Shown here one piece after another: positions 1 through 64,000 of a stretch of 64,000 nt of DNA (position 1 is its first letter; every line of letters starts with the position of its first letter). Source of the stretch: Flavihumibacter solisilvae (GTDB taxonomy: Bacteria > Bacteroidota > Bacteroidia > Chitinophagales > Chitinophagaceae); NCBI RefSeq assembly GCF_000814475.1, contig NZ_JSVC01000021.1, positions 1 to 64,000 on the forward strand, in the 5' to 3' direction. A program made the translations under genes and the position numbers. The notes under the pieces were generated by a model, which did no database searches, was not told the DNA's origin, and saw only the letters and a list, made by a program, of their open reading frames with translations.

Positions 1-62
1 ACGGGTGGGACCCGACGGGTGGGACCCGACGGGTGGGACCCGACGGGTGGGACCCGACGGGT
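1..62. repeat. 14-bp tandem palindromic repeat array (REP-like)
   Basis: Four full copies of the 11-mer ACCCGACGGGT (10-20, 24-34, 38-48, 52-62), plus a partial one cut by the window edge, are separated by GGG for a strict 14-bp period. Each 11-mer is an inverted repeat around a central A, and each junction CGGGT-GGG-ACCCG is also a 5-bp hairpin. The same 11-mer flanks the transposase gene near 25 kb, so this is a dispersed family. The array lies just beyond the terminator of the minus-strand metalloprotease gene. Its true length is unknown because the window starts inside it. Confidence 0.9.
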
Positions 63-96
63 AAAAAAAAGGCAACCTTCGCAGGTTGCCTTTTTT
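63..96. terminator. Bidirectional rho-independent terminator
   Basis: GGCAACCT (71-78) pairs with AGGTTGCC (83-90) around a TCGC loop. Eight A residues precede it and six T residues follow it, so it can act on both strands. On the minus strand it ends the metalloprotease gene, whose stop codon is about 20 bp away. Confidence 0.85.
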
Positions 97-116
97 GATT
101 ATTTCATTTTCGATTT

Positions 117-2750
117 TTACTTCACCGCGAGTGCTTTGTCGATCAGGAAGTTCAGGTTCGTCCTGTGAGCACGGCTCTGTTCGTTGGTGCTTACTGCTGT
201 TGTAAGTGAAGCCCTTACTTTTTTCAGGGTTGAAACGGCAGCTGCTTTTGAAGCATTGTCGTAACCCATTGGGGCGTTTGCAATCATAGCAAGTCCTCTT
301 ACGAACTCAGTCTGCAGGTTCTGACGGTACAGGTTCACGTTGGTTTTCAGGTCTTCGTTGAAGATCCCTTTAACGAGATCGCTCATTACGTCAGCAACGC
401 TGTAGGTATTGCCATACAGTCCACTGTTGTTGATCCTGCTGAGTGTGATCGGATGCAGGATTTGTGCCAGCGGCGACATTTGTACAGTAACTGCAATGTT
501 CTGCGGTTTGTAATCTTCGGTTGATCCGAAGAAGTTGAAACCACGACGCTGCATCTGCAGGTAAGGGAACAACTGTGTATCAGTTTCGAATGCGTTCGGT
601 GCCCAGATATATTTGGTGAGCAATGCCATCGCCTTTTTCTGGTAGTCGGCAGAAACCGGAGTAAACGGCTTCACCGTAGCATTCTGGCCAGGATAGCTCC
701 TGTCTACATACACGCCACCGATATAACGGCTAACGCTGTTTGCCATCTGCATACGTTGAGACTGCAGCATCAGGTAACGGCCACGAAGTTCTGCATAGCT
801 GGCATCAGGACGGGCGAAACGTGCTTTCATTTTCGGCACCATCGTGTTCACCAGTTTGAAGCGCTCTTCAGCATAAGTAACCATATCGCTACTCATGTCG
901 TTGATCATTACGCGGGGATCGATACCACCACCCGGACTACGCATATCATCAGCGTCGTTACCGAATGTGAGTTGTGGATCTGTGCTGCGGGCCAGGATCT
1001 TGCGCAGGCCTGCTTCTTCTTCCGCTGCAGTGAACGGAGTATAACCATATTCGATCGCCCACAGGTCATAAGGACCTGCTTTGGTCGTATAGTAATCACC
1101 CTGCTTAGACCTGTCGCGGCTTACGTTGATGGAAGGATAGTCCATCACCGAACCCTGCAGACCAATTTTTGCAGTAAGTGCTTTATCATTAACCTGTGCA
1201 GGAGTCAGCATCTGGCTGGCCTTCATGTTGTGGTTCAGACCAAGGGTGTGGCCCATTTCATGCAGGATCAGGTAATACAGGAACTGCTTGTGCATTTCCT
1301 TGATGGTCTCCTTGCTGTTTCCGTCGCCATTGTTATCGAGCACTTCCAGCGCAGAAACACCTGACTGGAACTGTGTCGCGAGTTCGTTAGCGAGGTTACA
1401 GCTTGCCATGTGCTTCTTGCCAAACATGTTGTAAGTAGCTCCGGGCTTCATGGCTGCTTCAATATTTTCCCAGGGCATGGTAGTTACCGCACCGGTGAGA
1501 CCGCCATTGAACAGCTCATCAAAGTTTGGTGTACCTGCACCGCTTTTCCATTCAACGGTGATATCAGCACCGAGGATCTGGCCATTGCGTGGGTTGAAGA
1601 AGCTGGGCCCGATCGCGCCATACGGAGGGTTTGCAGAGCTTACCCAGCGGATCACGTTATAACGGATATCAGCAGGATCCCAATCAGCATTGTCAGGCAT
1701 GATCTTCATCACAACTGCATTTTTGAAACCTGCTTTTTCGAAAGCTTCATTCCATTTTTCACCTGCTTCCTTAATGGTTTCGCGGAGTTCAACCGGGGTT
1801 GTGTTCTCTATCCACCAAACGATAGGTTCAACAGGCTCACTGATGGCTGCAGAAGGATCTTTCTTAACGAGATTCCACCTGCTGATAAAATCTTTGTATG
1901 GGGTTGGGGAAATGGAAGTCAGGTCATCCACTTCAGCTCCGAAATAACCAACGCGCGGATCGTCGCGGCGGGCACGGAAATCATTCTCAGGAACTTCCAG
2001 GAATGAATGCTGCATTTTCACGCGAACATAACGGGCATCTGTAATGTCCTTACCACCACCATTCAGCGGCATAGGGTTATCGTATGCCAGTTCAACGATC
2101 ACGTCTGTATTGTTCGGGAAAGAACGAACGAGTCCGTATTTGCTCTTGGAAGCATTGAACATTCCGAGGTTAAAAATTGCACCGGGCGGAATGGTTGGCG
2201 GGAAAACGGGTTTAACGGGATCAAGCTTGTCACCGATCAGCAGTCCGTCAACAGATACCAGGTAACCTAAACTGTCTTCAGCGCTGAATTTGTCGGCGAA
2301 CATCACGGCATCGCTCACGTCTACGTTGGCAGACTTGCTTACCGCGTTGTTCTTATCGTAATAGAAGTTCGTATTCTGTTGCAGGAATTCGAGTCTATCG
2401 TATGATTTCTGCACTTTGAAAAGGAATGTAGCCCTGATCATGTTCTGGTGCAGGAACAAACTTGTTGGTCCGCCCATGGAGAAACTCTGGTAGATGAAAT
2501 CTTTTCCGAGCTGGTCCTTTCTAACATACATCTGCAGGCTTCCCGTAACGGTATCCTGGTAAAGGGTAAACAGTCCATCAACCTTCCTGCTGGATTTCAC
2601 TTTATCCTTGATGGAAGATTTGGCCGGAGCGGCCGGGGCGGACTTCTTCGCTGTATCCGCGGCTGGAGTGACAGGGGTCGTCTTCTTGCTTTGTGCCATT
2701 GCCCCCGTTGCAGCAAGGGCGAATGAAAGCAGTAAACTCGATTTTCTCAT
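117..2750 (-). CDS. Secreted zinc-dependent metalloprotease (DUF5117/DUF4953 type)
   Basis: This is an 877-aa protein with an N-terminal signal peptide (about residues 1-19, ending AMA-Q). A Lys/Ala/Pro-rich linker follows, to about residue 50. The metzincin-type zinc site HEMGHTLGLNH is at residues 497-507 (H497, E498, H501, H507). Overall length and architecture fit the Bacteroidota family with DUF5118, DUF5117 and DUF4953 modules, thought to be periplasmic or exported peptidases. Substrate is unknown. It is followed by a strong bidirectional terminator and the palindromic repeat array, and lies downstream of the DUF3810 gene on the same strand (74 bp apart). Family assignment is strong; biological role is not. 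Confidence 0.9.
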   Translation of the reverse strand: MRKSSLLLSFALAATGAMAQSKKTTPVTPAADTAKKSAPAAPAKSSIKDKVKSSRKVDGLFTLYQDTVTGSLQMYVRKDQLGKDFIYQSFSMGGPTSLFLHQNMIRATFLFKVQKSYDRLEFLQQNTNFYYDKNNAVSKSANVDVSDAVMFADKFSAEDSLGYLVSVDGLLIGDKLDPVKPVFPPTIPPGAIFNLGMFNASKSKYGLVRSFPNNTDVIVELAYDNPMPLNGGGKDITDARYVRVKMQHSFLEVPENDFRARRDDPRVGYFGAEVDDLTSISPTPYKDFISRWNLVKKDPSAAISEPVEPIVWWIENTTPVELRETIKEAGEKWNEAFEKAGFKNAVVMKIMPDNADWDPADIRYNVIRWVSSANPPYGAIGPSFFNPRNGQILGADITVEWKSGAGTPNFDELFNGGLTGAVTTMPWENIEAAMKPGATYNMFGKKHMASCNLANELATQFQSGVSALEVLDNNGDGNSKETIKEMHKQFLYYLILHEMGHTLGLNHNMKASQMLTPAQVNDKALTAKIGLQGSVMDYPSINVSRDRSKQGDYYTTKAGPYDLWAIEYGYTPFTAAEEEAGLRKILARSTDPQLTFGNDADDMRSPGGGIDPRVMINDMSSDMVTYAEERFKLVNTMVPKMKARFARPDASYAELRGRYLMLQSQRMQMANSVSRYIGGVYVDRSYPGQNATVKPFTPVSADYQKKAMALLTKYIWAPNAFETDTQLFPYLQMQRRGFNFFGSTEDYKPQNIAVTVQMSPLAQILHPITLSRINNSGLYGNTYSVADVMSDLVKGIFNEDLKTNVNLYRQNLQTEFVRGLAMIANAPMGYDNASKAAAVSTLKKVRASLTTAVSTNEQSRAHRTNLNFLIDKALAVK

Positions 2751-2780
2751 TATGTATATTTTGATTCGCCAATATGCGAC

Positions 2781-2805
2781 AAATTTTGCCGACCGGCCAA
2801 AATTT
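2781..2805. other. Inverted repeat between the DUF3810 and metalloprotease genes
   Basis: AAATTTTG (2781-2788) pairs perfectly with CAAAATTT (2798-2805) around a GC-rich 9-nt loop. It lies in the short gap between two minus-strand genes. It could be a weak terminator for the DUF3810 gene or part of the promoter region of the metalloprotease gene. No clear T-tract decides between these. Confidence 0.35.
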
Positions 2806-2824
2806 TTATTTGGGTGGCAAGCGG

Positions 2825-3928
2825 CTAGGGGCAGACGGCATGCTTGCCATATTTGCGCATATACGCGATCACCATGGCCACCACCTGGTTATAGCTCATC
2901 ATGCCGCCAGGCTGCTGGTTTACCCGGAGAAACTGTGCATACAGGCTGCGGACAAGGGGTTCCATAAAGCCCACATGTTTCAGGTTGAAATCGCGGAGGG
3001 CGCTGATGTCGGCCTTCACGCCCGGTGAGAGCTGTTCAAACAGCTCAAGCGACCTCATTGAATCGCGCTGGTAGAGGTCACGGATCGCATACAGGTAAAG
3101 GTCGAAATAAGCGGAATATTTGAATGCGGGCCTGCTGCTATGGCTTGCCGTGAGATAGCCGGCCAGGTTGGCCTCATTTTCTTTCGCATAGCCCATCTGG
3201 TGACCAATTTCATGGCAGGTAGTGAAGGGCTGTACGAAAACCGGGACCGTCGTATTCACCTGCGCCTCACCGGTAAATGGGTTGTAGTACCCGGTAAACC
3301 CGAGGTAATTTCCCACATGGCTATAGATGGAAGGCTTTACTGATTGACCGCCATACCTGAGAAAAGGCGCGTCTCCGTCCGGCACAGAATAGGCAGCAAA
3401 CGCATTTTTAAACAGGGTTCGTTTGTGCAGCAAAGGATTCCTTTCGGGCAGGGACACTTCGCGCAATTGGTTCATGCGAACGATCAGGAGGTTCACCAGC
3501 GTGTCAAGCTCCGCTGTTTTGTACCGGGTAACTTCAAGACCGGCCTGGTGTGCGATCCCCAGGCGGTTATAATTCAATCCCCAGAACAGGTTGAACACAA
3601 TATAAATGCACAGCCACCAGGTCATAACGCGAACGCCTGACCGAAGCAGCCAGGATGAATTTACCCGCTTCTGTATAATGGCGCGAATCAGTTTCCATAT
3701 AGCCGAAATAATCAGGATCCCGGCAATGGCGTATAAGATATCCCCCATACTGAAAGGTACCCAGCCAAAAAGCCAGCGGAGCATCCGGGAAATTGCCGGA
3801 TAGATACCCTGTGAATAATAACGTTCAACCGCAGCCGGAAACCACGAAAAGATTTTAATTGCCAGCGCCACTGCCAGCAGGCTGAACAAAACTATATACC
3901 GGTATTTCTGTTGTGTGACCATGTACAT
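2825..3928 (-). CDS. DUF3810 family membrane-bound putative zinc peptidase
   Basis: The 367-aa product has three hydrophobic segments in its first 120 residues (about 12-31, 58-85, 97-118), then a soluble domain with HEIGH at residues 239-243 followed by KENEANLAGY. This matches a gluzincin-like site in which a downstream Glu is the third ligand. Those features are characteristic of DUF3810, a Bacteroidota family with no firmly established substrate. The start could be Met1 or Met3 (MVTQQ), which changes little. Peptidase activity is inferred from the motif only. Confidence 0.85.
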   Translation of the reverse strand: MYMVTQQKYRYIVLFSLLAVALAIKIFSWFPAAVERYYSQGIYPAISRMLRWLFGWVPFSMGDILYAIAGILIISAIWKLIRAIIQKRVNSSWLLRSGVRVMTWWLCIYIVFNLFWGLNYNRLGIAHQAGLEVTRYKTAELDTLVNLLIVRMNQLREVSLPERNPLLHKRTLFKNAFAAYSVPDGDAPFLRYGGQSVKPSIYSHVGNYLGFTGYYNPFTGEAQVNTTVPVFVQPFTTCHEIGHQMGYAKENEANLAGYLTASHSSRPAFKYSAYFDLYLYAIRDLYQRDSMRSLELFEQLSPGVKADISALRDFNLKHVGFMEPLVRSLYAQFLRVNQQPGGMMSYNQVVAMVIAYMRKYGKHAVCP

Positions 3929-4040
3929 TCACAAATAAACTGGTAGCAATATTAGATTGTTCGCGCCAGCTGAAAAAGCTAACAGCTGTTTGTTTTTATA
4001 TCTTCCTAATCCGTATTTTGCACCATAACTGATACCTGTC

Positions 4041-5669
4041 ATGAATATCGAAAAGCACCGCAATGAAGATGCCATGAAACTTGCCATGAGTGAGGTTCGC
4101 ACAAAACTGGAGAAGATCAGGCTTGGTGGCGGAAAGAAAGCCATCGAGAAGCAGCATGAGAGAAATAAGCTGACAGCGCGCGAACGCATCAGTTACCTGC
4201 TGGATGAAAACTGTGATTTTGTCGAGATCGGGGCTTTTGCCGGGTATGACATGTATGAAGCAGAAGGGGGATGTCCTGCCGGCGGCACAGTTGCGGGCAT
4301 AGGTTATGTGAGTGGCCGGCAATGCGTGATTATGGCAAACGACCAGACCGTGAAAGCGGGCGCCTGGTTTCCCATTACAGGTAAAAAGAACCTGCGCATG
4401 CAGGAGATCGCGATGGAAAATCATTTGCCGGTAATTTACCTGGTTGACAGTGCCGGCGTTTTTCTTCCCATGCAGGATGAGATCTTCCCCGACAAGGAAC
4501 ATTTCGGGCGGGTATTCCGCAACAATGCGAGGATGAGCGGGATGGGCATTACGCAGATCGCAGCCGTGATGGGCGCCTGCGTGGCAGGTGGCGCGTACCT
4601 GCCGATCATGAGTGATGAAACACTGATGGTTGAAGGAAACGGATCCATCTTTCTTGCAGGACCGTACCTTGTTAAAGCAGCGATCGGCGAAGACATTGAT
4701 GTGGAAACACTTGGCGGTGCTGTCACCCACACATCGATCAGCGGCATTGCAGACTATCGATTCAAAACTGAGCAGGAATGTCTCGACCAGGTCAAACGGA
4801 TTGTAAGCAAGCTTGGCAACCCGGCCAAAGCGGGATACGACCGGGTTACACCTGTTGAACCGACACGGAATCGCGAAGACATTTATCATATAATCCCCGA
4901 AGGAAATGCAAAGCCTTACGATGTGCGGGAGATCATTGAATGCATTACAGACGGTTCGGAGTTTGATGAGTTCAAAGCCGATTATGGTAAAACTATCGTT
5001 TGCGGGTATGCGAGAATTGACGGGTGGGCTGTTGGCATCGTCGCAAACCAGCGACTGATCGTAAAAAATAAAAAAGGAGAAATGCAGCTTGGCGGCGTGA
5101 TCTATAACGACAGTGCTGACAAAGCAGCCAGGTTCATTCTCAACTGCAACCAGAAACGGATTCCCCTCGTATTCCTGCAGGATGTTACCGGGTTTATGGT
5201 TGGAAGCAGAAGCGAGCATGCGGGCATTATCAAGGACGGGGCCAAGATGGTGAATGCGGTGGCCAATTCAGTGGTTCCCAAATTCACAATTGTAACCGGC
5301 AATTCCTACGGGGCTGGTAATTACGCGATGTGCGGCAAGGCCTATGATCCAAGATTCATTTATGCCTGGCCGACTGCGCGCATTGCCGTTATGGGCGGTG
5401 ACCAGGCAGCAAGAACCTTACTGCAGATCCAGGTTGCGGGCATGAAGGCAAAAGGTGAAACAGTGCCACCCGAAGAGGAGCAACGATTACTCAACGACAT
5501 CAAAGGCCGTTACGAAAAACAAACTACACCCTATTATGCGGCCGCACGGCTTTGGGTAGATGATATTATTGATCCTGGCAAGACGCGTATGGTCATCTCG
5601 GAAGGTATCAATGCCGCGAACCACAATCCCCATATTGATCAACTGAAAACGGGAGTATTTCAGGTATAG
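4041..5669 (+). CDS. Acyl-CoA carboxylase carboxyltransferase (beta) subunit, methylcrotonyl-CoA carboxylase-like
   Basis: The 542-aa product is full length for a carboxyltransferase subunit that moves CO2 from carboxybiotin to an acyl-CoA. It starts with the family signature KIRLGGG followed by ARERI. It carries the paired acyl-CoA and carboxybiotin subdomains, with GACVAGGAYLP in the N half and GNSYGAGNYAMCG in the C half. The text most resembles 3-methylcrotonyl-CoA carboxylase beta, an enzyme of leucine breakdown, but propionyl- or geranyl-CoA specificity cannot be excluded. No biotin-carrying alpha subunit is adjacent; accB and accC lie about 48 kb away next to efp. A promoter-like TATTTTGC stands about 20 bp upstream of the ATG. 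Confidence 0.9.
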   Translation: MNIEKHRNEDAMKLAMSEVRTKLEKIRLGGGKKAIEKQHERNKLTARERISYLLDENCDFVEIGAFAGYDMYEAEGGCPAGGTVAGIGYVSGRQCVIMANDQTVKAGAWFPITGKKNLRMQEIAMENHLPVIYLVDSAGVFLPMQDEIFPDKEHFGRVFRNNARMSGMGITQIAAVMGACVAGGAYLPIMSDETLMVEGNGSIFLAGPYLVKAAIGEDIDVETLGGAVTHTSISGIADYRFKTEQECLDQVKRIVSKLGNPAKAGYDRVTPVEPTRNREDIYHIIPEGNAKPYDVREIIECITDGSEFDEFKADYGKTIVCGYARIDGWAVGIVANQRLIVKNKKGEMQLGGVIYNDSADKAARFILNCNQKRIPLVFLQDVTGFMVGSRSEHAGIIKDGAKMVNAVANSVVPKFTIVTGNSYGAGNYAMCGKAYDPRFIYAWPTARIAVMGGDQAARTLLQIQVAGMKAKGETVPPEEEQRLLNDIKGRYEKQTTPYYAAARLWVDDIIDPGKTRMVISEGINAANHNPHIDQLKTGVFQV

Positions 5670-5741
5670 GAGAATGAATTGGCGATTGACCCATTCAACC
5701 ATTGACTTATTGAATTCTCGCAGTTCATCAACTCCTTTTAC

Positions 5742-5749
5742 TTACTTTG
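5742..5749 (+). promoter_or_regulatory. Putative -7 promoter element of rnhA
   Basis: TTACTTTG matches the Bacteroidota -7 consensus TAnnTTTG with one mismatch. It ends only seven bases before the rnhA ATG, which implies a very short or absent leader. Confidence 0.4.
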
Positions 5750-5756
5750 CCCTCTT

Positions 5757-6215
5757 ATGTTGATTATTTACACCGACGGCGCAAGCAGAGGAAATCCGGG
5801 ACCAGGCGGTTTCGGCACAATATTGAAATGGGGAACAAAGGAAAAAGAGCTTTCCGGCGGTTACAGGCTGACGACCAACAACAGGATGGAACTGATGGCT
5901 GTAATAGCCGGCCTTGAAGCGCTGACCAAAAAAGGATTGCAGATCATGATCTACAGCGACAGCCAATATGTTGTGAAGGCTGTTGAACAGGGATGGCTGC
6001 GCAAATGGATCGCTACCAACTTCAGTGGCGGCAAAAAAAACAAGGATCTCTGGATGCGCTATCACACACTTTCCCAGCAGCATTCCATTCGCTTCCATTG
6101 GGTGAAAGGGCATGCAGACAATCCATACAACAACCGTTGTGATGTGCTTGCCACTACAGCAGCCGATGGTAAAGACCTTCTCATCGACACTGCTTACGAA
6201 GCAGAAAGTTCCTGA
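5757..6215 (+). CDS. rnhA: Ribonuclease HI
   Basis: The 152-aa product degrades the RNA strand of RNA-DNA hybrids. The full catalytic set is visible: D7 in YTDGASRGNPGPGG, E45 in NNRMEL, D68 in YSDSQYV, H119 in WVKGHADNPYNN and D129. Length is normal for the bacterial enzyme. The GNAT gene begins 31 bp downstream, so the two are probably co-transcribed. A promoter-like TTACTTTG ends seven bases before the ATG. Confidence 0.96.
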   Translation: MLIIYTDGASRGNPGPGGFGTILKWGTKEKELSGGYRLTTNNRMELMAVIAGLEALTKKGLQIMIYSDSQYVVKAVEQGWLRKWIATNFSGGKKNKDLWMRYHTLSQQHSIRFHWVKGHADNPYNNRCDVLATTAADGKDLLIDTAYEAESS

Positions 6216-6246
6216 CGCAGGAAAAAAAATCCAGATATTTGAAGGG

Positions 6247-6729
6247 ATGGCCAAAACAACCACTTCTCCTGAAGTTGTGATCGAACAGGTTCCCGACGGG
6301 GCACCATTGCCCATACATCTTTTGCTTGAAGCAGATCCTGATGAATCCCGGGTTCGTAACTACATTTCATTCAGTCTCGTGCTGGCAGCCATAACTGAAG
6401 GAAAGATAATCGGCATCCTCGCTATGACACCGGAAACCAGGGAGAAAGCAGAGATCAGGAATCTTGCCGTTGCGGCAACATACCGCGGTAAAGGAATTGC
6501 ACAGCTATTGATGCAGGAGGCCTGTGAACGTGCGAAGCGGCTTGGCTACTCGATACTGCAGATCAATACCGGGAATTCAAGTACGCGGCAATTAAAAATT
6601 TACCAGCAATTCGGCTTTGAACTTTCAGATATCCGCTGGAACTATTTTGTTCAGCATTATCCCACCAAAATCGTGGAGGATGGCATTGAATGCCGTCACC
6701 AGTTAGTGCTTACAAAAAATCTATGCTGA
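6247..6729 (+). CDS. GNAT family N-acetyltransferase
   Basis: The 160-aa product has the GNAT acetyl-CoA binding signature RNLAVAATYRGKGIAQLLM (motif A, Q/RxxGxG/A variant) followed by the NxxSxxxYxxFGFE element. This is a small-molecule or protein acetyltransferase with no identifiable substrate. The reading frame is open further upstream into rnhA, but ATG 6247 gives the normal GNAT length and sits just after the rnhA stop, so I chose it. The 3' end overlaps the start of the following MFS gene by a few bases, suggesting translational coupling. Confidence 0.85.
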   Translation: MAKTTTSPEVVIEQVPDGAPLPIHLLLEADPDESRVRNYISFSLVLAAITEGKIIGILAMTPETREKAEIRNLAVAATYRGKGIAQLLMQEACERAKRLGYSILQINTGNSSTRQLKIYQQFGFELSDIRWNYFVQHYPTKIVEDGIECRHQLVLTKNLC

Positions 6730-7922
6730 CCAATACAATCGCTTATTTCCGTCATAAGCCAAGTCTCACCATTGGGTTCCTGTTTACAGTTGCGAGTGTG
6801 CTGCTTGGGATCTGGGTGGCGGCTATTCCCCAGATCAAACTGCGGCTTGGACTCACCGATGCGACCCTTGGATTATCCCTGCTGCTTGCACCGGCCGGCG
6901 CATTAACAGGCGTGGTGGCGGCACCGTTCGTTTTTAAAAAGATTGCCGTCGGTAAATGGATGCTTACCGGGCATTTATTGTATTGCCTGATCTTCATTCT
7001 GCAGGTCACGGCTTTCACGCCGGTATTACTTTGGCTCGCATTATATGCAAACGGGCTGGTGGGATTCCTGAACGGCGTTTCCACAAATGCAGTCGTAGAC
7101 TTGCTCGAAAAACAGCACAACCGCCGGATCATGAGTGCAAGTCATGGCATGTACAGCCTGGGCGGGGGCATCAGCGCCGGCCTCGCTGCAATTTTCTATG
7201 CCGTAAAAATCCCTTCCGGCTGGCAGATCGCTTTTGTTGCTGTGGCACTTGCCGGAATATTGATCTCGGTTCGCGGCTACCTGCTGTCTTATAACCAGCA
7301 CATTGAATCCGATACCTCATTCAGGCTTCCTGCCGGCGGCGTGATCGGACTTGCATTTATCTGCTTTGTAACGTTCATGGGTGAGGGATGTGTAGCCGAC
7401 TGGAGTGCGATTTACCTGAAGGAATCACTTGGTGGCAGCAAGGCCGTAGCAGGACTAGGATTTGCAGGCTTTTCAATTGCCATGGCAATAGGTCGTTTTA
7501 ATGGTGACAGCTGGATCCCAAAACTAGGAAGCAAAAGGATGGCCATTACCGGCAGCCTGGTTGCTGCCTCAGGGTTCCTGGTTGCCATCTCATTCGGAAG
7601 CATAGCCACTGCCATTGCCGGTTTCACCCTGATAGGACTTGGTTTCTCCTGCATCGTTCCAATCCTTTTCAGCACTGCAACGAAAGTTCCGGGTGTGAGC
7701 CCGGTCACCGGGATTTCTGCCGTTGCCAGCGGCGGACTGATCGGGTTTCTTGCCGGCCCTTCGATGATAGGCCTGGTCGCGGAACAATACAGCGTTGCAA
7801 CGGGCTTGTCCATCATCTTCTTCCTTGCAGTTTTTGCAGCTGTGATTGCCTGGCGGAATGAATACCTCATGAACCGGCATTCACGTGCACCTGAAGTGAA
7901 TTACCAGGACCAGCTTTTCTAG
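6723..7922 (+). CDS. MFS transporter
   Basis: The product is about 399 aa and consists almost entirely of hydrophobic helices, with roughly 12 predicted. It shows the general layout of the sugar-permease/YbjJ-like branch of the major facilitator superfamily. Substrate cannot be read from the sequence. ATG 6723 overlaps the acetyltransferase stop by seven bases; an upstream in-frame ATG at 6690 lies deeper inside that gene and is less likely. The S51 peptidase gene begins 14 bp after the stop, so rnhA, GNAT, MFS and S51 may form one transcript. Confidence 0.85.
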   Translation: MLTNTIAYFRHKPSLTIGFLFTVASVLLGIWVAAIPQIKLRLGLTDATLGLSLLLAPAGALTGVVAAPFVFKKIAVGKWMLTGHLLYCLIFILQVTAFTPVLLWLALYANGLVGFLNGVSTNAVVDLLEKQHNRRIMSASHGMYSLGGGISAGLAAIFYAVKIPSGWQIAFVAVALAGILISVRGYLLSYNQHIESDTSFRLPAGGVIGLAFICFVTFMGEGCVADWSAIYLKESLGGSKAVAGLGFAGFSIAMAIGRFNGDSWIPKLGSKRMAITGSLVAASGFLVAISFGSIATAIAGFTLIGLGFSCIVPILFSTATKVPGVSPVTGISAVASGGLIGFLAGPSMIGLVAEQYSVATGLSIIFFLAVFAAVIAWRNEYLMNRHSRAPEVNYQDQLF

Positions 7923-7936
7923 TTCTATCCAAACCG

Positions 7937-8938
7937 ATGAATATGATCAAAAGATTCCTGCCATCGTTATTCCTTTTTGGTGTTTCTAATTTATGCATGG
8001 CACAGTCGCAGGTCACCTCCTACCTTACCGGGGATGCAGCTGATGTACAGGCGGTTACGACTGGCGGCATCATGCTCATGGGAGGCAGTACGGATGTTGA
8101 CGCAGCTTTGCGGTGGATGATTTCCAAATGCGGTGGCGGCGATGTGGTCGTGATCAGGTCATCCGGTGCCGATGGTTATAACAGTTATTTGTATTCGCTT
8201 GGAAAAGTAAATTCCGTGGAAACATTGATTCTCGATAGCCGGGAAAAAAGCTACGACAGCTTCGCAGTTACCAGGATCCGCGGTGCCGAAATGCTGTTTA
8301 TCGCGGGCGGAGACCAGTGGAACTATGTGAAGTACTGGAAGGATAGCCCGGTGGAAGATGCGATCAATTATCTCCTGAATACGAAGAAAGTACCTGTTGG
8401 CGGAACCAGTGCGGGAACGGCAATTCTGGGAAGAATTTATTTTGCCGCGCAAAATGGATCTGTCACTTCGGAACAGGCACTGCATGATCCATATCATCCG
8501 AATGTTACCATTCAACGCGACAGCTTCCTTCTCGCTCCGTTTCTTGCCAATACAATAACCGACCAGCATTATACACAACGCAACCGGCAGGGCAGACTTG
8601 TGACCTGGCTGGCCAGGATGAATTCTGATTGGTCTTTGCCAGTTGTAAAAGGCATTGGAGTAGATGAAAAAACCGCGGTTTGTATAGAGCCCGACGGCAC
8701 AGCGATCGTATACGGAACCAACAAGGCTTTTTTTATCCGGAACAGGAGAAAGGGACCGGAAGAATGTAAGGCTGGTCTGCCACTCAGCTGGAAACGAAAA
8801 AGAAAAGCCCTGGAGGTTCATACCATCCAGGGCTCATCGTCTGGTGAAAAACATTTTGATATCGTGAACTGGAAACCCCTGAAAGGAGCAGTCCGGTCAT
8901 ATTATTCTGTCGAACGCGGCAAACTTCAGGCAGACTGA
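7937..8938 (+). CDS. Cyanophycinase-like peptidase S51, secreted
   Basis: The 333-aa product has an N-terminal signal peptide (about residues 1-22, ending CMA-Q). The serine nucleophile is in GGTSAG (S158), preceded by the FIAGGDQ element typical of peptidase S51 (cyanophycinase / alpha-aspartyl dipeptidase fold). Secretion suggests it trims beta-Asp or alpha-Asp peptides outside the cytoplasm; true cyanophycin use is not implied. It is the last gene of the plus-strand cluster and overlaps the convergent DUF6580 gene by 13 bp. Start may be Met1 or Met3. Confidence 0.88.
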   Translation: MNMIKRFLPSLFLFGVSNLCMAQSQVTSYLTGDAADVQAVTTGGIMLMGGSTDVDAALRWMISKCGGGDVVVIRSSGADGYNSYLYSLGKVNSVETLILDSREKSYDSFAVTRIRGAEMLFIAGGDQWNYVKYWKDSPVEDAINYLLNTKKVPVGGTSAGTAILGRIYFAAQNGSVTSEQALHDPYHPNVTIQRDSFLLAPFLANTITDQHYTQRNRQGRLVTWLARMNSDWSLPVVKGIGVDEKTAVCIEPDGTAIVYGTNKAFFIRNRRKGPEECKAGLPLSWKRKRKALEVHTIQGSSSGEKHFDIVNWKPLKGAVRSYYSVERGKLQAD

Positions 8939-9498
8939 AGTTGCTTCTTTTCGCCTGCAACCAGGTAGTAACCCCCAAACAACAACGCGCCAAACACCAT
9001 GGTAGCGACTATGCTTCCATAGTAAAAAGGAAGACCGTCGGCATAACACTGCATCAGTCCGGCAAAAGTTTTCGGGCGCTGGAACCCACCCCCGGCAAAC
9101 CATACGAAAAAGTTAGAAAGAACGAAATAGATTGTAGGTCCGGCAAGTGAAGCAGCGAAAATACTTAGCGTACTAACGTGTTTGCGGATGGCAAATCCAA
9201 CGAGGGTTAACCCGAGAAAGAGAACATAGTTGGTGAATTGCCCGGCATAAAATCCCTGTGTATCACTAATCCCTGCGCGGAACAAAAGTTCATACATCAG
9301 GTCGCTCAGGAACATGGAGAAAACCGGCAGGGCAAATGCCCATTTCCTGTCCTTAATGATTGCGCCACCGAAGATGGCCATGGCTATATGAGGTGCGAAT
9401 CCGAAAGGACGCGCGGGTATGATGCGATACAGGGCTGCAACGACTATCAGCAGGCAGAGGGAGATCAGTATGGATCTGTTGAGTTTCATAATGTTCAA
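8926..9498 (-). CDS. DUF6580 family integral membrane protein
   Basis: The 190-aa product has about five or six transmembrane helices. It carries the family text RPFGFAPHIAMAIFGGA followed by a DLMYELLF segment. DUF6580 proteins are annotated as putative transport proteins resembling the substrate-binding component of ECF transporters, but no substrate is known. Its 3' end overlaps the convergent peptidase gene. No ECF ATPase genes are adjacent. Confidence 0.8.
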   Translation of the reverse strand: MNIMKLNRSILISLCLLIVVAALYRIIPARPFGFAPHIAMAIFGGAIIKDRKWAFALPVFSMFLSDLMYELLFRAGISDTQGFYAGQFTNYVLFLGLTLVGFAIRKHVSTLSIFAASLAGPTIYFVLSNFFVWFAGGGFQRPKTFAGLMQCYADGLPFYYGSIVATMVFGALLFGGYYLVAGEKKQLQSA

Positions 9499-9526
9499 TG
9501 TTGAGGCAAAAATAATAGAAATAATG

Positions 9527-10729
9527 CTACTGCGGAACGGTTGCCCGATAAAGCTCAGCTCCTTCCAATGACCTGATGGTCAGTTCGGCGCCAGCTACCG
9601 ACATTGCACATTCACCTTTGGAAAGCGATAAAATTGACCCGGCGGCTTCGATCGTGGCCTCACCTTCAGTCACCACGAAAATCTCAACTGTTTTCGCCTT
9701 GCTTTCCGTACTCTGCCCGCCGTGGAGGTTGATCACATGCAGTTCGAAATCTTCGGCCGGGGTGAGAAATGCGTCCTCGCCCTTATTTACAGGGGTTCCG
9801 GTCAATATATTCGGGTCTACCGCCTTGAAACTTACATGTTTCATCAGTTCCGGAACATCGATGTGTTTAGGTGTCAGTCCACCCCGCAATACATTATCAG
9901 AATTGGCCATAATCTCCACATTCTGGCCTTCAAGATAGGCGTGTAAAATCCCGGCGTCCTGGAAAATAGCCTCTCCTTTTGAGAGCCTGACGAGGTTCAG
10001 CAAATAAACCGAAAAAATTCCCCGGTCTGTTTTTCCCGGCTCGCTGAATGTTACCGCGGCTCTTGCGGCCCAGAAATCGGGATGGTCCTTGTCAAGCCGG
10101 TTTTGTTCGTAAGCAGGTAGTATTCTTTCCAGCAACGGCTGGAGTCGTTTGTTGACTTCATCCTGGTCCATCTCCATCACGCGGCTGTAAACTTTCTGGT
10201 AATCGCCTTCGCCGAAATCGTTTTGCAGGAACATCATTTCCGGTACATCCTGCATCATCTTCTTCATGGAGCCGGGTGACCTGAACCCGTGCAGGAGCCA
10301 GAATTCGCCGAGGGCTGCTGCAAGCTCGGGTTTATGATTATCATCTTTATAGTTCCGGTTGGAAGCAGTTGCCGCCAGGCCGGATGCATTCTCCGCAGCG
10401 AATCCTTTTTCTGCATCTTTTTTGGAAGGATGCACCTGGATACTGAGCATATCTTTTACATCAAGCACTTTCAGCAGGTATGGCAATCTTCCGAACTGTT
10501 TTTTTACCTTCTCGCCCAGCACTTCAGGATTTGCCTTGATGAAGGAATCAAGGGCACCGTCATTTTTCAGAACGGCAGGCGCCTGTGCGTGTGCTCCAAG
10601 CCAATATTCTGCGAACGGCTGTTGTGCGTCGTTTGACCGTGATAACAACGTTGGAATGTAGGTGAAACCACCCCATTGATAGTGTTGCACTTTACCTTCC
10701 AGTGCAAATATTTTATTTTGTTGTGTCAT
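9527..10729 (-). CDS. manA: Mannose-6-phosphate isomerase, class I
   Basis: The 400-aa cytoplasmic enzyme interconverts mannose-6-phosphate and fructose-6-phosphate, feeding GDP-mannose synthesis or mannose use. Zinc ligands of the type I fold are visible: Q98 and H100 in SIQVHPSKKDAE, E135 in DNHKPEL, and a later His in the segment before GQNVEIMANSDNVLRGG. Length matches the family. The frame is open for eight more codons upstream, but ATG 10729 precedes the conserved start and was chosen. The divergent yraN start is only 34 bp away. Confidence 0.93.
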   Translation of the reverse strand: MTQQNKIFALEGKVQHYQWGGFTYIPTLLSRSNDAQQPFAEYWLGAHAQAPAVLKNDGALDSFIKANPEVLGEKVKKQFGRLPYLLKVLDVKDMLSIQVHPSKKDAEKGFAAENASGLAATASNRNYKDDNHKPELAAALGEFWLLHGFRSPGSMKKMMQDVPEMMFLQNDFGEGDYQKVYSRVMEMDQDEVNKRLQPLLERILPAYEQNRLDKDHPDFWAARAAVTFSEPGKTDRGIFSVYLLNLVRLSKGEAIFQDAGILHAYLEGQNVEIMANSDNVLRGGLTPKHIDVPELMKHVSFKAVDPNILTGTPVNKGEDAFLTPAEDFELHVINLHGGQSTESKAKTVEIFVVTEGEATIEAAGSILSLSKGECAMSVAGAELTIRSLEGAELYRATVPQ

Positions 10730-10763
10730 AGCTAAGGGTCGAAAATACTGCAAACAGGAAAGC

Positions 10764-11111
10764 TTGTCAAATCATTTATCAGTTGGAACAGGTGGCGAAA
10801 AAATTGCGGCCGATTGGCTGGAAGCGCATGGATTTGTGGTGATGGAGCGCAACTGGCGTAGCGGGAAACGCGAGATCGATATCATTGCCACAAAAGAGAA
10901 CAGGCTTCATTTCATTGAAGTCAAGACAAGACGATCGACGGCATTCGGGATGCCCGAAGTTCAGGTTGACCCGGCCAAGTTACGATCGATCCTGATCGCT
11001 GCAGAAGCATTTCTCGAACAACATCCGCAATGGAGAAGGATCCAGTTTGATGTAGTATCTATCAGGTTGAGAGGTAGCGATCTGTCGATTGATTATTTTG
11101 AGGATGTCTGA
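10764..11111 (+). CDS. yraN: YraN family (UPF0102) putative endonuclease
   Basis: The 115-aa product has the YraN core: GEKIAADWLEAHGF, then RNWR, then EIDIIA with the acidic residues of a restriction-like nuclease fold, then FIEVKTR. The family is widespread and linked to DNA processing, but its biochemical role is poorly defined. The start is a TTG at 10764 with an AGGAAAG purine run immediately upstream. No ATG gives a complete domain. The 3' end overlaps the convergent cysteine-cluster gene by 19 bp. Confidence 0.88.
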   Translation: MSNHLSVGTGGEKIAADWLEAHGFVVMERNWRSGKREIDIIATKENRLHFIEVKTRRSTAFGMPEVQVDPAKLRSILIAAEAFLEQHPQWRRIQFDVVSIRLRGSDLSIDYFEDV

Positions 11112-11623
11112 AACCTTTCTTTCATTCGTTCCACCATTGAGTAAGTGGCAGGACAATACTCAATATTCTGCTTGTGAACGTGGAGGTAGTCGATTGCTTT
11201 CTTTTTTGACAGGTGGGGGAAACCTGCGCAATCTGCGGGACGCACCTCGTAGATCGAGCACATGTTTGTTTTCAGGTCGAGGAACTGGCAGGGCTGTTTT
11301 ACATTCATCCAGTCCTTGTCTTTTTTGTCAAAGAAAAGCCACTTTTCCTTGAATGCCCCAGGTGTCATGCCGAGGTGTGCGGAGATGCGGGTGATGTCTT
11401 TCGTGGTGAAGGTGGGACTCATCTTCTTGCAGCAATTGGCACAGGTGAGGCAGTCTATTTTTTCCCAGGTTTCCTTTTCAATTTCCACAGTCATTTTGTC
11501 GAGGCCTGCAGGTCGTTGAGATTCCAGCTTGGTCAGGAACCGTCTCAGTTTTCGTTTATTGTCCTCAACCTTTTTTTTGAACTGTCGTAAGTTAACGGCC
11601 TTCGGATTAGTAGGAGTTATCAT
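11093..11623 (-). CDS. YkgJ-type cysteine cluster protein
   Basis: The 176-aa protein has CLTCANCCKK in the middle, then C-x-F-LDLKTNMCSIYEVRPADCAGFPH and a C-terminal YCPAT. This is the CxxCxxCC plus C..C..C pattern of the zinc/iron-chelating YkgJ-like family (UPF0153). The cysteines probably bind a metal or Fe-S cluster. Function is unknown. The N terminus is basic and helical. The gene converges on and overlaps yraN by 19 bp. Confidence 0.85.
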   Translation of the reverse strand: MITPTNPKAVNLRQFKKKVEDNKRKLRRFLTKLESQRPAGLDKMTVEIEKETWEKIDCLTCANCCKKMSPTFTTKDITRISAHLGMTPGAFKEKWLFFDKKDKDWMNVKQPCQFLDLKTNMCSIYEVRPADCAGFPHLSKKKAIDYLHVHKQNIEYCPATYSMVERMKERFQTSSK

Positions 11624-11703
11624 GCTGCCAGAGAAAAATTTAGAAAGCGCAATATAAAGGTTTCAATGCGTTATTTTGCCGGAGAAAACTCAGGTTCGTT
11701 AAA

Positions 11704-12618
11704 ATGTGGGTAACATATAAAAAAGGCTTCCAGGCCTGGCTTAGACTCGAAAAATCACTGTCCGACAATTCCGTCGAGGCATACATGCATGATATTGAGA
11801 AACTTACCCAATTCCTTCAGCTGCAGGGCTGGATGTTTACCCCGGCGCAGCTCGAGCTGGAACATTTACAAAAATTCATCCGGTGGATCGCAGAGCTGGG
11901 TATGACACAAACTTCACAGGCCCGGATCGTGTCCGGGCTCCGCAGTTTCTATAAGTATTGCCTGGTGGAACAGCTGACAACCATTGACCCGACTGCCTTG
12001 CTGGAAGCACCTAAATTAATGCGAACCCTGCCTGATACACTCAGCTTCCAGGAAATTGAAATGCTTATTGATGCGATAGATCGCAGCAAAACTGAAGGAG
12101 AAAGAAACAAGGCGATACTTGAAACCATGTATAGCTGTGGATTAAGGGTGAGCGAACTTGTCGGATTGCAGATCAGTTGCCTTTTCCTTGACAGCGGCTT
12201 TGTGAGGGTGATCGGGAAAGGGAATAAGGAAAGACTTGTACCAATCGGCGACAATGCAATAAAGCAGGTCAACATTTATATGGAACATACGCGTCGGTTC
12301 ATGCCGGTTAAGCATGGTCATGAAGACATCCTGTTCCTGAACCGCAGGGGTGCAGCACTAAGCAGGGTCATGATCTTTTTGATGATCAGGGACCTGGCTG
12401 CGAAAGCGGGGATCAGGAAGAACATCTCCCCGCATACTTTCCGGCATTCATTTGCTACACACCTGGTGGAAGGGGGTGCAGACCTTCGTGCTGTGCAGGA
12501 AATGCTTGGACATGAAAGCATCACTACAACGGAGATCTACACCCACCTCGACCGGGAATTCCTGCGGATGACACTGGCTTCCCACCACCCGGCCTTTAAT
12601 AAGTCACTCCCGCGTTAA
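11704..12618 (+). CDS. xerD: Site-specific tyrosine recombinase XerD
   Basis: The 304-aa product is a tyrosine recombinase. It has an N-terminal SAM-like core-binding domain (about 1-90) and a C-terminal catalytic domain with R148, K172, H244, R247 (HTFRHSFATHL), H270 (GHESI) and Y279 (EIYTHLDRE). With XerC it resolves chromosome dimers at dif. Length and the absence of neighbouring integrase cargo argue for the housekeeping enzyme rather than a mobile-element integrase. The last 15 bp overlap the convergent vWA gene. Confidence 0.92.
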   Translation: MWVTYKKGFQAWLRLEKSLSDNSVEAYMHDIEKLTQFLQLQGWMFTPAQLELEHLQKFIRWIAELGMTQTSQARIVSGLRSFYKYCLVEQLTTIDPTALLEAPKLMRTLPDTLSFQEIEMLIDAIDRSKTEGERNKAILETMYSCGLRVSELVGLQISCLFLDSGFVRVIGKGNKERLVPIGDNAIKQVNIYMEHTRRFMPVKHGHEDILFLNRRGAALSRVMIFLMIRDLAAKAGIRKNISPHTFRHSFATHLVEGGADLRAVQEMLGHESITTTEIYTHLDREFLRMTLASHHPAFNKSLPR

Positions 12619-14538
12619 AATTTCTGCTGCTGCGTCTTTGTTTCTTCCTGCACTCAATGCCTGCGATTTTTTAACCAGCCGGATGAACTCAGCACGATAT
12701 CCTTCGGGATCGGCTCCTGTGGCCTGCTGCGCCAGTTCAAGCACTTTCGCATGATCAGCCTGCTGAATGAACCCCGAATTATTCAGCAGCATCCCCCAGC
12801 AGGCAACGGCAGCTGAAAATTTCCAGTTGGCGGAAAGATCCCTGCGTGAATTATGTTTGCGCACAACCATGTCTGTCAGCATGCTTTTGTTACCTCGCGG
12901 TGATTTGTATCGCACCTTTACTGTAAGCATTTCGTTTGAAGCGCCGGTTGTCGCTTTTTGTTTCGGCTGATATTTTAACGCATCGACGCTGTCGGTAAAT
13001 TTATTGTGAACACCTGCAGGGATGATCTCGTACAATGCCGTTACCGTATGACCGCTGCCCATATCACCTGCGTCCTTTTTATCGTTGTTAAAATCTTCTT
13101 TATTCAGCAGCCTGTTCTCGTACCCGATAAGTCGGTATGCGCGAACATTAACAGGGTTGAATTCCACCTGCAGTTTCACGTCCTTCGCGATGGTGAAGAG
13201 TGTGCCGCCGAATTCATTTACCAAGACCTTCTTTGCTTCACTCATCCCATCGATGTAGGCATGGTTGCCATTTCCTTTATCGGCCAGGATCTGCATCCGG
13301 CTGTCTTTGTAGTTACCCATTCCATATCCCAGTACTGTCAGGAAAATGCCGTCTCCCCTCTCCTCTTCAACCAGTTTTTCCATGGCAGCGTTGCTGCTGA
13401 CACCGACATTGAAATCGCCGTCGGTACAAAGGATAACGCGGTTGTTTCCTTCCAGCATAAAACTTTCCCTTGCAATTTTGTAGGCCAGTTTAATCCCTGC
13501 ACCACCCGCAGTGGAGCCACCGGCTTCCAGTGCGTCAATGGCATCCTTTATTTTTCTTTTATCGGCGCCACTGGTTGAACCGAGTACCTGGCCGGCACTG
13601 CCTGCATACACCACAATGGCAACTTTGTCCTGCTCCCTTAACTGGTCGGTAAGCAGCTTCATGGAAGATTTAACCAGCGGAAGTTTTTCTTCCGACATCA
13701 TTGAGCCGGAAACATCAATCAGGAACACCAGGTTGCTTGCCGGAAGATTGTCGACAGGAATGGTTTTCCCCTGAAGACCAATTGACAGCAGCTGGTGTTC
13801 CGGGTTCCATGGACAGGGGCCGTATTCTGCGTTGATGGAAAACGGGACCTCACCCTTTGGTTGCGGATAATCGTAGTTGAAATAATTGATCAGTTCTTCC
13901 GTGCGTACAGCACCTGCAGGCGGCAATTGACCATGGTTCAGGAATCTCCTGACATTGCTGTATGAAGCCGCATCCACATCAATTGAAAATGTGGAAAGCG
14001 GGCTTTGCAGTACGTCATGAAACCTGTTCTCGGTAATGCCATCATATTCTTCGGTGTTGTGCTCCGTGGTAAAGTATTTCTTATTCCGGCCAGTATTGTT
14101 CCGGACCGCAATGCCAGCGACACTTCCCTGCAAAGCAACCGACGGTTGCTGCCTGGCCCTGCCGTTATCGGCAACAGCCACTTCTTCCAGCCTGTTCGAC
14201 GAAGGCTGCTGTTTTACATTTCTTATCGGCTGGAGATTTATGTTTAATACTCGACCCGATGCCAACACAGTAATTGACTGCGTAGTAAATCCTGTTGATG
14301 AGATTCTAAGTACCGCCTTTGTACTTGCAATTTCAATCCGGAAGCTTCCATCCTTTAGTGTGAGTGTGGAAGTTCTGCTGCCTTCTATTGATACACTGGC
14401 TGCTTCGATGGGTTGTTGCGTAACGGCATCCCTTACAAAGCCATTGATGATATTGCTATCCCGGTTTGAGAAAGAGCTGAATATGGTGATCAGCACCAGG
14501 CAGCTGATCATACATGCGGCATATTTTGCGTATCGCAT
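12604..14538 (-). CDS. YfbK-like von Willebrand factor A protein with carboxypeptidase-regulatory N terminus
   Basis: The 644-aa product begins with a signal or anchor segment (about 8-24). A carboxypeptidase-regulatory-like beta domain follows (about 30-105). Next comes a short stretch (116-145) that mimics the plug start of SusC-type TonB receptors, including LEEV and LQGSVAGI. Then come the YfbK N-terminal domain, a vWA domain with the MIDAS motif DVSGSM (about residue 274), and a DUF3520-like C terminus. It is presumably periplasmic or surface-anchored and binds partners through the metal site. It is divergent from an ECF sigma/anti-sigma pair, whose anti-sigma carries a similar plug-like motif. 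Confidence 0.88.
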   Translation of the reverse strand: MRYAKYAACMISCLVLITIFSSFSNRDSNIINGFVRDAVTQQPIEAASVSIEGSRTSTLTLKDGSFRIEIASTKAVLRISSTGFTTQSITVLASGRVLNINLQPIRNVKQQPSSNRLEEVAVADNGRARQQPSVALQGSVAGIAVRNNTGRNKKYFTTEHNTEEYDGITENRFHDVLQSPLSTFSIDVDAASYSNVRRFLNHGQLPPAGAVRTEELINYFNYDYPQPKGEVPFSINAEYGPCPWNPEHQLLSIGLQGKTIPVDNLPASNLVFLIDVSGSMMSEEKLPLVKSSMKLLTDQLREQDKVAIVVYAGSAGQVLGSTSGADKRKIKDAIDALEAGGSTAGGAGIKLAYKIARESFMLEGNNRVILCTDGDFNVGVSSNAAMEKLVEEERGDGIFLTVLGYGMGNYKDSRMQILADKGNGNHAYIDGMSEAKKVLVNEFGGTLFTIAKDVKLQVEFNPVNVRAYRLIGYENRLLNKEDFNNDKKDAGDMGSGHTVTALYEIIPAGVHNKFTDSVDALKYQPKQKATTGASNEMLTVKVRYKSPRGNKSMLTDMVVRKHNSRRDLSANWKFSAAVACWGMLLNNSGFIQQADHAKVLELAQQATGADPEGYRAEFIRLVKKSQALSAGRNKDAAAEILTRE

Positions 14539-14609
14539 TGGTTAAGTTTTCTAATGGATGCAGTGATCTGAATAATTACATAAATTGCCGGGTGCCCTGA
14601 ACTGAAAAT

Positions 14610-15179
14610 TTGAATTTTCTTCGAACCATACCCGGTACTGACTCCACTGATGAGGAACTTGTCGACGTATATCGGCACCACGGCGACCTGCAGGCACTTG
14701 CCACTTTATATAACAGGTATATGGACCTGGTTTTCGGTGTATGCCTGAAATACCTGGAAGACCGTGAAACATCGAAAGATGCCGTTATGAATATCTTCGA
14801 AGAGCTTGTGGTGAAACTGAAAAAACATGAAGTGGACAATTTCAGGAGCTGGGTGTATACTGTCGCAAAAAATCATTGCCTGATGTACCTGCGAAGCAAT
14901 AAACAGCTAAAAACAGTTGAATTGCCTGAATCGCTTGTGCAATCGGCAGAAAATCCGCATCTGAATGGAAAGCTGCAGCAGGAAGAACATTTCAGGCTGC
15001 TGGAGAAATGCCTGCAGGCGCTGGCAATTGACCAGCAGCAGGCAGTCAGGATGTTTTACCTGGATGAAAAATCGTATAAGGAAATTTCTGACTCTACCGG
15101 CATGGACTGGAACAGGGTTCGCAGCCTGATCCAGAACGGGCGGAGGAATCTCAAAAACTGCATGGATAAAAACAGCTGA
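14610..15179 (+). CDS. ECF-type RNA polymerase sigma factor
   Basis: The 189-aa product has sigma region 2 near the start (ALATLYNRYMDLVFGVCLKYL, then FRSWVYTVAKNHCLMYLR) and region 4 at the C terminus (YKEISDSTGMDWNRVRSLIQNGRRNLK). It should direct polymerase to a small regulon, perhaps including the divergent vWA gene; that is inference. The start is a TTG at 14610, because the next Met falls inside region 2. Its stop overlaps the downstream anti-sigma start by one base (TGATG), so the two are translationally coupled. Confidence 0.88.
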   Translation: MNFLRTIPGTDSTDEELVDVYRHHGDLQALATLYNRYMDLVFGVCLKYLEDRETSKDAVMNIFEELVVKLKKHEVDNFRSWVYTVAKNHCLMYLRSNKQLKTVELPESLVQSAENPHLNGKLQQEEHFRLLEKCLQALAIDQQQAVRMFYLDEKSYKEISDSTGMDWNRVRSLIQNGRRNLKNCMDKNS

Positions 15180-16306
15180 TGGCAGAAGAGAGGAAACATA
15201 CCAACACATACAGTGCGGCCGATATTGAAAAATATTGGACAGGTAAACTCACGCCTGCAGAAATGCATGCCATGGAAAAGGCAGCGCTTGATGACCCATT
15301 CCTTGCAGATGCCATGGATGGGTATTCAGGGCTGTCAGGTGGCATCCAAAGCGATTTGAAAGAACTACAGTACAGGCTTGAAACGCGAACCAGGCCAGGT
15401 CGTAATTTGGTAATATTAAACTGGTGGAAACTGGCGGGCGCCGCAATAATCGTAGTAAGCCTTGGTGCACTTGCCTATTTACTGCTTAACCGGCAAGGTG
15501 AATCGCGGCTGGCCATGGAACAGGCAAACAAGCAGGAGGAGAAATCGAAACAGGTAATAACTGATTCAATGCAAGGATCTGTGCACGATTCTTTGCAGCA
15601 AATACTTCCGTATACCCAGGAGCCAGGTGCATCTGCACCGAAGGAATTGTCTAAAGCAAAGGCGCAACCGAAAATTCCTTCTAAAATTATTCATGGAGTA
15701 GTTAAGGACAATGAAAATCGCCCCGTTGCAGATGCGTCGGTGGAGCTGCAGGGCAAAATCCCTGGAATTGCCATAACAGATTCAGCCGGCAGATTCCGGC
15801 TTCCAGCCGGTGATTCTGCAGTGAACCTGAACGTTGTTTCTGAAGGGTATGCGATCGCCAGCCGGAAAATTGAGCAGTCGGAAGCCTCAAAAGAAATCCA
15901 AATTCAACTTTCTGGCAAGGTTGCTGGTGTACAGGTGGACAATGGCACGAGAAGGAGTAAGAAAGCTTCAGCAGCATCAGCAAAGGCCGATGAGCCTGCA
16001 GCAGGCAATGTGGAACATGCAACCGGAACAGAATCTGCTTCGGTGGCTGAACCTGCGAATGGCTGGGAAGCCTTCCGCCTGTACCTTAACTCGAACAAAA
16101 AGGTACCCGACAGCCTGAGGTCCGTTCATGGTGAGGTGGAACTGGAATTTAATATCAACCGCCTTCGCAAGGTTTCTGAGATAAAAGTCATCCGCTCACT
16201 GCATCCGGCACTGGATTCCCAGGCCGTAAAGCTGCTTGAAAACGGTCCCCGCTGGAAACCGATCGACGGGAAACGTACAGGTATAACCGTAAGGATAGGA
16301 TTTTGA
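15179..16306 (+). CDS. Anti-sigma factor-like membrane protein with carboxypeptidase-regulatory and TonB-like C-terminal domains
   Basis: In this 375-aa protein, residues 1-60 carry the Bacteroidota anti-sigma type N terminus (YSAADIEKYWTGKLTPAEMHAME ending in DAMDGYSG). A single membrane helix lies at about 82-104. A carboxypeptidase-regulatory-like domain follows (about 165-240), then a SusC-like LSGKVAGVQV motif (about 242-251). The C terminus resembles a TonB C-terminal domain (GEVELEFNINRLRKV to WKPIDGKR). It likely holds the upstream ECF sigma factor and senses an envelope signal. It overlaps the sigma gene by one base. Confidence 0.82.
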   Translation: MAEERKHTNTYSAADIEKYWTGKLTPAEMHAMEKAALDDPFLADAMDGYSGLSGGIQSDLKELQYRLETRTRPGRNLVILNWWKLAGAAIIVVSLGALAYLLLNRQGESRLAMEQANKQEEKSKQVITDSMQGSVHDSLQQILPYTQEPGASAPKELSKAKAQPKIPSKIIHGVVKDNENRPVADASVELQGKIPGIAITDSAGRFRLPAGDSAVNLNVVSEGYAIASRKIEQSEASKEIQIQLSGKVAGVQVDNGTRRSKKASAASAKADEPAAGNVEHATGTESASVAEPANGWEAFRLYLNSNKKVPDSLRSVHGEVELEFNINRLRKVSEIKVIRSLHPALDSQAVKLLENGPRWKPIDGKRTGITVRIGF

Positions 16307-16317
16307 CCATTATGCCC

Positions 16318-16325
16318 TACTTTTG
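16318..16325 (+). promoter_or_regulatory. Putative -7 promoter element of the DUF2911 gene
   Basis: TACTTTTG matches TAnnTTTG exactly and ends 20 bp before the ATG at 16346. This predicts a short leader and transcription separate from the anti-sigma gene. Confidence 0.45.
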
Positions 16326-16345
16326 AGACTTAAACTCATGCCACC

Positions 16346-17182
16346 ATGAAAAAGTTATTGCTTTCCTTTTCTGTAGCAATTTGCCTGCTTCAATCTGCAG
16401 AAGCACAGCAGTTGCGCACTCCCGCACCCAGTCCGTCTTCCAATATCAAACAGGAATTTGCACTGTCAAATGTTGAAGTAGCTTACTCACGTCCCGCTGT
16501 GCGTGGCCGTAAGATCTTTGGCGACCTCGTTCCTTTTGGAAAAGTATGGCGTACCGGTGCTAACAATGCGACAACCATAACCTTTGGAGAAGATGTTACG
16601 GTAGGTGACAAACCAGTTCCTGCTGGAAAATATGGACTGCTCACAATTCCTGGCCAGGGAGAATGGACCATCATTATCAGTAAGCAACTTGATGTAACGA
16701 GCCCCGCGGCTTACAAACAGGACCAGGACGTGGCAAGGATCAATGTGAAAACTGCACAGGTTCCTTTCACTGTGGAAAATTTCATCATCGTGTTTGATGA
16801 TGTAACAGCGACAAGCATGAACCTGGAAATGCTGTGGGAGAACACAAGTGTAAGCTTTCCCATTAAGGCAAACATTGATCAGAAGATCATGGGCCAGATC
16901 GACAACCTGATGAACAAGGATAACCGTCCTTATTTCCAGGCAGCCATGTATTACATGGAAAACAACAAGGACCTGAACAAGGCCGTGACCTGGCTGGATA
17001 AAGCAATCGAGCAGAATCCGAATGCCTTCTGGGTTTACCATCAGAAAGCCAATGCGCTGGCAAAGCTGGGCAAAAAGCAGGATGCCATCACTACTGCAAA
17101 CAAATCAATTGAACTGGCAAAAGCAGCCCAGAACGATGATTACGTTGCCCTCAACCAAAAGCTGATCGCTTCACTCAAATAA
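16346..17182 (+). CDS. DUF2911 domain protein with TPR-like C terminus, secreted
   Basis: The 278-aa product has a signal peptide (about 1-20, ending AEA-Q). The DUF2911 domain (about 30-180) includes the characteristic YSRPAVRGRKIFGDLVPFG and VWRTGANNATTI. The C-terminal 80 residues form TPR-like helical pairs (AVTWLDKAIEQNPNAFWVYHQKANALAKLGKK). DUF2911 proteins are common in Bacteroidota and are exported; their function is unknown. It has its own promoter-like element and a terminator just downstream. Confidence 0.88.
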   Translation: MKKLLLSFSVAICLLQSAEAQQLRTPAPSPSSNIKQEFALSNVEVAYSRPAVRGRKIFGDLVPFGKVWRTGANNATTITFGEDVTVGDKPVPAGKYGLLTIPGQGEWTIIISKQLDVTSPAAYKQDQDVARINVKTAQVPFTVENFIIVFDDVTATSMNLEMLWENTSVSFPIKANIDQKIMGQIDNLMNKDNRPYFQAAMYYMENNKDLNKAVTWLDKAIEQNPNAFWVYHQKANALAKLGKKQDAITTANKSIELAKAAQNDDYVALNQKLIASLK

Positions 17183-17204
17183 CTTCTGACCTCACTCCTG
17201 AGCA

Positions 17205-17238
17205 TAAAAAAATCCTGCATAATGCAGGATTTTTTTTA
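17205..17238. terminator. Bidirectional rho-independent terminator
   Basis: ATCCTGC (17212-17218) pairs with GCAGGAT (17224-17230). A-rich sequence precedes it and a run of eight T residues follows. It separates the DUF2911 gene from the convergent lipoprotein gene and can serve both. Confidence 0.85.
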
Positions 17239-17268
17239 TTCCGACCGTCCTAAATTTTTCCTTTCTCT

Positions 17269-17691
17269 TTACCTGACTCTCTCAAACTGGAGTTTACATC
17301 CCAGGCAACTGACCCATGGCCTGAATGTGAGCGATTCGATTTCAAATTTGTCATTTCTTTCCAGCCATTCGAATGGGAAATAGGTATAATCTTTAATGAG
17401 TGATGACTGTTCGAACCAGGCAATCCCGATTTCGTCTTTTTGCATCGCTACAAACCACTTGTAACTATTCCTGATTTCCTGCGCACGCGGGTGAGTACGG
17501 TAAGCCATGGAATTGTCGAACAGTACGACACCGCCCCTTTCGCGGGTGATCACCAGCGTATCTGCACGGTGGTTAACGTCTACCCACACTCCCAGTAACT
17601 CGCGCCCGGATGGTTCGTTTTCCTTTTTACAGGAACCCATTGCGAGCATAGCTGATGCCAGCAGCAAGATCCAGGTAAAGCGGTTTCTCAT
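17269..17691 (-). CDS. Small lipoprotein of unknown function
   Basis: The 140-aa product has a lipoprotein signal, a hydrophobic run followed by AMGSC (lipidated Cys near residue 20) and then KKENE. The mature part is about 120 aa, predicted beta-rich, with two Cys near the C terminus (VSCLGCKL). I do not recognise a family. It is the last gene of the minus-strand six-gene operon, nine bases after the sodium:solute symporter. Confidence 0.75.
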   Translation of the reverse strand: MRNRFTWILLLASAMLAMGSCKKENEPSGRELLGVWVDVNHRADTLVITRERGGVVLFDNSMAYRTHPRAQEIRNSYKWFVAMQKDEIGIAWFEQSSLIKDYTYFPFEWLERNDKFEIESLTFRPWVSCLGCKLQFERVR

Positions 17692-17700
17692 CAGCGTGGT

Positions 17701-19398
17701 TTATGCCTTTGACCGCCGGAAGAACAATAACGTTGCATGGATCATTAAAGCGATCAGGACCAGGACGAGGGCGCCAATGGCATTGAGCCATAAAAACCCG
17801 ATTTTGGATTTCCAGAAAAGCAGTATCACAATGGCTTCAGTGATAATAGCACTCCAGAATACAGGTCCTGCCCCTACCTTTTTCAGGAAGAAGGCCACCA
17901 GGAAAATTCCCAGGATCACGCCATAAAAAAGTGACCCCAGAACGTTTACAGCCTCAATAAGGCTTCCCATATTGTTGGCAAACTGTGCAACCACAATACA
18001 GAATATGCCCCAGGCAAATGTGTACCATTTGGATAAACGATATTCTTCGAGTGGTGAATCCGGAGGCCGCGCATATTGCTGGTGGATATCGCACATGGTG
18101 GACGAGGCCAGCGAATTGAGCGCAGCTGCAATGCTTCCCCAGGCAGCCAGAAATATTACGGCGATCAAAAGTCCGACCAATCCTTTCGGCAGGTGATCGA
18201 CTACGAACCGGAGGAAAACATAATTGGTATCATTGATATCCGCAGCCGGTACCGCACTCCTGAGAGTAGATTTGTATTCAGTCCGGGTTTCTTCCATGGA
18301 ACGCTGGTTGGCAGAAAGTGAATCCAGTAATTGCGTATTCGTTTGCTGGTCAACGTAAGCCCTTACCATTTTTGCCTGTTCGCCGGCTTTCTGCTGGTAC
18401 CGCACCTCGATTTCGTCCAGTTTCCGGTGAGCTACCGAATCGGCAACCGTGCCGGAAACTGCCTGGTTAAAAAACACAGGCGAAGGATTAAACTGGTAAT
18501 AGGTAAAAACAAGTACGCCGACCAGCAGGATAAAGAACTGCATCGGAACTTTCACAAGGCCGTTCATCAACAGCCCGAGCTTGCTTTCCGATTCACTCTT
18601 CGCAGTGAGGTATCTTCCCACCTGGCTTTGATCTGCACCGAAATATGAGAGGGCAAGGAAAAAACCACCTATCAGTCCGCTCCAGATATTATACCTGTCG
18701 GTCCAGTCGAACCCCTCCCCATTGGTTCCGGTTGTAATCACATTAAGCCTGCCCATCTTTCCGCTGACTTTCAGGGCGTCGATAAATCCTACACCTTCTG
18801 GCAGCAGGTGTACCATCATGTAGGCGGCGATGAACATGCCGGTGAAAATGATGAGCAGCTGCAGTTGTTGTGTGTATGCAACTGCCTTGGCCCCGCCTGT
18901 TACCGTGTAAATGATGAGAAGTCCACCCATGAAGATGTTCGTCCAGTAAATATTCCAGCCCAGCAATGAAGAAAGGATTATCGAGGGCGCGTAGATACTG
19001 ATACCTGTTGACAATCCGCGGGAAAGCAGGAACAGCAGGGAGGTAAACGTCCTTGTCCTTTTGTCAAATCTTTGCTCCAGGTATTCGTAGGCTGTGTAGA
19101 CTTGCAGCTTGTGGAAGATCGGCACGAAGAAGACGCAGATAACGATCATGGCCAGCGGAAGTCCAAAGTAATATTGGACAAACCGCATCCCGTCGGTAAA
19201 TGCCTGTCCGGGTGCCGAAAGGAATGTAATTGCACTGGCCTGTGTTCCCATTATGCTCAGGAGCACAAGGTACCAGGGCATGGTGCGGTCGCTTAGGAAA
19301 TAGCCATCCAGGTTTTTACTTGCATTGCTTCTATAGAGACCATAGGCAATGATTCCCGCAAGTGTGACAATTAAGACAATCCAGTCTGCTGTGCTCAT
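17701..19398 (-). CDS. Sodium:solute symporter (SSS family)
   Basis: The product is about 565 aa with some 13 to 14 membrane helices. It carries SSS hallmarks: SDRTMPWYLVLLSIMGTQASAITFLSAPGQAF at the first two core helices and GGAKAVAYTQQLQ further on. A long soluble insert (about 345-400) interrupts the later helices. It couples sodium entry to uptake of an unidentified solute. ATG 19398 was chosen because it overlaps the stop of the preceding 39-aa gene in an ATGA arrangement; an upstream in-frame start at 19479 would run through that gene. Confidence 0.88.
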   Translation of the reverse strand: MSTADWIVLIVTLAGIIAYGLYRSNASKNLDGYFLSDRTMPWYLVLLSIMGTQASAITFLSAPGQAFTDGMRFVQYYFGLPLAMIVICVFFVPIFHKLQVYTAYEYLEQRFDKRTRTFTSLLFLLSRGLSTGISIYAPSIILSSLLGWNIYWTNIFMGGLLIIYTVTGGAKAVAYTQQLQLLIIFTGMFIAAYMMVHLLPEGVGFIDALKVSGKMGRLNVITTGTNGEGFDWTDRYNIWSGLIGGFFLALSYFGADQSQVGRYLTAKSESESKLGLLMNGLVKVPMQFFILLVGVLVFTYYQFNPSPVFFNQAVSGTVADSVAHRKLDEIEVRYQQKAGEQAKMVRAYVDQQTNTQLLDSLSANQRSMEETRTEYKSTLRSAVPAADINDTNYVFLRFVVDHLPKGLVGLLIAVIFLAAWGSIAAALNSLASSTMCDIHQQYARPPDSPLEEYRLSKWYTFAWGIFCIVVAQFANNMGSLIEAVNVLGSLFYGVILGIFLVAFFLKKVGAGPVFWSAIITEAIVILLFWKSKIGFLWLNAIGALVLVLIALMIHATLLFFRRSKA

Positions 19399-19514
19399 GA
19401 GAAATATTGGGTGAAGAAATGAAACCCAATAATCTGGAGCACCAGGAAAAGCATCACCAGTATATACCAGTGCCGCCATGATCTGAATACAGGAATATCA
19501 TCTCCGGATCTCAT
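19395..19514 (-). CDS. 39-aa single-span membrane peptide coupled to the symporter
   Basis: A 39-codon frame begins at ATG 19514 and ends at TGA 19395-19397. The stop overlaps the symporter ATG by four bases (ATGA). The peptide has a polar N terminus with FRSWRHWY, one hydrophobic helix (about 17-31) and a short aromatic tail FHFFTQYFS. Position, coupling and composition suggest a small accessory subunit of the SSS transporter, by analogy with other small partners of this family. It is too short for routine gene calling. Function is inferred only. Confidence 0.65.
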   Translation of the reverse strand: MRSGDDIPVFRSWRHWYILVMLFLVLQIIGFHFFTQYFS

Positions 19515-19539
19515 TGCAATCGTAATTTATATTGTGAAA

Positions 19540-19704
19540 TTATTTGTTCCTTCTGCCTGAAATCATCCCTGCTGCGAGGAGTCCGAGGCCCAGGCCTATA
19601 ATGAGTCCAATGTGTACCCGTTTGATGAACATCCCGATCACCAGTCCGAGTACGAGGCAAACCACGATACCTATATCTCTCCTGCCCTGATTTTGAGTAG
19701 CCAT
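19540..19704 (-). CDS. 54-aa two-helix membrane protein
   Basis: A 54-codon frame starts at ATG 19704, 16 bp after the PIG-L stop. It has a polar N terminus (MATQNQGRRD) and two glycine- and leucine-rich hydrophobic segments (about 11-27 and 31-48) separated by KRVH. The C-terminal tail is basic (GRRNK). I do not recognise a family. Its placement between the deacetylase and the symporter, with short gaps on both sides, supports a real gene in the operon. Confidence 0.6.
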   Translation of the reverse strand: MATQNQGRRDIGIVVCLVLGLVIGMFIKRVHIGLIIGLGLGLLAAGMISGRRNK

Positions 19705-19720
19705 TTAACCTGCTTTCTTT

Positions 19721-22228
19721 TTAAAACGCTTTCTTTTTGTTTAAAGCAATGAGGTTAGCCATTAACCTGTAAGCACCCGGCACACCGGCAGGTAACTGCC
19801 GGAAAAATACCAGTCCCGTATAGACGAAGCTTCCCTTTCCATACTTAGTTACGATCAGGCTTCCCAGGTCAGCCTGCTCACCCGGGTCGCTCATACTGAA
19901 TACAGTTTCATACTTGCTATCCCAACTTGCAGCATGGTAAATGCTTCGCTCCTGCACCCAGCCTTCAAAATCCTTCGCTGTTATTTTGTTCGGGAAATTC
20001 AGGATGGTATGGCTAGGATTGGTTATGTTAACTATTGCTTTTTCATCGGTGATCCTGGTACGGGAAATATTAAACGGGTACGGGCCGATTTTTGCCTTTA
20101 CCGGTCCGATCTGGCTCGAAGTATTATATTGAACGATCAGGTTCCCGCCACCGGCGATATAACGCATCAGCTTGTCGTAATAATTATTGAGCGACTCCTT
20201 CACATTATATGCCCTAACCCCGGTAATGATGGCATCATAACGCGAAAGATCGGCCGAAGCCAGCGCCTGGTCATCAAGTATTTCCACCATATAGCCCATT
20301 TGCTTCAAAGCATCGAGAACTCCGTCACCCGAGCCCGGGATATAACCGATAAACTTACCCTCCGTGATGATTTCTTCATGGATAACCTTGATGCTGTTCG
20401 GAGTAAAATAATGCACCGAAGGAATATGATCATACTGGATGAGCTTCATCGCATTATTGTATCGGACGCTCTTGTGCGTATCGGGGAGTTCAATCCATGG
20501 ATAGATCCTTTCCGGTTTTTCCTTTGCAAACAATGAGTCATAGGAAATGGTAAATGCCTGCTGGATGTACCGGTTTTGCGGAAGCACCTGCGGAAGATTC
20601 TTTTCCTTCGGCTTAACACTGTTTAAATATTCGAGCCGGATACTTCCCCTGGCCGTATCACGATTTGCGTATGGCTTGTAGCTGACCTGGAAATACTGCG
20701 GATGTTTCGGTTTAAGGTTTGCCAGCAAAACAGGTGGCACTGCTCCTACTACAATTGGCGGTACTGTGATGACCGGCTGGTAGATCTCGCCTTTGACCGG
20801 GTCTGTATATTTATATTTCAACGGAAGATCTTCCGCGAAATGGAACTTTCCGATACTGTAAGTTATTTTGATCGAGTTTACCGGGTTCTGTGCGTAACCA
20901 ATCAGTAACCTGGTATTCACATTGAAGCTGCCGGTATCCATCTGCTCCCTCAGCCAGTAGGGCTGGTCCGTTGAAAAGTCCTGCCGCACCACCTGTTTGA
21001 TCACGGCCTGGTACAATTGGTTATAGGTAGTAGACGGTGTAAGCTGGAACATGGTGTCAGCCATATTAACCCTTACATTGCTCACCTGCACATTGCTGCG
21101 GTTTACGAGATTGAAGGTAACCTGCAATGAATCTCCGGTAACAGCCATCTGCTGGTTGGCCACAGCCTCGAAGTATAGCCCTGTGGCTGCTTTAACCAGG
21201 TCGTTGATCTCTTTTACCTTTTGTTGTCTCCAGTAATCGTCCGTGACTTTTTCGCTGATTTGCTCCCGTAGCTGAAGAAGAGCCGGAACTATCGCGGAAG
21301 GATTGACTGGCTGGAAAGCACTCACCAGGGAATCAATCTTTTTATCGATTTCCGGCATTGAGATTCTTGCCCAGGTAGTAGCCTGGCCTTCCATCAGGTC
21401 GCCTGGAACTGCGGTGCTGTCAAGCGGCGTGAAATATTCGTATGCTGATCCCCGTTGGCGGGGAACGCCAAAGCCCTGGCTTTTGTGCTGGCTGCGACTT
21501 TCTGCTGCCACTTCTCCGTAGCTCCTGCCAAGCAGCGGGTTATATCCGCCAACATCAAGTTTGTACTGGCTTTCGCTTTGGGTGTTGAGTCCACCGAAAT
21601 TGAAGGTATTCCACATGATGCGCTTCACTTTCCATGGCTGAACATACGCGAGCTGGTCGGCAAACTTTGCGGGATCAGCAGCTGCCCTCACTGCTTCAAT
21701 TGCGAGCACTGCAGATGCAGAGTGATGGCCGTGGCCTGCACGATTGTCGGGCGGAAACCTGGTTATGATCACGTCGGGCCTGAATTTACGGATGACCCAA
21801 ACTACATCGCTAAGGATCTTTTCTTTATTCCATACCCGTAAGGCCTCGTCGGTGGACTTTGAAAATCCGAAATCAAAGGCCCTGCTGAAGAATTGTTCTG
21901 CGCCGTCAATCCGACGGGCTGCCAACAGTTCCTGTGTCCGGATCAACCCCAGTGAAACTCCCTGTTCATCTCCAATAAGATTCTGACCACCATCGCCCCT
22001 TGTAAGTGAAAGGTAACCGGTGCGGTATTTCCGGTCCTTTGCGAGGTAAGCAAGCAGCCTTGTGTTTTCATCATCGGGATGTGCGGCCACATACAAGACG
22101 GCGCCCAACACTTTCAGCTTTTGCAAGCCAACCAGGATATCGGCTGAAGATTGAACCTGCGGAGATTGCGCAGTTGCGGTGATCCGCCCTGCCAGGAATA
22201 TGGCTGTAACTATTAACCATTTTTTCAT
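19721..22228 (-). CDS. PIG-L/LmbE family deacetylase, secreted
   Basis: The product is about 835 aa with a signal peptide (about 1-20). The N-terminal PIG-L domain carries the zinc motif AHPDDE, then LTRGDGGQN and a HGHHSAS segment later in the domain. PIG-L enzymes remove N-acetyl groups from amino sugars. A long C-terminal part of about 500 residues looks beta-rich, followed by a glutamine-amidotransferase-like fold (YDAIITGVRAYN). ATG 22228 gives a clean signal peptide; the frame opens seven codons earlier. It lies 10 bp after the M14 gene, implying co-transcription and related roles in processing an exported glycopeptide. Confidence 0.88.
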   Translation of the reverse strand: MKKWLIVTAIFLAGRITATAQSPQVQSSADILVGLQKLKVLGAVLYVAAHPDDENTRLLAYLAKDRKYRTGYLSLTRGDGGQNLIGDEQGVSLGLIRTQELLAARRIDGAEQFFSRAFDFGFSKSTDEALRVWNKEKILSDVVWVIRKFRPDVIITRFPPDNRAGHGHHSASAVLAIEAVRAAADPAKFADQLAYVQPWKVKRIMWNTFNFGGLNTQSESQYKLDVGGYNPLLGRSYGEVAAESRSQHKSQGFGVPRQRGSAYEYFTPLDSTAVPGDLMEGQATTWARISMPEIDKKIDSLVSAFQPVNPSAIVPALLQLREQISEKVTDDYWRQQKVKEINDLVKAATGLYFEAVANQQMAVTGDSLQVTFNLVNRSNVQVSNVRVNMADTMFQLTPSTTYNQLYQAVIKQVVRQDFSTDQPYWLREQMDTGSFNVNTRLLIGYAQNPVNSIKITYSIGKFHFAEDLPLKYKYTDPVKGEIYQPVITVPPIVVGAVPPVLLANLKPKHPQYFQVSYKPYANRDTARGSIRLEYLNSVKPKEKNLPQVLPQNRYIQQAFTISYDSLFAKEKPERIYPWIELPDTHKSVRYNNAMKLIQYDHIPSVHYFTPNSIKVIHEEIITEGKFIGYIPGSGDGVLDALKQMGYMVEILDDQALASADLSRYDAIITGVRAYNVKESLNNYYDKLMRYIAGGGNLIVQYNTSSQIGPVKAKIGPYPFNISRTRITDEKAIVNITNPSHTILNFPNKITAKDFEGWVQERSIYHAASWDSKYETVFSMSDPGEQADLGSLIVTKYGKGSFVYTGLVFFRQLPAGVPGAYRLMANLIALNKKKAF

Positions 22229-22238
22229 TAGTGAAACT

Positions 22239-24761
22239 TTACTGTCCAACTAAAAATACTGCATTGCACAAAAGTAACTTTCCGTTTTCCCAGAAACTGC
22301 GGAAAACCGGGTTATCGCCAAGATATACTACCTGGCCGCGTCCGATTTCCTGCACACCCATGAGCATACCATCTTTCAGTTTATCTTTCAGGCGGCTGCC
22401 GGTGAATCCACTGATATAATTGTCTTTTTTAATAACTCCGACATTCCAACCGTTTTCTTTTATGAACTCATAGATGTTTGTGTCCTGCTTGAGTGTGTAA
22501 TAAAACTCGGGGAACCCGAAACCCAGTGGATGCGTGTTATCAAGTTCCACCCGGAAGATAGATCCGGGCATGCTTGTCATGAGCCAATCGCGTTCGCGGT
22601 TCTCATACTTGCGGAGTAAAGCGTAATCCACCTTCTTCGCTTCGTCTTTATCATCGTCTTTCTTATCGTCGTCCTTTTGCTTTATTCCCCAGTCGGCCTT
22701 GGCCATCTGGGCTACAGCGCTTTCGATTGAAATGATCTTTCCTCCCCTTCGAACCCAGCTCTTCAACTCTTCATTTGTTTCTTTCTTTCCGAAGAAGTCA
22801 TAATAACCGTCGGGCAGGATAAGCACAGTATATGAATTCATTCCCTCGTTCAGGAAATCGGCCGCACTCATTATTGTAATGGGATAACCAAGCTGCTGAT
22901 CGAAGAAATGCCAGATCTCTCCCATGCCGAGGGACGAGATATTTTCCCCTGCAAGCATGGCTACCTTCGGCGCGTTGATCGTGCGCACCCGATCAGAGCC
23001 GAAATCGAATCCCTTATCGACAAAACCCGAGGTGATCGGGTAAACTTTTGTGCCTGTATTTTTTGCGGCTTCTTCAAGAACCTGTTGTACGGGCTTTGAT
23101 GCATTGGATGCTTTCGTAATCAGCAGGGTTCCCTTTTCAAAACTTTCCGTTCCACTGTTGAATGGCTGTTCAGCATACCGTACCCGAATTCCTTTCTGCA
23201 ACATTGAAGACAACAGGCGGGCGCTGTTGAGTCCATCCCATTTTATTGCATAGGCATAAGCATTGGCCATTGCTGCCTGCGATGCCGTTTGGGCAGGAGG
23301 CGTTTTTGATGTACCGGTAATATATTGCTGTACCCCATAAGTTTTTAGTCCATATGCAAACGGAACGGCCCAGGCAGTGATGTCATAAGTTGCCGAGTCG
23401 CTGAGTTGAGAAGTCCTTTCAAACAGCACCTTAATCAGGTTTCCTTTTGGCTGGTTGATATTGATAACGATATCACCCTGAGTTGTAGAGAAGGATTCCT
23501 GCTTCCCGGTGAAATAGTTCAATCCTTTAAGGGAAGCGGTATTTGCGTACGACCAGTCGATGTCATTCCTGTCGAGCAGTTCCTGCAGCCTGGTCATGCG
23601 GTCCGTGCTGTCGTTCCTGACAACCCATGATTTGAACTCACCCGGCGGATGGTTGATCACATTGTTGAAATAACTCCGGAATTCACGTACAACGCGGGAG
23701 GCGTTAAGCGAAGTAATCTCGACTGTGCTGATGCCAGTGGTGAAATGATGCAGGGCACGTTCGCGGAGCGTGAGGGTATCACCGTCTTCATTAATGATGC
23801 CGAGCCCGGCGCGGATTCCTCCCTGTTCATAGGTCATACCAATCGAACCATTGTATGTCGGATAGGTATCCCCGTAAGACGGATAGAAAAGGTCAAACCT
23901 TTCCTTGGTGAAATACAGCCAGCCATTCTGGTCGAAGTATTTTGCGTGGTTCTTCCCGATCATGATCTGGAAGTCACGCTGCCATTTACTGATTACCTCG
24001 TGGAAAGGTTCCGCGGCAGGCGCGAAGTAATAGGGCTCATTGAAACCTTGTTCATGAAAGTCGACATGAACCTGTGGCAGCCATTGGTTGTATTTCTTCA
24101 CCCTTGACCTGCTTTCGACCTGCGATTGCCAGGCCCAGTCACGGTTTAGATCAAAATTATAGTGATTGCTCCTGCCACCGGGCCAGGGTTCGCGGTGCTC
24201 ACGCGCAAGTGGCTGTGGATTTACATTTTTGCCGATCATGGTCGTGTACCAGTTTACATAACGGTCACGCCCATCCGGGTTCAGGCAGGGATCGATTAGT
24301 ACTACCGTATTCTTCAGCCATTCCTTTGCGCGCTGACCTGATGGATTAACCAGTTCGAACAGCGTCATCATTGCCGCTTCCGAAGAAGATGTTTCATTGC
24401 CGTGAACGTTGTAGCTGAGCCATACTATTGCAGGTGCATTCTCGTTCGGCGCCATTTTATCCTTGGCCGAGTTTGCGAGACGGAGGTTATTCAACCGGAT
24501 CTGTTCAATCGAGGCAAGGTTTTCCGCAGATGCGATTGTCGCGAGGAGAAGAGGCCTGCCTTCCGTTGATTCGCCATATTGCTCCACCTTCACCTGGTTT
24601 GGCACCTGTTGAGCAACATGCTGAAAATATTGTACGATCCTGTAATGGGGGGTATACCGTGTTCCCACTTCGTAGCCCAGGAACTGTTCAGGGGATTGCA
24701 GTTGTGCCATTGCCGAAACTGAGACAATAGCTGATCCAAGCAACAATAGAAATCGTTTCAT
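22239..24761 (-). CDS. M14 family zinc carboxypeptidase, secreted
   Basis: The 840-aa product has a signal peptide (about 1-19, ending AMA-Q). The M14 catalytic domain shows the zinc-binding NVHGNETSSSE (HxxE), PCLNPDGRDRYV, NFDLNRDW and a later HVDFHEQG. The C-terminal half resembles glutamine-amidotransferase-like folds and includes an Asp/Lys-rich loop. M14 enzymes trim C-terminal residues or peptidoglycan peptides; the substrate here is unknown. It is the first gene of the six-gene operon. Its upstream region contains the inverted pair of REP-like palindromes. Confidence 0.9.
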   Translation of the reverse strand: MKRFLLLLGSAIVSVSAMAQLQSPEQFLGYEVGTRYTPHYRIVQYFQHVAQQVPNQVKVEQYGESTEGRPLLLATIASAENLASIEQIRLNNLRLANSAKDKMAPNENAPAIVWLSYNVHGNETSSSEAAMMTLFELVNPSGQRAKEWLKNTVVLIDPCLNPDGRDRYVNWYTTMIGKNVNPQPLAREHREPWPGGRSNHYNFDLNRDWAWQSQVESRSRVKKYNQWLPQVHVDFHEQGFNEPYYFAPAAEPFHEVISKWQRDFQIMIGKNHAKYFDQNGWLYFTKERFDLFYPSYGDTYPTYNGSIGMTYEQGGIRAGLGIINEDGDTLTLRERALHHFTTGISTVEITSLNASRVVREFRSYFNNVINHPPGEFKSWVVRNDSTDRMTRLQELLDRNDIDWSYANTASLKGLNYFTGKQESFSTTQGDIVININQPKGNLIKVLFERTSQLSDSATYDITAWAVPFAYGLKTYGVQQYITGTSKTPPAQTASQAAMANAYAYAIKWDGLNSARLLSSMLQKGIRVRYAEQPFNSGTESFEKGTLLITKASNASKPVQQVLEEAAKNTGTKVYPITSGFVDKGFDFGSDRVRTINAPKVAMLAGENISSLGMGEIWHFFDQQLGYPITIMSAADFLNEGMNSYTVLILPDGYYDFFGKKETNEELKSWVRRGGKIISIESAVAQMAKADWGIKQKDDDKKDDDKDEAKKVDYALLRKYENRERDWLMTSMPGSIFRVELDNTHPLGFGFPEFYYTLKQDTNIYEFIKENGWNVGVIKKDNYISGFTGSRLKDKLKDGMLMGVQEIGRGQVVYLGDNPVFRSFWENGKLLLCNAVFLVGQ

Positions 24762-24805
24762 CGACGGTTTATTTTTAAAAAAGAAGTTGTGAAGCTAAGG
24801 AATTA

Positions 24806-24833
24806 ACCCGTCGGGTGCCACCCGACGGGTGGC
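24806..24833. repeat. REP-like inverted palindrome pair upstream of the RAYT gene
   Basis: ACCCGTCGGGT (24806-24816) and ACCCGACGGGT (24820-24830) are reverse complements of each other, separated by GCC. The second copy extends to a perfect 8-bp stem, GCCACCCG-A-CGGGTGGC (24817-24833). This inverted arrangement resembles paired REPs (BIMEs). It lies between the divergent starts of the M14 operon and the transposase gene. Confidence 0.9.
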
Positions 24834-24924
24834 GAACAATTGTTAACATCTGTTGAAAAACGGGAAGAAAATCGGGTTATTAAACGCTGGCAGGGGCAAC
24901 CGAAGATTGCAACTTTTGTCAAAA

Positions 24925-25500
24925 ATGGGTACCAAGTTTGCTAAAATCGTTCCAGGTCACTTCTTTCACATCTGCAACAGGGCAGTAGGCAGTGAGCCTT
25001 TGTTCCTGCTTCCCGCAGACTATTATTCCTTCCTTGACCGGATTGGGAAGTTTGTTATTCCCGCTGCAGAACTGCATGCGTATTGCCTAATGTCCAATCA
25101 CTATCATCTCCTGGTGAGAGTCAGGGATGAGGTTAAGCCTGAATTTTTCATTAGCCAGATGAATCGATTACAAAGTACATATGCCAAAAAATTCAATTTC
25201 ATCAATGAAAGAATTGGTGGCCTGTTTATGCGGCCATTCAAACGGGTCATGATTGAAACAGAGGCTCACCTCATTACAACCTTCTGGTATATTCATCGAA
25301 ACCCTCTTCACCACTTAATCACGAGTGACTGGGAAAGTTGGCCATACTCATCATATAGTCATTACCTGAGGGAAGAACCAGGCATATTGACTACAAATTT
25401 CTTTAAAGATCTTTTCGGCGGCGCTGAACAGATCAGGCAGCATCATCGTCTTCAGGCCGACTATTACTGGCGCGAGCACAGATCACTTACACTTGAATAA
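24925..25500 (+). CDS. REP-associated tyrosine transposase (RAYT, Y1_Tnp / IS200-like fold)
   Basis: The product is about 191 aa. An N-terminal GHFFHICNRAVGSEPLF matches the RAYT start. The HUH metal site is in LMSNHYHLLV (H59, H61). A likely catalytic tyrosine is Y86 in RLQSTYAKKFN, followed by GGLFMRPFKR and YIHRNP. RAYTs are domesticated single-strand transposases that cut and join REP palindromes and do not move as ordinary IS elements. The frame opens upstream at a TTG (24853), but ATG 24925 begins the family domain. Palindromic repeats of one type flank the gene on both sides. Confidence 0.9.
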   Translation: MGTKFAKIVPGHFFHICNRAVGSEPLFLLPADYYSFLDRIGKFVIPAAELHAYCLMSNHYHLLVRVRDEVKPEFFISQMNRLQSTYAKKFNFINERIGGLFMRPFKRVMIETEAHLITTFWYIHRNPLHHLITSDWESWPYSSYSHYLREEPGILTTNFFKDLFGGAEQIRQHHRLQADYYWREHRSLTLE

Positions 25501-25542
25501 TAAACTCCGTTTTCCGCATTTTGGGTGTATTAACCTTTTTTT

Positions 25543-25581
25543 ACCCGACGGGTGAGACCCGACGGGTGAGACCCGACGGGT
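25543..25581. repeat. REP-like triple palindrome downstream of the RAYT gene
   Basis: Three copies of ACCCGACGGGT (25543-25553, 25557-25567, 25571-25581) are joined by GAG for a 14-bp period, the same as the array at the window start except for the linker triplet. They end 38 bp before the ggt start codon. Confidence 0.9.
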
Positions 25582-25619
25582 TAATAAAAGCATTATTTTT
25601 ATCCCTTAACATCCGTTAG

Positions 25620-27326
25620 ATGAAATCAAGTTTATTGCTGGGGGTGGCCCTGTGGGCATTTGTTGCGGCGGCGGCGCAGTCGCCGGTTGTGAAGCTGGAT
25701 CCGTACAATTATGCCAGCCAAAAGAGTTTTACGGGGAGGAATGGTGCGGTGGTTTCAGCGCATCCACTGGCAAGCCAGGCAGGTGTGAGCGTATTAAAAA
25801 AGGGCGGGAATGCTATTGATGCCGCTATCGCGACACAATTGGCACTGGCTGTAGTATACCCGGCAGCAGGAAATATCGGCGGCGGCGGATTTTTCGTGGC
25901 CCATCTCAGTACGGGTGAGAACATCACCATTGATTTCAGGGAGAAGGCTCCGCAAAAGGGTCATCGCGACATGTATCTTGATCCGGCAGGGAATGCCGTG
26001 CTGGATAAAAGCCAGAATGGTCACCTTGCGGCAGGCGTTCCCGGCGCAGTAGCCGGTATCTTCAAGGCACTGAAATATGCGAAGCTGCCTTTGTCGCAAC
26101 TCATTGCGCCTGCCATTGAACTGGCGGAAAAAGGTTTCGTAATTACGCCGTCGGAAGCAGAAAGTCTCAATGACGACCGGCCCAACTTCATTAAATACAA
26201 TACGCGCCCGGTTGCGTTTGTGCGTGACCGGCCATGGCGAGGTGGAGATACGCTGTTCCAGCCGGAACTGGCGCAAACGCTTAAACGAATCAGTGAAAAA
26301 GGGCAGGCTGGTTTTTATAAAGGCAAAACGGCAAAGCTGCTGGTGAAAGAAATGAAACGGGGTGGAGGAATTATCAGCAGGAAAGACCTAAGCCAGTATG
26401 ACGCTAAGGAAAGAACTCCAAGTGAATTTACATATAAGGGGCACCAGATCATTACAATGCCATTGCCAAGCAGCGGTGGCGTATTATTGCCGATGATGCT
26501 GAAGATGACGGAAAGGTTCCCGATCGCTGAGTATGGGTTTCATTCGCTGAAGGCAGTGCAACTGATGACAGAGATCGAAAGGCTTGCTTACGCCGACCGG
26601 GCAAAGTATCTCGGGGATCCCGATTTTTATAAGGTACCGGTAAAGGAACTGACCAGTGAGGCTTATATCAGCAGCCGTCTTCGGTTATACCGCCCCGATA
26701 TGGCAGGCAACAGCCAGGAGATCCAGTCAGGCATAGTGGCCAAAGAGAGTGAAGAAACCACGCACCTCAGTGTCGCAGATGGCCAGGGAAATGCTGTGTC
26801 CATTACTACAACCCTGAACGGTGGTTACGGGTGTTATACAGTTGTCGGCGGTGCGGGTTTCCTGCTAAATAATGAAATGGACGATTTCAGCGTAAAGCCC
26901 GGGGTACCGAATATGTATGGAGCCGTAGGCGGTGAAGCCAATGCCATTGTGCCCGGGAAAAGGATGCTCAGTTCCATGACGCCTACGATCGTGCTAAGGA
27001 ACGGCAAGCCCTACATTGTTGCCGGAACACCGGGTGGCACTACGATTACTACGTCTGTATACCAGACCATCGTAAATATGCTGGATTTCAATATGGGTCC
27101 GGACGATGCGGTAAACAAGCCGAAATTTCACATGCAGTGGCTGCCTGATCTTATTTCAGTGGAGAACGATTTCCCGGAAGAAACGCTGGAAGGCCTGAGG
27201 AAAATGGGATATACCATTAAGAAAAGGGGCCAGATCGGAAGAACCGAAGTAATCCGGATCCTGGCTGACGGCACAATAGAAGCGGTCGGCGACAAAAGAG
27301 GTGACGACGCTGCCGAAGGTTACTGA
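25620..27326 (+). CDS. ggt: Gamma-glutamyltransferase
   Basis: The 568-aa exported enzyme has a signal peptide (about 1-19). It hydrolyses or transfers gamma-glutamyl groups from glutathione and related peptides. It is made as a proenzyme that cleaves itself before the nucleophile Thr. That residue is T380 in EETTHLSVADGQGNAVSITTTLN. Later elements GFLLNNEMDDF and the glycine-rich GTPGGTTI of the substrate pocket are present. Length is normal. The leader contains the triple REP-like palindrome. A second, more divergent family member lies at 36-38 kb. Confidence 0.93.
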   Translation: MKSSLLLGVALWAFVAAAAQSPVVKLDPYNYASQKSFTGRNGAVVSAHPLASQAGVSVLKKGGNAIDAAIATQLALAVVYPAAGNIGGGGFFVAHLSTGENITIDFREKAPQKGHRDMYLDPAGNAVLDKSQNGHLAAGVPGAVAGIFKALKYAKLPLSQLIAPAIELAEKGFVITPSEAESLNDDRPNFIKYNTRPVAFVRDRPWRGGDTLFQPELAQTLKRISEKGQAGFYKGKTAKLLVKEMKRGGGIISRKDLSQYDAKERTPSEFTYKGHQIITMPLPSSGGVLLPMMLKMTERFPIAEYGFHSLKAVQLMTEIERLAYADRAKYLGDPDFYKVPVKELTSEAYISSRLRLYRPDMAGNSQEIQSGIVAKESEETTHLSVADGQGNAVSITTTLNGGYGCYTVVGGAGFLLNNEMDDFSVKPGVPNMYGAVGGEANAIVPGKRMLSSMTPTIVLRNGKPYIVAGTPGGTTITTSVYQTIVNMLDFNMGPDDAVNKPKFHMQWLPDLISVENDFPEETLEGLRKMGYTIKKRGQIGRTEVIRILADGTIEAVGDKRGDDAAEGY

Positions 27327-27365
27327 GCCGGATATACGAATTTGCAGGGAACATCAGCCAACCGG

Positions 27366-27587
27366 TCAAAAATACCGGAGCGGGTTTCGTTTTCCTTCAT
27401 ATATATACTGCTTGATATTCATCCAGAATGCAGTAATAATATAGAAGATTATGGGTGAACCCATAGTCAGAATGGAAGTGTACATAAAGTATTTACGGAT
27501 CGTTGCAGGCGCGATACCCATCTTGTCACCCAGGTACGAGCAAACACCAAACACATGCCACTCTATAAAGTGTTTGAAGTTCTTCAT
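27366..27587 (-). CDS. PspC domain membrane protein
   Basis: The 73-aa protein matches the PspC domain: HVFGVCSYLGDKMGIAPATIRKYFMY, then a hydrophobic helix (about 37-56) and a basic tail. PspC-like proteins are small inner-membrane components of envelope stress responses. No pspA or pspB is adjacent, so its role here is unclear. It converges with ggt. Confidence 0.85.
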   Translation of the reverse strand: MKNFKHFIEWHVFGVCSYLGDKMGIAPATIRKYFMYTSILTMGSPIIFYIITAFWMNIKQYIYEGKRNPLRYF

Positions 27588-27769
27588 AAAGCCAAATTAG
27601 ACATTTTCAGACAAATTCACTGGTTAAAAGGTTGGAAAGGGAATTGCTTTTTCGGTAAATTCGCGGTTCCCGAACCTCACACCCGCTTACAGCAAAAAAC
27701 GGGACCTGGACGGGCAACACTACCACCCGAATTTTCGGGATAAACCGCAAACTTCAAACAGAGATAGTT

Positions 27770-30037
27770 ATGGTTTTCGACCTCGAGATGATCAAAAAAG
27801 TGTACGGGAGCTTCCCCGGGCGCATTTCTGCTGCCCGCAAGGTTGTCGGACGGCCACTGACCCTTACAGAAAAAATATTGTATGCCCACCTCTGGCAGGG
27901 AGATGCCACCCAGGCTTACGAAAGAGGAAAAAGTTACGTTGATTTTGCACCGGACCGCGTTGCCATGCAGGATGCCACCGCCCAAATGGCGTTGCTGCAA
28001 TTCATGCAAGCGGGCCGCGACAAGGTTGCGGTACCCTCAACGGTACATTGCGACCACCTGATCGTTGCCAAAGAAAACAGCAAGGTCGACCTGGATCGTG
28101 CAGTACAGGAAAGCAAGGAAGTATATGATTTCCTGGCCTCTGTGTCCAATAAATATGGAATCGGCTTCTGGAAACCCGGGGCCGGGATCATTCACCAGGT
28201 AGTCCTGGAAAACTATGCATTCCCCGGTGGAATGATGATCGGAACGGACAGCCATACCGTTAATGCCGGTGGACTCGGGATGATCGCCATTGGTGTAGGT
28301 GGCGCAGATGCGTGCGACGTGATGAGCGGACTCGCCTGGGAACTGAAAATGCCGAAACTCATCGGCGTGAAACTGACAGGTAAACTTAACGGCTGGACCG
28401 CCCCTAAGGATGTTATCCTTAAGGTGGCAGGCATCCTGACGGTAAAAGGTGGAACCGGCGCCGTTGTGGAATACTTTGGCGAGGGAGCCACCAGCATGAG
28501 CTGTACCGGCAAGGGCACCATATGTAATATGGGTGCGGAAATCGGCGCAACCACTTCAACTTTCGGCTATGACGAAAGCATGAGCAGGTACCTCAAAGCA
28601 ACCGGCCGTGAAGATGTGGCGAATCTCGCAGACGGAATCAGGGAACACCTGACCGCTGACGCAGAAGTGTATGCAAATCCTGAACAATATTTTGACCAGG
28701 TGATCGAGATCAACCTGAGCGAACTGGAACCACACCTGAACGGACCATTCACCCCGGACCTGGCCACTCCTATTTCAAAAATGAAAGAGGAAGCTGCGCG
28801 TAATGGCTGGCCGACAAAAGTTGAGGTAGGTTTGATCGGGTCCTGCACAAACTCTTCTTATGAAGATATCAGCAGGGCGGTTTCACTCGCCAAACAGGTA
28901 GCAGAAAAAGGCCTGAAGACGAAAGCCGAATTCACCATCACTCCAGGTTCAGAGCAGGTACGTTATACCATTGAACGCGATGGTTTCCTGAATACTTTTG
29001 AACAGATCGGTGCCAAAGTGTTTGCCAACGCATGTGGCCCCTGTATCGGAATGTGGGACAGGATGGGCGCGGAAAAGCAGGAGAAAAATACGATCGTCCA
29101 CTCCTTCAACAGGAACTTTGCAAAACGTGCTGACGGTAACCCGAACACCTATGCGTTTGTGGCATCCCCCGAACTGGTAACCGCACTGGCGATCGCCGGA
29201 GACCTGGCGTTCAACCCCCTCACTGACACACTTACAAACGAAAAAGGCGAACAGGTAAAACTGGATGCCCCTACAGGATATGAACTTCCTCCAAAAGGAT
29301 TTTCAGTTGAAGATGCCGGCTTCGAAGCTCCTGCGGAAGACGGAAGCGGGATCAGTGTTATTGTTGACCCGGCTTCAAAACGCCTGCAATTGCTCGATCC
29401 GTTCGCAGCATGGGAAGGCACAGATCTTAAAGGATTGAAACTGCTGATCAAGGCAAAGGGCAAGTGTACGACTGACCATATCTCTATGGCAGGTCCATGG
29501 CTCAAGTTCCGCGGACACCTCGACAACATCAGCAACAACCTGCTGATTGGTGCCGTGAACTTCTTCAACGAAAAGACTGACAGCGTTAAAAACCAACTGT
29601 CGGGCGAATATGGTCCTGTTCCTGCAACGCAAAGATCATACAAAGCAGCAGGCATTGGCAGCATCGTTGTTGGTGATGAGAACTACGGTGAAGGATCCAG
29701 CCGCGAACATGCCGCGATGGAACCACGTCACCTCGGAGTACGTGCTGTACTTGTAAAAAGCTTTGCACGGATCCATGAAACCAACCTGAAGAAACAAGGT
29801 ATGCTGGGGCTGACATTTGCTGATAAGAGCGATTACGATAAGATCATGGAAGATGATACCATTGATATAAATGGACTGCCTTCTTTCGCGCCGGGCAAAG
29901 CACTTGAGCTTGTTCTCCATCATGCAGACGGGACAAGTGAAACCATACTAGCCAATCATAGCTACAATGAACAGCAGATTGAATGGTTCAAGGCTGGCGC
30001 TGCGCTGAACATTATCAGGAGACAATTCGTCAACTAA
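27770..30037 (+). CDS. acnA: Aconitate hydratase
   Basis: The 755-aa enzyme is of the mitochondrial-type aconitase branch and converts citrate to isocitrate in the TCA cycle. The [4Fe-4S] ligands are visible: C359 in [10 protein letters not shown], and C422 and C425 in ACGPCIGMW. The swivelling C-terminal domain contains [17 protein letters not shown]. Length is as expected for that branch. A 182-bp leader precedes it and a clear terminator follows. Malate dehydrogenase, another TCA enzyme, is elsewhere in the window and not linked. Confidence 0.95.
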
Positions 30038-30061
30038 GTTAAAACACGTATTTTCTTACAG

Positions 30062-30091
30062 ATACCGCCCTTTCGGGGCGGTATTTTTTTT
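30062..30091 (+). terminator. Rho-independent terminator of aconitase
   Basis: ATACCGCCC (30062-30070) pairs with GGGCGGTAT (30076-30084) around a 5-nt loop and is followed by a T run. Confidence 0.9.
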
Positions 30092-30127
30092 GCCGTCCGG
30101 AAAATTTAGATATTTTGGCTACCTGTT

Positions 30128-30153
30128 AACCCGAGTAACCCGAATAAACCCGA
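30128..30153 (+). repeat. Three AACCCGA direct repeats before the NfeD-like gene
   Basis: AACCCGA occurs at 30128-30134, 30137-30143 and 30147-30153, with spacings of 9 and 10 bp. The last copy ends three bases before the ATG at 30157. It resembles the left arm of the REP-like palindrome but lacks the right arm. Confidence 0.6.
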
Positions 30154-30156
30154 CCT

Positions 30157-30726
30157 ATGTTTGATTTCCTACAGGACCTGGAACAGGCACATAAGATACT
30201 TTGGTATTTGGCAATAGGCAGCAGCCTTGTTTTCGTGGTTCAAAGCATTCTTACTTTCACCGGACTTGATTCAGGAGATGGCACTGCCGCTGACTTTGAC
30301 AGTGATTTATCAGGCAGCGACCATCCGTTCCAGTTATTTTCCTTCAGGAACCTTATCAACTTTTTGCTGGGATTCAGTTGGGCAGGAATTGTCTTTTACC
30401 CGATCTTCAGCAGCAAGCTGATCGTATACAGCCTGGCGATCATAACAGGCATTTTGTTTGTCCTGATTTTCTTCTTTCTTATCGGCCAGGTGCACAAGCT
30501 AGCCGAAGACAATACTTTTTCGCTTGAATCAACAATTGACCACACTGCAGAAGTCTACCTGGCTATTCCTGAAAACCGCAGTGGAAAAGGGAAAGTACAT
30601 ATCAGTATAAAAGGCTCTTTCCATGAGCTCGATGCCATAACCGACGATGTTCGGATACCAACCGGGTCAATGGTCCGCATACAAAAAGTGGAAAGCAAAA
30701 ATTTACTACTCGTAGCTAAAATCTGA
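30157..30726 (+). CDS. NfeD/YuaF-like membrane protein, flotillin partner
   Basis: The 189-aa product has helices at about 14-36, 62-82 and 86-110, then a C-terminal beta domain of OB-fold type (about 125-189, with TAEVYLAIPENRSGKGKVHIS and TGSMVRIQKVESKNLLLV). It stands four bases before the flotillin gene. Membrane OB-fold proteins of the NfeD clan are regularly paired with flotillin or stomatin-like proteins (YuaF with YuaG in Bacillus). It probably works with the downstream flotillin at membrane microdomains. Confidence 0.78.
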   Translation: MFDFLQDLEQAHKILWYLAIGSSLVFVVQSILTFTGLDSGDGTAADFDSDLSGSDHPFQLFSFRNLINFLLGFSWAGIVFYPIFSSKLIVYSLAIITGILFVLIFFFLIGQVHKLAEDNTFSLESTIDHTAEVYLAIPENRSGKGKVHISIKGSFHELDAITDDVRIPTGSMVRIQKVESKNLLLVAKI

Positions 30727-30730
30727 AACA

Positions 30731-32254
30731 ATGTCTCCAGTTATTCTCATTGCCATCGCGGTGGTAGTGGTATTTATTACCCTGTCCGCCCTCCTCTCCC
30801 GTTACAAAAGATGTCCGTCTGACAAGATCCTTGTTATTTATGGAAGAACAGGTGGCGCATCTGCCAGGTGTATCCATGGCGGGGGTGCTTTTATCTGGCC
30901 GGTAATCCAGGATTATGCATACCTGGACCTGAAGCCGATCTCGATCGAAGCCAACCTCACCAATGCACTTAGTCGCCAGAACATCCGGGTGGATGTTCCC
31001 TGCCGGTTTACGATTGCCATTTCAACAGACCCGGATAGCATGAACAATGCTGCAGAAAGATTGCTCGGCCTCGCACCGGAGCAGATCCAGGAATTGTCTA
31101 AAGACATTCTCTTTGGACAGCTGAGGCTGGTGATCGCCACTATGACCATTGAAGAGATCAACTCGGACAGGGATAAGTTCCTTGATAACATCTCGAAGAA
31201 TGTGGATACGGAATTGAAAAAGATCGGTCTTAAACTGATCAACGTAAACGTTACCGACATTAAAGATGAGTCAGGCTATATTGAAGCGCTTGGAAAAGAA
31301 GCAGCAGCGAAAGCAATCAACGAAGCAAAGATCTCCGTGGCAGAACAGGAGAAGATCGGTGAAACTGGTAAGGCAGTAGCTGATCGGGAAAAAGATATCC
31401 AGATCGCATCTACACAAAAGCAAAGAGATGTACAGATCGCAGAAACACTAAGGGAAAGAGATGTACAGATCGCCATTACCCAGAAAGACCGTGAAGTAAG
31501 TATTGCAAGTGCGGCAAAAGATGAATCAATCGGAAAGGCAGAAGCTGCCCGTGATACAAGGGTAAAAACGGCAGAAGCAAATGCCATTGCCGTAACCGGT
31601 GAAAATGCTGCGAAGATCTCTATTGCAAACTCAGAAGCTGCGAGACGGGAAAAAGAAGCCGAAGCTTTGCGACTGGCCGTAACAGCTGAAAAAGTGCAGC
31701 AGGCACGTGCAATGGAAGAAGCATACCAGGCCGAGCAAAAGGCCGAGCTCGCCCGTTCTGAAAGGGAAAGGTCAACGCAGATCGCAAACATCGTCGTGCC
31801 TGCAGAGATTGCTAAACAGAAGGCGATAATTGAAGCGCAGGCCGAAGCGGAAAGAATAAGAGAGAATGCCAAAGGTGAAGCAGATGCGATCTATGCAAAA
31901 ATGGAAGCGGAAGCAAAAGGTCTGCTTCAAATACTGACCAAGCAGGCAGAAGGTTATGAGAAGGTAGTAAAAGCCGCAGGTGGAGATCCGAATAAAGCAT
32001 TCCAATTATTACTAATCGAAAAGCTTCCGGAGCTCGTAAAAACACAGGTTGAAGCTGTGAAAAACATCAAGATCGACAAGATAACGGTGTGGGACAACGC
32101 TTCTGGTGATGGTAATACTTCCACAGCCAACTTTGTAAGTGGAATGATGAAAACCGTTCCTCCCTTGAATGATCTTTTTAATATGGCAGGACTAAATCTT
32201 CCGACGTATCTGAAAGGTGAAGAAAACAATAAAATTTCCGAGATAGAACAATAA
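30731..32254 (+). CDS. Flotillin family protein (YuaG/YqiK type)
   Basis: The 507-aa protein has an N-terminal membrane helix (about 3-24), an SPFH/Band 7 domain (about 28-200) and a long Ala/Glu/Lys-rich coiled coil (about 190-420) that includes repeated RDVQIA-type segments. A flotillin C terminus follows, with KAAGGDPNKAFQLLLIEKLPELV. Flotillins scaffold membrane domains and affect fluidity and protein secretion. Length is close to Bacillus FloT. It follows its NfeD-like partner by four bases and is followed by a terminator. Confidence 0.92.
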   Translation: MSPVILIAIAVVVVFITLSALLSRYKRCPSDKILVIYGRTGGASARCIHGGGAFIWPVIQDYAYLDLKPISIEANLTNALSRQNIRVDVPCRFTIAISTDPDSMNNAAERLLGLAPEQIQELSKDILFGQLRLVIATMTIEEINSDRDKFLDNISKNVDTELKKIGLKLINVNVTDIKDESGYIEALGKEAAAKAINEAKISVAEQEKIGETGKAVADREKDIQIASTQKQRDVQIAETLRERDVQIAITQKDREVSIASAAKDESIGKAEAARDTRVKTAEANAIAVTGENAAKISIANSEAARREKEAEALRLAVTAEKVQQARAMEEAYQAEQKAELARSERERSTQIANIVVPAEIAKQKAIIEAQAEAERIRENAKGEADAIYAKMEAEAKGLLQILTKQAEGYEKVVKAAGGDPNKAFQLLLIEKLPELVKTQVEAVKNIKIDKITVWDNASGDGNTSTANFVSGMMKTVPPLNDLFNMAGLNLPTYLKGEENNKISEIEQ

Positions 32255-32257
32255 AAA

Positions 32258-32295
32258 AAAATCCCGCTGTAAAAAATTTCGGCGGGATTTTTTCT
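32258..32295 (+). terminator. Rho-independent terminator of the flotillin operon
   Basis: ATCCCGC (32261-32267) pairs with GCGGGAT (32282-32288) and is followed by a T-rich tract. An A run precedes the stem. Confidence 0.8.
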
Positions 32296-32309
32296 TTTAT
32301 TTTGGTGCC

Positions 32310-32933
32310 ATGAGAATCCTAAAATCCATCCTATCCAGAAACAATGGCTTCTATGGCTATGATCAGGCCAACGATTTTCAGTCAACAGGCAACTCCAACA
32401 TTCATCGCATCAGTTCCATCCTTTCTCAGAGTGAAAGTCACCGAACCTCAATCCCTGTTAGTTCAACTATTCGTTCACATGGAATTGATTTCGGCTCCAA
32501 CCCTGATGTGGTAAGAAAGAAACTTGGTAAACCTGATGCTGTTCTGCATCACGGCACACACAATGTATTATCGAGTTACCTGTTCATTACTAATTTCCTG
32601 AACAATGAAGTAAAAACTTACTTCCACTTTTTCAAAAAAGAACTGTTCCTGGTAGAACATGTATTCTATGTTTTCAACCAGCAGGATAACGAAAGCCTGT
32701 TTTCTATACTCAATCACCGGTTTGATATCAGGCTTCATTCAACAAAGACACCACAACAACTTATAGACGCGCACGGTAACAGGCTATTGATCCAACAGGA
32801 TGTGTATATCAACCTGTATTATATTTCTGCAGACAACGATGCAGTAAAATCGTACATGTTTGAACACTCTGCAGATCGTATCCGGGAATTGAAGCGGTTA
32901 GAGCAGATCAGCGACTGGATGGAAAAAATTTAA
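32310..32933 (+). CDS. Hypothetical protein, 207 aa
   Basis: I do not recognise a family. The 207-aa product has no signal peptide or membrane helix. A Ser/Asn-rich N terminus (1-55) precedes a compact, aromatic-rich domain (about 60-205) with alternating strands, including GSNPDVVRKKLGKPDAVLHHG and YFHFFKKELFLVEHVFYVF. The C terminus is helical and charged. A promoter-like TTATTTTG ends five bases before the ATG, directly after the flotillin terminator, so it is probably expressed on its own. Confidence 0.7.
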   Translation: MRILKSILSRNNGFYGYDQANDFQSTGNSNIHRISSILSQSESHRTSIPVSSTIRSHGIDFGSNPDVVRKKLGKPDAVLHHGTHNVLSSYLFITNFLNNEVKTYFHFFKKELFLVEHVFYVFNQQDNESLFSILNHRFDIRLHSTKTPQQLIDAHGNRLLIQQDVYINLYYISADNDAVKSYMFEHSADRIRELKRLEQISDWMEKI

Positions 32934-33369
32934 CAGCCGGACGGGAAAAACACCCCCCTTTCCCGTGTATAACACCCTTTATGGCGAAATCGGAGATGGA
33001 CTATTTTTACTGTGCTGGATGTAACCAGATCGAATAACCATTAAGCCATTCCTTATCCGGGTATCTGTCGCTGAAACCACTGGAAAAAACTTACCAGGAC
33101 GAGCAATGCAGCATACTCCTGTTTTAACCCTGGCCTGCTAATAGCAGGCCAGGCTTTTTTCTAATACTTCCAATTTACATAAGCTTTTGTTCCGAAACTA
33201 TAACGGTCACCTATACGGGATTTTTCCCCTTTCTACCGGTGGATTATACCCTTTCCCATGACCGCCGTCATATTTACTTTCACATTGAAATCAGGTTCGG
33301 TCGGTCATGGTTGTGGTTGTCACATGACGCCACAGCCTTACCGGCTCTCATCTTATAAATTGTCGACTT
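32934..33369. other. Sparse region with hairpins, no convincing protein gene
   Basis: The region holds three structures: an 8-bp hairpin (ACGGGAAA 32941-32948 with TTTCCCGT 32959-32966), a very strong terminator (33129-33158), and a 9-bp inverted repeat (CCATGACCG 33256-33264 with CGGTCATGG 33302-33310). The only short frame, ATG 32981 to TAA 33037 (18 codons with a CAGC cysteine pair), is too small to support. An unrecognised small RNA or leader between 32967 and 33158 is possible. Confidence 0.5.
33129..33159 (+). terminator. Strong terminator without an assigned gene
   Basis: CCTGGCCTGCTA (33129-33140) and its perfect complement (33142-33153) form a 12-bp stem around one base, followed by CTTTTTTC. 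The nearest upstream gene on this strand ends 195 bp earlier. Confidence 0.85.
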
Positions 33370-33507
33370 ATGAAAAGGTTGCTTGAACTCTCGCTTCACA
33401 CATTGCCCTGGCTGATGTTGAGCATGGCAGCGCTTACCCTCGTGACGATGGTGATTGTGCTGTACCGGAAAAAACAACAACACGAAAAAATAAAGAGAAA
33501 GGACTAA
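33370..33507 (+). CDS. Small single-span membrane protein, 45 aa
   Basis: A 45-codon frame from ATG 33370 to TAA 33507 encodes a short amphipathic start (MKRLLELSLHTL), one hydrophobic helix (about 13-32) and a strongly basic tail (YRKKQQHEKIKRKD), consistent with an N-out or anchor topology. A terminator-like hairpin follows 39 bp downstream, which supports expression. No family is recognised, and the evidence is composition and context only. Confidence 0.45.
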   Translation: MKRLLELSLHTLPWLMLSMAALTLVTMVIVLYRKKQQHEKIKRKD

Positions 33508-33545
33508 ACGAGGTATCGTAGTAGATGTGCTTACTTCTGACCACA

Positions 33546-33576
33546 CCAGGGGATTGTCAAGTCACCCTGGCTTTTT
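33546..33576 (+). terminator. Terminator downstream of the 45-aa gene
   Basis: CCAGGG (33546-33551) pairs with CCCTGG (33565-33570) and is followed by CTTTTTG. Confidence 0.65.
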
Positions 33577-33617
33577 GTTGCTATATAAATTTATCTTTAA
33601 TCTATAAACCAAAGACC

Positions 33618-34013
33618 ATGAAACATTTGATGCTGGTATTTTTTATTGCAACTGCTTTTGTCGCATGTAAGTCCTCAAAAGCGCAAACCCAGGACGGACA
33701 ATACTTTTACCGGGAAATAAGCCAGGACTCAGCAAACATCCTGCAGAAAAATTTCGCGGAAGACAAGGCTTTTAAAAACGCATTCCGTGATGGCATGTTC
33801 ATTCCCATCAAAGTTATTGATGAACTGCGGAAGACTGAAGGCCTCACCGGATTTTCCATATACTACGGCAAGTATTCAACTAACCTAACTCCCGTCTTCC
33901 TGATCTACGGCACCAAAGAAGGAACGATGGAATACAAGAGTTCCGCCCCGGCAAATCCTCCCGCGACAAGCACTTTTATTGTATATTACCCATGTCCGAC
34001 ACAATGCCGCTAA
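33618..34013 (+). CDS. Lipoprotein of unknown function
   Basis: The product is about 131 aa with a lipoprotein signal: a hydrophobic stretch and FVAC (Cys 17) followed by KSSKAQ. The mature part is a small mixed domain, with FSIYYGKYSTNLTPVFLIYGTKEGTMEYKSSAPA and a Pro/Cys-containing C terminus (YYPCPTQC). No family is recognised. ATG 33618 was chosen because it gives the lipobox at the right distance; the frame is open further upstream. It precedes the membrane protein and two-component genes by 26 bp and may belong to their operon. Confidence 0.7.
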   Translation: MKHLMLVFFIATAFVACKSSKAQTQDGQYFYREISQDSANILQKNFAEDKAFKNAFRDGMFIPIKVIDELRKTEGLTGFSIYYGKYSTNLTPVFLIYGTKEGTMEYKSSAPANPPATSTFIVYYPCPTQCR

Positions 34014-34039
34014 TAAAATCTTAAATTACCTGGAACCTT

Positions 34040-34675
34040 ATGGACCTGCTGGTGAGTACGTATATCAAACTGGGAATAATTTCTGTAGGCATCGCGGCCG
34101 GGTATACGCGGGAAAAGGTGCTCACGACGACGAACCATCATTTCTGGTACTTCCTGCTTGTGGCTTTTGCGGGGGAAATACTGGATATTTCAATGGCGCG
34201 CCTGCTGTGCAATAACTACCCTTACTATCATGTATTCCGCCCGTTATACTATGCCTTGCTGACTTTGGCGCTTTCCGGCGAAATGGGCAGGCTAAGAAAG
34301 ACTTTCTTAATCAGCATACCTGTGACCTGGATCATCGCCCTGATAAACGCCATATATTTTCAGCATCCTGATCGACAACTGAACACTTTAGTAATCATTA
34401 TTATCAGCGTACTGCTCATCCTGCAGGTCCTGTTTTACGTTGCCTTCCTTTTTGAAAACCATAACTGGAAAGAAACCATTTATCATCATTCTTTCTGGAT
34501 AGCCATGGGCATCCTGATCAATTCGATTTCGTCCTTCCTGAGCCTGGGGATTTATAACTTTATCGAGGGCGAAGGTCAGAAAGCACTTGTCCCTATCCTG
34601 ATCGTCAGTGAATGGCTTTTTTACAGTTCATTCATCATAAACTTTATTCTTCAGAAGCAAAAGGCCGAAACCTGA
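34040..34675 (+). CDS. Multi-span membrane protein upstream of a histidine kinase
   Basis: The 211-aa product has about six or seven predicted helices and little soluble sequence. I do not recognise a named family. It ends one base before the histidine kinase gene, which itself has only one membrane span and no sensing domain. The arrangement suggests that this protein supplies the membrane-sensing part of the two-component system, but nothing in the sequence proves it. Confidence 0.72.
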   Translation: MDLLVSTYIKLGIISVGIAAGYTREKVLTTTNHHFWYFLLVAFAGEILDISMARLLCNNYPYYHVFRPLYYALLTLALSGEMGRLRKTFLISIPVTWIIALINAIYFQHPDRQLNTLVIIIISVLLILQVLFYVAFLFENHNWKETIYHHSFWIAMGILINSISSFLSLGIYNFIEGEGQKALVPILIVSEWLFYSSFIINFILQKQKAET

Positions 34676-34676
34676 T

Positions 34677-35498
34677 ATGCCGGATGATGCTACAAGAGTC
34701 GAGATCATTTTTTCCCTTGCGGGATCCGTGATCATTATGCTGGCACTAAGTGGCTTTGTCGTGTATTTCATCTTTTCCAGCCAGCGAAAAAGGCTACGGC
34801 AAATGAGGGAGCAGGAATTGCTCAGGGAAGCTTATGAAAAGGAAGTGCTTACCACACAGATTGAAAGCCGCGACCAGACGCTGCGCGATATCAGCCAGGA
34901 GATCCATGACAACATGGGCCAGTTACTGAGTGTGGCCCGGATAAACCTCAATATCCTGGAAAAGGAAATGGATGACAGTCCACAACTGAAGCGCATCCAC
35001 GATACCAATCATATACTGGGTGATGTAATCCGTTATATCCGGATGCTTTCGAAGGGCCTGAATACGGATATGCTTACCTCATATGGACTACGCGAGTCGA
35101 TCCGTTTTGAATTACAGCGAATTCAGCAGAGCGCCATGATCGCCTGTGAATTCACTACCGAAGGTGAGGACTTCGCCATCGACGCCAAAAAAGAGATCGT
35201 GATTTACCGGATGGTGCAGGAGATCCTGAACAATATCCTGAAGCATGCTTCGGCTACTCGCATCGAGCTGAGTATGATCTATACCGTCAATGTGTTTTTA
35301 CTGGCAATTAACGACAATGGGAAAGGATTTGACCAGGTGGAAGCAACAAGTCGTAATATTGCAGATGCGGGCTCGGGATTGCGAAACCTGCAAAAAAGAG
35401 CTGCCCTGGTGGGAGCTGACCTGCAGATCAAAAGCATACCCGGAAAAGGAACAAACATTCTGATCACCCTCCCTAAATCTGCTCAAAATGCCAGCTAA
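34677..35498 (+). CDS. Sensor histidine kinase, NarL/DesK (HisKA_3) type
   Basis: The 273-aa product has one membrane helix (about 10-34) and a short coiled linker. The HisKA_3 dimerisation region carries the phospho-acceptor H77 in QEIHDNMGQLLSVARINL. An HATPase_c domain follows, with an N box (QEILNNILKHASATRIELS) and G boxes (NDNGKGFD, GSGLRNLQKRA). There is no periplasmic sensor domain. It overlaps the response regulator by 11 bp, so the two are coupled and form a cognate pair. Confidence 0.9.
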   Translation: MPDDATRVEIIFSLAGSVIIMLALSGFVVYFIFSSQRKRLRQMREQELLREAYEKEVLTTQIESRDQTLRDISQEIHDNMGQLLSVARINLNILEKEMDDSPQLKRIHDTNHILGDVIRYIRMLSKGLNTDMLTSYGLRESIRFELQRIQQSAMIACEFTTEGEDFAIDAKKEIVIYRMVQEILNNILKHASATRIELSMIYTVNVFLLAINDNGKGFDQVEATSRNIADAGSGLRNLQKRAALVGADLQIKSIPGKGTNILITLPKSAQNAS

Positions 35499-36186
35499 CC
35501 AACCATCCCGGAAGTACTCAGTGGCCATTGCTGACGACCACAGGCTTATTGCTGAATCGCTTTCCCATCTCATTAACGATATACCCGGATTTGAAGTAAC
35601 ACTGCTGGCAAACAATGGCCGGATCCTGATCGACGCGCTGGCCTCCGGCGCAAACCAGCCGGACATTGCCATCCTTGACATCAATATGCCCGTACTGAAT
35701 GGCGTGGCAACAGCCCGTGAACTGTCCGCCGACTACCCACTGATAAAATTACTCGCGTTAAGCATGAACGATGATGAGACATCTGTGATCCAGATGATCC
35801 GTTCAGGCTGCAGGGGTTACCTGCTGAAAGACTGCACCCAGGCGGAATTACACCGGGCCATGACTGAAATCATTGAAAGGGGATTTTATTATTCCGATTT
35901 CGTGACCGGCAAACTGATTCACACCATACATAAAGAAGAAAAGTCGCCGGAGCAGGTGATAAAGCTCACCGAACGGGAAATGGAATTCATCCGTCACGCC
36001 GCATCGGAGATGACCTACAAGGAAATCGCCACAACGATGAAGCTCAGTGAACGGACTATCGACGGCTACCGCGAAGCGTTGTTCGAAAAACTACAGGTAA
36101 AAAGTCGCGTCGGACTGGTGCTCTTTGCCATCCGTATTGGCTGGGTAAAAGCTGAAAAGATCAAATCAGGCAATAACCATCATTAA
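35488..36186 (+). CDS. LuxR/NarL-family response regulator
   Basis: The 232-aa product has a receiver domain (about 10-130) with acidic residues D16 and D17, phospho-acceptor D64 in AILDINMP, and Lys in GYLLKDC. The C-terminal helix-turn-helix is of LuxR type (LTEREMEFIRHAASEMTYKEIATTMKLSERTIDGYREALFEKL). It is phosphorylated by the overlapping upstream kinase and activates or represses unknown targets. Confidence 0.92.
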   Translation: MPANQPSRKYSVAIADDHRLIAESLSHLINDIPGFEVTLLANNGRILIDALASGANQPDIAILDINMPVLNGVATARELSADYPLIKLLALSMNDDETSVIQMIRSGCRGYLLKDCTQAELHRAMTEIIERGFYYSDFVTGKLIHTIHKEEKSPEQVIKLTEREMEFIRHAASEMTYKEIATTMKLSERTIDGYREALFEKLQVKSRVGLVLFAIRIGWVKAEKIKSGNNHH

Positions 36187-36203
36187 TAACGCCACTTTCG
36201 CGC

Positions 36204-38033
36204 TTACCACCCAATCCCGTAATCTTCACCATGATTGCTGGATCCACCCCAGAAGCTATTATGTTGCCAGTCGAACCAAATTGCGTTTATGGGGCCGGAT
36301 GTCCGGTCTTCGAAACGTAGCTTGTATCCTCTTTGGATCAGCTCTTTCCTGATCCAGGCCGGAGTTTCGGATTGCAGAAGCAGCTGGCCTGGTTTAGGCT
36401 TGCGGTCCTGGTCACCCAACGACAGCCAAAATTGGTATGTATTGAAATTTGGTGCTTCAGCAGCTTCCTGCACGTTCATTCCAAATTCAACCATATTCAG
36501 GAAGAATTGCAACAGGTTCTGGTCCTGCGTGTCTCCTCCCTGAACTGCAAAGGATAAAAAGGGCTTCCCGTCCTTTAATGCAAGTGTCGGGGTAAGGGTC
36601 ACACGCGGTCTCTTGCCGGGAGCAACAACATTGTATGGGTTAAGTGATGAATCGCAAACGAAGCTTTGCATCCGCTGGCTCATACCTATCCCCGTTCTAC
36701 CGGCGATGCATGCCGGCACCCAGCCACCGCTTGGTGTAATGGATACCACCCAACCGTCTTTGTCCGCCGCTTCCACTGAAGTTGTGCCACGCCATACCTG
36801 GTCGAGATACTGCTGATCAATGGAAGCAGTAGAGTTTTCCTTTGCAATGCGTTTTTCGAGATCCCGGATAAAAGGATTACTGCCGTTCTCAAATGGATAC
36901 GGATCACCAGGAAGAACGGCCGGATCATTTTTATCAGGATTCATGGTTTCAGCTCTCTTCTTTGCATATTCTTTTGAAAGCAATCCCCGGATCGGCTCTG
37001 CAGGAGGAAAGTAGGGGTCGCCGTAATAAAAGTCGCGATCAGCAAACGCCATATTCATTGCCTGGTAAACCGTATGAATATATCTCGCAGAATTATATCC
37101 CATGCTTTTCAGGTCAAACTGTTCCAGGATATTCAGGGCCTGCAGCATCATCGGGCCTTGTGTCCACTGTGAAAGCTTATACACTTCGATGCCTTTATAA
37201 TTGACGTGAAGTGGCTCTTCAATACGCACTTTCCAGTCGGCAAGATCCTTAGTTGTTATAAGTCCACCCTGCTCCTGGCAACCCCTGACAAATTCGGCAG
37301 CGATATCTCCTTTATAAAACCGGTCATTTGCCGCATAAATTGCTTCCTTACGGCTTTTGCCCTTTTTCAATGCCTCTCTTTCAGTTTCAACAAGCTTCTT
37401 AAGTGTTGCCAGCAGTTCTGCCTGGCGAAAGATCTCACCAGCGGTGGGCGCTTCCCTTTTTTCTCCAGGGTGTGTGAGGAAAACGGACCTGGAATATGGC
37501 CATTCTTTAATTCGGTTCTTTTCGCGTTCGATGCTATTTGCCGTCTGCGCTTCAATGGGATAGCCGTCGGCAAGTTCCATTGCGGGCCTCAGTACTTCTT
37601 CCAGGCTCATGGTCCCGTATTCAGCAAGCATGGTACAGAGTCCACCCGGGGTACCCGGAGTAACTGCAGCCAGTGCACCATATTCAGGAGGAAACTTCAT
37701 TCCTTTCGAAGTGAAAAATTCAGGAGTCGCCCCGGTAGGTGCAACACCCAATGCATTTATCCCGATTACTTTCTTCAGTTTAGGGTGATAAATGAGTGCC
37801 TGTGTTTCGCCTCCCCAGCTAAGCACATCCCACATGGTGCAGGTGGCAGCGAGCATCGCGCAGGAAGCATCAACTGCATTACCACCTTTCTGAAAAATGG
37901 CAGCACCGGCAGTTGCGGCCAACGGCTTGCCTGTAATTGCCATCCAATGTCTGCCATGTAACACCGGCTTTTGAGTGGATTGCGCAGACAGAATCAACGG
38001 TAGACAAACCAGGATTGTAAACAAATGCTTCAT
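36204..38033 (-). CDS. Gamma-glutamyltransferase family protein, secreted
   Basis: The 609-aa product has a signal peptide (about 1-17). The Ntn-hydrolase core of the family is present: an N-terminal GNAVDASCAMLAATCT segment, the nucleophile T417 in GTTSVEAADKDGWVVSITPS, and VQGGDTQDQNLLQFF near the C terminus. It is longer than, and diverges from, the ggt at 25.6 kb. In particular the segment after the nucleophile lacks the usual TTTLNxxFG-type text. Substrate could be something other than glutathione. It is transcribed toward the response regulator gene. Confidence 0.85.
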   Translation of the reverse strand: MKHLFTILVCLPLILSAQSTQKPVLHGRHWMAITGKPLAATAGAAIFQKGGNAVDASCAMLAATCTMWDVLSWGGETQALIYHPKLKKVIGINALGVAPTGATPEFFTSKGMKFPPEYGALAAVTPGTPGGLCTMLAEYGTMSLEEVLRPAMELADGYPIEAQTANSIEREKNRIKEWPYSRSVFLTHPGEKREAPTAGEIFRQAELLATLKKLVETEREALKKGKSRKEAIYAANDRFYKGDIAAEFVRGCQEQGGLITTKDLADWKVRIEEPLHVNYKGIEVYKLSQWTQGPMMLQALNILEQFDLKSMGYNSARYIHTVYQAMNMAFADRDFYYGDPYFPPAEPIRGLLSKEYAKKRAETMNPDKNDPAVLPGDPYPFENGSNPFIRDLEKRIAKENSTASIDQQYLDQVWRGTTSVEAADKDGWVVSITPSGGWVPACIAGRTGIGMSQRMQSFVCDSSLNPYNVVAPGKRPRVTLTPTLALKDGKPFLSFAVQGGDTQDQNLLQFFLNMVEFGMNVQEAAEAPNFNTYQFWLSLGDQDRKPKPGQLLLQSETPAWIRKELIQRGYKLRFEDRTSGPINAIWFDWQHNSFWGGSSNHGEDYGIGW

Positions 38034-38103
38034 AACGGAATTTTATTTGGGCGATCTTAAAATAAAGAAAAAACCGGATAACGGCCCCCATAACCGAAGA
38101 CCG

Positions 38104-38120
38104 AATAGTTATTAACTATT
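38104..38120. other. Perfect AT-rich inverted repeat, possible operator
   Basis: AATAGTTATTAACTATT is an 8-bp perfect inverted repeat around one T. It lies in the 225-bp divergent region between the gamma-glutamyltransferase-like and DUF4382 genes, where a regulator could bind. No other evidence supports this. Confidence 0.35.
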
Positions 38121-38258
38121 TGGCGCATTAATAACAGATTGAATTTCATTTTCAAATCAGGATATTTTGTAGGTCACGGTGCCCGTTGAGCGAAAATTGT
38201 ATACGAATCGAAACTTAGGAACGGAATTTGAATAATGACTGACCTAAAGAACCCAATT

Positions 38259-39056
38259 ATGAAAACAAATCATTTTCTGCTAGGCCTTTTAAGTTCCTGT
38301 TGCCTTTTCTTTTTTGCGGCCTGCAGTGAAAACAATTCCGGTCCCGATGAAGCAAGGCTCCAGATCCGGCTCACGGATGCACCAAATCCGGATGTAAAGG
38401 AGGTCTGGGTAGATATCCGGGATATTCAGATCAATTACGGCGACAGCTCCAAATGGTCGTCATTGCCACATATTTACCCGGGTACCTATGACCTCCTGAA
38501 ACTGACAGACGGAAAAGATACCCTGCTCGCAGATGCGACAATCCCATCGGGTAAACTTTCCCAACTCAGGCTGATACTTGGAGATAACAACTACCTGATA
38601 ATGGCAGATGGTTCAAAACAAATGCTTACTACCCCAAGCGCACAACAATCAGGACTGAAAGTACAGGTGCATAGTGATCTCACAGGAGGCGTGCTTTACC
38701 GGTTGATCCTTGATTTCGATGCCGCCAAATCAATAGTTGAGGCTGGCAACAGTGGAAAATTCCTCCTGAAGCCTGTGATCAGGGTGCTTTCTTTCGTACC
38801 GTCGGGTGGTATTGTGGAAGGATTTGTGGCACCGGATTCCGTTAACACCACAATTTATGCGCTTCTCGGCACAGACACGATCGCCTCTACATACACTGAC
38901 AGTGGCCGTTATATGTTCAGGGATATTCCGCAGGGAAACTATTCCTTCCATTACTATCCCTCTTTGGACACTTTCAAGACAGCAACCCTGGATGTACCTG
39001 TTACACTTGGACAAACCACAAAGGTTGACACTTTACATCTCGAATTGAAGCCGTAA
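38259..39056 (+). CDS. DUF4382 domain lipoprotein
   Basis: The product is about 265 aa with a lipoprotein signal ending FAAC (Cys near residue 22). A DUF4382 domain follows: RLQIRLTDAPNPDVKEVWVDIRDIQI, LKLTDGKDTLLADATIPSGKLSQLRLILGDNNY. The C-terminal third is a carboxypeptidase-regulatory-like beta domain (GIVEGFVAPDSVNTTIYALLG to YSFHYYPSLDTF). The family is common on Bacteroidota and archaeal cell surfaces with no known function. ATG 38259 gives the proper lipobox spacing. A terminator follows. Confidence 0.88.
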   Translation: MKTNHFLLGLLSSCCLFFFAACSENNSGPDEARLQIRLTDAPNPDVKEVWVDIRDIQINYGDSSKWSSLPHIYPGTYDLLKLTDGKDTLLADATIPSGKLSQLRLILGDNNYLIMADGSKQMLTTPSAQQSGLKVQVHSDLTGGVLYRLILDFDAAKSIVEAGNSGKFLLKPVIRVLSFVPSGGIVEGFVAPDSVNTTIYALLGTDTIASTYTDSGRYMFRDIPQGNYSFHYYPSLDTFKTATLDVPVTLGQTTKVDTLHLELKP

Positions 39057-39076
39057 TTTCAAAATGTATACAGCAT

Positions 39077-39110
39077 AAAAAAAGCCCCGGTAAGACCCGG
39101 GGCTTTTTAC
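39077..39110. terminator. Bidirectional rho-independent terminator
   Basis: AAAGCCCCGG (39081-39090) pairs with CCGGGGCTTT (39097-39106), with A runs before and T runs after. It ends the DUF4382 gene on the plus strand and the LysM gene on the minus strand. Confidence 0.9.
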
Positions 39111-39123
39111 TTCCTTGTATTTT

Positions 39124-40086
39124 TTAGTATTTCACTTCTGCATTAAATTTATTTTCACCAGCGCCAAGTTCAGCTGCTGCAGCGTTACTGATTCTTATCG
39201 CCAGTCCAGCGTTCTCCTTTATATCAGAAAGATTGCCAAGCACTTTCGCATAAACAGCCTTGTTAGTAGCCGAGTTGCTGACCAGTACAATGGTTCCCAC
39301 GGGAACATTATCCATTAATGCATAATATTTTCCATCGTTCCATCCGCTGGTACTACGGAAGATATTGGCAATTCCGCGGGTAGATTTGCCCGCATTCTCA
39401 TACTGCGAACGGAAATATCCGCCTTTATAATCGACCACAGCGACAGAGGTACCGGAATTCGCCGGAGTTACGTCGGCATTTCTGAAAACCGGGGCCTGGG
39501 CAGGCTTCTCATCTGCCGGTTTGTTGTCAGCCACCGCAACAATTGGTTTGGTTTCCCTTGGCACTTCCGCAGGAGCTTTTGGAGATGTTGCAATATCTGC
39601 TGCAGATTTTCCAGCAAGTGCAGACTGGTCCTTTTTCACTTTCAGGTAGCCTACAACCAGTTCCATTCCAGCTTTGACCTGGTTCCTGTTCAGGTTATTC
39701 CATTTTTCCAGTTGTTCAAGAGGCACTTTATTATTGTTCGCACTCACCCTGAACATCCACTCCCCTTCTTTAACTTTATATCTTACAGGAACAAAAACTT
39801 CATCGCCGGCCTTGTTGTCATCCTGCGAAAAGTTTGCTGGCACCAGCGGGATTTTGATTGCCTGGCCAATAGATAGTCCTTTATTGATATCGGTACTGTT
39901 GAACGGAGCGATTTCTTTCGGACTTATATTGTACAGCCTTCCCAGGCTGTACCAGGTTTCTTTGGGCTGAACTTTATGAGTAAGATACAATGTGGGCGTT
40001 TTACCCTGCACCTGCAGATCCGACTGGGCGTAACCAGCACTCCACACCATTAAAAAAAGTATCCACAGAATCGGCCTTTGTACCAT
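39124..40086 (-). CDS. LysM domain protein with RlpA/DPBB-like C terminus
   Basis: The product is about 320 aa with a signal peptide (about 1-20, ending GYA-Q). Two LysM modules follow: about 30-80 (VQPKETWYSLGRLYNISPKEIAPFN) and about 100-150 (VKEGEWMFRVSANNNKVPLEQLEKWNNL). After a Pro/Lys-rich linker, a C-terminal domain (about 240-320) resembles a double-psi beta barrel (YYALMDNVPVGTIVLVSN). It likely binds peptidoglycan in the periplasm. ATG 40086 was chosen for the signal peptide; the frame runs 30 codons further upstream. Confidence 0.85.
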   Translation of the reverse strand: MVQRPILWILFLMVWSAGYAQSDLQVQGKTPTLYLTHKVQPKETWYSLGRLYNISPKEIAPFNSTDINKGLSIGQAIKIPLVPANFSQDDNKAGDEVFVPVRYKVKEGEWMFRVSANNNKVPLEQLEKWNNLNRNQVKAGMELVVGYLKVKKDQSALAGKSAADIATSPKAPAEVPRETKPIVAVADNKPADEKPAQAPVFRNADVTPANSGTSVAVVDYKGGYFRSQYENAGKSTRGIANIFRSTSGWNDGKYYALMDNVPVGTIVLVSNSATNKAVYAKVLGNLSDIKENAGLAIRISNAAAAELGAGENKFNAEVKY

Positions 40087-40151
40087 AAGGAAATGAATTT
40101 TACTCGTTGCAAATATGCGGCATTCCCGGCAAACTTGGAGCCAAAAACCAG

Positions 40152-41519
40152 TTAAGCGGACCTCAGGATCCTCCATTCTTTCGGATAGTAATTATTGGCC
40201 CGGTTTCCCAGGTTTTTAATCCATCCCAGCGAATGTCCGCAATATTTCACGAGTGACCACCCCCTGACCGGTCCGGAAGCAGGTATTTCCTCCCTTCTCA
40301 GGTATTGAAGGGCTGCATTTTTATCCAGTTCTATTGCGGGTATGGAACCTGAAAGAAGATTACTCATTGCCAGGTGGTGAGCTGGCACCAGTTCTGTCTT
40401 AGCCCATTTACCGATGGAAATTCCTGCACTTCGGATATACAGGTGCTGTATGTACGGGAGCATCCTGGCAACAGGTTCGGAAAGGGCAATTATATTGTCA
40501 CTTATGGAAATAAATTCCAGGTTATCATTTTCGAGCCAGGGCTGCATACCTGCGCGGACCAGCTTCGGAACTTTTTCCCATTTTGGTTTTCCTGAGATCC
40601 TCCCGGGATGACCTGATACAGCGGTCTTCCGGAAGACCGCCAGGTAAAACCCTTCCCCTTTGAGTCTGTCGGGGTAAAACCGATAACCGGCTGCTCCGGT
40701 CCGATCGCTCCTGCTGGGAACAATATTCCATTCTGGGTCCGCCTCAACACCCAGCGATTCGGCACCCAGGGTTTCTGTAATCCAGTCGGCAACTCTTTCG
40801 TTTTCTTCGACTGAATAGGAACAGGTCGAGTAAATGAGCAGACCGCCTTCTTTCAGGGCTGGCCATGCATCAGCCAGGATCCGCTGTTGCCTTTCACTGC
40901 AAAGTGTGACAAGGTCAGTGCTCCATCCGTCCATTGAAGCCGGATCACGCCTGAACATGCCACTGCCGCTGCATGGGGCGTCAATAACCATGAGGTCGAA
41001 CAAACCAGGCATAGCTGAAAAGTCCCGCGGATCGCTATTCGTAATCACGACATTGCCTGCGCCCCATTTCACTAAATTTTCTTCAAGGATGGTAACGCGG
41101 CTGCGAATTACTTCATTACTTACGAGCACACTGCCTTCGGGCAGCAGCGATTGGATATGGGTCGACTTCCCCCCCGGGGCGGCACAAAGATCGAGTGCGG
41201 CAACCGGCTGGCCAGGTTGAAGGTGTTGGCGCATCGCCTGCTCCAGGAACATACTGCTGGCTTCCTGGACATAAAAAGCACCAGCATGTAACAAAGGATC
41301 AAAGGTAAAGATGGGCCTTTCTGCCAGGTAATAGCCGTAACTGCTCCAGGGCACTTTTGCAGCCAGGTCAAAACTTAAAGCTGTTTTATCCGGGGACTTG
41401 GAAGGATTAATCCTCACTGAAACAACCTGTGAGCCATTTTCATGGATCTCCCGAAATGATTTTTCGTCGAAGCCGGGTGCATTTGAAATTGCGTTAACGA
41501 TTTCAGAACTGATAGGCAA
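40152..41519 (-). CDS. NOL1/NOP2/Sun (RsmF-like) rRNA cytosine-C5 methyltransferase
   Basis: The 455-aa product has an N-terminal RNA-binding portion and a SAM-binding Rossmann core with LDLCAAPGGKSTHIQ (110-123). The two catalytic cysteines are C183 in DAPCSGSGMFRR and C233 in YSTCSYSVEEN. The C-terminal 150 residues resemble the RsmF PUA-like extension. It methylates a cytosine in 16S rRNA, with position not deducible here. The start is a TTG at 41519, since no ATG is available upstream of the core. A TAATTTTG element stands about 24 bp before it. Confidence 0.9.
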   Translation of the reverse strand: MPISSEIVNAISNAPGFDEKSFREIHENGSQVVSVRINPSKSPDKTALSFDLAAKVPWSSYGYYLAERPIFTFDPLLHAGAFYVQEASSMFLEQAMRQHLQPGQPVAALDLCAAPGGKSTHIQSLLPEGSVLVSNEVIRSRVTILEENLVKWGAGNVVITNSDPRDFSAMPGLFDLMVIDAPCSGSGMFRRDPASMDGWSTDLVTLCSERQQRILADAWPALKEGGLLIYSTCSYSVEENERVADWITETLGAESLGVEADPEWNIVPSRSDRTGAAGYRFYPDRLKGEGFYLAVFRKTAVSGHPGRISGKPKWEKVPKLVRAGMQPWLENDNLEFISISDNIIALSEPVARMLPYIQHLYIRSAGISIGKWAKTELVPAHHLAMSNLLSGSIPAIELDKNAALQYLRREEIPASGPVRGWSLVKYCGHSLGWIKNLGNRANNYYPKEWRILRSA

Positions 41520-41555
41520 AATTGAAGCGGATGATGAACTGGCAAAATTAAGGCA

Positions 41556-43010
41556 TTAGAGATTCTTAATTTCTGCGGTCAGATCCTGCAACACTTTTTT
41601 TGCATCGCCGAATAGCATGGAAGTTCGTGGACGGAAGAACAGGTCGTTTTCAATTCCCGCATAACCGGGCTTCATACTTCTCTTATTGACTATACAGGCT
41701 TTGGCTGCTTCCACATCGAGAATGGGCATACCGTAAATGGGCGAAGCTGGATCAGTTTTAGCCGCAGGGTTTACCACGTCATTGGCGCCCAGCACCAGTA
41801 CCACATCGGTAGTTGGAAACTGCTCATTAGCCTGTTCCATTTCCAGTAAGTGTTCATAGTCCACGTCTGCTTCTGCAAGCAGTACATTCATGTGTCCGGG
41901 CATCCGGCCCGCAACCGGGTGAATGGCGTACTTAACTTCCACCCCTTTCGAAGCAAGCAATTTTTCCAGTTCATGACAGGCATGCTGGGCCTGGGCAACT
42001 GCAAGTCCATACCCCGGTACTATCATTACTTTATTTGCATAACTGAGGAGAACGGCAGCATCCGCCAGATTGATCTCCCGGAACGACCCCTGCGGCGACG
42101 CTGCATGCTTCGATTGCGAACCACCACCAAATGACCCGATCAGCACATTCTTAAGCGAACGGTTCATGGCCTTACACATGAGGATGGTAAGCAAGGTACC
42201 AGCTGCTCCAACTAAGATACCCCCGGTAAGCATTGCTTTGTTATTGTACAGGAATCCTCCACAGGCAGCGGCAACACCGGTAAAAGAATTCAGCAGCGAG
42301 ATCACAACCGGCATATCCGCACCGCCAATGGGCAACACAAAAAATACCCCGTAAAGCAGGGATAACAGGAAAACCAGGTAAAATACCGGGAGGTTTGCAT
42401 TTTGATACACCGAACATAACCACGCTGCCAGCAGCACAATTACAACGAGAAGGGAGAGGTTGAACACATGCTGTCCCCGGAACGCGAGGTCGCGGATCTT
42501 GCCGTTTAATTTCCCCCACGCAATAATGCTTCCCGCAAACGACACTGAACCGATAATGAGGCCAGCGAGTATAATTATGGCTTCGCTTACCCATTGGTTG
42601 TAATCTGCTGATGGCGGGAAAATATCGGAAGGAAGTATTTCAGCCGACCGGTGGATGCGTGATGCAAGGTGATTGAATTCAATGATGGAAATTAAAGCTG
42701 CGCAGGCTCCCCCCATTCCATTGAAGAGACTCACCATTTCGGGCATGGCGGTCATCTTCACCTTCCTGGCAGCCAGGGTCCCTACGATACTGCCAATAAA
42801 AAGTCCGCCAAAGATCCAACCGTAGTTTCGCAGGCCAAGGCCGTCTTCATCCCGGTAAAGGAAAATTGTTGCCGCGATCGCAACAGCCATTCCTGCAGCG
42901 GCGATCAGGTTTCCCCTGCGTGCCGACGCGGGATGCGACAACATTTTCAATCCAATGATGAATGTTACTGAAGCGATCAGGTAACTTATGGTGAGAAGGG
43001 AAAAAGACAA
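41556..43010 (-). CDS. pntB: NAD(P) transhydrogenase subunit beta
   Basis: The 484-aa product has eight or nine membrane helices in the first 290 residues and a C-terminal NADP(H)-binding domain III (about 305-484), including VPGYGLAVAQAQHA and LGANDVVNPAA. It is one of three subunits of the proton-pumping transhydrogenase that makes NADPH at the expense of the proton gradient. It is encoded after the two alpha parts in the same operon. Confidence 0.95.
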   Translation of the reverse strand: MSFSLLTISYLIASVTFIIGLKMLSHPASARRGNLIAAAGMAVAIAATIFLYRDEDGLGLRNYGWIFGGLFIGSIVGTLAARKVKMTAMPEMVSLFNGMGGACAALISIIEFNHLASRIHRSAEILPSDIFPPSADYNQWVSEAIIILAGLIIGSVSFAGSIIAWGKLNGKIRDLAFRGQHVFNLSLLVVIVLLAAWLCSVYQNANLPVFYLVFLLSLLYGVFFVLPIGGADMPVVISLLNSFTGVAAACGGFLYNNKAMLTGGILVGAAGTLLTILMCKAMNRSLKNVLIGSFGGGSQSKHAASPQGSFREINLADAAVLLSYANKVMIVPGYGLAVAQAQHACHELEKLLASKGVEVKYAIHPVAGRMPGHMNVLLAEADVDYEHLLEMEQANEQFPTTDVVLVLGANDVVNPAAKTDPASPIYGMPILDVEAAKACIVNKRSMKPGYAGIENDLFFRPRTSMLFGDAKKVLQDLTAEIKNL

Positions 43011-43039
43011 AGTGGTAAGTTTTATTTGTCAAATGAATA

Positions 43040-43360
43040 TCAGTGTTTTTTTTGCCGGAACATTTCCAGCATCCTGTCTGTGACCACAAATCCGCCAACC
43101 ACATTCAGTGTTCCCAATATGACAGCAATAAAGCCCAACGCCAGCGCGAGATAATTATCCTGTTCCGCTTTTCCCATCACGATTATAGCGCCGATTATTA
43201 CGACACCATGAATTGCGTTGGCGCCGCTCATCAGCGGGGTATGCAGTACGCTCGGAACCCTGCCAATAACTTCGATCCCAAGGAAGATCATCAGGATAAC
43301 GATATAAATGTAGTCCTGGTGCAGTGAGATCTTTTCAAGAATGGTTTGCATAAAGGACAA
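43040..43360 (-). CDS. pntAB: NAD(P) transhydrogenase subunit alpha part 2
   Basis: The 106-aa protein with three or four membrane helices corresponds to the C-terminal membrane part of PntA. It carries the family text LGIEVIGRVPSVLHTPLMSGANAIHGVV. It is separate from the NAD-binding part, as in Rhodospirillum-type three-subunit enzymes. It lies between pntAA and pntB with short gaps (13 and 29 bp). Confidence 0.93.
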   Translation of the reverse strand: MSFMQTILEKISLHQDYIYIVILMIFLGIEVIGRVPSVLHTPLMSGANAIHGVVIIGAIIVMGKAEQDNYLALALGFIAVILGTLNVVGGFVVTDRMLEMFRQKKH

Positions 43361-43373
43361 TTAAAATGATCAA

Positions 43374-44486
43374 TTATGTGGTCAGTGCTTTAACCCTGTC
43401 GTTTATAATTTCACGGTCATAGCAGATGCAGGTTCCCTTTACCAGGTCATCTTCCCAATTGAGGTCGAGCACTGCGTCTTTACCGGTGATCAGCTGCAGG
43501 AAATTCTGCAGGTTCTTTCCATATAATTTACTTGCGTCGGATGGCATACCTGCGGAAAGATTGGAGTTACCGATAATAGTGACACCATCATGCACCAGTA
43601 CTTCATTGTCTTTGGTAAGACTGGTATTCCCACCGGTTGAGGCAGCCAGGTCAACAATCACTGACCCGGGACGCATGCTGTTGACCATAGCGTTGGTGAT
43701 CAGTTTCGGTGCGGGCTTACCTGGAATTTGTGCAGTTGTAATAACAATATCCGCACGTGTTATACTTTCGGCTATCCGCTGCTGCTGCTTTGCCTGGAAA
43801 GCAGCATCCTGTTCAACTGCGTAGCCTCCCGCTGAAGATGCATCGGCCGCACCTTCCACTTCTATGAATTTTGCTCCAAGGCTCATCACTTCTTCTTTAA
43901 CTGCAGGACGTGTATCAAATACTTCTACAACAGCACCGAGTCGTCGTGCTGTAGCAATAGCCTGCAGTCCCGCTACCCCTGCACCAAGAATCAGGAATTT
44001 TGCCGGAGCTATACTACCGGCGGCGGTCATAAACATAGGCAGGTAACGGGAATAGGTATTCGCAGCCAGCAATACTGCTTTGTAACCGGCAATATTGGCC
44101 TGCGAACTCAGCACGTCCATACTCTGTGCGCGGGTAGTCCTCGGAAGCATGTCCATACTGAAGACTGTTAATCCTGCAGCGGCCCATTCCTGGATAAGAC
44201 GGAACTGGTAAAGTGGTTGAAAAATGCCGATAAGTACTGTACCGGGTGTCAGTGATCCTCCTGCTGGTGCGTGCATGGCAAGAATTACCTTGGCTTTGAG
44301 CACCTGGTCACGGTCCATCAACGATGCCCCCGCCTGCCGGTATTGTTCATCAGTTGAAAATGAAAGTGCACCAGCACCTTTTTCCACCCATAGTTCATGT
44401 CCTTTTTTGGTAAGCGCAGCAACTGCTTCCGGCAATAATGAAACGCGGGATTCAAAGGATGGCTCTTTCAATACACCAATGATCAT
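43374..44486 (-). CDS. pntAA: NAD(P) transhydrogenase subunit alpha part 1
   Basis: The 370-aa NAD(H)-binding domain I shares its fold with alanine dehydrogenase. It contains KFLILGAGVAGLQAIATARRLGAVVEVFDTRP, the Rossmann glycine motif, and a GGYA/DAAFQAKQQ mobile loop region. It is the first gene of the pntAA-pntAB-pntB operon. Length is normal for the split form. Confidence 0.94.
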   Translation of the reverse strand: MIIGVLKEPSFESRVSLLPEAVAALTKKGHELWVEKGAGALSFSTDEQYRQAGASLMDRDQVLKAKVILAMHAPAGGSLTPGTVLIGIFQPLYQFRLIQEWAAAGLTVFSMDMLPRTTRAQSMDVLSSQANIAGYKAVLLAANTYSRYLPMFMTAAGSIAPAKFLILGAGVAGLQAIATARRLGAVVEVFDTRPAVKEEVMSLGAKFIEVEGAADASSAGGYAVEQDAAFQAKQQQRIAESITRADIVITTAQIPGKPAPKLITNAMVNSMRPGSVIVDLAASTGGNTSLTKDNEVLVHDGVTIIGNSNLSAGMPSDASKLYGKNLQNFLQLITGKDAVLDLNWEDDLVKGTCICYDREIINDRVKALTT

Positions 44487-44556
44487 TTGAATGGTATTGA
44501 TTCAGGAACAATTTAAGTGATATTGCGGATAGTAGAACACGTGAGAGAAGTAATTA

Positions 44557-45366
44557 TCAGTAGCGGATCGTGAAATGCTGTCGCACTTTGAATTCGGGCC
44601 GAAAAAAAACGTAGCCAAGGAAAAACAGGTCAATGGTACAGGTTACCGAAGGATGATTTTTGATCTCCTCCCATGCCTTTTCCATTTCACCGCTCCAATG
44701 AATATCATCCAGGATGATAACACTGTCAGCATGAGTTTTCGTTACCAGTTGATTGAAATAGCGGATTGTGGGCTCATACCGGTGATTGCCGTCGACATAT
44801 GCCAGGTCAAAACCCGGAAGTTTGTTGAGCAACCGGGGCAATGCCGAATCAAAGTCTGCAGCCAGGGTCTCGATATTCTGCAGTCCGAGCGTTGCGAAAT
44901 TTTTCGCAGCTTGTGCTGCTATTGCCGGCGACCCTTCTATACTGTACACTTTGGCACCGGAATTCGCTGATGCCAGGTAGGCTGTGGAAATTCCAAGTGA
45001 TGTTCCCAGTTCTATTATTACCGCGGGATGAAAATAATTGACGGTACGAAAAAGCAACTGCCCGAGTTTAGCTCCCTTTGCCGCGTGTGCAGCGATATGA
45101 GAAAGTTTCCTGCTGGCTCCGTTATCCCGGCCGGACCCCGCCCCCAGGTCTGTTACAGGTATGGCAGTTTGATCATGCAGCAATGTTTGCCTCAGTGACT
45201 CAACCCTGTCGAATGCATAGTATTTCCGTTTATCGTTCAGCAAATCACGGATGAAAGCATATACGAATGGAGAATGAATACCATGACCTTTACCATTTCC
45301 CGCGGTCAGGATATAGGAGAGGTAGCGGACGAGGAGTCCGATAGAATTGTAGGGTCGACTATCCAT
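44557..45366 (-). CDS. Class I SAM-dependent methyltransferase
   Basis: The 269-aa product has an N-terminal HGIHSPFVYAFIRDLLNDKRKYYAFD segment. A Rossmann methyltransferase core (about 100-230) follows, with VIIELGTSLGISTAYLA, an acidic motif, and FDLAYVDGNHRYEPTIRYFNQL. This resembles Bacteroidota O-methyltransferase-like proteins of unknown substrate. It starts eight bases after folA, so it is probably the last gene of a thyA-folA-methyltransferase operon. Confidence 0.85.
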   Translation of the reverse strand: MDSRPYNSIGLLVRYLSYILTAGNGKGHGIHSPFVYAFIRDLLNDKRKYYAFDRVESLRQTLLHDQTAIPVTDLGAGSGRDNGASRKLSHIAAHAAKGAKLGQLLFRTVNYFHPAVIIELGTSLGISTAYLASANSGAKVYSIEGSPAIAAQAAKNFATLGLQNIETLAADFDSALPRLLNKLPGFDLAYVDGNHRYEPTIRYFNQLVTKTHADSVIILDDIHWSGEMEKAWEEIKNHPSVTCTIDLFFLGYVFFRPEFKVRQHFTIRY

Positions 45367-45374
45367 GGTAAAAC

Positions 45375-45893
45375 TCAGGTTCGGTCCGGCCCTCCTGCAA
45401 CCCGGTCCCAGATTTCAAAACTATATGCGTACTGGTGTTTTTCGTCAGGCTCAAAATCAAGCCGGGAATGCAGTTTCCATTCACTCTCCGGCAGCACAGG
45501 AAAGAATGCATCACCGTCGAGGGTGGCATGAACGCGTGTCAGGTAAACGCGGTCGGTCCGGGAAAGTGATTGTTTGAAGATTTCGCCTCCTCCAATGATA
45601 TAAACTGATTTTGCATCAGTGGAGAATGCTTCTTTTAACGCCGCATCGATCGAATGGGTAACTTTTACGCCATCAGCTTTCCAGCCGGGGTTTGAAGTAA
45701 TGACGATGTTGGTTCTGCCCGCCAATGGTTTGCCGAGGCTTTCATATGTTTTCCTTCCCATGATAACAGGCATTCCCCAGGTGGTGTTCTTGAAGAATTT
45801 CATGTCATTCGGAAGATTCCATACAAGCTGGTTATCTTTTCCTATGACCTGGTTATCGCTTGCGGCTACAACAATATTTATCTGTGGAGTCAT
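45375..45893 (-). CDS. folA: Dihydrofolate reductase
   Basis: The 172-aa enzyme reduces dihydrofolate to tetrahydrofolate with NADPH. It shows the active-site segments GKDNQLVWNLPNDMKFFKNTT (acidic residue at the LPND Asp), VIMGRKTYESLG and VYIIGGGEIFKQSL. It follows thyA by 26 bp, the common pairing because thymidylate synthesis generates dihydrofolate. Confidence 0.95.
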   Translation of the reverse strand: MTPQINIVVAASDNQVIGKDNQLVWNLPNDMKFFKNTTWGMPVIMGRKTYESLGKPLAGRTNIVITSNPGWKADGVKVTHSIDAALKEAFSTDAKSVYIIGGGEIFKQSLSRTDRVYLTRVHATLDGDAFFPVLPESEWKLHSRLDFEPDEKHQYAYSFEIWDRVAGGPDRT

Positions 45894-45919
45894 TGGCTAA
45901 AAATGAATTTACATGAATA

Positions 45920-46714
45920 TCAGACTGCAACAGGTGCTTTAATAGCAGGGTGGCTCTGATAGTTCTCCAGGGTAAAATCATCGAACCGGAACGAAAAGAG
46001 ATCTTTTACGTCAGGATTAATTTTCATTTCCGGAAGCTGGAAAGGAGTTCTTCCGAGTTGCAGTTTAACCTGTTCGAGATGGTTGCTGTAAATATGCACA
46101 TCACCGAAAGTGTGAATGAATTCACCTGGTTGCAGCCCTGTAACCTGCGCCATCATCAGGGTCAGCAAAGCATAAGAGGCAATATTGAAAGGTACTCCCA
46201 GGAATACGTCTGCCGAGCGTTGGTAGAGCTGGCAACTGAGTTTCCCGTTTGCAACATAAAACTGGAAGATGGTGTGACAAGGCATCAGCGCCATATCCGG
46301 AAGATCGGCAACATTCCAGGCACTTACTATCATGCGCCTGCTATCGGGATTATTTTTCAGCTGGCTGACAATATCGGTGATCTGATCGATGGTTCTGCCA
46401 TCCCTTGTTTCCCAGCTGCGCCATTGTTTTCCGTAAACCGGCCCCAGGTTGCCCTGTTCATCAGCCCACTCGTCCCAGATTGAGACGCCATTCTCTTTCA
46501 GGTATGCGATATTGGTTGAACCTTTCAAAAACCAAAGCAATTCATGGATGATGCTTTTCAGGTGCACCTTTTTTGTTGTAACCAGAGGAAACCCTTTCTG
46601 CAGATCAAACCTCATCTGGTAGCCAAAACAACTGATGGTGCCGGTGCCGGTTCGATCTGACTTCTCTGTGCCGTTGTCCAGGATATATTGCAATAATTGC
46701 TGATACTGTTGCAT
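45920..46714 (-). CDS. thyA: Thymidylate synthase
   Basis: The 264-aa product is the same length as the E. coli enzyme. It makes dTMP from dUMP and methylene-tetrahydrofolate. The catalytic Cys lies in [12 protein letters not shown], the folate and dUMP binding text in [22 protein letters not shown] is present, and [11 protein letters not shown] is near the start. It heads the operon with folA and is divergent from the GAF-domain reductase gene. Confidence 0.96.
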
Positions 46715-46829
46715 GCACGCAAGTTAAGGAAAGGCTGCCTGACAGCATTTTATCAGGTGATAATACCTAAAGGCCTGTTATTAATTTGTGGATAGATTGC
46801 CCTGTTACCTGGTGCAAAAGCAAAGCAGC

Positions 46830-46837
46830 TATCTTTG
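46830..46837 (+). promoter_or_regulatory. Putative -7 promoter element of the GAF-domain reductase gene
   Basis: TATCTTTG is an exact TAnnTTTG match four bases before the ATG at 46842. The transcript would start at or near the start codon. Confidence 0.5.
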
Positions 46838-46841
46838 GGGG

Positions 46842-47312
46842 ATGGCAGAAGATTTACAGATTATAAAGGGAACCAAAGAAGAACAATACCAGTCGGTAAT
46901 TCCCCAGATCCGGGCCCTCGTGGACGGAGAGCCCGACCTGGTCGCGAACCTGGCGAATATTTCGGCTGCGCTGAAAGAACAATTCGGTTGGTTTTGGATA
47001 GGCTTTTACCTGGTGAAGGACAACGAACTGGTGCTGGGTCCCTTCCAGGGCCCTGTAGCCTGCACACGCATCCGCAAAGGCCGCGGCGTTTGCGGTACAA
47101 GCTGGGCACAGGAAAAAACCATCATCGTTCCCGACGTGGAAAAATTCCCCGGTCATATTGCATGCAGCAGTCTTTCCAGGTCGGAAATCGTCGTTCCATT
47201 CTTCAGGAACGGACAGGTTGCCGGCGTGCTGGATGTTGACAGCTCAGAACTCGACCAGTTCGATGAAACCGATAAATTATTCCTTGAGCAGATCGTTCAG
47301 CTGATTGCTTAA
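46842..47312 (+). CDS. msrC: GAF-domain free methionine-(R)-sulfoxide reductase
   Basis: The product is about 156 aa and consists of a single GAF domain. Three cysteines, C74, C84 (RGVCGTSW) and C108 (HIACSS), have the spacing 10 and 24. This equals that of the catalytic C84, C94 and C118 of E. coli YebR/MsrC. It repairs free methionine sulfoxide. ATG 46842 was chosen over an upstream frame start because the promoter element sits between them. The 3' end overlaps the convergent coiled-coil gene by four bases. Confidence 0.9.
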   Translation: MAEDLQIIKGTKEEQYQSVIPQIRALVDGEPDLVANLANISAALKEQFGWFWIGFYLVKDNELVLGPFQGPVACTRIRKGRGVCGTSWAQEKTIIVPDVEKFPGHIACSSLSRSEIVVPFFRNGQVAGVLDVDSSELDQFDETDKLFLEQIVQLIA

Positions 47313-48199
47313 ATAGCTGTAAGGGTTACCACTGGCTCATTTTTTTCATGGAACTCCTCGTTGACTTCACCGGAAGCCTGTTGTAAAATGTTCCGGAGCA
47401 CATCATTCTTTTTCTGCAACTGGTGGTTTGCCGCTGTAAGTTGTTGTTCGAGGTCGCGAAGAGCCGCAATATTCTGTTCACGGATGGACTGGAGTTGCTG
47501 CTCCGCTTCGTGGTAATTGCGGATGCGGATATTCAGTTGCTGTTGCAGGAAGTCGACCTGCGCCTGTTTTTCGTTAAGCAGGTCCTGAAGGCATTTTTCT
47601 TCTGTTGTCATATGGTTTTCTATAGTTGGTGTTGGTGGAAGCGTCTGTCTGACCGCAGGTATCTCTACAGATTCGAGATCAGTTATGCGGTGCTGTAAGT
47701 CATTTATGATGATCTCCATTTCATTTAGTTCCGCTTCCTTTTCATCAATCTCCTGCTGCAACTTTTCCGCTACTACATTGTGGTTGTCCTTCATCTGCTG
47801 TTGGTTCATTTTCTCTTCCCTTAACTGGTTATAGCGGATCAGTGTTTTTTCATTGCTCATCATTGCCACCTCGTACTCATACTGCAGTTTCTTATAACGT
47901 TCCTGGAGTGCTTCATATAAATGGTGCTGTGCATGCAACTTTTGCGTGCATTGGTAAAGCATAGCCGAACCATTGTCCGCCCGCACCGGCCCATTCATTT
48001 TTAATACCGTGGACTCGCCGGGTGGTTCAATCCAAAATACCGGCTCCATGGTTTCTGATTCAAATGCCGCCAGTTTCTTTTTGCGGTAATGCAACCAGGC
48101 AACAACAGAAAGTGTGATCACAATTATGGGCAGGCTGATAAGGCCGGCGATTTGCAGGAAGCGTCCGACCTCGTAGGTCGAAACCGAAAGCAGCAGCAT
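47309..48199 (-). CDS. Membrane-anchored coiled-coil protein of unknown function
   Basis: The 296-aa product has one N-terminal helix (about 15-37) and a short basic stretch (HYRKKK). A linker of 35 residues precedes long Gln/Glu-rich heptads from about 80 to 275, broken by a Pro-containing loop near 180 (VRQTLPPTPT). No family is recognised. The layout suggests a rod projecting from the inner membrane into the cytoplasm. The 3' end overlaps the reductase gene by four bases. Confidence 0.75.
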   Translation of the reverse strand: MLLLSVSTYEVGRFLQIAGLISLPIIVITLSVVAWLHYRKKKLAAFESETMEPVFWIEPPGESTVLKMNGPVRADNGSAMLYQCTQKLHAQHHLYEALQERYKKLQYEYEVAMMSNEKTLIRYNQLREEKMNQQQMKDNHNVVAEKLQQEIDEKEAELNEMEIIINDLQHRITDLESVEIPAVRQTLPPTPTIENHMTTEEKCLQDLLNEKQAQVDFLQQQLNIRIRNYHEAEQQLQSIREQNIAALRDLEQQLTAANHQLQKKNDVLRNILQQASGEVNEEFHEKNEPVVTLTAI

Positions 48200-48315
48200 A
48201 AGAGACAGTTTAAAGTAAAACTCAGATCATTCCAGACAAATTGAGAGGAATTACGAAACCATTCATTTCAACTACGGATCAGGGATAATGGTGTACGTTG
48301 GAGTAACGGGGACAC

Positions 48316-48334
48316 TATTGGTAAAATACCAATA
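48316..48334. other. Perfect inverted repeat, possible operator or RNA hairpin
   Basis: TATTGGTA (48316-48323) and TACCAATA (48327-48334) form a perfect 8-bp dyad around AAA. It lies in the 189-bp gap between two minus-strand genes (proline dehydrogenase upstream, coiled-coil gene downstream). There is no T-tract, so a regulator site is as likely as a hairpin. Confidence 0.4.
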
Positions 48335-48388
48335 ATGATACCAGAATTAAACTGATGGGGAAAACTTACAGGCCGGATGTTTGAAGAC

Positions 48389-49597
48389 TCAGGCGGACTT
48401 CCTTCTTTGCAGTTCTTTTTTAATAAGTCCGAGTTCCCGGCCGGTCTGACCAGCAACAGAACTGTTTTCCTGTGCCCTGCGCATGAGATAGGGAACCACG
48501 TCGCCAATCGGGCCGAAAGGAAGATATTTACTAACGGGGCAGCCTGCCTTGGCAAGATTAAAAGTGATGTTATCGCTCATGCCATACAGTTGGGAAAAAT
48601 GAATATGATCGTGGTTGAGCGGCAGTCCTTTTTTCTGAAGCAGCTTTGTCGCATACAGGTTACTATGCTCATTATGCGAAGCCACGATCAGGGCTATCCG
48701 ATCGAGATGTTCAATGGAGAATTCAACCCCTAGGTTATAATCCCGGTCCGTAGCTTCTTTGTTCGGCTGAATGGGTGAAGGATAGTTCTGCTCTTCGGCA
48801 CGCTTTCTCTCCTTTTCCATGTAAGCGCCGCGAACCAGTTTGGCTCCAAGGAGGAAGCCCTGCTGTTCAGCTGCGTGGTAGCTGTCTTTCAGGAATTGCA
48901 ACCGGTCGTGGCGATAAAGCTGGATCGTATTGTAAACAACGGCTTTGCCCTGGTTGTAGGCCTGCATCATTTGCATGGTCAGGGCATCTACGGGGTCCTG
49001 GATCCAGCTTTCTTCTGCGTCGATCAGTACGCCCACATTTGCTGCCGCGGCGGTTTTGCAGATCAGGTGCATCCGTTCGATCACCCTGTCCCACTCTTTC
49101 AGTTCTTCCGCGCTCAATACTTCTGTATGAACCTTACCTTCAAACCCGCTTTTAGCCTGGGCTGCATTATCGAGCTTTTCCAGCAGCCCGAAACGGGCGA
49201 GACCGGTAACCTTAATGCTCATGAAGGGAATATTGGGCTGAGTAGCGGCATATTTTATTACCCGGATGAACTCCTCGCAGGCATGATCAAGGCCTTCTTC
49301 GCCATAATCACCACCCTCTACACCATAATCAAGGATCACCTGTACATGAAAATTGCCCAGCTTTTTGGCAACTGCTGCGGTTTCTTCCAGCGTTTCGCCG
49401 CCGACGAACTGTTCAAAGATTGTGTTCCTGATCATACCCTTGACCGGTAGTCCAGAACGGATCGCCCATGGCGTAATCCTGGTTCCCAGTTTTACCAGCG
49501 CCTGGTAACCCATTGTACTGAAAAGGAGTTTTGCTTTGCGCAGGGAACTATCGGATTTATAGGCAAAAGCATTTTCGGTATTGTCAAAGGAGATCAT
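48389..49597 (-). CDS. Proline dehydrogenase family protein
   Basis: The product is about 402 aa. It is a monofunctional PRODH with a TIM-barrel domain: VQVILDYGVEGGDYGEEGLDHA near the start, GVLIDAEESW, then LGAKLVRGAYMEKERKRA and HFSQLYGMSDNITFNLA near the C terminus. It oxidises proline to pyrroline-5-carboxylate with FAD and passes electrons to the respiratory chain. ATG 49597 begins the family text; the frame opens five codons earlier. No P5C dehydrogenase is adjacent. Confidence 0.9.
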   Translation of the reverse strand: MISFDNTENAFAYKSDSSLRKAKLLFSTMGYQALVKLGTRITPWAIRSGLPVKGMIRNTIFEQFVGGETLEETAAVAKKLGNFHVQVILDYGVEGGDYGEEGLDHACEEFIRVIKYAATQPNIPFMSIKVTGLARFGLLEKLDNAAQAKSGFEGKVHTEVLSAEELKEWDRVIERMHLICKTAAAANVGVLIDAEESWIQDPVDALTMQMMQAYNQGKAVVYNTIQLYRHDRLQFLKDSYHAAEQQGFLLGAKLVRGAYMEKERKRAEEQNYPSPIQPNKEATDRDYNLGVEFSIEHLDRIALIVASHNEHSNLYATKLLQKKGLPLNHDHIHFSQLYGMSDNITFNLAKAGCPVSKYLPFGPIGDVVPYLMRRAQENSSVAGQTGRELGLIKKELQRRKSA

Positions 49598-49768
49598 TGG
49601 CAGAGCATCCATTTCCGGGCAAATTTTGGCCGCAAAAATAATGATAAGTAAAGAGCAAACAGTAAAAAGTCACAATCACTTACCGTAACACTGATTTTGA
49701 TCAACGAATACATACCAAAGGATTTAACTATGAGGCGTCAACACGAAAATCTTACTTTCGGGCACGAT

Positions 49769-50869
49769 ATGAAAATCACTTCAATTGATATTTTCCGGTA
49801 TAGTATACCGATGCATCCTTTCACCATTGCGACCGGTACTATGGAGTTTGCGCAGAATATCTTTATCCGCATTCATACCGACGAAGGCATCACTGGTGTG
49901 GGGGAATGCTCGGCTTTTCCTATGATCGTAGGGGAAACGCAATCAACCTGTTTCGTGATGGCCCGCGATTTTGCTGCGCTTTGGAAGGGCAAGGACCCAC
50001 TAGACATTCCTGCCCGGATGCAGGAACTACACTGGTTCACCGCGGGCAATGCCACAATAAAAAGTGCGTTCGACATGGCCCTTTATGATATTGCGGCCAG
50101 GGCAGCCGGACTGCCACTCTACCGGTTTTTGGGTGGAACATCCAGGAAATCTCTGGAAACAGACCTTACAATCGGCATCGGTGAGCCGGAAGCTATGGCA
50201 TCACAGGCAGTGGAATTCAGGGAACGCGGTGTCCGGATCATAAAAATCAAACTGGGTAAAGACCCGGATGCCGACATCCGCAGGGTGAAACTGATCCGGG
50301 AAGCTGTTGGGCCGGGGATCACCCTTCGCATCGATGCCAACCAGGGATGGGACCCCGCAGGTGCCCGGAAAGCGCTTTCCGCTATGGGCGCTTTCAACAT
50401 CCAGTTTTGCGAACAACCGATGCGCACCTATAATGACCATCTCCTTCCTGATCTGAATATACAGTCTCCTGTTCCCGTAATGGCTGATGAAAGCGTGTAT
50501 AACCGGCACGATGCAACAAGGGTAATCCGGTCAAAGGGCTGCAGCTATGTAAATATCAAGTTCGCAAAAAGCGGCGGAATCCTTGAAGCTATAGCGGTAA
50601 ATGAAGTTTGTGAGCAAAATGGTATCGCCTGTATGATGGGAGGAATGCTGGAAAGCCGGGTGGCACTTACCGCTTTCGCTCATTTTGCAACTGCTTTTGA
50701 CAATATCCGCTTTTATGATATGGATACCTGCCTGCTCGGACATAAAGAGGACCCGGTGATTGACGGGGTACGATACAATGGGTTCCTGGTTGAACTCCCG
50801 GACGGGATCGGTATTGGCGCAGATGTTGACCCCGAATATCTTTCCCGGCTCGAAGCCATCCGGGTTTAA
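49769..50869 (+). CDS. Dipeptide epimerase (L-Ala-D/L-Glu type), enolase superfamily
   Basis: The 366-aa product has the catalytic acid-base lysines K159 and K161 (IIKIKLG), metal ligands D189 (RIDANQGW), E215 (CEQP) and D240 (ADES), and the second catalytic lysine K264 (VNIKFAK). Their spacing closely follows Bacillus YkfB-type L-Ala-D/L-Glu epimerase. It converts murein-derived L-Ala-D-Glu to the L,L form for recycling. The frame extends to 49697, but ATG 49769 starts the enolase-superfamily cap domain. The exact dipeptide preference is inferred. Confidence 0.88.
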   Translation: MKITSIDIFRYSIPMHPFTIATGTMEFAQNIFIRIHTDEGITGVGECSAFPMIVGETQSTCFVMARDFAALWKGKDPLDIPARMQELHWFTAGNATIKSAFDMALYDIAARAAGLPLYRFLGGTSRKSLETDLTIGIGEPEAMASQAVEFRERGVRIIKIKLGKDPDADIRRVKLIREAVGPGITLRIDANQGWDPAGARKALSAMGAFNIQFCEQPMRTYNDHLLPDLNIQSPVPVMADESVYNRHDATRVIRSKGCSYVNIKFAKSGGILEAIAVNEVCEQNGIACMMGGMLESRVALTAFAHFATAFDNIRFYDMDTCLLGHKEDPVIDGVRYNGFLVELPDGIGIGADVDPEYLSRLEAIRV

Positions 50870-50914
50870 AGCATCCGGTTTAATAACGTAGCTTGCACCT
50901 TCTAAAAATCGAAT

Positions 50915-51430
50915 ATGGAACAGCGAAAGCCTTCTGAGAGCTCAGTAATAATGACCGAACTGGTGCTTCCAAACGATACCAACCTGTTTGGCAACCTGAT
51001 GGGTGGAAGATTAATGTATTGGATGGATATTGCGGCAGCGCTTTCGGCCGGTAAACATTGTAATGCGCCGGTTGTAACCGCATCGGTTGACAATATCTCA
51101 TTTGAATCCCCCATTAAGCTGGGAAACGTTGTGCATATTGAAGCGAGAGTTACCAGGTCGTTCAATACATCTATGGAGGTACACCTGAAAGTCTGGGGAG
51201 AAGACCTGACGCACCAGTACAAATACAAGAGCAATGAGGCCTATTATACTTTTGTTGCCCTTGATCCAAATCGCAAACCACGTACGGTTCCTGCCCTTAC
51301 CCCGGAAACAGAAGACGAGCAGAAGCTTTTTGAAGGTGCTTTACGTAGAAGGCAGTTGCGCCTTATTCTGGGTGGCAAAATGAAACCGAATGATGCGACA
51401 GAACTCAAGGCATTGTTCCAGGTGCAGTAA
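50915..51430 (+). CDS. Acyl-CoA thioesterase, hotdog fold (YciA type)
   Basis: The 171-aa hotdog protein carries TELVLPNDTNLFGNLMGGRLMYWMDIAAALSAGKHC, where the Asn/Asp of NDTN and the Gly-rich helix start match YciA-like thioesterases. Later VDNISFESPIKLGNVVHIEARV is the second conserved strand pair. It hydrolyses acyl-CoA; chain length is not deducible. It has a small C-terminal extension beyond the fold. Confidence 0.88.
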   Translation: MEQRKPSESSVIMTELVLPNDTNLFGNLMGGRLMYWMDIAAALSAGKHCNAPVVTASVDNISFESPIKLGNVVHIEARVTRSFNTSMEVHLKVWGEDLTHQYKYKSNEAYYTFVALDPNRKPRTVPALTPETEDEQKLFEGALRRRQLRLILGGKMKPNDATELKALFQVQ

Positions 51431-51443
51431 GATGAGAAGGAAA

Positions 51444-51461
51444 CCCGGTTCCCGGACCGGG
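51444..51461. terminator. GC-rich hairpin between convergent genes
   Basis: CCCGGT (51444-51449) pairs with ACCGGG (51456-51461) and T residues follow shortly after. It lies in the 32-bp gap between the thioesterase gene and the convergent acyltransferase gene. Confidence 0.45.
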
Positions 51462-51462
51462 A

Positions 51463-52251
51463 TCAGCTTTTTGCACTTTCGGGTTTTGCCTGGAATGTGG
51501 CAGCAAGATGCGGCACTTTCATCATGTATTTGCGGCTCTGTTCTATAGAGTCCATCAGCTGTTCGAGGATCACTTCTGTGGGAGCATCATAATCGATATG
51601 GAGAGGTTCCTTAAAATTTACAGTCAGAAGGGAACCTTTCTTTTTAAAGCTCAGGCCGCGTTTGGTAAATGCGCGCCAGAAACCATTGATTACGACTGGT
51701 ATTACGATCGGTCGATTCTTCTTGATGATCAGTGCGGTCCCCTTTCTGCCCGGAGCAAACGGTTTGGTAGTGCCCTGTGGAAATGTTATCACCCAACTGT
51801 TGCTTAGGGCCCTTTCAATTTTTCTCGTGTCGGAAGGATCCAAACCTCGTCTCACTTCGGTGGCTCCCTGTCGCCAGGTGCGCTTTACCGTTAGTCCTCC
51901 AGCCAGTATAAAAAATTTGCTGACCCAGCTTCCTCTCATTGTCTCTTCTGCGGCAACATAGTGAACATTTGTGAACGGATTCAGCAGATAGTAAGGTATG
52001 CCGAGCCTGTTGCTTTTCCGCCATTTTACAGCACAGAAAATGTGAAGGAAAGTAATAACGTCTGCGAAGTATGTCTGGTGGTTACTGACGAACAATACAT
52101 TCTTGCGTGGAAGTTTTTCAATATGTTCAGTTCCGGTAATTCTGATCCTGTTAATAATTACCAACCCGGGATAGGAAATCACACCTACAATGGCATATAC
52201 CAGTTTTCTGACAAGCCGTATCTGCTTCAATCGATCAATCAGTTCGCGCAT
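51463..52251 (-). CDS. 1-acyl-sn-glycerol-3-phosphate acyltransferase-like protein
   Basis: The 262-aa product is a PlsC-domain acyltransferase with an N-terminal hydrophobic segment. The active-site box reads NHQTYFAD, so the His-to-Asp spacing is H-x5-D, not the canonical H-x4-D. Box III reads FPQGTTKPF in place of FPEGTRS. The rest of the PlsC layout is intact. It probably acylates a lysophospholipid or related acceptor at the inner membrane; the altered boxes make the exact substrate uncertain. Confidence 0.82.
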   Translation of the reverse strand: MRELIDRLKQIRLVRKLVYAIVGVISYPGLVIINRIRITGTEHIEKLPRKNVLFVSNHQTYFADVITFLHIFCAVKWRKSNRLGIPYYLLNPFTNVHYVAAEETMRGSWVSKFFILAGGLTVKRTWRQGATEVRRGLDPSDTRKIERALSNSWVITFPQGTTKPFAPGRKGTALIIKKNRPIVIPVVINGFWRAFTKRGLSFKKKGSLLTVNFKEPLHIDYDAPTEVILEQLMDSIEQSRKYMMKVPHLAATFQAKPESAKS

Positions 52252-52337
52252 TCAAAGGTTGTAGTTAGAGCGGAAATTCAATGCCGCAATATAGTGATTT
52301 GCCGATACATACAATGGTTTATTGGCAGGTGCGGACG

Positions 52338-52345
52338 TATATTTG
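52338..52345 (+). promoter_or_regulatory. Putative -7 promoter element of hxpB
   Basis: TATATTTG is an exact TAnnTTTG match and ends three bases before the chosen ATG at 52349, predicting a leaderless or nearly leaderless transcript. Confidence 0.5.
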
Positions 52346-52348
52346 CGC

Positions 52349-53020
52349 ATGTTGCAGAAAGCTGTCATTTTCGATATGGATGGGTTGCTGATCGACTCCG
52401 AGCCCTACTGGCAGGAAGCCGGCATGGAAACGCTTTCCAGGTTTGGCATCCAATTGAGTGTTCGCCAGTATCATTCAAGTACCGGGCTTCGTACGATCGA
52501 GTGGATCAACCATTGGTTCCGCCATTTCAATGTTGACCTGGTACATGCACCAGAAGCAATCAATGCCATTGAGGCATCCGCTATCGAGAAGATCCGGCTT
52601 GGCGGTCAGCCGATGCCGGGAGCCGACCATATCATGAACTTCTTCATCAGGAAGAATTATCGCATCGGGCTGGCATCTTCATCACCGATGAAACTTATTG
52701 AAGTAGTCGTTGACAAACTGGGCATCCGACCTTACCTGCATGCCATGAGTTCAGCCGGTGAGCTGGCATACGGCAAACCGCATCCGCAGGTATATCTCAA
52801 CTGTGCTGAGGCGCTAAATATCACCCCGGTTCATTGTGTCTGCTTCGAAGATTCCTTTAACGGCATGATAGCTGCAAAAGCTGCAAAAATGAAATGTGTC
52901 GTCGTTCCCTTTCACGAGCAATACAATGAGGCCGGCTGGGGAGCAGCAGACCTGAAGCTGAGATCGCTGGCGAATTTCAATGAGTTGCTGCTCGAAGGGA
53001 TCTGGGCGGGCAAAAATTAA
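52349..53020 (+). CDS. hxpB: HAD-family sugar phosphatase, HxpB-like
   Basis: The product is about 223 aa with all HAD motifs: FDMDGLLIDSEPYW (nucleophile and acid-base Asp), LASSS (motif II Ser), GKPHPQVYL (motif III Lys) and FEDSFNGMIAAKAA (motif IV). It matches the E. coli YniC/HxpB hexitol phosphatase group, which also acts on 2-deoxyglucose-6-phosphate. ATG 52349 is supported by a promoter element immediately upstream. Its 3' end shares a hairpin with the convergent accC gene. Confidence 0.88.
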   Translation: MLQKAVIFDMDGLLIDSEPYWQEAGMETLSRFGIQLSVRQYHSSTGLRTIEWINHWFRHFNVDLVHAPEAINAIEASAIEKIRLGGQPMPGADHIMNFFIRKNYRIGLASSSPMKLIEVVVDKLGIRPYLHAMSSAGELAYGKPHPQVYLNCAEALNITPVHCVCFEDSFNGMIAAKAAKMKCVVVPFHEQYNEAGWGAADLKLRSLANFNELLLEGIWAGKN

Positions 53021-53049
53021 AAAAGTGTGATGCCGGTGGCACCACACTT
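53012..53049 (-). terminator. Rho-independent terminator of accC
   Basis: AAGTGTG (53023-53029) with TGCC (53031-53034) pairs with GGCA (53038-53041) and CACACTT (53043-53049), with one internal mismatch. On the minus strand it is followed by a long T-rich tract. Confidence 0.75.
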
Positions 53050-53072
53050 CCAATATTGTTTCCTTTACTTCC

Positions 53073-54410
53073 TTATTTCATCTTGAAGGTCTCCAGGAAC
53101 TTGGTTGTAAAGTTCCCGTTCCTGAAATCTTCATTCTGCATGAGTTGCAGGTGGAATGGAATAGTCGTTTTCACGCCTTCAATCACATACTCACTCAATG
53201 CCCGATACATCGTATTGATCGCTTCGTCGCGGGTACGGGCGATAGTAATCAGTTTACCGATCATTGAATCGTAATAAGGAGGAATGGTATAACCTGCATA
53301 TACGTGGCTGTCGACCCGGACGCCGTGGCCTCCCGGAGTGTGAAGAGTTGTAATCCGGCCGGGGCTGGGGCGAAAATCATTATAAGGATCTTCAGCATTG
53401 ATGCGGCACTCGATGGCATGCATCTGCGGTTCGTAGTCACGGCCACTGATCGGTTCACCCATCGCGATCTTGATCTGTTCTTTGATCAGGTCAAAATTGA
53501 TCACTTCTTCCGTCACACAGTGTTCAACCTGTATCCGGGTATTCATTTCCATGAAGTAGAAGTTGCGATGCTTATCAACGAGGAACTCAATTGTTCCGAC
53601 ACTTTCATAACCGATGGCTCCAGCTGCTTTTTTAGCCGCTTCGCCCATTGCCTGGCGGAGTTCCGGGGTCATAAAGGGAGAAGGTGATTCTTCAACAAGC
53701 TTCTGGTGACGGCGCTGAATGGAACAGTCGCGCTCACTCAGGTGGCAAACCTTTCCATAACGGTCGCCGGCAATCTGGATTTCAATGTGGCGAGGTTCCT
53801 CAACGAACTTCTCCATGTAAATGCCATCATTTTTGAACGATGCCAGTGCTTCAGCCTTGGCAGTGTTGTAGGCCCTTTCAATTTCTTCATCGCTCCATAC
53901 CACGCGCATCCCCTTGCCTCCACCGCCGGCTGTTGCCTTGATAATAACGGGGTAGCCCATTTCACGGGCTACATTACGTGCCTGGTCAAGGCTTTCCAGC
54001 AATCCTTCGCTGCCTGGGATAACAGGAACTCCCGCCCGGATCATTGTTTCCTTTGCGGTCATTTTGTCGCCCATAGACCTGATCTGGTCAGGAGTGGGTC
54101 CGATAAACTTAATATTGTGTTCACCGCAGATCTCCGCAAACCTTGCGTTTTCTGCCAGGAAACCATAGCCCGGATGAATCGCGTCGGCATTGGTAATCTC
54201 TGCCGCGGCCATCAGGTGAGGTATATTCAAATAGGAATCAGAACTCTGCGGACGACCAATACAAACTGCTTCGTCAGCAAATTTCACATGAAGGCTATCT
54301 TTATCGGCAGTGGAATAAACGGCTATGGTCTTAATACCCATCTCACGACAGGTCCTTATGACACGGAGCGCAATTTCACCGCGATTCGCGATCAAAACTT
54401 TTTTAAACAT
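53073..54410 (-). CDS. accC: Acetyl-CoA carboxylase biotin carboxylase subunit
   Basis: The 445-aa ATP-grasp enzyme carboxylates the biotin on AccB, the first half-reaction of fatty acid synthesis. Visible elements are [22 protein letters not shown] at the start, [25 protein letters not shown] (ATP lid), [16 protein letters not shown] and ECRINAEDP. Length matches the family. It lies after accB in the same direction with an 85-bp gap holding a large hairpin. Confidence 0.96.
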
Positions 54411-54432
54411 CGTCTGTCAGATTTTAAAAAGT

Positions 54433-54487
54433 AATAGTCCACATGCCAATACACCTTCATATGAAGGAACATGTGCTGTGGACTATT
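54433..54487 (-). other. Intercistronic hairpin between accB and accC
   Basis: AATAGTCCACA (54433-54443) pairs perfectly over 11 bp with TGTGGACTATT (54477-54487). Inside it, CCTTCATATGAAGG (54454-54467) is a 14-bp palindrome. The structure fills most of the 85-bp gap, starting nine bases after the accB stop. It lacks a T-tract. It could tune accC expression or protect mRNA ends. Confidence 0.65.
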
Positions 54488-54495
54488 GCAATACA

Positions 54496-54990
54496 TTAAG
54501 CAGGTTCTACCAGGAAAAGGGGCTGATCGTATTCAACGGGGGATGCATCCTCAACAAGGACTTTTACAACCCTGCCTTTTACTTCACTTTCAATTTCATT
54601 GAACAGCTTCATTGCTTCAATGATACATACTACTTTGCCAGGTGCTACTTCATCACCTGCTTCCACGAAAACCGGTTTATCGGGAGATGCACGACGGTAA
54701 AAGGTACCGATCATGGGGCTTTTAATAGTAATGAGGTTGGATGCAGCAGCAGTTTCAGCAGCTTTCGGTCTGTCAGCAGCCGGTAAAGCCGGGGCCGCAG
54801 CTGGAGCGGGAGCAGGTGCTGCAGGGAAGGCCGGTGCCTGGTGGGCGTAGGCCGGTGCTGCTACCACTTGTTGGATGTTGTCTTGCTTTTGCTTAATCGT
54901 AACCTTAAACCCTTTCTCTTCAATCGTCAGTTCACCGATGTTCGATTTGTTGATCAGACGGATCAACTCCTGAATTTGTTTGAAATCCAT
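54496..54990 (-). CDS. accB: Acetyl-CoA carboxylase biotin carboxyl carrier protein
   Basis: The product is about 164 aa. An N-terminal helical segment is followed by an Ala/Pro-rich linker (about 44-75) and a C-terminal biotinyl domain. The biotinylated lysine is K128 in IIEAMKLFNEIE. The protein carries carboxybiotin between AccC and the carboxyltransferase. ATG 54990 was chosen because it starts the conserved MDFKQIQELI text; the frame opens nine codons earlier. A terminator separates it from efp, so it has its own promoter. Confidence 0.95.
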   Translation of the reverse strand: MDFKQIQELIRLINKSNIGELTIEEKGFKVTIKQKQDNIQQVVAAPAYAHQAPAFPAAPAPAPAAAPALPAADRPKAAETAAASNLITIKSPMIGTFYRRASPDKPVFVEAGDEVAPGKVVCIIEAMKLFNEIESEVKGRVVKVLVEDASPVEYDQPLFLVEPA

Positions 54991-55072
54991 TGTACTGAAT
55001 TTACAGTTGGTGATCAATTTAGGCGGCTAAGATAGGAAAGATTGAATAAGAATCTTCTATCTGCAATCTACA

Positions 55073-55098
55073 ATAAAAAATCCCCTCTTCCGAGGGGA
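55073..55098 (-). terminator. Rho-independent terminator of efp
   Basis: TCCCCTC (55081-55087) pairs with GAGGGGA (55092-55098) around a 4-nt loop. On the minus strand the stem is followed by TTTTTTATT. It ends efp ahead of accB. Confidence 0.85.
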
Positions 55099-55123
55099 CA
55101 CTATCTTCAATAACCGAAGATTA

Positions 55124-55690
55124 CTATTCTTTCACGCGTTCAACGTATTCACCGCTCTTGGTGTTTACCCGGATAAGTTCACCTTCGTTAACAAACAGGG
55201 GAACCATCACGGTAGCACCGGTTTCAACTGTTGCCGGCTTAAGCGTACGGGTAGCCGTATCACCCTTCATGCCAGGCTCGCTGTAAGTGACAAGGAGAAC
55301 GATCTTGTCGGGAAGTTCGATACTCATTGGCGACTCGGTTTCCGTGTTAATCAGGACAGACACTTCCTGGCCGTCTTTCAGGAACTGGGGAGCATCAACC
55401 AGGCTTTCCTGGGCTACGATCTGTTCAAAGGTCTCATTATCCATGAAGTTGTAGCCACTGTCATCTTTATACAAAAACTGGAACGCTTTCCTCTCTACGC
55501 GGATGGGATAAATGGTATCACCACTGTTCCAGGTCTGTTCAATGGAACGGTTGTTGTCAACCCCTTTCAGCTTCGCCCACACCTTGGCTGCAGCGCGTGC
55601 TGTTTTGTTCTCCCCGAACTCAATGATTTTATACAGACTCCCGTCGAGCTTGATGATAAGGCCACGACTGATATCCGATGTATTTGCCAT
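55124..55690 (-). CDS. efp: Elongation factor P
   Basis: The 188-aa product has the normal EF-P length and three beta domains. It relieves ribosome stalling at polyproline stretches. In domain I the tip loop reads NKTARAAAKVWAKLK, with R32 at the position that is Lys34 in the PGKGG loop of E. coli EF-P. The spacing NKxxRxAA resembles the Arg32 type of Pseudomonas, which is rhamnosylated by EarP. No earP is adjacent. The gene order efp-accB-accC is common, but a terminator lies between efp and accB. Confidence 0.94.
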   Translation of the reverse strand: MANTSDISRGLIIKLDGSLYKIIEFGENKTARAAAKVWAKLKGVDNNRSIEQTWNSGDTIYPIRVERKAFQFLYKDDSGYNFMDNETFEQIVAQESLVDAPQFLKDGQEVSVLINTETESPMSIELPDKIVLLVTYSEPGMKGDTATRTLKPATVETGATVMVPLFVNEGELIRVNTKSGEYVERVKE

Positions 55691-55724
55691 AACGAATTAC
55701 TTTTTCTAATGATAATTGAGGGGG

Positions 55725-55732
55725 CAAAGCTA
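55725..55732 (-). promoter_or_regulatory. Putative -7 promoter element of efp
   Basis: On the minus strand TAGCTTTG matches TAnnTTTG exactly and lies 34 bp before the efp start codon. Confidence 0.4.
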
Positions 55733-55773
55733 CTGTAATTCGTTAAAAGGTCAAGGGCAAATAAGGGATTTCG

Positions 55774-57564
55774 TCAGCACTTATCCTTTTCCTCAACTTT
55801 GGGTTTAAAGGGGTTGAAAAGTCCGAATGTGGAAGAACTGGCTGGCTTTCCGGAACCGGATGCCTTTTTCAACTGGATCTCCACTACGCCGTTTTTGCCT
55901 TTATCCCCATATTTCCGGGTGGCAGATTCTCCCTTAAGAACATTGGCACTTTCGATAGTTGACGGGTTGATCCGGTTCACCTCATCCCTGCCCGCTTCAC
56001 GGCCATCGATAAAAAATATTGGTTCAGGAGCATCCCCTGTCGTTCTTACCACAAATCTTCCGGACCCTTTATCCTGGACAGGTGCCGGGGGTGGTGCCGG
56101 TTGAACAGGCTGTTGCAACTGGATACTTTTTACAGGAAGAGGTGGTTGGGGTTCCTGGATCTTACCATACTTTTTTTCAAAGGCAGCCTTCTCTGCCGGT
56201 ATTTCCAGGTCATATTTTTCCGTCCTGCCATTCTTGAGCTCCACGTTTACCTTATTATTATTGATTTGAATGCTGCGGACATTGGCCGGTAACCTGGGGG
56301 CTTCGGGCGCTGCGGGAACTACGGGATATACTTTCAGAGGCGACATAACTGTCTTTTTTGGTGCCTCAGCAACTCCTGGCGCAGCCTCTATGGCCGGAGT
56401 CGGCTGCACAACTATTTCAACAGGAACCGGCGCTCCCGGCGCAGGTGGTGGTGGTGGCGGTACCGAAGGCAATTCACCATATATAAGTGTATTAACTTTA
56501 CTGTTCTTATTCCATTCAGTAAGTTCCATTGCTTTCACAACCTTACCGGTTTTGTCCTTGAAGATTACAATGCACTCACCATTGTTGTCTGCAATACTCA
56601 GCACGTAGCCTTCCCTGTGGGATTGGAGCTTTTCGGACGGAGTAGTGTCATTGACTGCTATGGACCTGGACAGTGGGCTCTGACCATTTTGCAAAAATTC
56701 TTCTTTTTCCTTGCGCGCTTCTCTTTCTTTTCTGAATGCAAGCAGTAATACTGCCACCAGGGGAAGCACAAAGGCAAATTTCACCAGGTGAACCCTGGCT
56801 GTTCTGATACTGTTCATCATGGCAATTCTTGATTTAATTGCGGAAAAATTGAGGTGACTGGCTAAACTGAACTGTTGCTGCCCTACCACTTTTAATAGCA
56901 AGTACTGGTACTGCCGCGGATCAAGTCCATGTTCCAGCACCTTGCTATCAGCTATGAATTCAAGGTTCTGGCGCATGGCCCTTCTTATCAGCCAGGCAAA
57001 AGGATTATACCAGTTCAGGATGACCAACAGTTCGGTAAATAGAATATCGATTGTGTGCGCCTGTTTTACATGGATCATTTCGTGCCGGATGATTTCCTTA
57101 AGCTCTGACTCATCATGCTGACCGGGATTAATGAACACATTCCTTCCGAACGAAAATGGAATGATCGGTTCCTTCACTTCATAAAGCTTTACAGAGTCCC
57201 CGGCAATCAGGGTTGCTTTCCTGTACACTTTCATAAAAGAGAAGTACTGTACCAATAACCGCATAAGCATTATCGTTACCCCCGCCAGGAAGACAACAAC
57301 ATAGGGATCAATACTATTCCCGGCCTTTGGAACCACGGCAGATTCCGCTCCTATTGACGGGATATACCTGAAAAATTCCGGGCTGGTTTCGTGTTCTTCC
57401 ATCAGTCCATAAATATTTATGAGCGGAAGAACAAAGCAAATCGCCGAGTACCCAAGAAGGTACCACCTGTTCCACTGGTAAAATGTCATCCGCCGGAGGA
57501 AGACCTGGTAAAACAGGTAAACGAAAGCCAGGCTGATTGAAAGTTTGAACAGATAAGCAAGCAT
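55774..57564 (-). CDS. BlaR1-like M56 membrane metallopeptidase with plug-like C terminus
   Basis: The 596-aa product has four N-terminal membrane helices. The M56 zinc motif HEMIHVKQAH is at residues 161-165 and following, in a cytoplasmic loop, with a further helix near 270. The periplasmic C-terminal half is Pro-rich. It ends (about 505-570) in a segment like the TonB-receptor plug (IFFIDG, then INPSTIESANVLKGESATRKYGDKGKNGVVEI). Such proteins sense an external signal and inactivate a BlaI-type repressor by proteolysis. The repressor gene lies five bases upstream. Confidence 0.88.
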   Translation of the reverse strand: MLAYLFKLSISLAFVYLFYQVFLRRMTFYQWNRWYLLGYSAICFVLPLINIYGLMEEHETSPEFFRYIPSIGAESAVVPKAGNSIDPYVVVFLAGVTIMLMRLLVQYFSFMKVYRKATLIAGDSVKLYEVKEPIIPFSFGRNVFINPGQHDESELKEIIRHEMIHVKQAHTIDILFTELLVILNWYNPFAWLIRRAMRQNLEFIADSKVLEHGLDPRQYQYLLLKVVGQQQFSLASHLNFSAIKSRIAMMNSIRTARVHLVKFAFVLPLVAVLLLAFRKEREARKEKEEFLQNGQSPLSRSIAVNDTTPSEKLQSHREGYVLSIADNNGECIVIFKDKTGKVVKAMELTEWNKNSKVNTLIYGELPSVPPPPPPAPGAPVPVEIVVQPTPAIEAAPGVAEAPKKTVMSPLKVYPVVPAAPEAPRLPANVRSIQINNNKVNVELKNGRTEKYDLEIPAEKAAFEKKYGKIQEPQPPLPVKSIQLQQPVQPAPPPAPVQDKGSGRFVVRTTGDAPEPIFFIDGREAGRDEVNRINPSTIESANVLKGESATRKYGDKGKNGVVEIQLKKASGSGKPASSSTFGLFNPFKPKVEEKDKC

Positions 57565-57569
57565 TGTAA

Positions 57570-57938
57570 TTATTTTTTCGTTTCTCCTTTTTCTATCAAT
57601 TCGATGATCTCCTGCAATTCATCCTTACTCAGGTTTTTCTGCTGGATGAAAAAACTTACCATATCCTTATATGAATTATCAAAATAGTCCCGGATAAAAT
57701 GACGCATGAACCTCTTCTTGTATTCTGCTTCGGTTATGGCAGGCCGGTACACATAAGTATTCCCCACCATGCTGCTGCTCAGGTATCCCTTTTTCTCAAG
57801 GTTCTTTACGGTTGATGCAAGTGTTGTGTAGGGTGGACGGGGTTCGGGGATAGATTCCAAAAAGGCCTTTACATTTCCTTCCCCTGCCTGCCAGATCGCC
57901 TGCATAGCCTGCTCTTCCTGAGGCGTTAGCTTTTCCAT
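57570..57938 (-). CDS. BlaI/MecI/CopY-type transcriptional repressor
   Basis: The 122-aa winged-helix protein carries LTPQEEQAMQAIWQAGEGNVKAFLESIP at the start and TTLASTVKNLEKKGYL (recognition helix region), then a dimerisation C terminus. It is expected to repress its own operon with the M56 gene until the latter is activated. Two dyads of 15 bp lie directly upstream of the start and are good operator candidates. Confidence 0.92.
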   Translation of the reverse strand: MEKLTPQEEQAMQAIWQAGEGNVKAFLESIPEPRPPYTTLASTVKNLEKKGYLSSSMVGNTYVYRPAITEAEYKKRFMRHFIRDYFDNSYKDMVSFFIQQKNLSKDELQEIIELIEKGETKK

Positions 57939-57941
57939 ATC

Positions 57942-57975
57942 TACGAAGTTTTCGTAAACCTACGGATTTTTCGTA
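57942..57975. promoter_or_regulatory. Two tandem dyad operators for the BlaI-type repressor
   Basis: TACGAAGTTTTCGTA (57942-57956) is a perfect 6-3-6 dyad. TACGGATTTTTCGTA (57961-57975) is the same dyad with one mismatch. Their centres are 19 bp apart, close to two helical turns, and the first begins four bases before the repressor start codon. Position and geometry suit autoregulation. Confidence 0.7.
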
Positions 57976-58048
57976 GAAATGCAAATTATTTCGCTAAAAA
58001 AACTGTTAACTTAAAATCGGCCGGCCGCGGCTGCCTGAACGAATGAGT

Positions 58049-58056
58049 TATTTTTG
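58049..58056 (+). promoter_or_regulatory. Putative -7 promoter element of the thioredoxin-like gene
   Basis: TATTTTTG is an exact TAnnTTTG match that ends four bases before the ATG at 58061. Confidence 0.5.
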
Positions 58057-58060
58057 CTCC

Positions 58061-58579
58061 ATGAAAAATCTCCGTATTGCTATCATAATACTGCTGACCC
58101 AGTTCATAATGTTTCATTCATTTACTTCGCTGGCCCAGGACAGTCAGAACGTCCCTGCCCCTTTCCTGCGTTACCCTACTGTTCCTCCGTTTGAACTCAA
58201 AGGGCTGGACGGCAAGATGATCAAGCGGGAAAACCTGAGTAACAATAAGGGCACGTTAATTATGTTTTTCAGCCCGGACTGCCACCACTGCCAGGAGCAG
58301 GTTGAATGGATGAAGGCCGGATATGACAGGTTAAAAGACCTGAACATTGTGCTGGCTACCTATCATCCCATTGAAGACCTTACCCGTTTTTATCAGAATT
58401 ACAAGTTGGCTGACTGGAAAAATCTTTACATCGGCCGGGATGAAAAGTTCTTTCTGCCGTCTTATTTCCGGATCGGCGACCTGCCTTTTATTGCCCTGTA
58501 CGATAAGAAAGGAAAACTGCTGAACAGCTTTTCGGGGTCAACCAGGATTGATAAAATCGCTGGTGCATTTGGCAAGTAA
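58061..58579 (+). CDS. TlpA-like thioredoxin-fold protein, exported
   Basis: The product is about 172 aa with a signal peptide (about 1-25, ending SLA-Q). A thioredoxin-like domain follows, with FELKGLDGKMIKRENL, the redox motif CHHC in MFFSPDCHHCQEQVEWM, and the cis-Pro region GDLPFIALYDKKGKLL. It is presumably a periplasmic thiol-disulfide oxidoreductase; the CHHC centre is unusual but known in TlpA/AhpC-like relatives. ATG 58061 is favoured by the promoter element just upstream. Confidence 0.88.
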   Translation: MKNLRIAIIILLTQFIMFHSFTSLAQDSQNVPAPFLRYPTVPPFELKGLDGKMIKRENLSNNKGTLIMFFSPDCHHCQEQVEWMKAGYDRLKDLNIVLATYHPIEDLTRFYQNYKLADWKNLYIGRDEKFFLPSYFRIGDLPFIALYDKKGKLLNSFSGSTRIDKIAGAFGK

Positions 58580-58621
58580 CATCCGATTCTCACTTTTTCA
58601 TTTTGACTTTTGACTTTCTAA

Positions 58622-58629
58622 TATCTTTG
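58622..58629 (+). promoter_or_regulatory. Putative promoter of mdh
   Basis: TATCTTTG matches TAnnTTTG exactly, and TTTG copies at about 58602-58612 lie close to the expected -33 position. This gives a leader of about 35 nt. Confidence 0.45.
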
Positions 58630-58666
58630 CTGCGCAAATCATTATTTCACAGCATAAAATTTCCAA

Positions 58667-59596
58667 ATGAAAGTTACAGTAGTAGGTGCAGGAGCCGTTG
58701 GTGCAACCTGTGCCGATAACATTGCCCGCAAAGAACTTTGCCAGGAGCTGGTTTTGCTTGACATTAAGGAAGGCCTGGCAGAAGGTAAGGCCCAGGATAT
58801 GATGCAGACCGCAGCCCTGCTCGGTTTCGATACCAAGATAACAGGTTCAACCAATGACTACAGCAAAACAGCAGGCAGCAGTGTTGTGGTTATTACTTCA
58901 GGTATCCCACGTAAACCCGGCATGACCCGCGAAGAGCTTATCGGAACCAATGCCGGTATTGTGAAAAATGTTTGTGACAATATCCTCAAATATTCACCCG
59001 ACGCCATCATTATTGTGATCAGCAATCCGATGGATACCATGACACAACTCGCATTGAAGTCAACCGGTCTGCCCAAGAACCGCATCATCGGTATGGGCGG
59101 AACTTTGGACAGCGCACGATTCAAGTACCAGCTGAGCCAGCGCCTTGGCTGCTCTCCTGCCGACCTGAATGCCGTTGTGGTTGGCGGTCACGGTGATACC
59201 ACAATGATTCCCCTTATCCGCTTCGCTACCTGGAATTCTGTACCTGTTACCCGTTTCTTAAACCAGAATGAACAGAAAGAAGCTGTTGCTGACACAATGG
59301 TCGGGGGCGCCACGTTAACCAAACTGATCGGCACTTCCGCCTGGTATGCACCGGGTGCTGCAGGCGCTGCAATGGTAGAAAGCATTGTACGCGACGAAAA
59401 GAAACTGTTTACCTGCTGCGTTTCGCTTGAAGGCGAATACGGTCAGAAAGACATTTGCCTTGGCGTTCCCGTGATTATCGGACGTAACGGTTGGGAAAAG
59501 ATCATAAGCTTTGAACTTAACGAAGAAGAACAGGCTCTTTTTAATAAAAGTGCTGACGCTGTCAGAGCAATGAACGAAGTACTGAACACGTTGTAA
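58667..59596 (+). CDS. mdh: Malate dehydrogenase
   Basis: The 309-aa NAD-dependent enzyme is of the lactate/malate dehydrogenase family, LDH-like MDH branch. It carries VTVVGAGAVGATCADNIA (Rossmann), GIPRKPGMTREELIGTNAGIV with the substrate-binding arginines, ISNPMDTMT, and GGHGDTTMIP with the catalytic His. It converts malate to oxaloacetate in the TCA cycle. Promoter-like sequence precedes it and a clear terminator follows, so it is monocistronic. Confidence 0.94.
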   Translation: MKVTVVGAGAVGATCADNIARKELCQELVLLDIKEGLAEGKAQDMMQTAALLGFDTKITGSTNDYSKTAGSSVVVITSGIPRKPGMTREELIGTNAGIVKNVCDNILKYSPDAIIIVISNPMDTMTQLALKSTGLPKNRIIGMGGTLDSARFKYQLSQRLGCSPADLNAVVVGGHGDTTMIPLIRFATWNSVPVTRFLNQNEQKEAVADTMVGGATLTKLIGTSAWYAPGAAGAAMVESIVRDEKKLFTCCVSLEGEYGQKDICLGVPVIIGRNGWEKIISFELNEEEQALFNKSADAVRAMNEVLNTL

Positions 59597-59616
59597 TGCA
59601 ATTAGTTATGATAGTA

Positions 59617-59642
59617 AAAACCGGCTATAGGCCGGTTTTTTT
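59617..59642 (+). terminator. Rho-independent terminator of mdh
   Basis: AAAACCGGC (59617-59625) pairs with GCCGGTTTT (59631-59639) and runs into a T tract. Confidence 0.88.
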
Positions 59643-59720
59643 AATATATTCAAAATTATTTTCCTGCTTTCCTTTTGTTCCCATCACTAATCGATTAGAT
59701 TTGTAATCACATACTTCCCG

Positions 59721-59764
59721 CTCCAACACCTATATAAAGCTTCTCCAACGCCTATTTAAAGCTT
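59721..59764. repeat. Tandem 22-bp direct repeat
   Basis: Two adjacent 22-bp units (59721-59742 and 59743-59764) begin CTCCAAC and end TAAAGCTT and differ at only two positions. They lie 65 bp upstream of the octapeptide-repeat gene. A regulatory role or a recent duplication is possible. Confidence 0.75.
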
Positions 59765-59828
59765 CGGGTATTTACCTTTTATTGCCGCAAGGCCATTTAA
59801 TTCTGAAACCTATTCAAACAAAAAGAGT

Positions 59829-60404
59829 ATGATCAAGCCCTTACTCACGGTGCTTTTATTGTCGTTGGTAACTATTTCAGTAGCGCAGGATGCGCCAGAA
59901 CTTCCTTCGCAGCGGAATCCCATACTTAACCTGGCAATTTCCCCTTACGCCAACCCCCGCATCAATCCCATCAAAAACATCAGGATCAATCCAAAACACA
60001 ACTGGAATATCAATCCTTCCATGAATGATGGTATCAATCCGGAAAAGAACAAACTCATCAATCCTAAATACAACAAGGATTTCAGTCCGTTGAGCAACCA
60101 CAGTATCAATCCAATGTATACGTTCAGTCTTCACCCGCTGAGCAACAATAACTGGAGAGGGTACTACATGTTCGATAAGGACAGCAGGCTTACCGGTTAC
60201 CTTGTGATTGCCAACCAGTTTGTAGTGCTTGATTTTGACGACAAGGGCGTGTGGAAAGGCTACCTTGTTAAGACAAGTTCAAATACCTACAATTACTTCA
60301 ACCTGCAAGACGAATGGACCAGGAGTTTCTTCTGTGAAGATTCAATGGTTGGTTTTAACCTGTTCGATGCAACGGGCGAATGGACCGGCAACTATGCCAA
60401 ATAA
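59829..60404 (+). CDS. Secreted octapeptide-repeat protein of unknown function
   Basis: The 191-aa product has a signal peptide (about 1-19, ending SVA-Q). Residues 29-108 are ten consecutive 8-residue units of the form I-N-P-x-x-N-x-x, such as INPKHNWN, INPSMNDG and INPEKNKL, with variants FSP and LHP. Residues 109-191 form four looser beta units with FDxxGxWxGYLV character. I do not recognise a family. The regularity suggests a stacked, turn-rich solenoid exposed outside the cytoplasm. Confidence 0.72.
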   Translation: MIKPLLTVLLLSLVTISVAQDAPELPSQRNPILNLAISPYANPRINPIKNIRINPKHNWNINPSMNDGINPEKNKLINPKYNKDFSPLSNHSINPMYTFSLHPLSNNNWRGYYMFDKDSRLTGYLVIANQFVVLDFDDKGVWKGYLVKTSSNTYNYFNLQDEWTRSFFCEDSMVGFNLFDATGEWTGNYAK

Positions 60405-61412
60405 TTATTTTGAATTCAGCATTTTTTGAACCAGCTTACGGATATGGGCAGGGTCTATCTGCTCCATGCATTTAAAATGGCCTTTCGGGCACTTTTCATA
60501 TCCGATCTTGGAACAGGGTCTGCAGGGTAAGCCGTTTACTTCAACGATGTCGAATGATTGCATTTGCGGGCGGTTGTAAGACTGACCGTAATACGGGTAC
60601 ATCCCAAATGCGGGAACAGTATTGCCCCAGACAGAAATCACCGGTTTGCGAAAAGCCGCTGCTATATGCATCAGCCCGGTATCGTGACTGATAACCAGCT
60701 TTGCCTGCCGTACCAGGTCGGCTGATTCGTTGATACTGAATTTTCCGCACGCATTATAGATCTTAAAAGGATCTGTTTCGGCAAGCACATCACCTACGGC
60801 CCTGTCTTCAGGTCCGCCCAGTACGATCACCGGGTGATCAATGATGGAAACCAGTTCTTTCAGTTTATGAAGGGGAAGCCTTTTGGTGGCATGTGCGGCC
60901 CCGACCACCAGCCCGATATAACCAAGCTGGTGTGAGGCAGGAATATCCTTTTGACTGACTATTTCCGATTCCGGAATAAAATAATCCAGTCCGCCCCCGT
61001 CATTTGTCACGCCCAGTGAAGAAACCGTTTCAAGGTAACGGTCAACGATGTGCCGCTTTGGCATCAGGTTGATCTTAAAATTCGTATACAGCCATTTCTG
61101 GATATTCAGCTTGTTGAAACTTGCAGAACGGCAGTTCAGAGCACGCTTCACCCTCATGCTGCGCAGGTTATGGTGCAGGTCAACAACAAAATCAAAACCT
61201 TCCGCCTTGAGTGCCCTGACAGTCTCATCGAAGTCCTGTGATAACTCGTGAATCTTATCGATATAGGGATTCGCCCGAAGGACGGAGATAAATGACTTTT
61301 TCGTCAGGTAATGGATCTCCACGCCCGCAAGCTGTTGTTTCAGACAGCGGACTACCGGCGTCGTCAGAACGATATCTCCAATGGAAGAAAACCGGATGAC
61401 CAGGATCTTCAT
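60405..61412 (-). CDS. Glycosyltransferase family 9 (heptosyltransferase-like)
   Basis: The 335-aa GT-B enzyme begins MKILVIRFSSIGDIVLTTPVVR, which is diagnostic for ADP-heptose:LPS heptosyltransferases. A C-terminal nucleotide-sugar domain follows, with LVISHDTGLMHIAAAFRKPVISVWGNT. A cysteine-rich tail segment (LPCRPCSKIGYEKCPKGHFKCM) is typical of the Bacteroidota members. It probably extends lipid A core or another surface glycan. ATG 61412 was chosen because it starts the conserved text; it lies 10 bp after the MFS gene. Confidence 0.9.
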   Translation of the reverse strand: MKILVIRFSSIGDIVLTTPVVRCLKQQLAGVEIHYLTKKSFISVLRANPYIDKIHELSQDFDETVRALKAEGFDFVVDLHHNLRSMRVKRALNCRSASFNKLNIQKWLYTNFKINLMPKRHIVDRYLETVSSLGVTNDGGGLDYFIPESEIVSQKDIPASHQLGYIGLVVGAAHATKRLPLHKLKELVSIIDHPVIVLGGPEDRAVGDVLAETDPFKIYNACGKFSINESADLVRQAKLVISHDTGLMHIAAAFRKPVISVWGNTVPAFGMYPYYGQSYNRPQMQSFDIVEVNGLPCRPCSKIGYEKCPKGHFKCMEQIDPAHIRKLVQKMLNSK

Positions 61413-61422
61413 AATACCTTGT

Positions 61423-62652
61423 TTATACTTCCACAAAATTCAGGTCCTTGCCAAAAGTTTCTTTCGTAAAGGCAGCAGCGATGAATGTGATGACCAGGAT
61501 CACTACTGCTGTTATGATTCCGCTCTGCACAAAACCATACGATGCCTGCAGGCCGGTAAACAACAACGTGATAAGATTCAGCGACCCCCGGACCATATTT
61601 GGAACTGTTGTTGCCGCGGTAGCCCTGAGGTTTGTGCCAAACTGTTCTGCTGCCATAGTAACGAATATAGCCCAGAACCCGGTTCCGAATCCAAGCAATG
61701 CACATGCCCAGTATGCCTCATCAGTACTGGCGCCGTTCAGATTGAAGAACCAGATCATTCCGGCAATTGTCAGCCCGTAAAAAAGGTAAAGCGCTTTCTT
61801 CCTGCTCCGGAATACCTGGCTCACCAGGCCAATGGCCACGTCGCCGAGTGAGATCCCAACGTAAGCGTACATGATTGCTTTTCCAGGATCAATCTCGCCC
61901 TGAACATTCATGTGTTTTCCGAACTCCCTGGAAAAGCTCACGAGGATACCGATTACAAACCAGGTAGGCAACCCGATCAGGATGCTCAATATGTATCTTT
62001 TAAACCGGTCCGCATTATTGAAGAACATCAGGAAGTTTCCTTTGGCAACATTACTTTCTTTCACTTCCCGGAAGATGCCTGATTCCGCAACCTTAATCCG
62101 AAGGAAGAGAAGCATTATGCCGAGTCCACCGCCGATAAAGTAGCAAATCCTCCAATGAAAATGTTGCTTCATGAAATAGGCCAGAACAGCGCCCGACAGT
62201 CCTATACCGGCAACGAGAGATGTACCGACGCCGCGTTTATTCTTAGGAAGCAGTTCGCTCACCAGGGTGATACCTGCACCGAGTTCACCAGCGAGCCCGA
62301 TTCCGGAAATAAAACGGATCAGTGCATACTGGTTAACGGTCTGAACAAAGCCGTTCGCGATGTTACCAAGGGAATACAAGATGATCGATGCAAACAACAC
62401 ACTTAACCTGCCTTTTTTATCGGCAAGCACTCCCCATAAAATACCACCAATAAGCAGACCAAGCATTTGCATATTGATGATGAAAAGGCCCTGGTCACGT
62501 ACACCATCCGGTGAAAGTCCAAGATCTTTCAGGCTTTCGACCCTGATGATGCTGAACATCAGCAGATCGTAAATGTCTACAAAATACCCAAGGGCGGCGA
62601 CAATAACAGCAATGTTGAATACGGAGGTTTTCGGGGAAGGATTTTGATTCAT
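61423..62652 (-). CDS. MFS transporter
   Basis: The 409-aa product has 12 predicted helices and the MFS loop motif GVLADKKGRLSVLFASI between helices 2 and 3. ISGIGLAGELGAGITLVSELLPKNKRG around helices 4 and 5 resembles the metabolite:H+ symporter and sugar-transporter branch. Substrate is not identifiable. Its start codon overlaps the DedA-like stop by four bases (ATGA), so it is translationally coupled to that gene. Confidence 0.88.
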   Translation of the reverse strand: MNQNPSPKTSVFNIAVIVAALGYFVDIYDLLMFSIIRVESLKDLGLSPDGVRDQGLFIINMQMLGLLIGGILWGVLADKKGRLSVLFASIILYSLGNIANGFVQTVNQYALIRFISGIGLAGELGAGITLVSELLPKNKRGVGTSLVAGIGLSGAVLAYFMKQHFHWRICYFIGGGLGIMLLFLRIKVAESGIFREVKESNVAKGNFLMFFNNADRFKRYILSILIGLPTWFVIGILVSFSREFGKHMNVQGEIDPGKAIMYAYVGISLGDVAIGLVSQVFRSRKKALYLFYGLTIAGMIWFFNLNGASTDEAYWACALLGFGTGFWAIFVTMAAEQFGTNLRATAATTVPNMVRGSLNLITLLFTGLQASYGFVQSGIITAVVILVITFIAAAFTKETFGKDLNFVEV

Positions 62653-63614
62653 GATGGTTTCTTTTTACCGAAGATCAGTTTCCAGAGAACCGGGGCTGTC
62701 GTTACAAGTACGATAACGATGATGATAACTTCGAGATGGTCTTTTAACTCAAAGCCAAATTGATTCTTTACCCATATCTGAAGGAAATGACCGGCGAAGA
62801 TCATGCTGACTACCCAGGCAATACAGCCTGCAATATTGTAAAACGCAAATTTCTTTTTATCCATTCCTACTATTCCGGCAACGATGGGCGCAAATGTCCT
62901 TACGATCGGGAGGAACCTGGCAAACACAATTGCACCGCCACCATGCTTATCATAAAAATCATGCGCTTCATCAAGGTATCTTTTCTTAAAAAAGAAATTG
63001 TCTTTCCAGCGGAACATGGCTGGACCGATCTTTCTTCCGAACCAGTAGCCCACCGTATTGCCCACGATCCCTGCAAAAGAGACAAGAGACGCCAGGATAA
63101 CCAGGTTGAGCCACTCGTTGCCAATGCCTTCAAGTCCGACCGCTTTCAGGAATTCATTCGCCAGGTTAGTGCTGTAAATGCCCGCAACAAAAAGGAGACT
63201 GTCGCCCGGCAGAAAGAAACCCGCAAACAGGCCGGTTTCCGCAAAAACGATCAGCAGCAGCATCCATAACCCGCCATAAATAATATAGAACATGGGATTC
63301 AACAGGTCTTTCCAGGAAAATTCCTTGCTGAGTGTTACTGTTTTGTTTTCCGGAAGCTGGCGGTATACGAAGGAGGCGGAGTCATGCAAACTAGCGGTCA
63401 CCTGCACACGTTCATCAGGATTCAGGCTAATCGATGCATAACCTTCCTTATCTGTAGCATACTGTTGGGAACCTGATGATGTAACCAGGAAGATTTCTTT
63501 TACCGGTGACTCATACTGATTAAGAAACCTTACCCTGACCGGTTGCGCGGCAGCCGGCAGCCAGTTCATGATCACGATCAGCAATAACAGGAACCCTTTG
63601 TACTTTTTTATCAT
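62649..63614 (-). CDS. DedA family membrane protein with an extra N-terminal exported domain
   Basis: Residues 1-24 of this 321-aa protein are a cleavable-looking signal (ending AAA-Q). Residues 25-105 form a small beta domain (VRVRFLNQYESPVKEIFLVTSS to YRQLPENKTVTL). Residues 110-321 are a DedA/SNARE-associated domain with GLFAGFFLPGDSLLF, GNTVGYWFGRKIG and FARFLPIVRTFAPIVAG. DedA proteins are lipid flippases or proton-coupled transporters for undecaprenyl phosphate and phospholipids. The added domain is unusual. It is coupled to the MFS gene by a 4-bp overlap. Confidence 0.88.
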   Translation of the reverse strand: MIKKYKGFLLLLIVIMNWLPAAAQPVRVRFLNQYESPVKEIFLVTSSGSQQYATDKEGYASISLNPDERVQVTASLHDSASFVYRQLPENKTVTLSKEFSWKDLLNPMFYIIYGGLWMLLLIVFAETGLFAGFFLPGDSLLFVAGIYSTNLANEFLKAVGLEGIGNEWLNLVILASLVSFAGIVGNTVGYWFGRKIGPAMFRWKDNFFFKKRYLDEAHDFYDKHGGGAIVFARFLPIVRTFAPIVAGIVGMDKKKFAFYNIAGCIAWVVSMIFAGHFLQIWVKNQFGFELKDHLEVIIIVIVLVTTAPVLWKLIFGKKKPS

Positions 63615-63628
63615 ATCTATTCTACAGT

Positions 63629-64000
63629 TTAGCCTTCAAGTTCGCCTTCCCATTTGCTTACTACCGAAGTAGCCAGCGCATTTCCCAGTACGTTTGTCAT
63701 ACTTCTGAACATATCACAAAAATGATCGATTGGTATAATCAGTGCAATTCCTTCCGGTGGGATATTGAACATGGCGCAGGTTGCAGTCACTACTACAAGA
63801 GATGCCCGAGGTACCCCGGCAATTCCCTTACTCGTCAGCATCAGCACCAGCAGCATGGTCAGCTGTTCTCCTGTACTGAGGTGCACGCCGTAAGCCTGTG
63901 CAATCGCCAGGCTCGCAAATGTCATATACATCATGCTTCCATCCAGGTTAAAACTATAACCCAGGGGCAGGATAAATGACACGATCTTGTCGCGACAGCC
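63629..64000 (-). CDS. Dicarboxylate/amino acid:cation symporter (DAACS), 3' part
   Basis: The frame runs off the window end, so only the last 123 or so residues are visible. They contain GYSFNLDGSMMYMTFASLAIAQA, LMLTSKGIAGVPRASLVVVTATCAMF and the conserved Asp-Arg pair in PIDHFCDMFRSMTNVLGNALA. This is the core of the GltP/DctA family that imports glutamate, aspartate or C4-dicarboxylates with sodium or protons. The GTG at 63982 is an internal Val codon, not a start. It lies 14 bp upstream of the DedA gene, so it likely heads that operon. Confidence 0.9.
   Translation of the reverse strand, partial: GCRDKIVSFILPLGYSFNLDGSMMYMTFASLAIAQAYGVHLSTGEQLTMLLVLMLTSKGIAGVPRASLVVVTATCAMFNIPPEGIALIIPIDHFCDMFRSMTNVLGNALATSVVSKWEGELEG

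Follow-up and report, generated by a model that had tools for sequence, protein, structure and literature searches.

The 64-kb window (the whole stretch of DNA that was analysed) carries a transposase-like gene bracketed by short repeats, and the two together are best read as a REPtron, that is, a vertically inherited and apparently non-mobile RAYT flanked by a short repeat that it maintains; a probability of about 0.8 is given to this reading. The first-pass annotation had interpreted the layout in the same way, and its interpretation survived both the count of the repeat in its own genome and the comparison with relatives. The features concerned are:

10 to 62, forward strand: four-unit direct array with linker GGG, at the contig start and running off the contig
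22239 to 24761, reverse strand: M14 zinc carboxypeptidase gene, the left neighbour of the slot in 15 of 15 genus genomes searched
24806 to 24830, no strand assigned: upstream REP, the inverted pair ACCCGTCGGGT-GCC-ACCCGACGGGT, an 11-bp hairpin with a 3-nt loop
24925 to 25500, forward strand: RAYT (TnpA-REP-like Y1 transposase) gene, 191 aa from ATG
25099 to 25107, forward strand: codons of the HUH motif H59-Y60-H61, invariant in a seven-sequence alignment
25288 to 25290, forward strand: codon of the putative catalytic tyrosine Y122 (WYIHRNP), assigned by alignment, invariant in the seven sequences and aligned to the Y..NP motif of 4ER8
25521 to 25535, forward strand: upstream box TTGGGTGTATTAACC of the direct array, from the box scan of direct arrays in this genome
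25543 to 25581, forward strand: downstream REP array of three direct 11-bp units with linker GAG
25620 to 27326, forward strand: gamma-glutamyltransferase gene, the right neighbour of the slot in 15 of 15 genus genomes searched

REP-like copies do bracket the transposase as had been claimed, with an inverted pair upstream (ACCCGTCGGGT at 24806-24816 and ACCCGACGGGT at 24820-24830, coordinates verified) and a direct triple downstream (25543-25553, 25557-25567, and 25571-25581; period 14 bp). An alternative in-frame TTG start of the RAYT gene is possible at 24853. The window contained 18 matches to the unit (both strands, at most one mismatch), compared to a mean of 0.78 and a largest value of 4 in 100 shuffles. 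The contig of the window (C14) begins, and contig C15 (at the end of locus L188) ends, inside REP arrays with GGG linkers; long arrays thus seem to break the assembly, and the true number of units is probably higher. A second, distant gamma-glutamyltransferase gene (PF01019) is located at 36204-38033, approximately 9 kb from the one adjacent to the RAYT gene.

With the RAYT of the genome that holds the window (G000), the Pfam model Y1_Tnp scored 24.4 bits against a cut-off of 23, this being the only Y1_Tnp match in the genome, and the NCBIfam model NF047646 (REP-associated transposase) scored 45 bits, under its cut-off of 80. A search of PDB sequences with the single RAYT sequence returned no match; a profile of seven orthologues returned one, the TnpA-REP of E. 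coli (4ER8; E 0.028), in which WYIHRNP was aligned with the tyrosine motif (Y..NP) of the latter. The best structural match of an AlphaFold model of the protein (mean pLDDT 88.1) was again 4ER8, a RAYT bound to a REP hairpin (E 1e-7; TM 0.71 by target length), followed mostly by the ISDra2 and IS608 transposases; tRNA-His guanylyltransferases, found from rank 5 down, were taken to reflect a common general fold. The catalytic residues initially proposed were H59, H61, and Y86. Both histidines (NHYH) were invariant among the seven aligned sequences, but Y86 was rejected; its column is Tyr in four of the seven and His in three, and hence Y122, invariant in all, is the catalytic candidate instead. 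The eighth orthologue, the stop-carrying gene of G013, has WYAHRNP at the tyrosine motif. Between G004 and G008, the RAYT gene gave a dN/dS of 0.07 (dS 1.5), and it is therefore under purifying selection in this pair. Alignment and model together point to the HUH/Y1 catalytic core of a RAYT/TnpA-REP.

The pattern ACCCGWCGGGT was found at 100 sites in the 5.41-Mb G000 genome, where approximately two were expected from the base composition of the window, and the same pattern read backwards, used as a control, was found at none. A chance origin of the repeats was rejected on these counts, and the over-representation of the 11-mer anticipated by the first-pass annotation amounted to approximately 50-fold. 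Grouped at 60 bp, the 100 sites formed 46 arrays, of which 36 were direct or single and 10 held both orientations; the longest run comprised six units. As had also been predicted, the copies largely form 14-bp arrays in this genome and are mostly intergenic (38 of the 46 arrays, in fetched regions that are 87% coding according to the same purpose-made ORF caller). The other eight arrays lie inside predicted genes, but for three of them the ORF scores were low (8, 13, and 15), and these three ORFs may be spurious. The heuristic caller did not find the RAYT gene (it left a gap next to the L186 array), so it may miss real genes and the intergenic calls are rough. The repeat thus has two properties of the REPs of a REPtron, being mostly intergenic, as counted in G000, and capable of forming hairpins.

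The first-pass annotation described the substrate as an 11-bp palindrome with 3-nt linkers. The 11-bp units and the 14-bp spacing were confirmed, but the linker is better regarded as a loop: two facing 11-mers, folded as single-stranded DNA, form a stem of 11-14 bp with the 3-nt linker as its loop, and hence the REP is best viewed as two units spanning 25-31 nt. The single 11-mer is an imperfect palindrome in G004, G008, and G014. Hairpin folds were computed as DNA for six stretches, among which the upstream REP of G000 gave an 11-bp hairpin (-14.3 kcal/mol; z -5.25), a facing pair of G004 a 14-bp hairpin (-17.7 kcal/mol; z -6.54), and the direct array of G000 smaller hairpins (z -3.7). The real substrate is probably the two-unit REP of 25-31 nt and not the 11-bp palindrome. 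The feet of the arrays are rich in pyrimidines; in G000, 60 of 74 read TTC, CTC, or TTT. Of 430 feet, only 5 had the tetranucleotide GT[AG]G, found at the foot of canonical GTAG REPs, at a distance of 6 nt or less (five genomes; arrays of at least two units with enough flank), and guide recognition, if any, would therefore be unlike that of E. coli.

Many direct arrays of G000 are preceded by a box with a consensus near GGTGTTTTCACC, situated 8-22 nt before the first unit in 22 of 35 arrays (approximately 0.35 expected by chance). A box was called where its leave-one-out score lay above the 99% level of random positions, with one direct array that has no upstream sequence left out; above the same level, it was found beside 1 of 21 G004 arrays scanned and 2 of the 10 inverted arrays of G000. 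From the box, many direct arrays are likely to be copies of a single composite element. Followed up as an independent repeat, the exact pattern SGTKTTTTCACC gave 14 matches against 7 for the control; 4 of the 14 were at arrays and the other 10 had no palindrome within the next 75 nt.

The slot between the M14 peptidase and gamma-glutamyltransferase genes is syntenic in all 15 genomes of the genus that were searched, and it holds a RAYT gene in eight of them (G000, G003, G004, G008, G010, G011, G013, and G014), in one orientation throughout and with the repeat on both sides in each. The bracketing unit was ACCCGWCGGGT in G000, G003, G010, and G011, with differing linkers, ACCCGSCGGGT in G013, ACCCGTCCGGT in G004, and ACCCGACCGGT in G008 and G014, and the type found at the RAYT gene was the type found genome-wide. 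The slot of G012 retains a 55-residue RAYT remnant. At the position of REP-RAYT-REP in G004 and G008, G006 has exactly one clean REP, and G005 also has one, the second arm of which is degenerate. These three slots were counted as footprints of a lost REPtron. No intact repeat unit was found in the slot of G001, G002, G007, or G009. The RAYT tree and a host tree built from two neighbouring host proteins agreed at their supported nodes, with weak deep nodes in both (34-48 and 43-62, respectively). A larger RAYT tree (43 sequences picked from 110 loci, with G013 excluded as too short) joined G011 to G014, G004, and G008 at 97, a grouping absent from the host tree, the deep part of which is weak. 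With the exception of this G011 node, the RAYT gene appears to be single-copy, vertically inherited, and non-mobile as a unit. An ordinary insertion sequence of the IS200/IS605 type, with subterminal hairpins and transposing as a unit, would account for the HUH/Y1 fold, which is akin to that of IS608 and ISDra2; such an element is nevertheless very improbable in view of the single Y1_Tnp match in G000, the identical address and orientation of the gene in eight genomes, and the dispersal of the repeats without it.

More distant RAYT-like genes (approximately 27-36% identity) were recognized in G001, G002, G007, and G012, the second match in G012 being the remnant, and G011 and G014 carry additional ones; G005, G006, and G009 had no RAYT-like match at all. 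Other repeats of 16-39 nt were common to both flanks of eight distant RAYT-like loci of the genus, family, and order (L040, L042, L043, L056, L058, L059, L060, and L061), as observed without a chance control, and these are possibly further GTAG-free REP families.

The abundance of the repeat was compared using one general paired pattern applied to all 15 genomes, for which a control pattern gave no pairs in any. With a slot RAYT, 14-bp pairs numbered 50 in G000, 95 in G003, 67 in G004, 82 in G008, 46 in G010, 130 in G011, 42 in G013, and 144 in G014; without the slot gene, which is the sense of RAYT absence here, they numbered 0 in G001, 3 in G002, 18 in G005, 5 in G006, 0 in G007, 0 in G009, and 1 in G012 (G006 and G010, 55 and 75% complete, respectively, are undercounted). 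The two sets of eight and seven genomes do not overlap (exact probability 1.6e-4, phylogeny ignored). The first-pass annotation expected the repeat to be present only in relatives carrying the RAYT, and this was correct insofar as abundance follows the gene (42-144 pairs with it), but the seven genomes without it still have 0-18 pairs. The same contrast was seen between neighbours on the host tree, over which RAYT losses are scattered: G014 with 144 pairs against G002 with 3, and G013 with 42 against G012 with 1 (both nodes 100); G004 with 67 and G008 with 82 against G005 with 18 and G006 with 5 (node 100); and G003 with 95 and G010 with 46 against G009 with 0 (node 91). This repeat family is not numerous in G001, G002, G007, and G012, which carry the distant RAYT-like genes. 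The general repeat pattern was searched for in 394 genomes sampled from the family, and the 384 that lie outside the genus had no match (the other 10 are genus members); a narrower pattern, searched for in 99 genomes, was missing from all 84 relatives outside the genus (the other 15 are genus members). In all eight close orthologues, a repeat that also occurs throughout the genome stands on either side of the RAYT gene, as in a REPtron.

The RAYT gene of G013 (L034) contains one in-frame TGA, suggestive of a recent loss of function, yet 42 REP pairs persist in this genome; this persistence was counted against the maintenance of the repeat by RAYT. A further explanation would have the REPs be host elements, such as terminators, mRNA stabilisers, or protein sites, with the RAYT as a bystander. 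The intergenic position of 38 of the 46 arrays and the retention of at least 21 of 38 addresses between species are in keeping with such a role, but several lineages without the slot RAYT have few or no REPs, the repeat type at the RAYT gene matches that found genome-wide, and the arrays of G000 have no fixed relation to the orientation of neighbouring genes (+- 8, -- 8, -+ 6, ++ 4, and contig edge 3). It is consequently regarded as quite improbable.

Evidence of how the REP population changes was provided by G004 and G008, the units of which are alike except for the centre base, T in G004 and A in G008. Centre A is likely ancestral as it is found in G005, G006, G008, and G014. The sample was confined to arrays of at least two units, with single-unit arrays dropped, and the G008 arrays were found via a pattern requiring a GGC or GCC linker. 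Among the 38 G004 arrays listed, there were 84 T and 5 A units, with 35 arrays all T, two all A, and one mixed; one of the all-A arrays is common to G008 and intact, and the other is interrupted (L274). The 48 G008 arrays comprised 131 A units, no T unit of that type, and a single ACCCGTCGGGT-type unit. At least 21 addresses were common to the two genomes as judged by their flanks (one pair per G004 array, no G008 array used twice, and a match needed on both flanks), with a mean flank identity of 86%; two of the 21 are the RAYT's own brackets. At 20 of these 21 addresses, among the G004 arrays listed, every unit had switched with both arms changed together (compensated), which indicates that the old REPs were replaced and not left. 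The number or orientation of units also differed at 16 of the 21. At 17 addresses, the flank alignments on either side ended no more than 10 nt from the array, and at the other four one side stopped 14-45 nt off. The replaced tract would be approximately as short as the array; a process specific to REPs would explain this better than ordinary homologous recombination. These alignments are most simply read as showing stable addresses for many REPs, the contents of which have been overwritten.

Comparisons with G005, which lacks the RAYT gene, indicated that its units are mostly unswitched (29 A, 3 T, and 1 G in 15 arrays, one of them mixed). Four of six sites common to G004 and G005 were switched, one had A in both, and one had T in both; of six common to G008 and G005, five had A in both and one had A versus T. 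The sole wholly T-type array of G005 (L242) adjoins a 600-nt right flank 99.8% identical to that of G004 (L281), suggesting recent recombination or exchange of that stretch between the two. A second pair, G003 and G010 (56 and 37 arrays of at least two units, respectively), yielded 11 G010 arrays that match G003 on both flanks; read by eye, eight had different linkers, one was identical, one kept GGC with one unit changed, and one was ambiguous between two G003 arrays. The flank identities here are only 68-88%, and hence this case is weaker than that of G004 and G008. Empty sites included one clear presence/absence of a REP (an array in G005, no REP in G008), and at three further addresses the counterpart in the other genome is a different or unrelated sequence. 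Where the sister has a REP, L293 (G008) and L238 (G005) hold a different hairpin-like sequence, the ends of which resemble CACTCCGCC / GGCGGAGTG; one exact copy was found in the loci scanned.

Two other accounts of the switch have to be weighed. With spread and decay following an orthoswitch (Nunvar et al. 2013), a new variant would spread from the RAYT to new sites as the old REPs decay. The two wholly old-type arrays and the mixed one among the 38 G004 arrays listed could be survivors of such a process, the interrupted L274 is as this model expects, and only 21 of the 38 have a partner among the G008 arrays fetched. However, 20 of the 21 common addresses hold the new type where the sister has the old, and spread and decay, already disfavoured, is judged improbable. 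Alternatively, the centre A could have mutated to T address by address, the second arm being fixed by hairpin-templated copying and selection favouring units that match a changed RAYT. Such a history suits types that differ at the centre base alone and the occurrence of one mixed array each in G004 and G005, but it requires the same change at approximately 20 sites and leaves the differences in unit number or orientation at 16 of 21 common sites unexplained; it is considered unlikely. With somewhat better than even confidence, it is instead proposed that REP populations are kept by a RAYT that overwrites conserved addresses with its current variant, in tracts of approximately 25-39 bp that resemble the arrays in length. 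The RAYT is the obvious candidate for the agent of this replacement in place, and that it would be needed is suggested mainly by the largely unswitched repeats of G005, from which the gene is missing.

According to the proposed mechanism, the RAYT would bind the single-stranded hairpin of two facing 11-mers during replication, Y122 would cut near the pyrimidine-rich foot of the hairpin, and the enzyme would rejoin a copy of the REP at another site, usually one that already holds a REP. If a new variant arose at the RAYT locus or close to it, it could then overwrite the old population in place. Without a RAYT, the REPs would no longer be renewed and would erode; loss of the gene itself may occur by REP-to-REP deletion.

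The system resembles the REPtrons of the gammaproteobacteria (E. coli, Stenotrophomonas, and Pseudomonas), which, as far as the available text of the sources goes, share the HUH/Y1 core with REPs on both sides, dispersed intergenic REPs, inverted pairs, and orthologous RAYTs with different REP classes (PMC3686654, PMC8266576, PMC6006769). It differs from them in the absence of a GTAG foot and in its modular 11-bp units at 14-bp spacing, and the RAYTs of the genus have LF[MIL][RS]PF in place of the IWQPRF of 4ER8. Inverted REP doublets that form hairpins and are tied to a RAYT were described in the accessible portion of the work on REPINs (Bertels and Rainey 2011, PMC3116915); unlike these, the doublet here measures 25 nt with a 3-nt loop, and arrays may also be direct or odd-numbered. 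In the part of PMC3686654 that was available, the flanking of orthologous RAYTs by different REP classes is termed an orthoswitch, the decay of REPs is predicted after RAYT loss, and the original REPs are expected to stay and decay after an orthoswitch, with the conclusions allowing for partial replacement by new variants. The pattern of loss in the genus fits this account, as does the presence of different REP classes at the same RAYT locus in sister lineages. The near-complete switch in place does not fit the model as given there, the old REPs having been replaced at 20 of the 21 addresses compared, among the arrays listed.

It had been stated that examples from the Bacteroidota have little description, which was nearly right; the accessible text of PMC6006769 already includes Bacteroidetes genes of TnpA-Y1 subclass 2.6 that have, by manual inspection, atypical flanking structures without GT[AG]G and with copies elsewhere. 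The present RAYT shares these features of flanking repeats with subclass 2.6 / RAYT group 5 (mostly Bacteroidetes), and resembles it in length (191 aa against a published median of 179) and in the YIHxNP tyrosine motif, within what that source provides (PMC6006769). Compared by motifs and not by repeats, it departs from the subclass 2.6 description available there, with NHYH, LFMRPF, YIHRNP, and a HuH-Y spacing of 61 in place of NH[LIV]H, WQ, YIH[QN]NP, and approximately 82 (PMC6006769). In a tree without labelled subclass references, the RAYT was nested (97) among RAYT-like proteins of the same order and one Cryomorphaceae protein, several of which have YIHxNP and a longer HuH-Y spacing. A literature search, with most subscription papers outside its coverage, did not turn up any description of REPs being replaced at orthologous addresses, or any paper combining REP palindromes with Chitinophaga.

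The 15 congeneric genomes constitute a natural experiment in which the gene of one slot is intact, interrupted, present as a remnant, or missing, with REP numbers changing accordingly. Their REP family lacks GTAG and is built from a simple modular unit, the unit type has changed by one centre base among close relatives, and at least 21 aligned before-and-after addresses are available. The recognition by RAYTs of REPs without GTAG, and the spread of REPs into new sites versus the overwriting of old ones, are thereby made testable. A gene-conversion proposal for REPs was reportedly made by Higgins et al. in 1988. If overwriting at conserved addresses is correct, the REPs of a whole genome would switch in concert through site-specific conversion, and the old question of whether REPs evolve by gene conversion would be answered.
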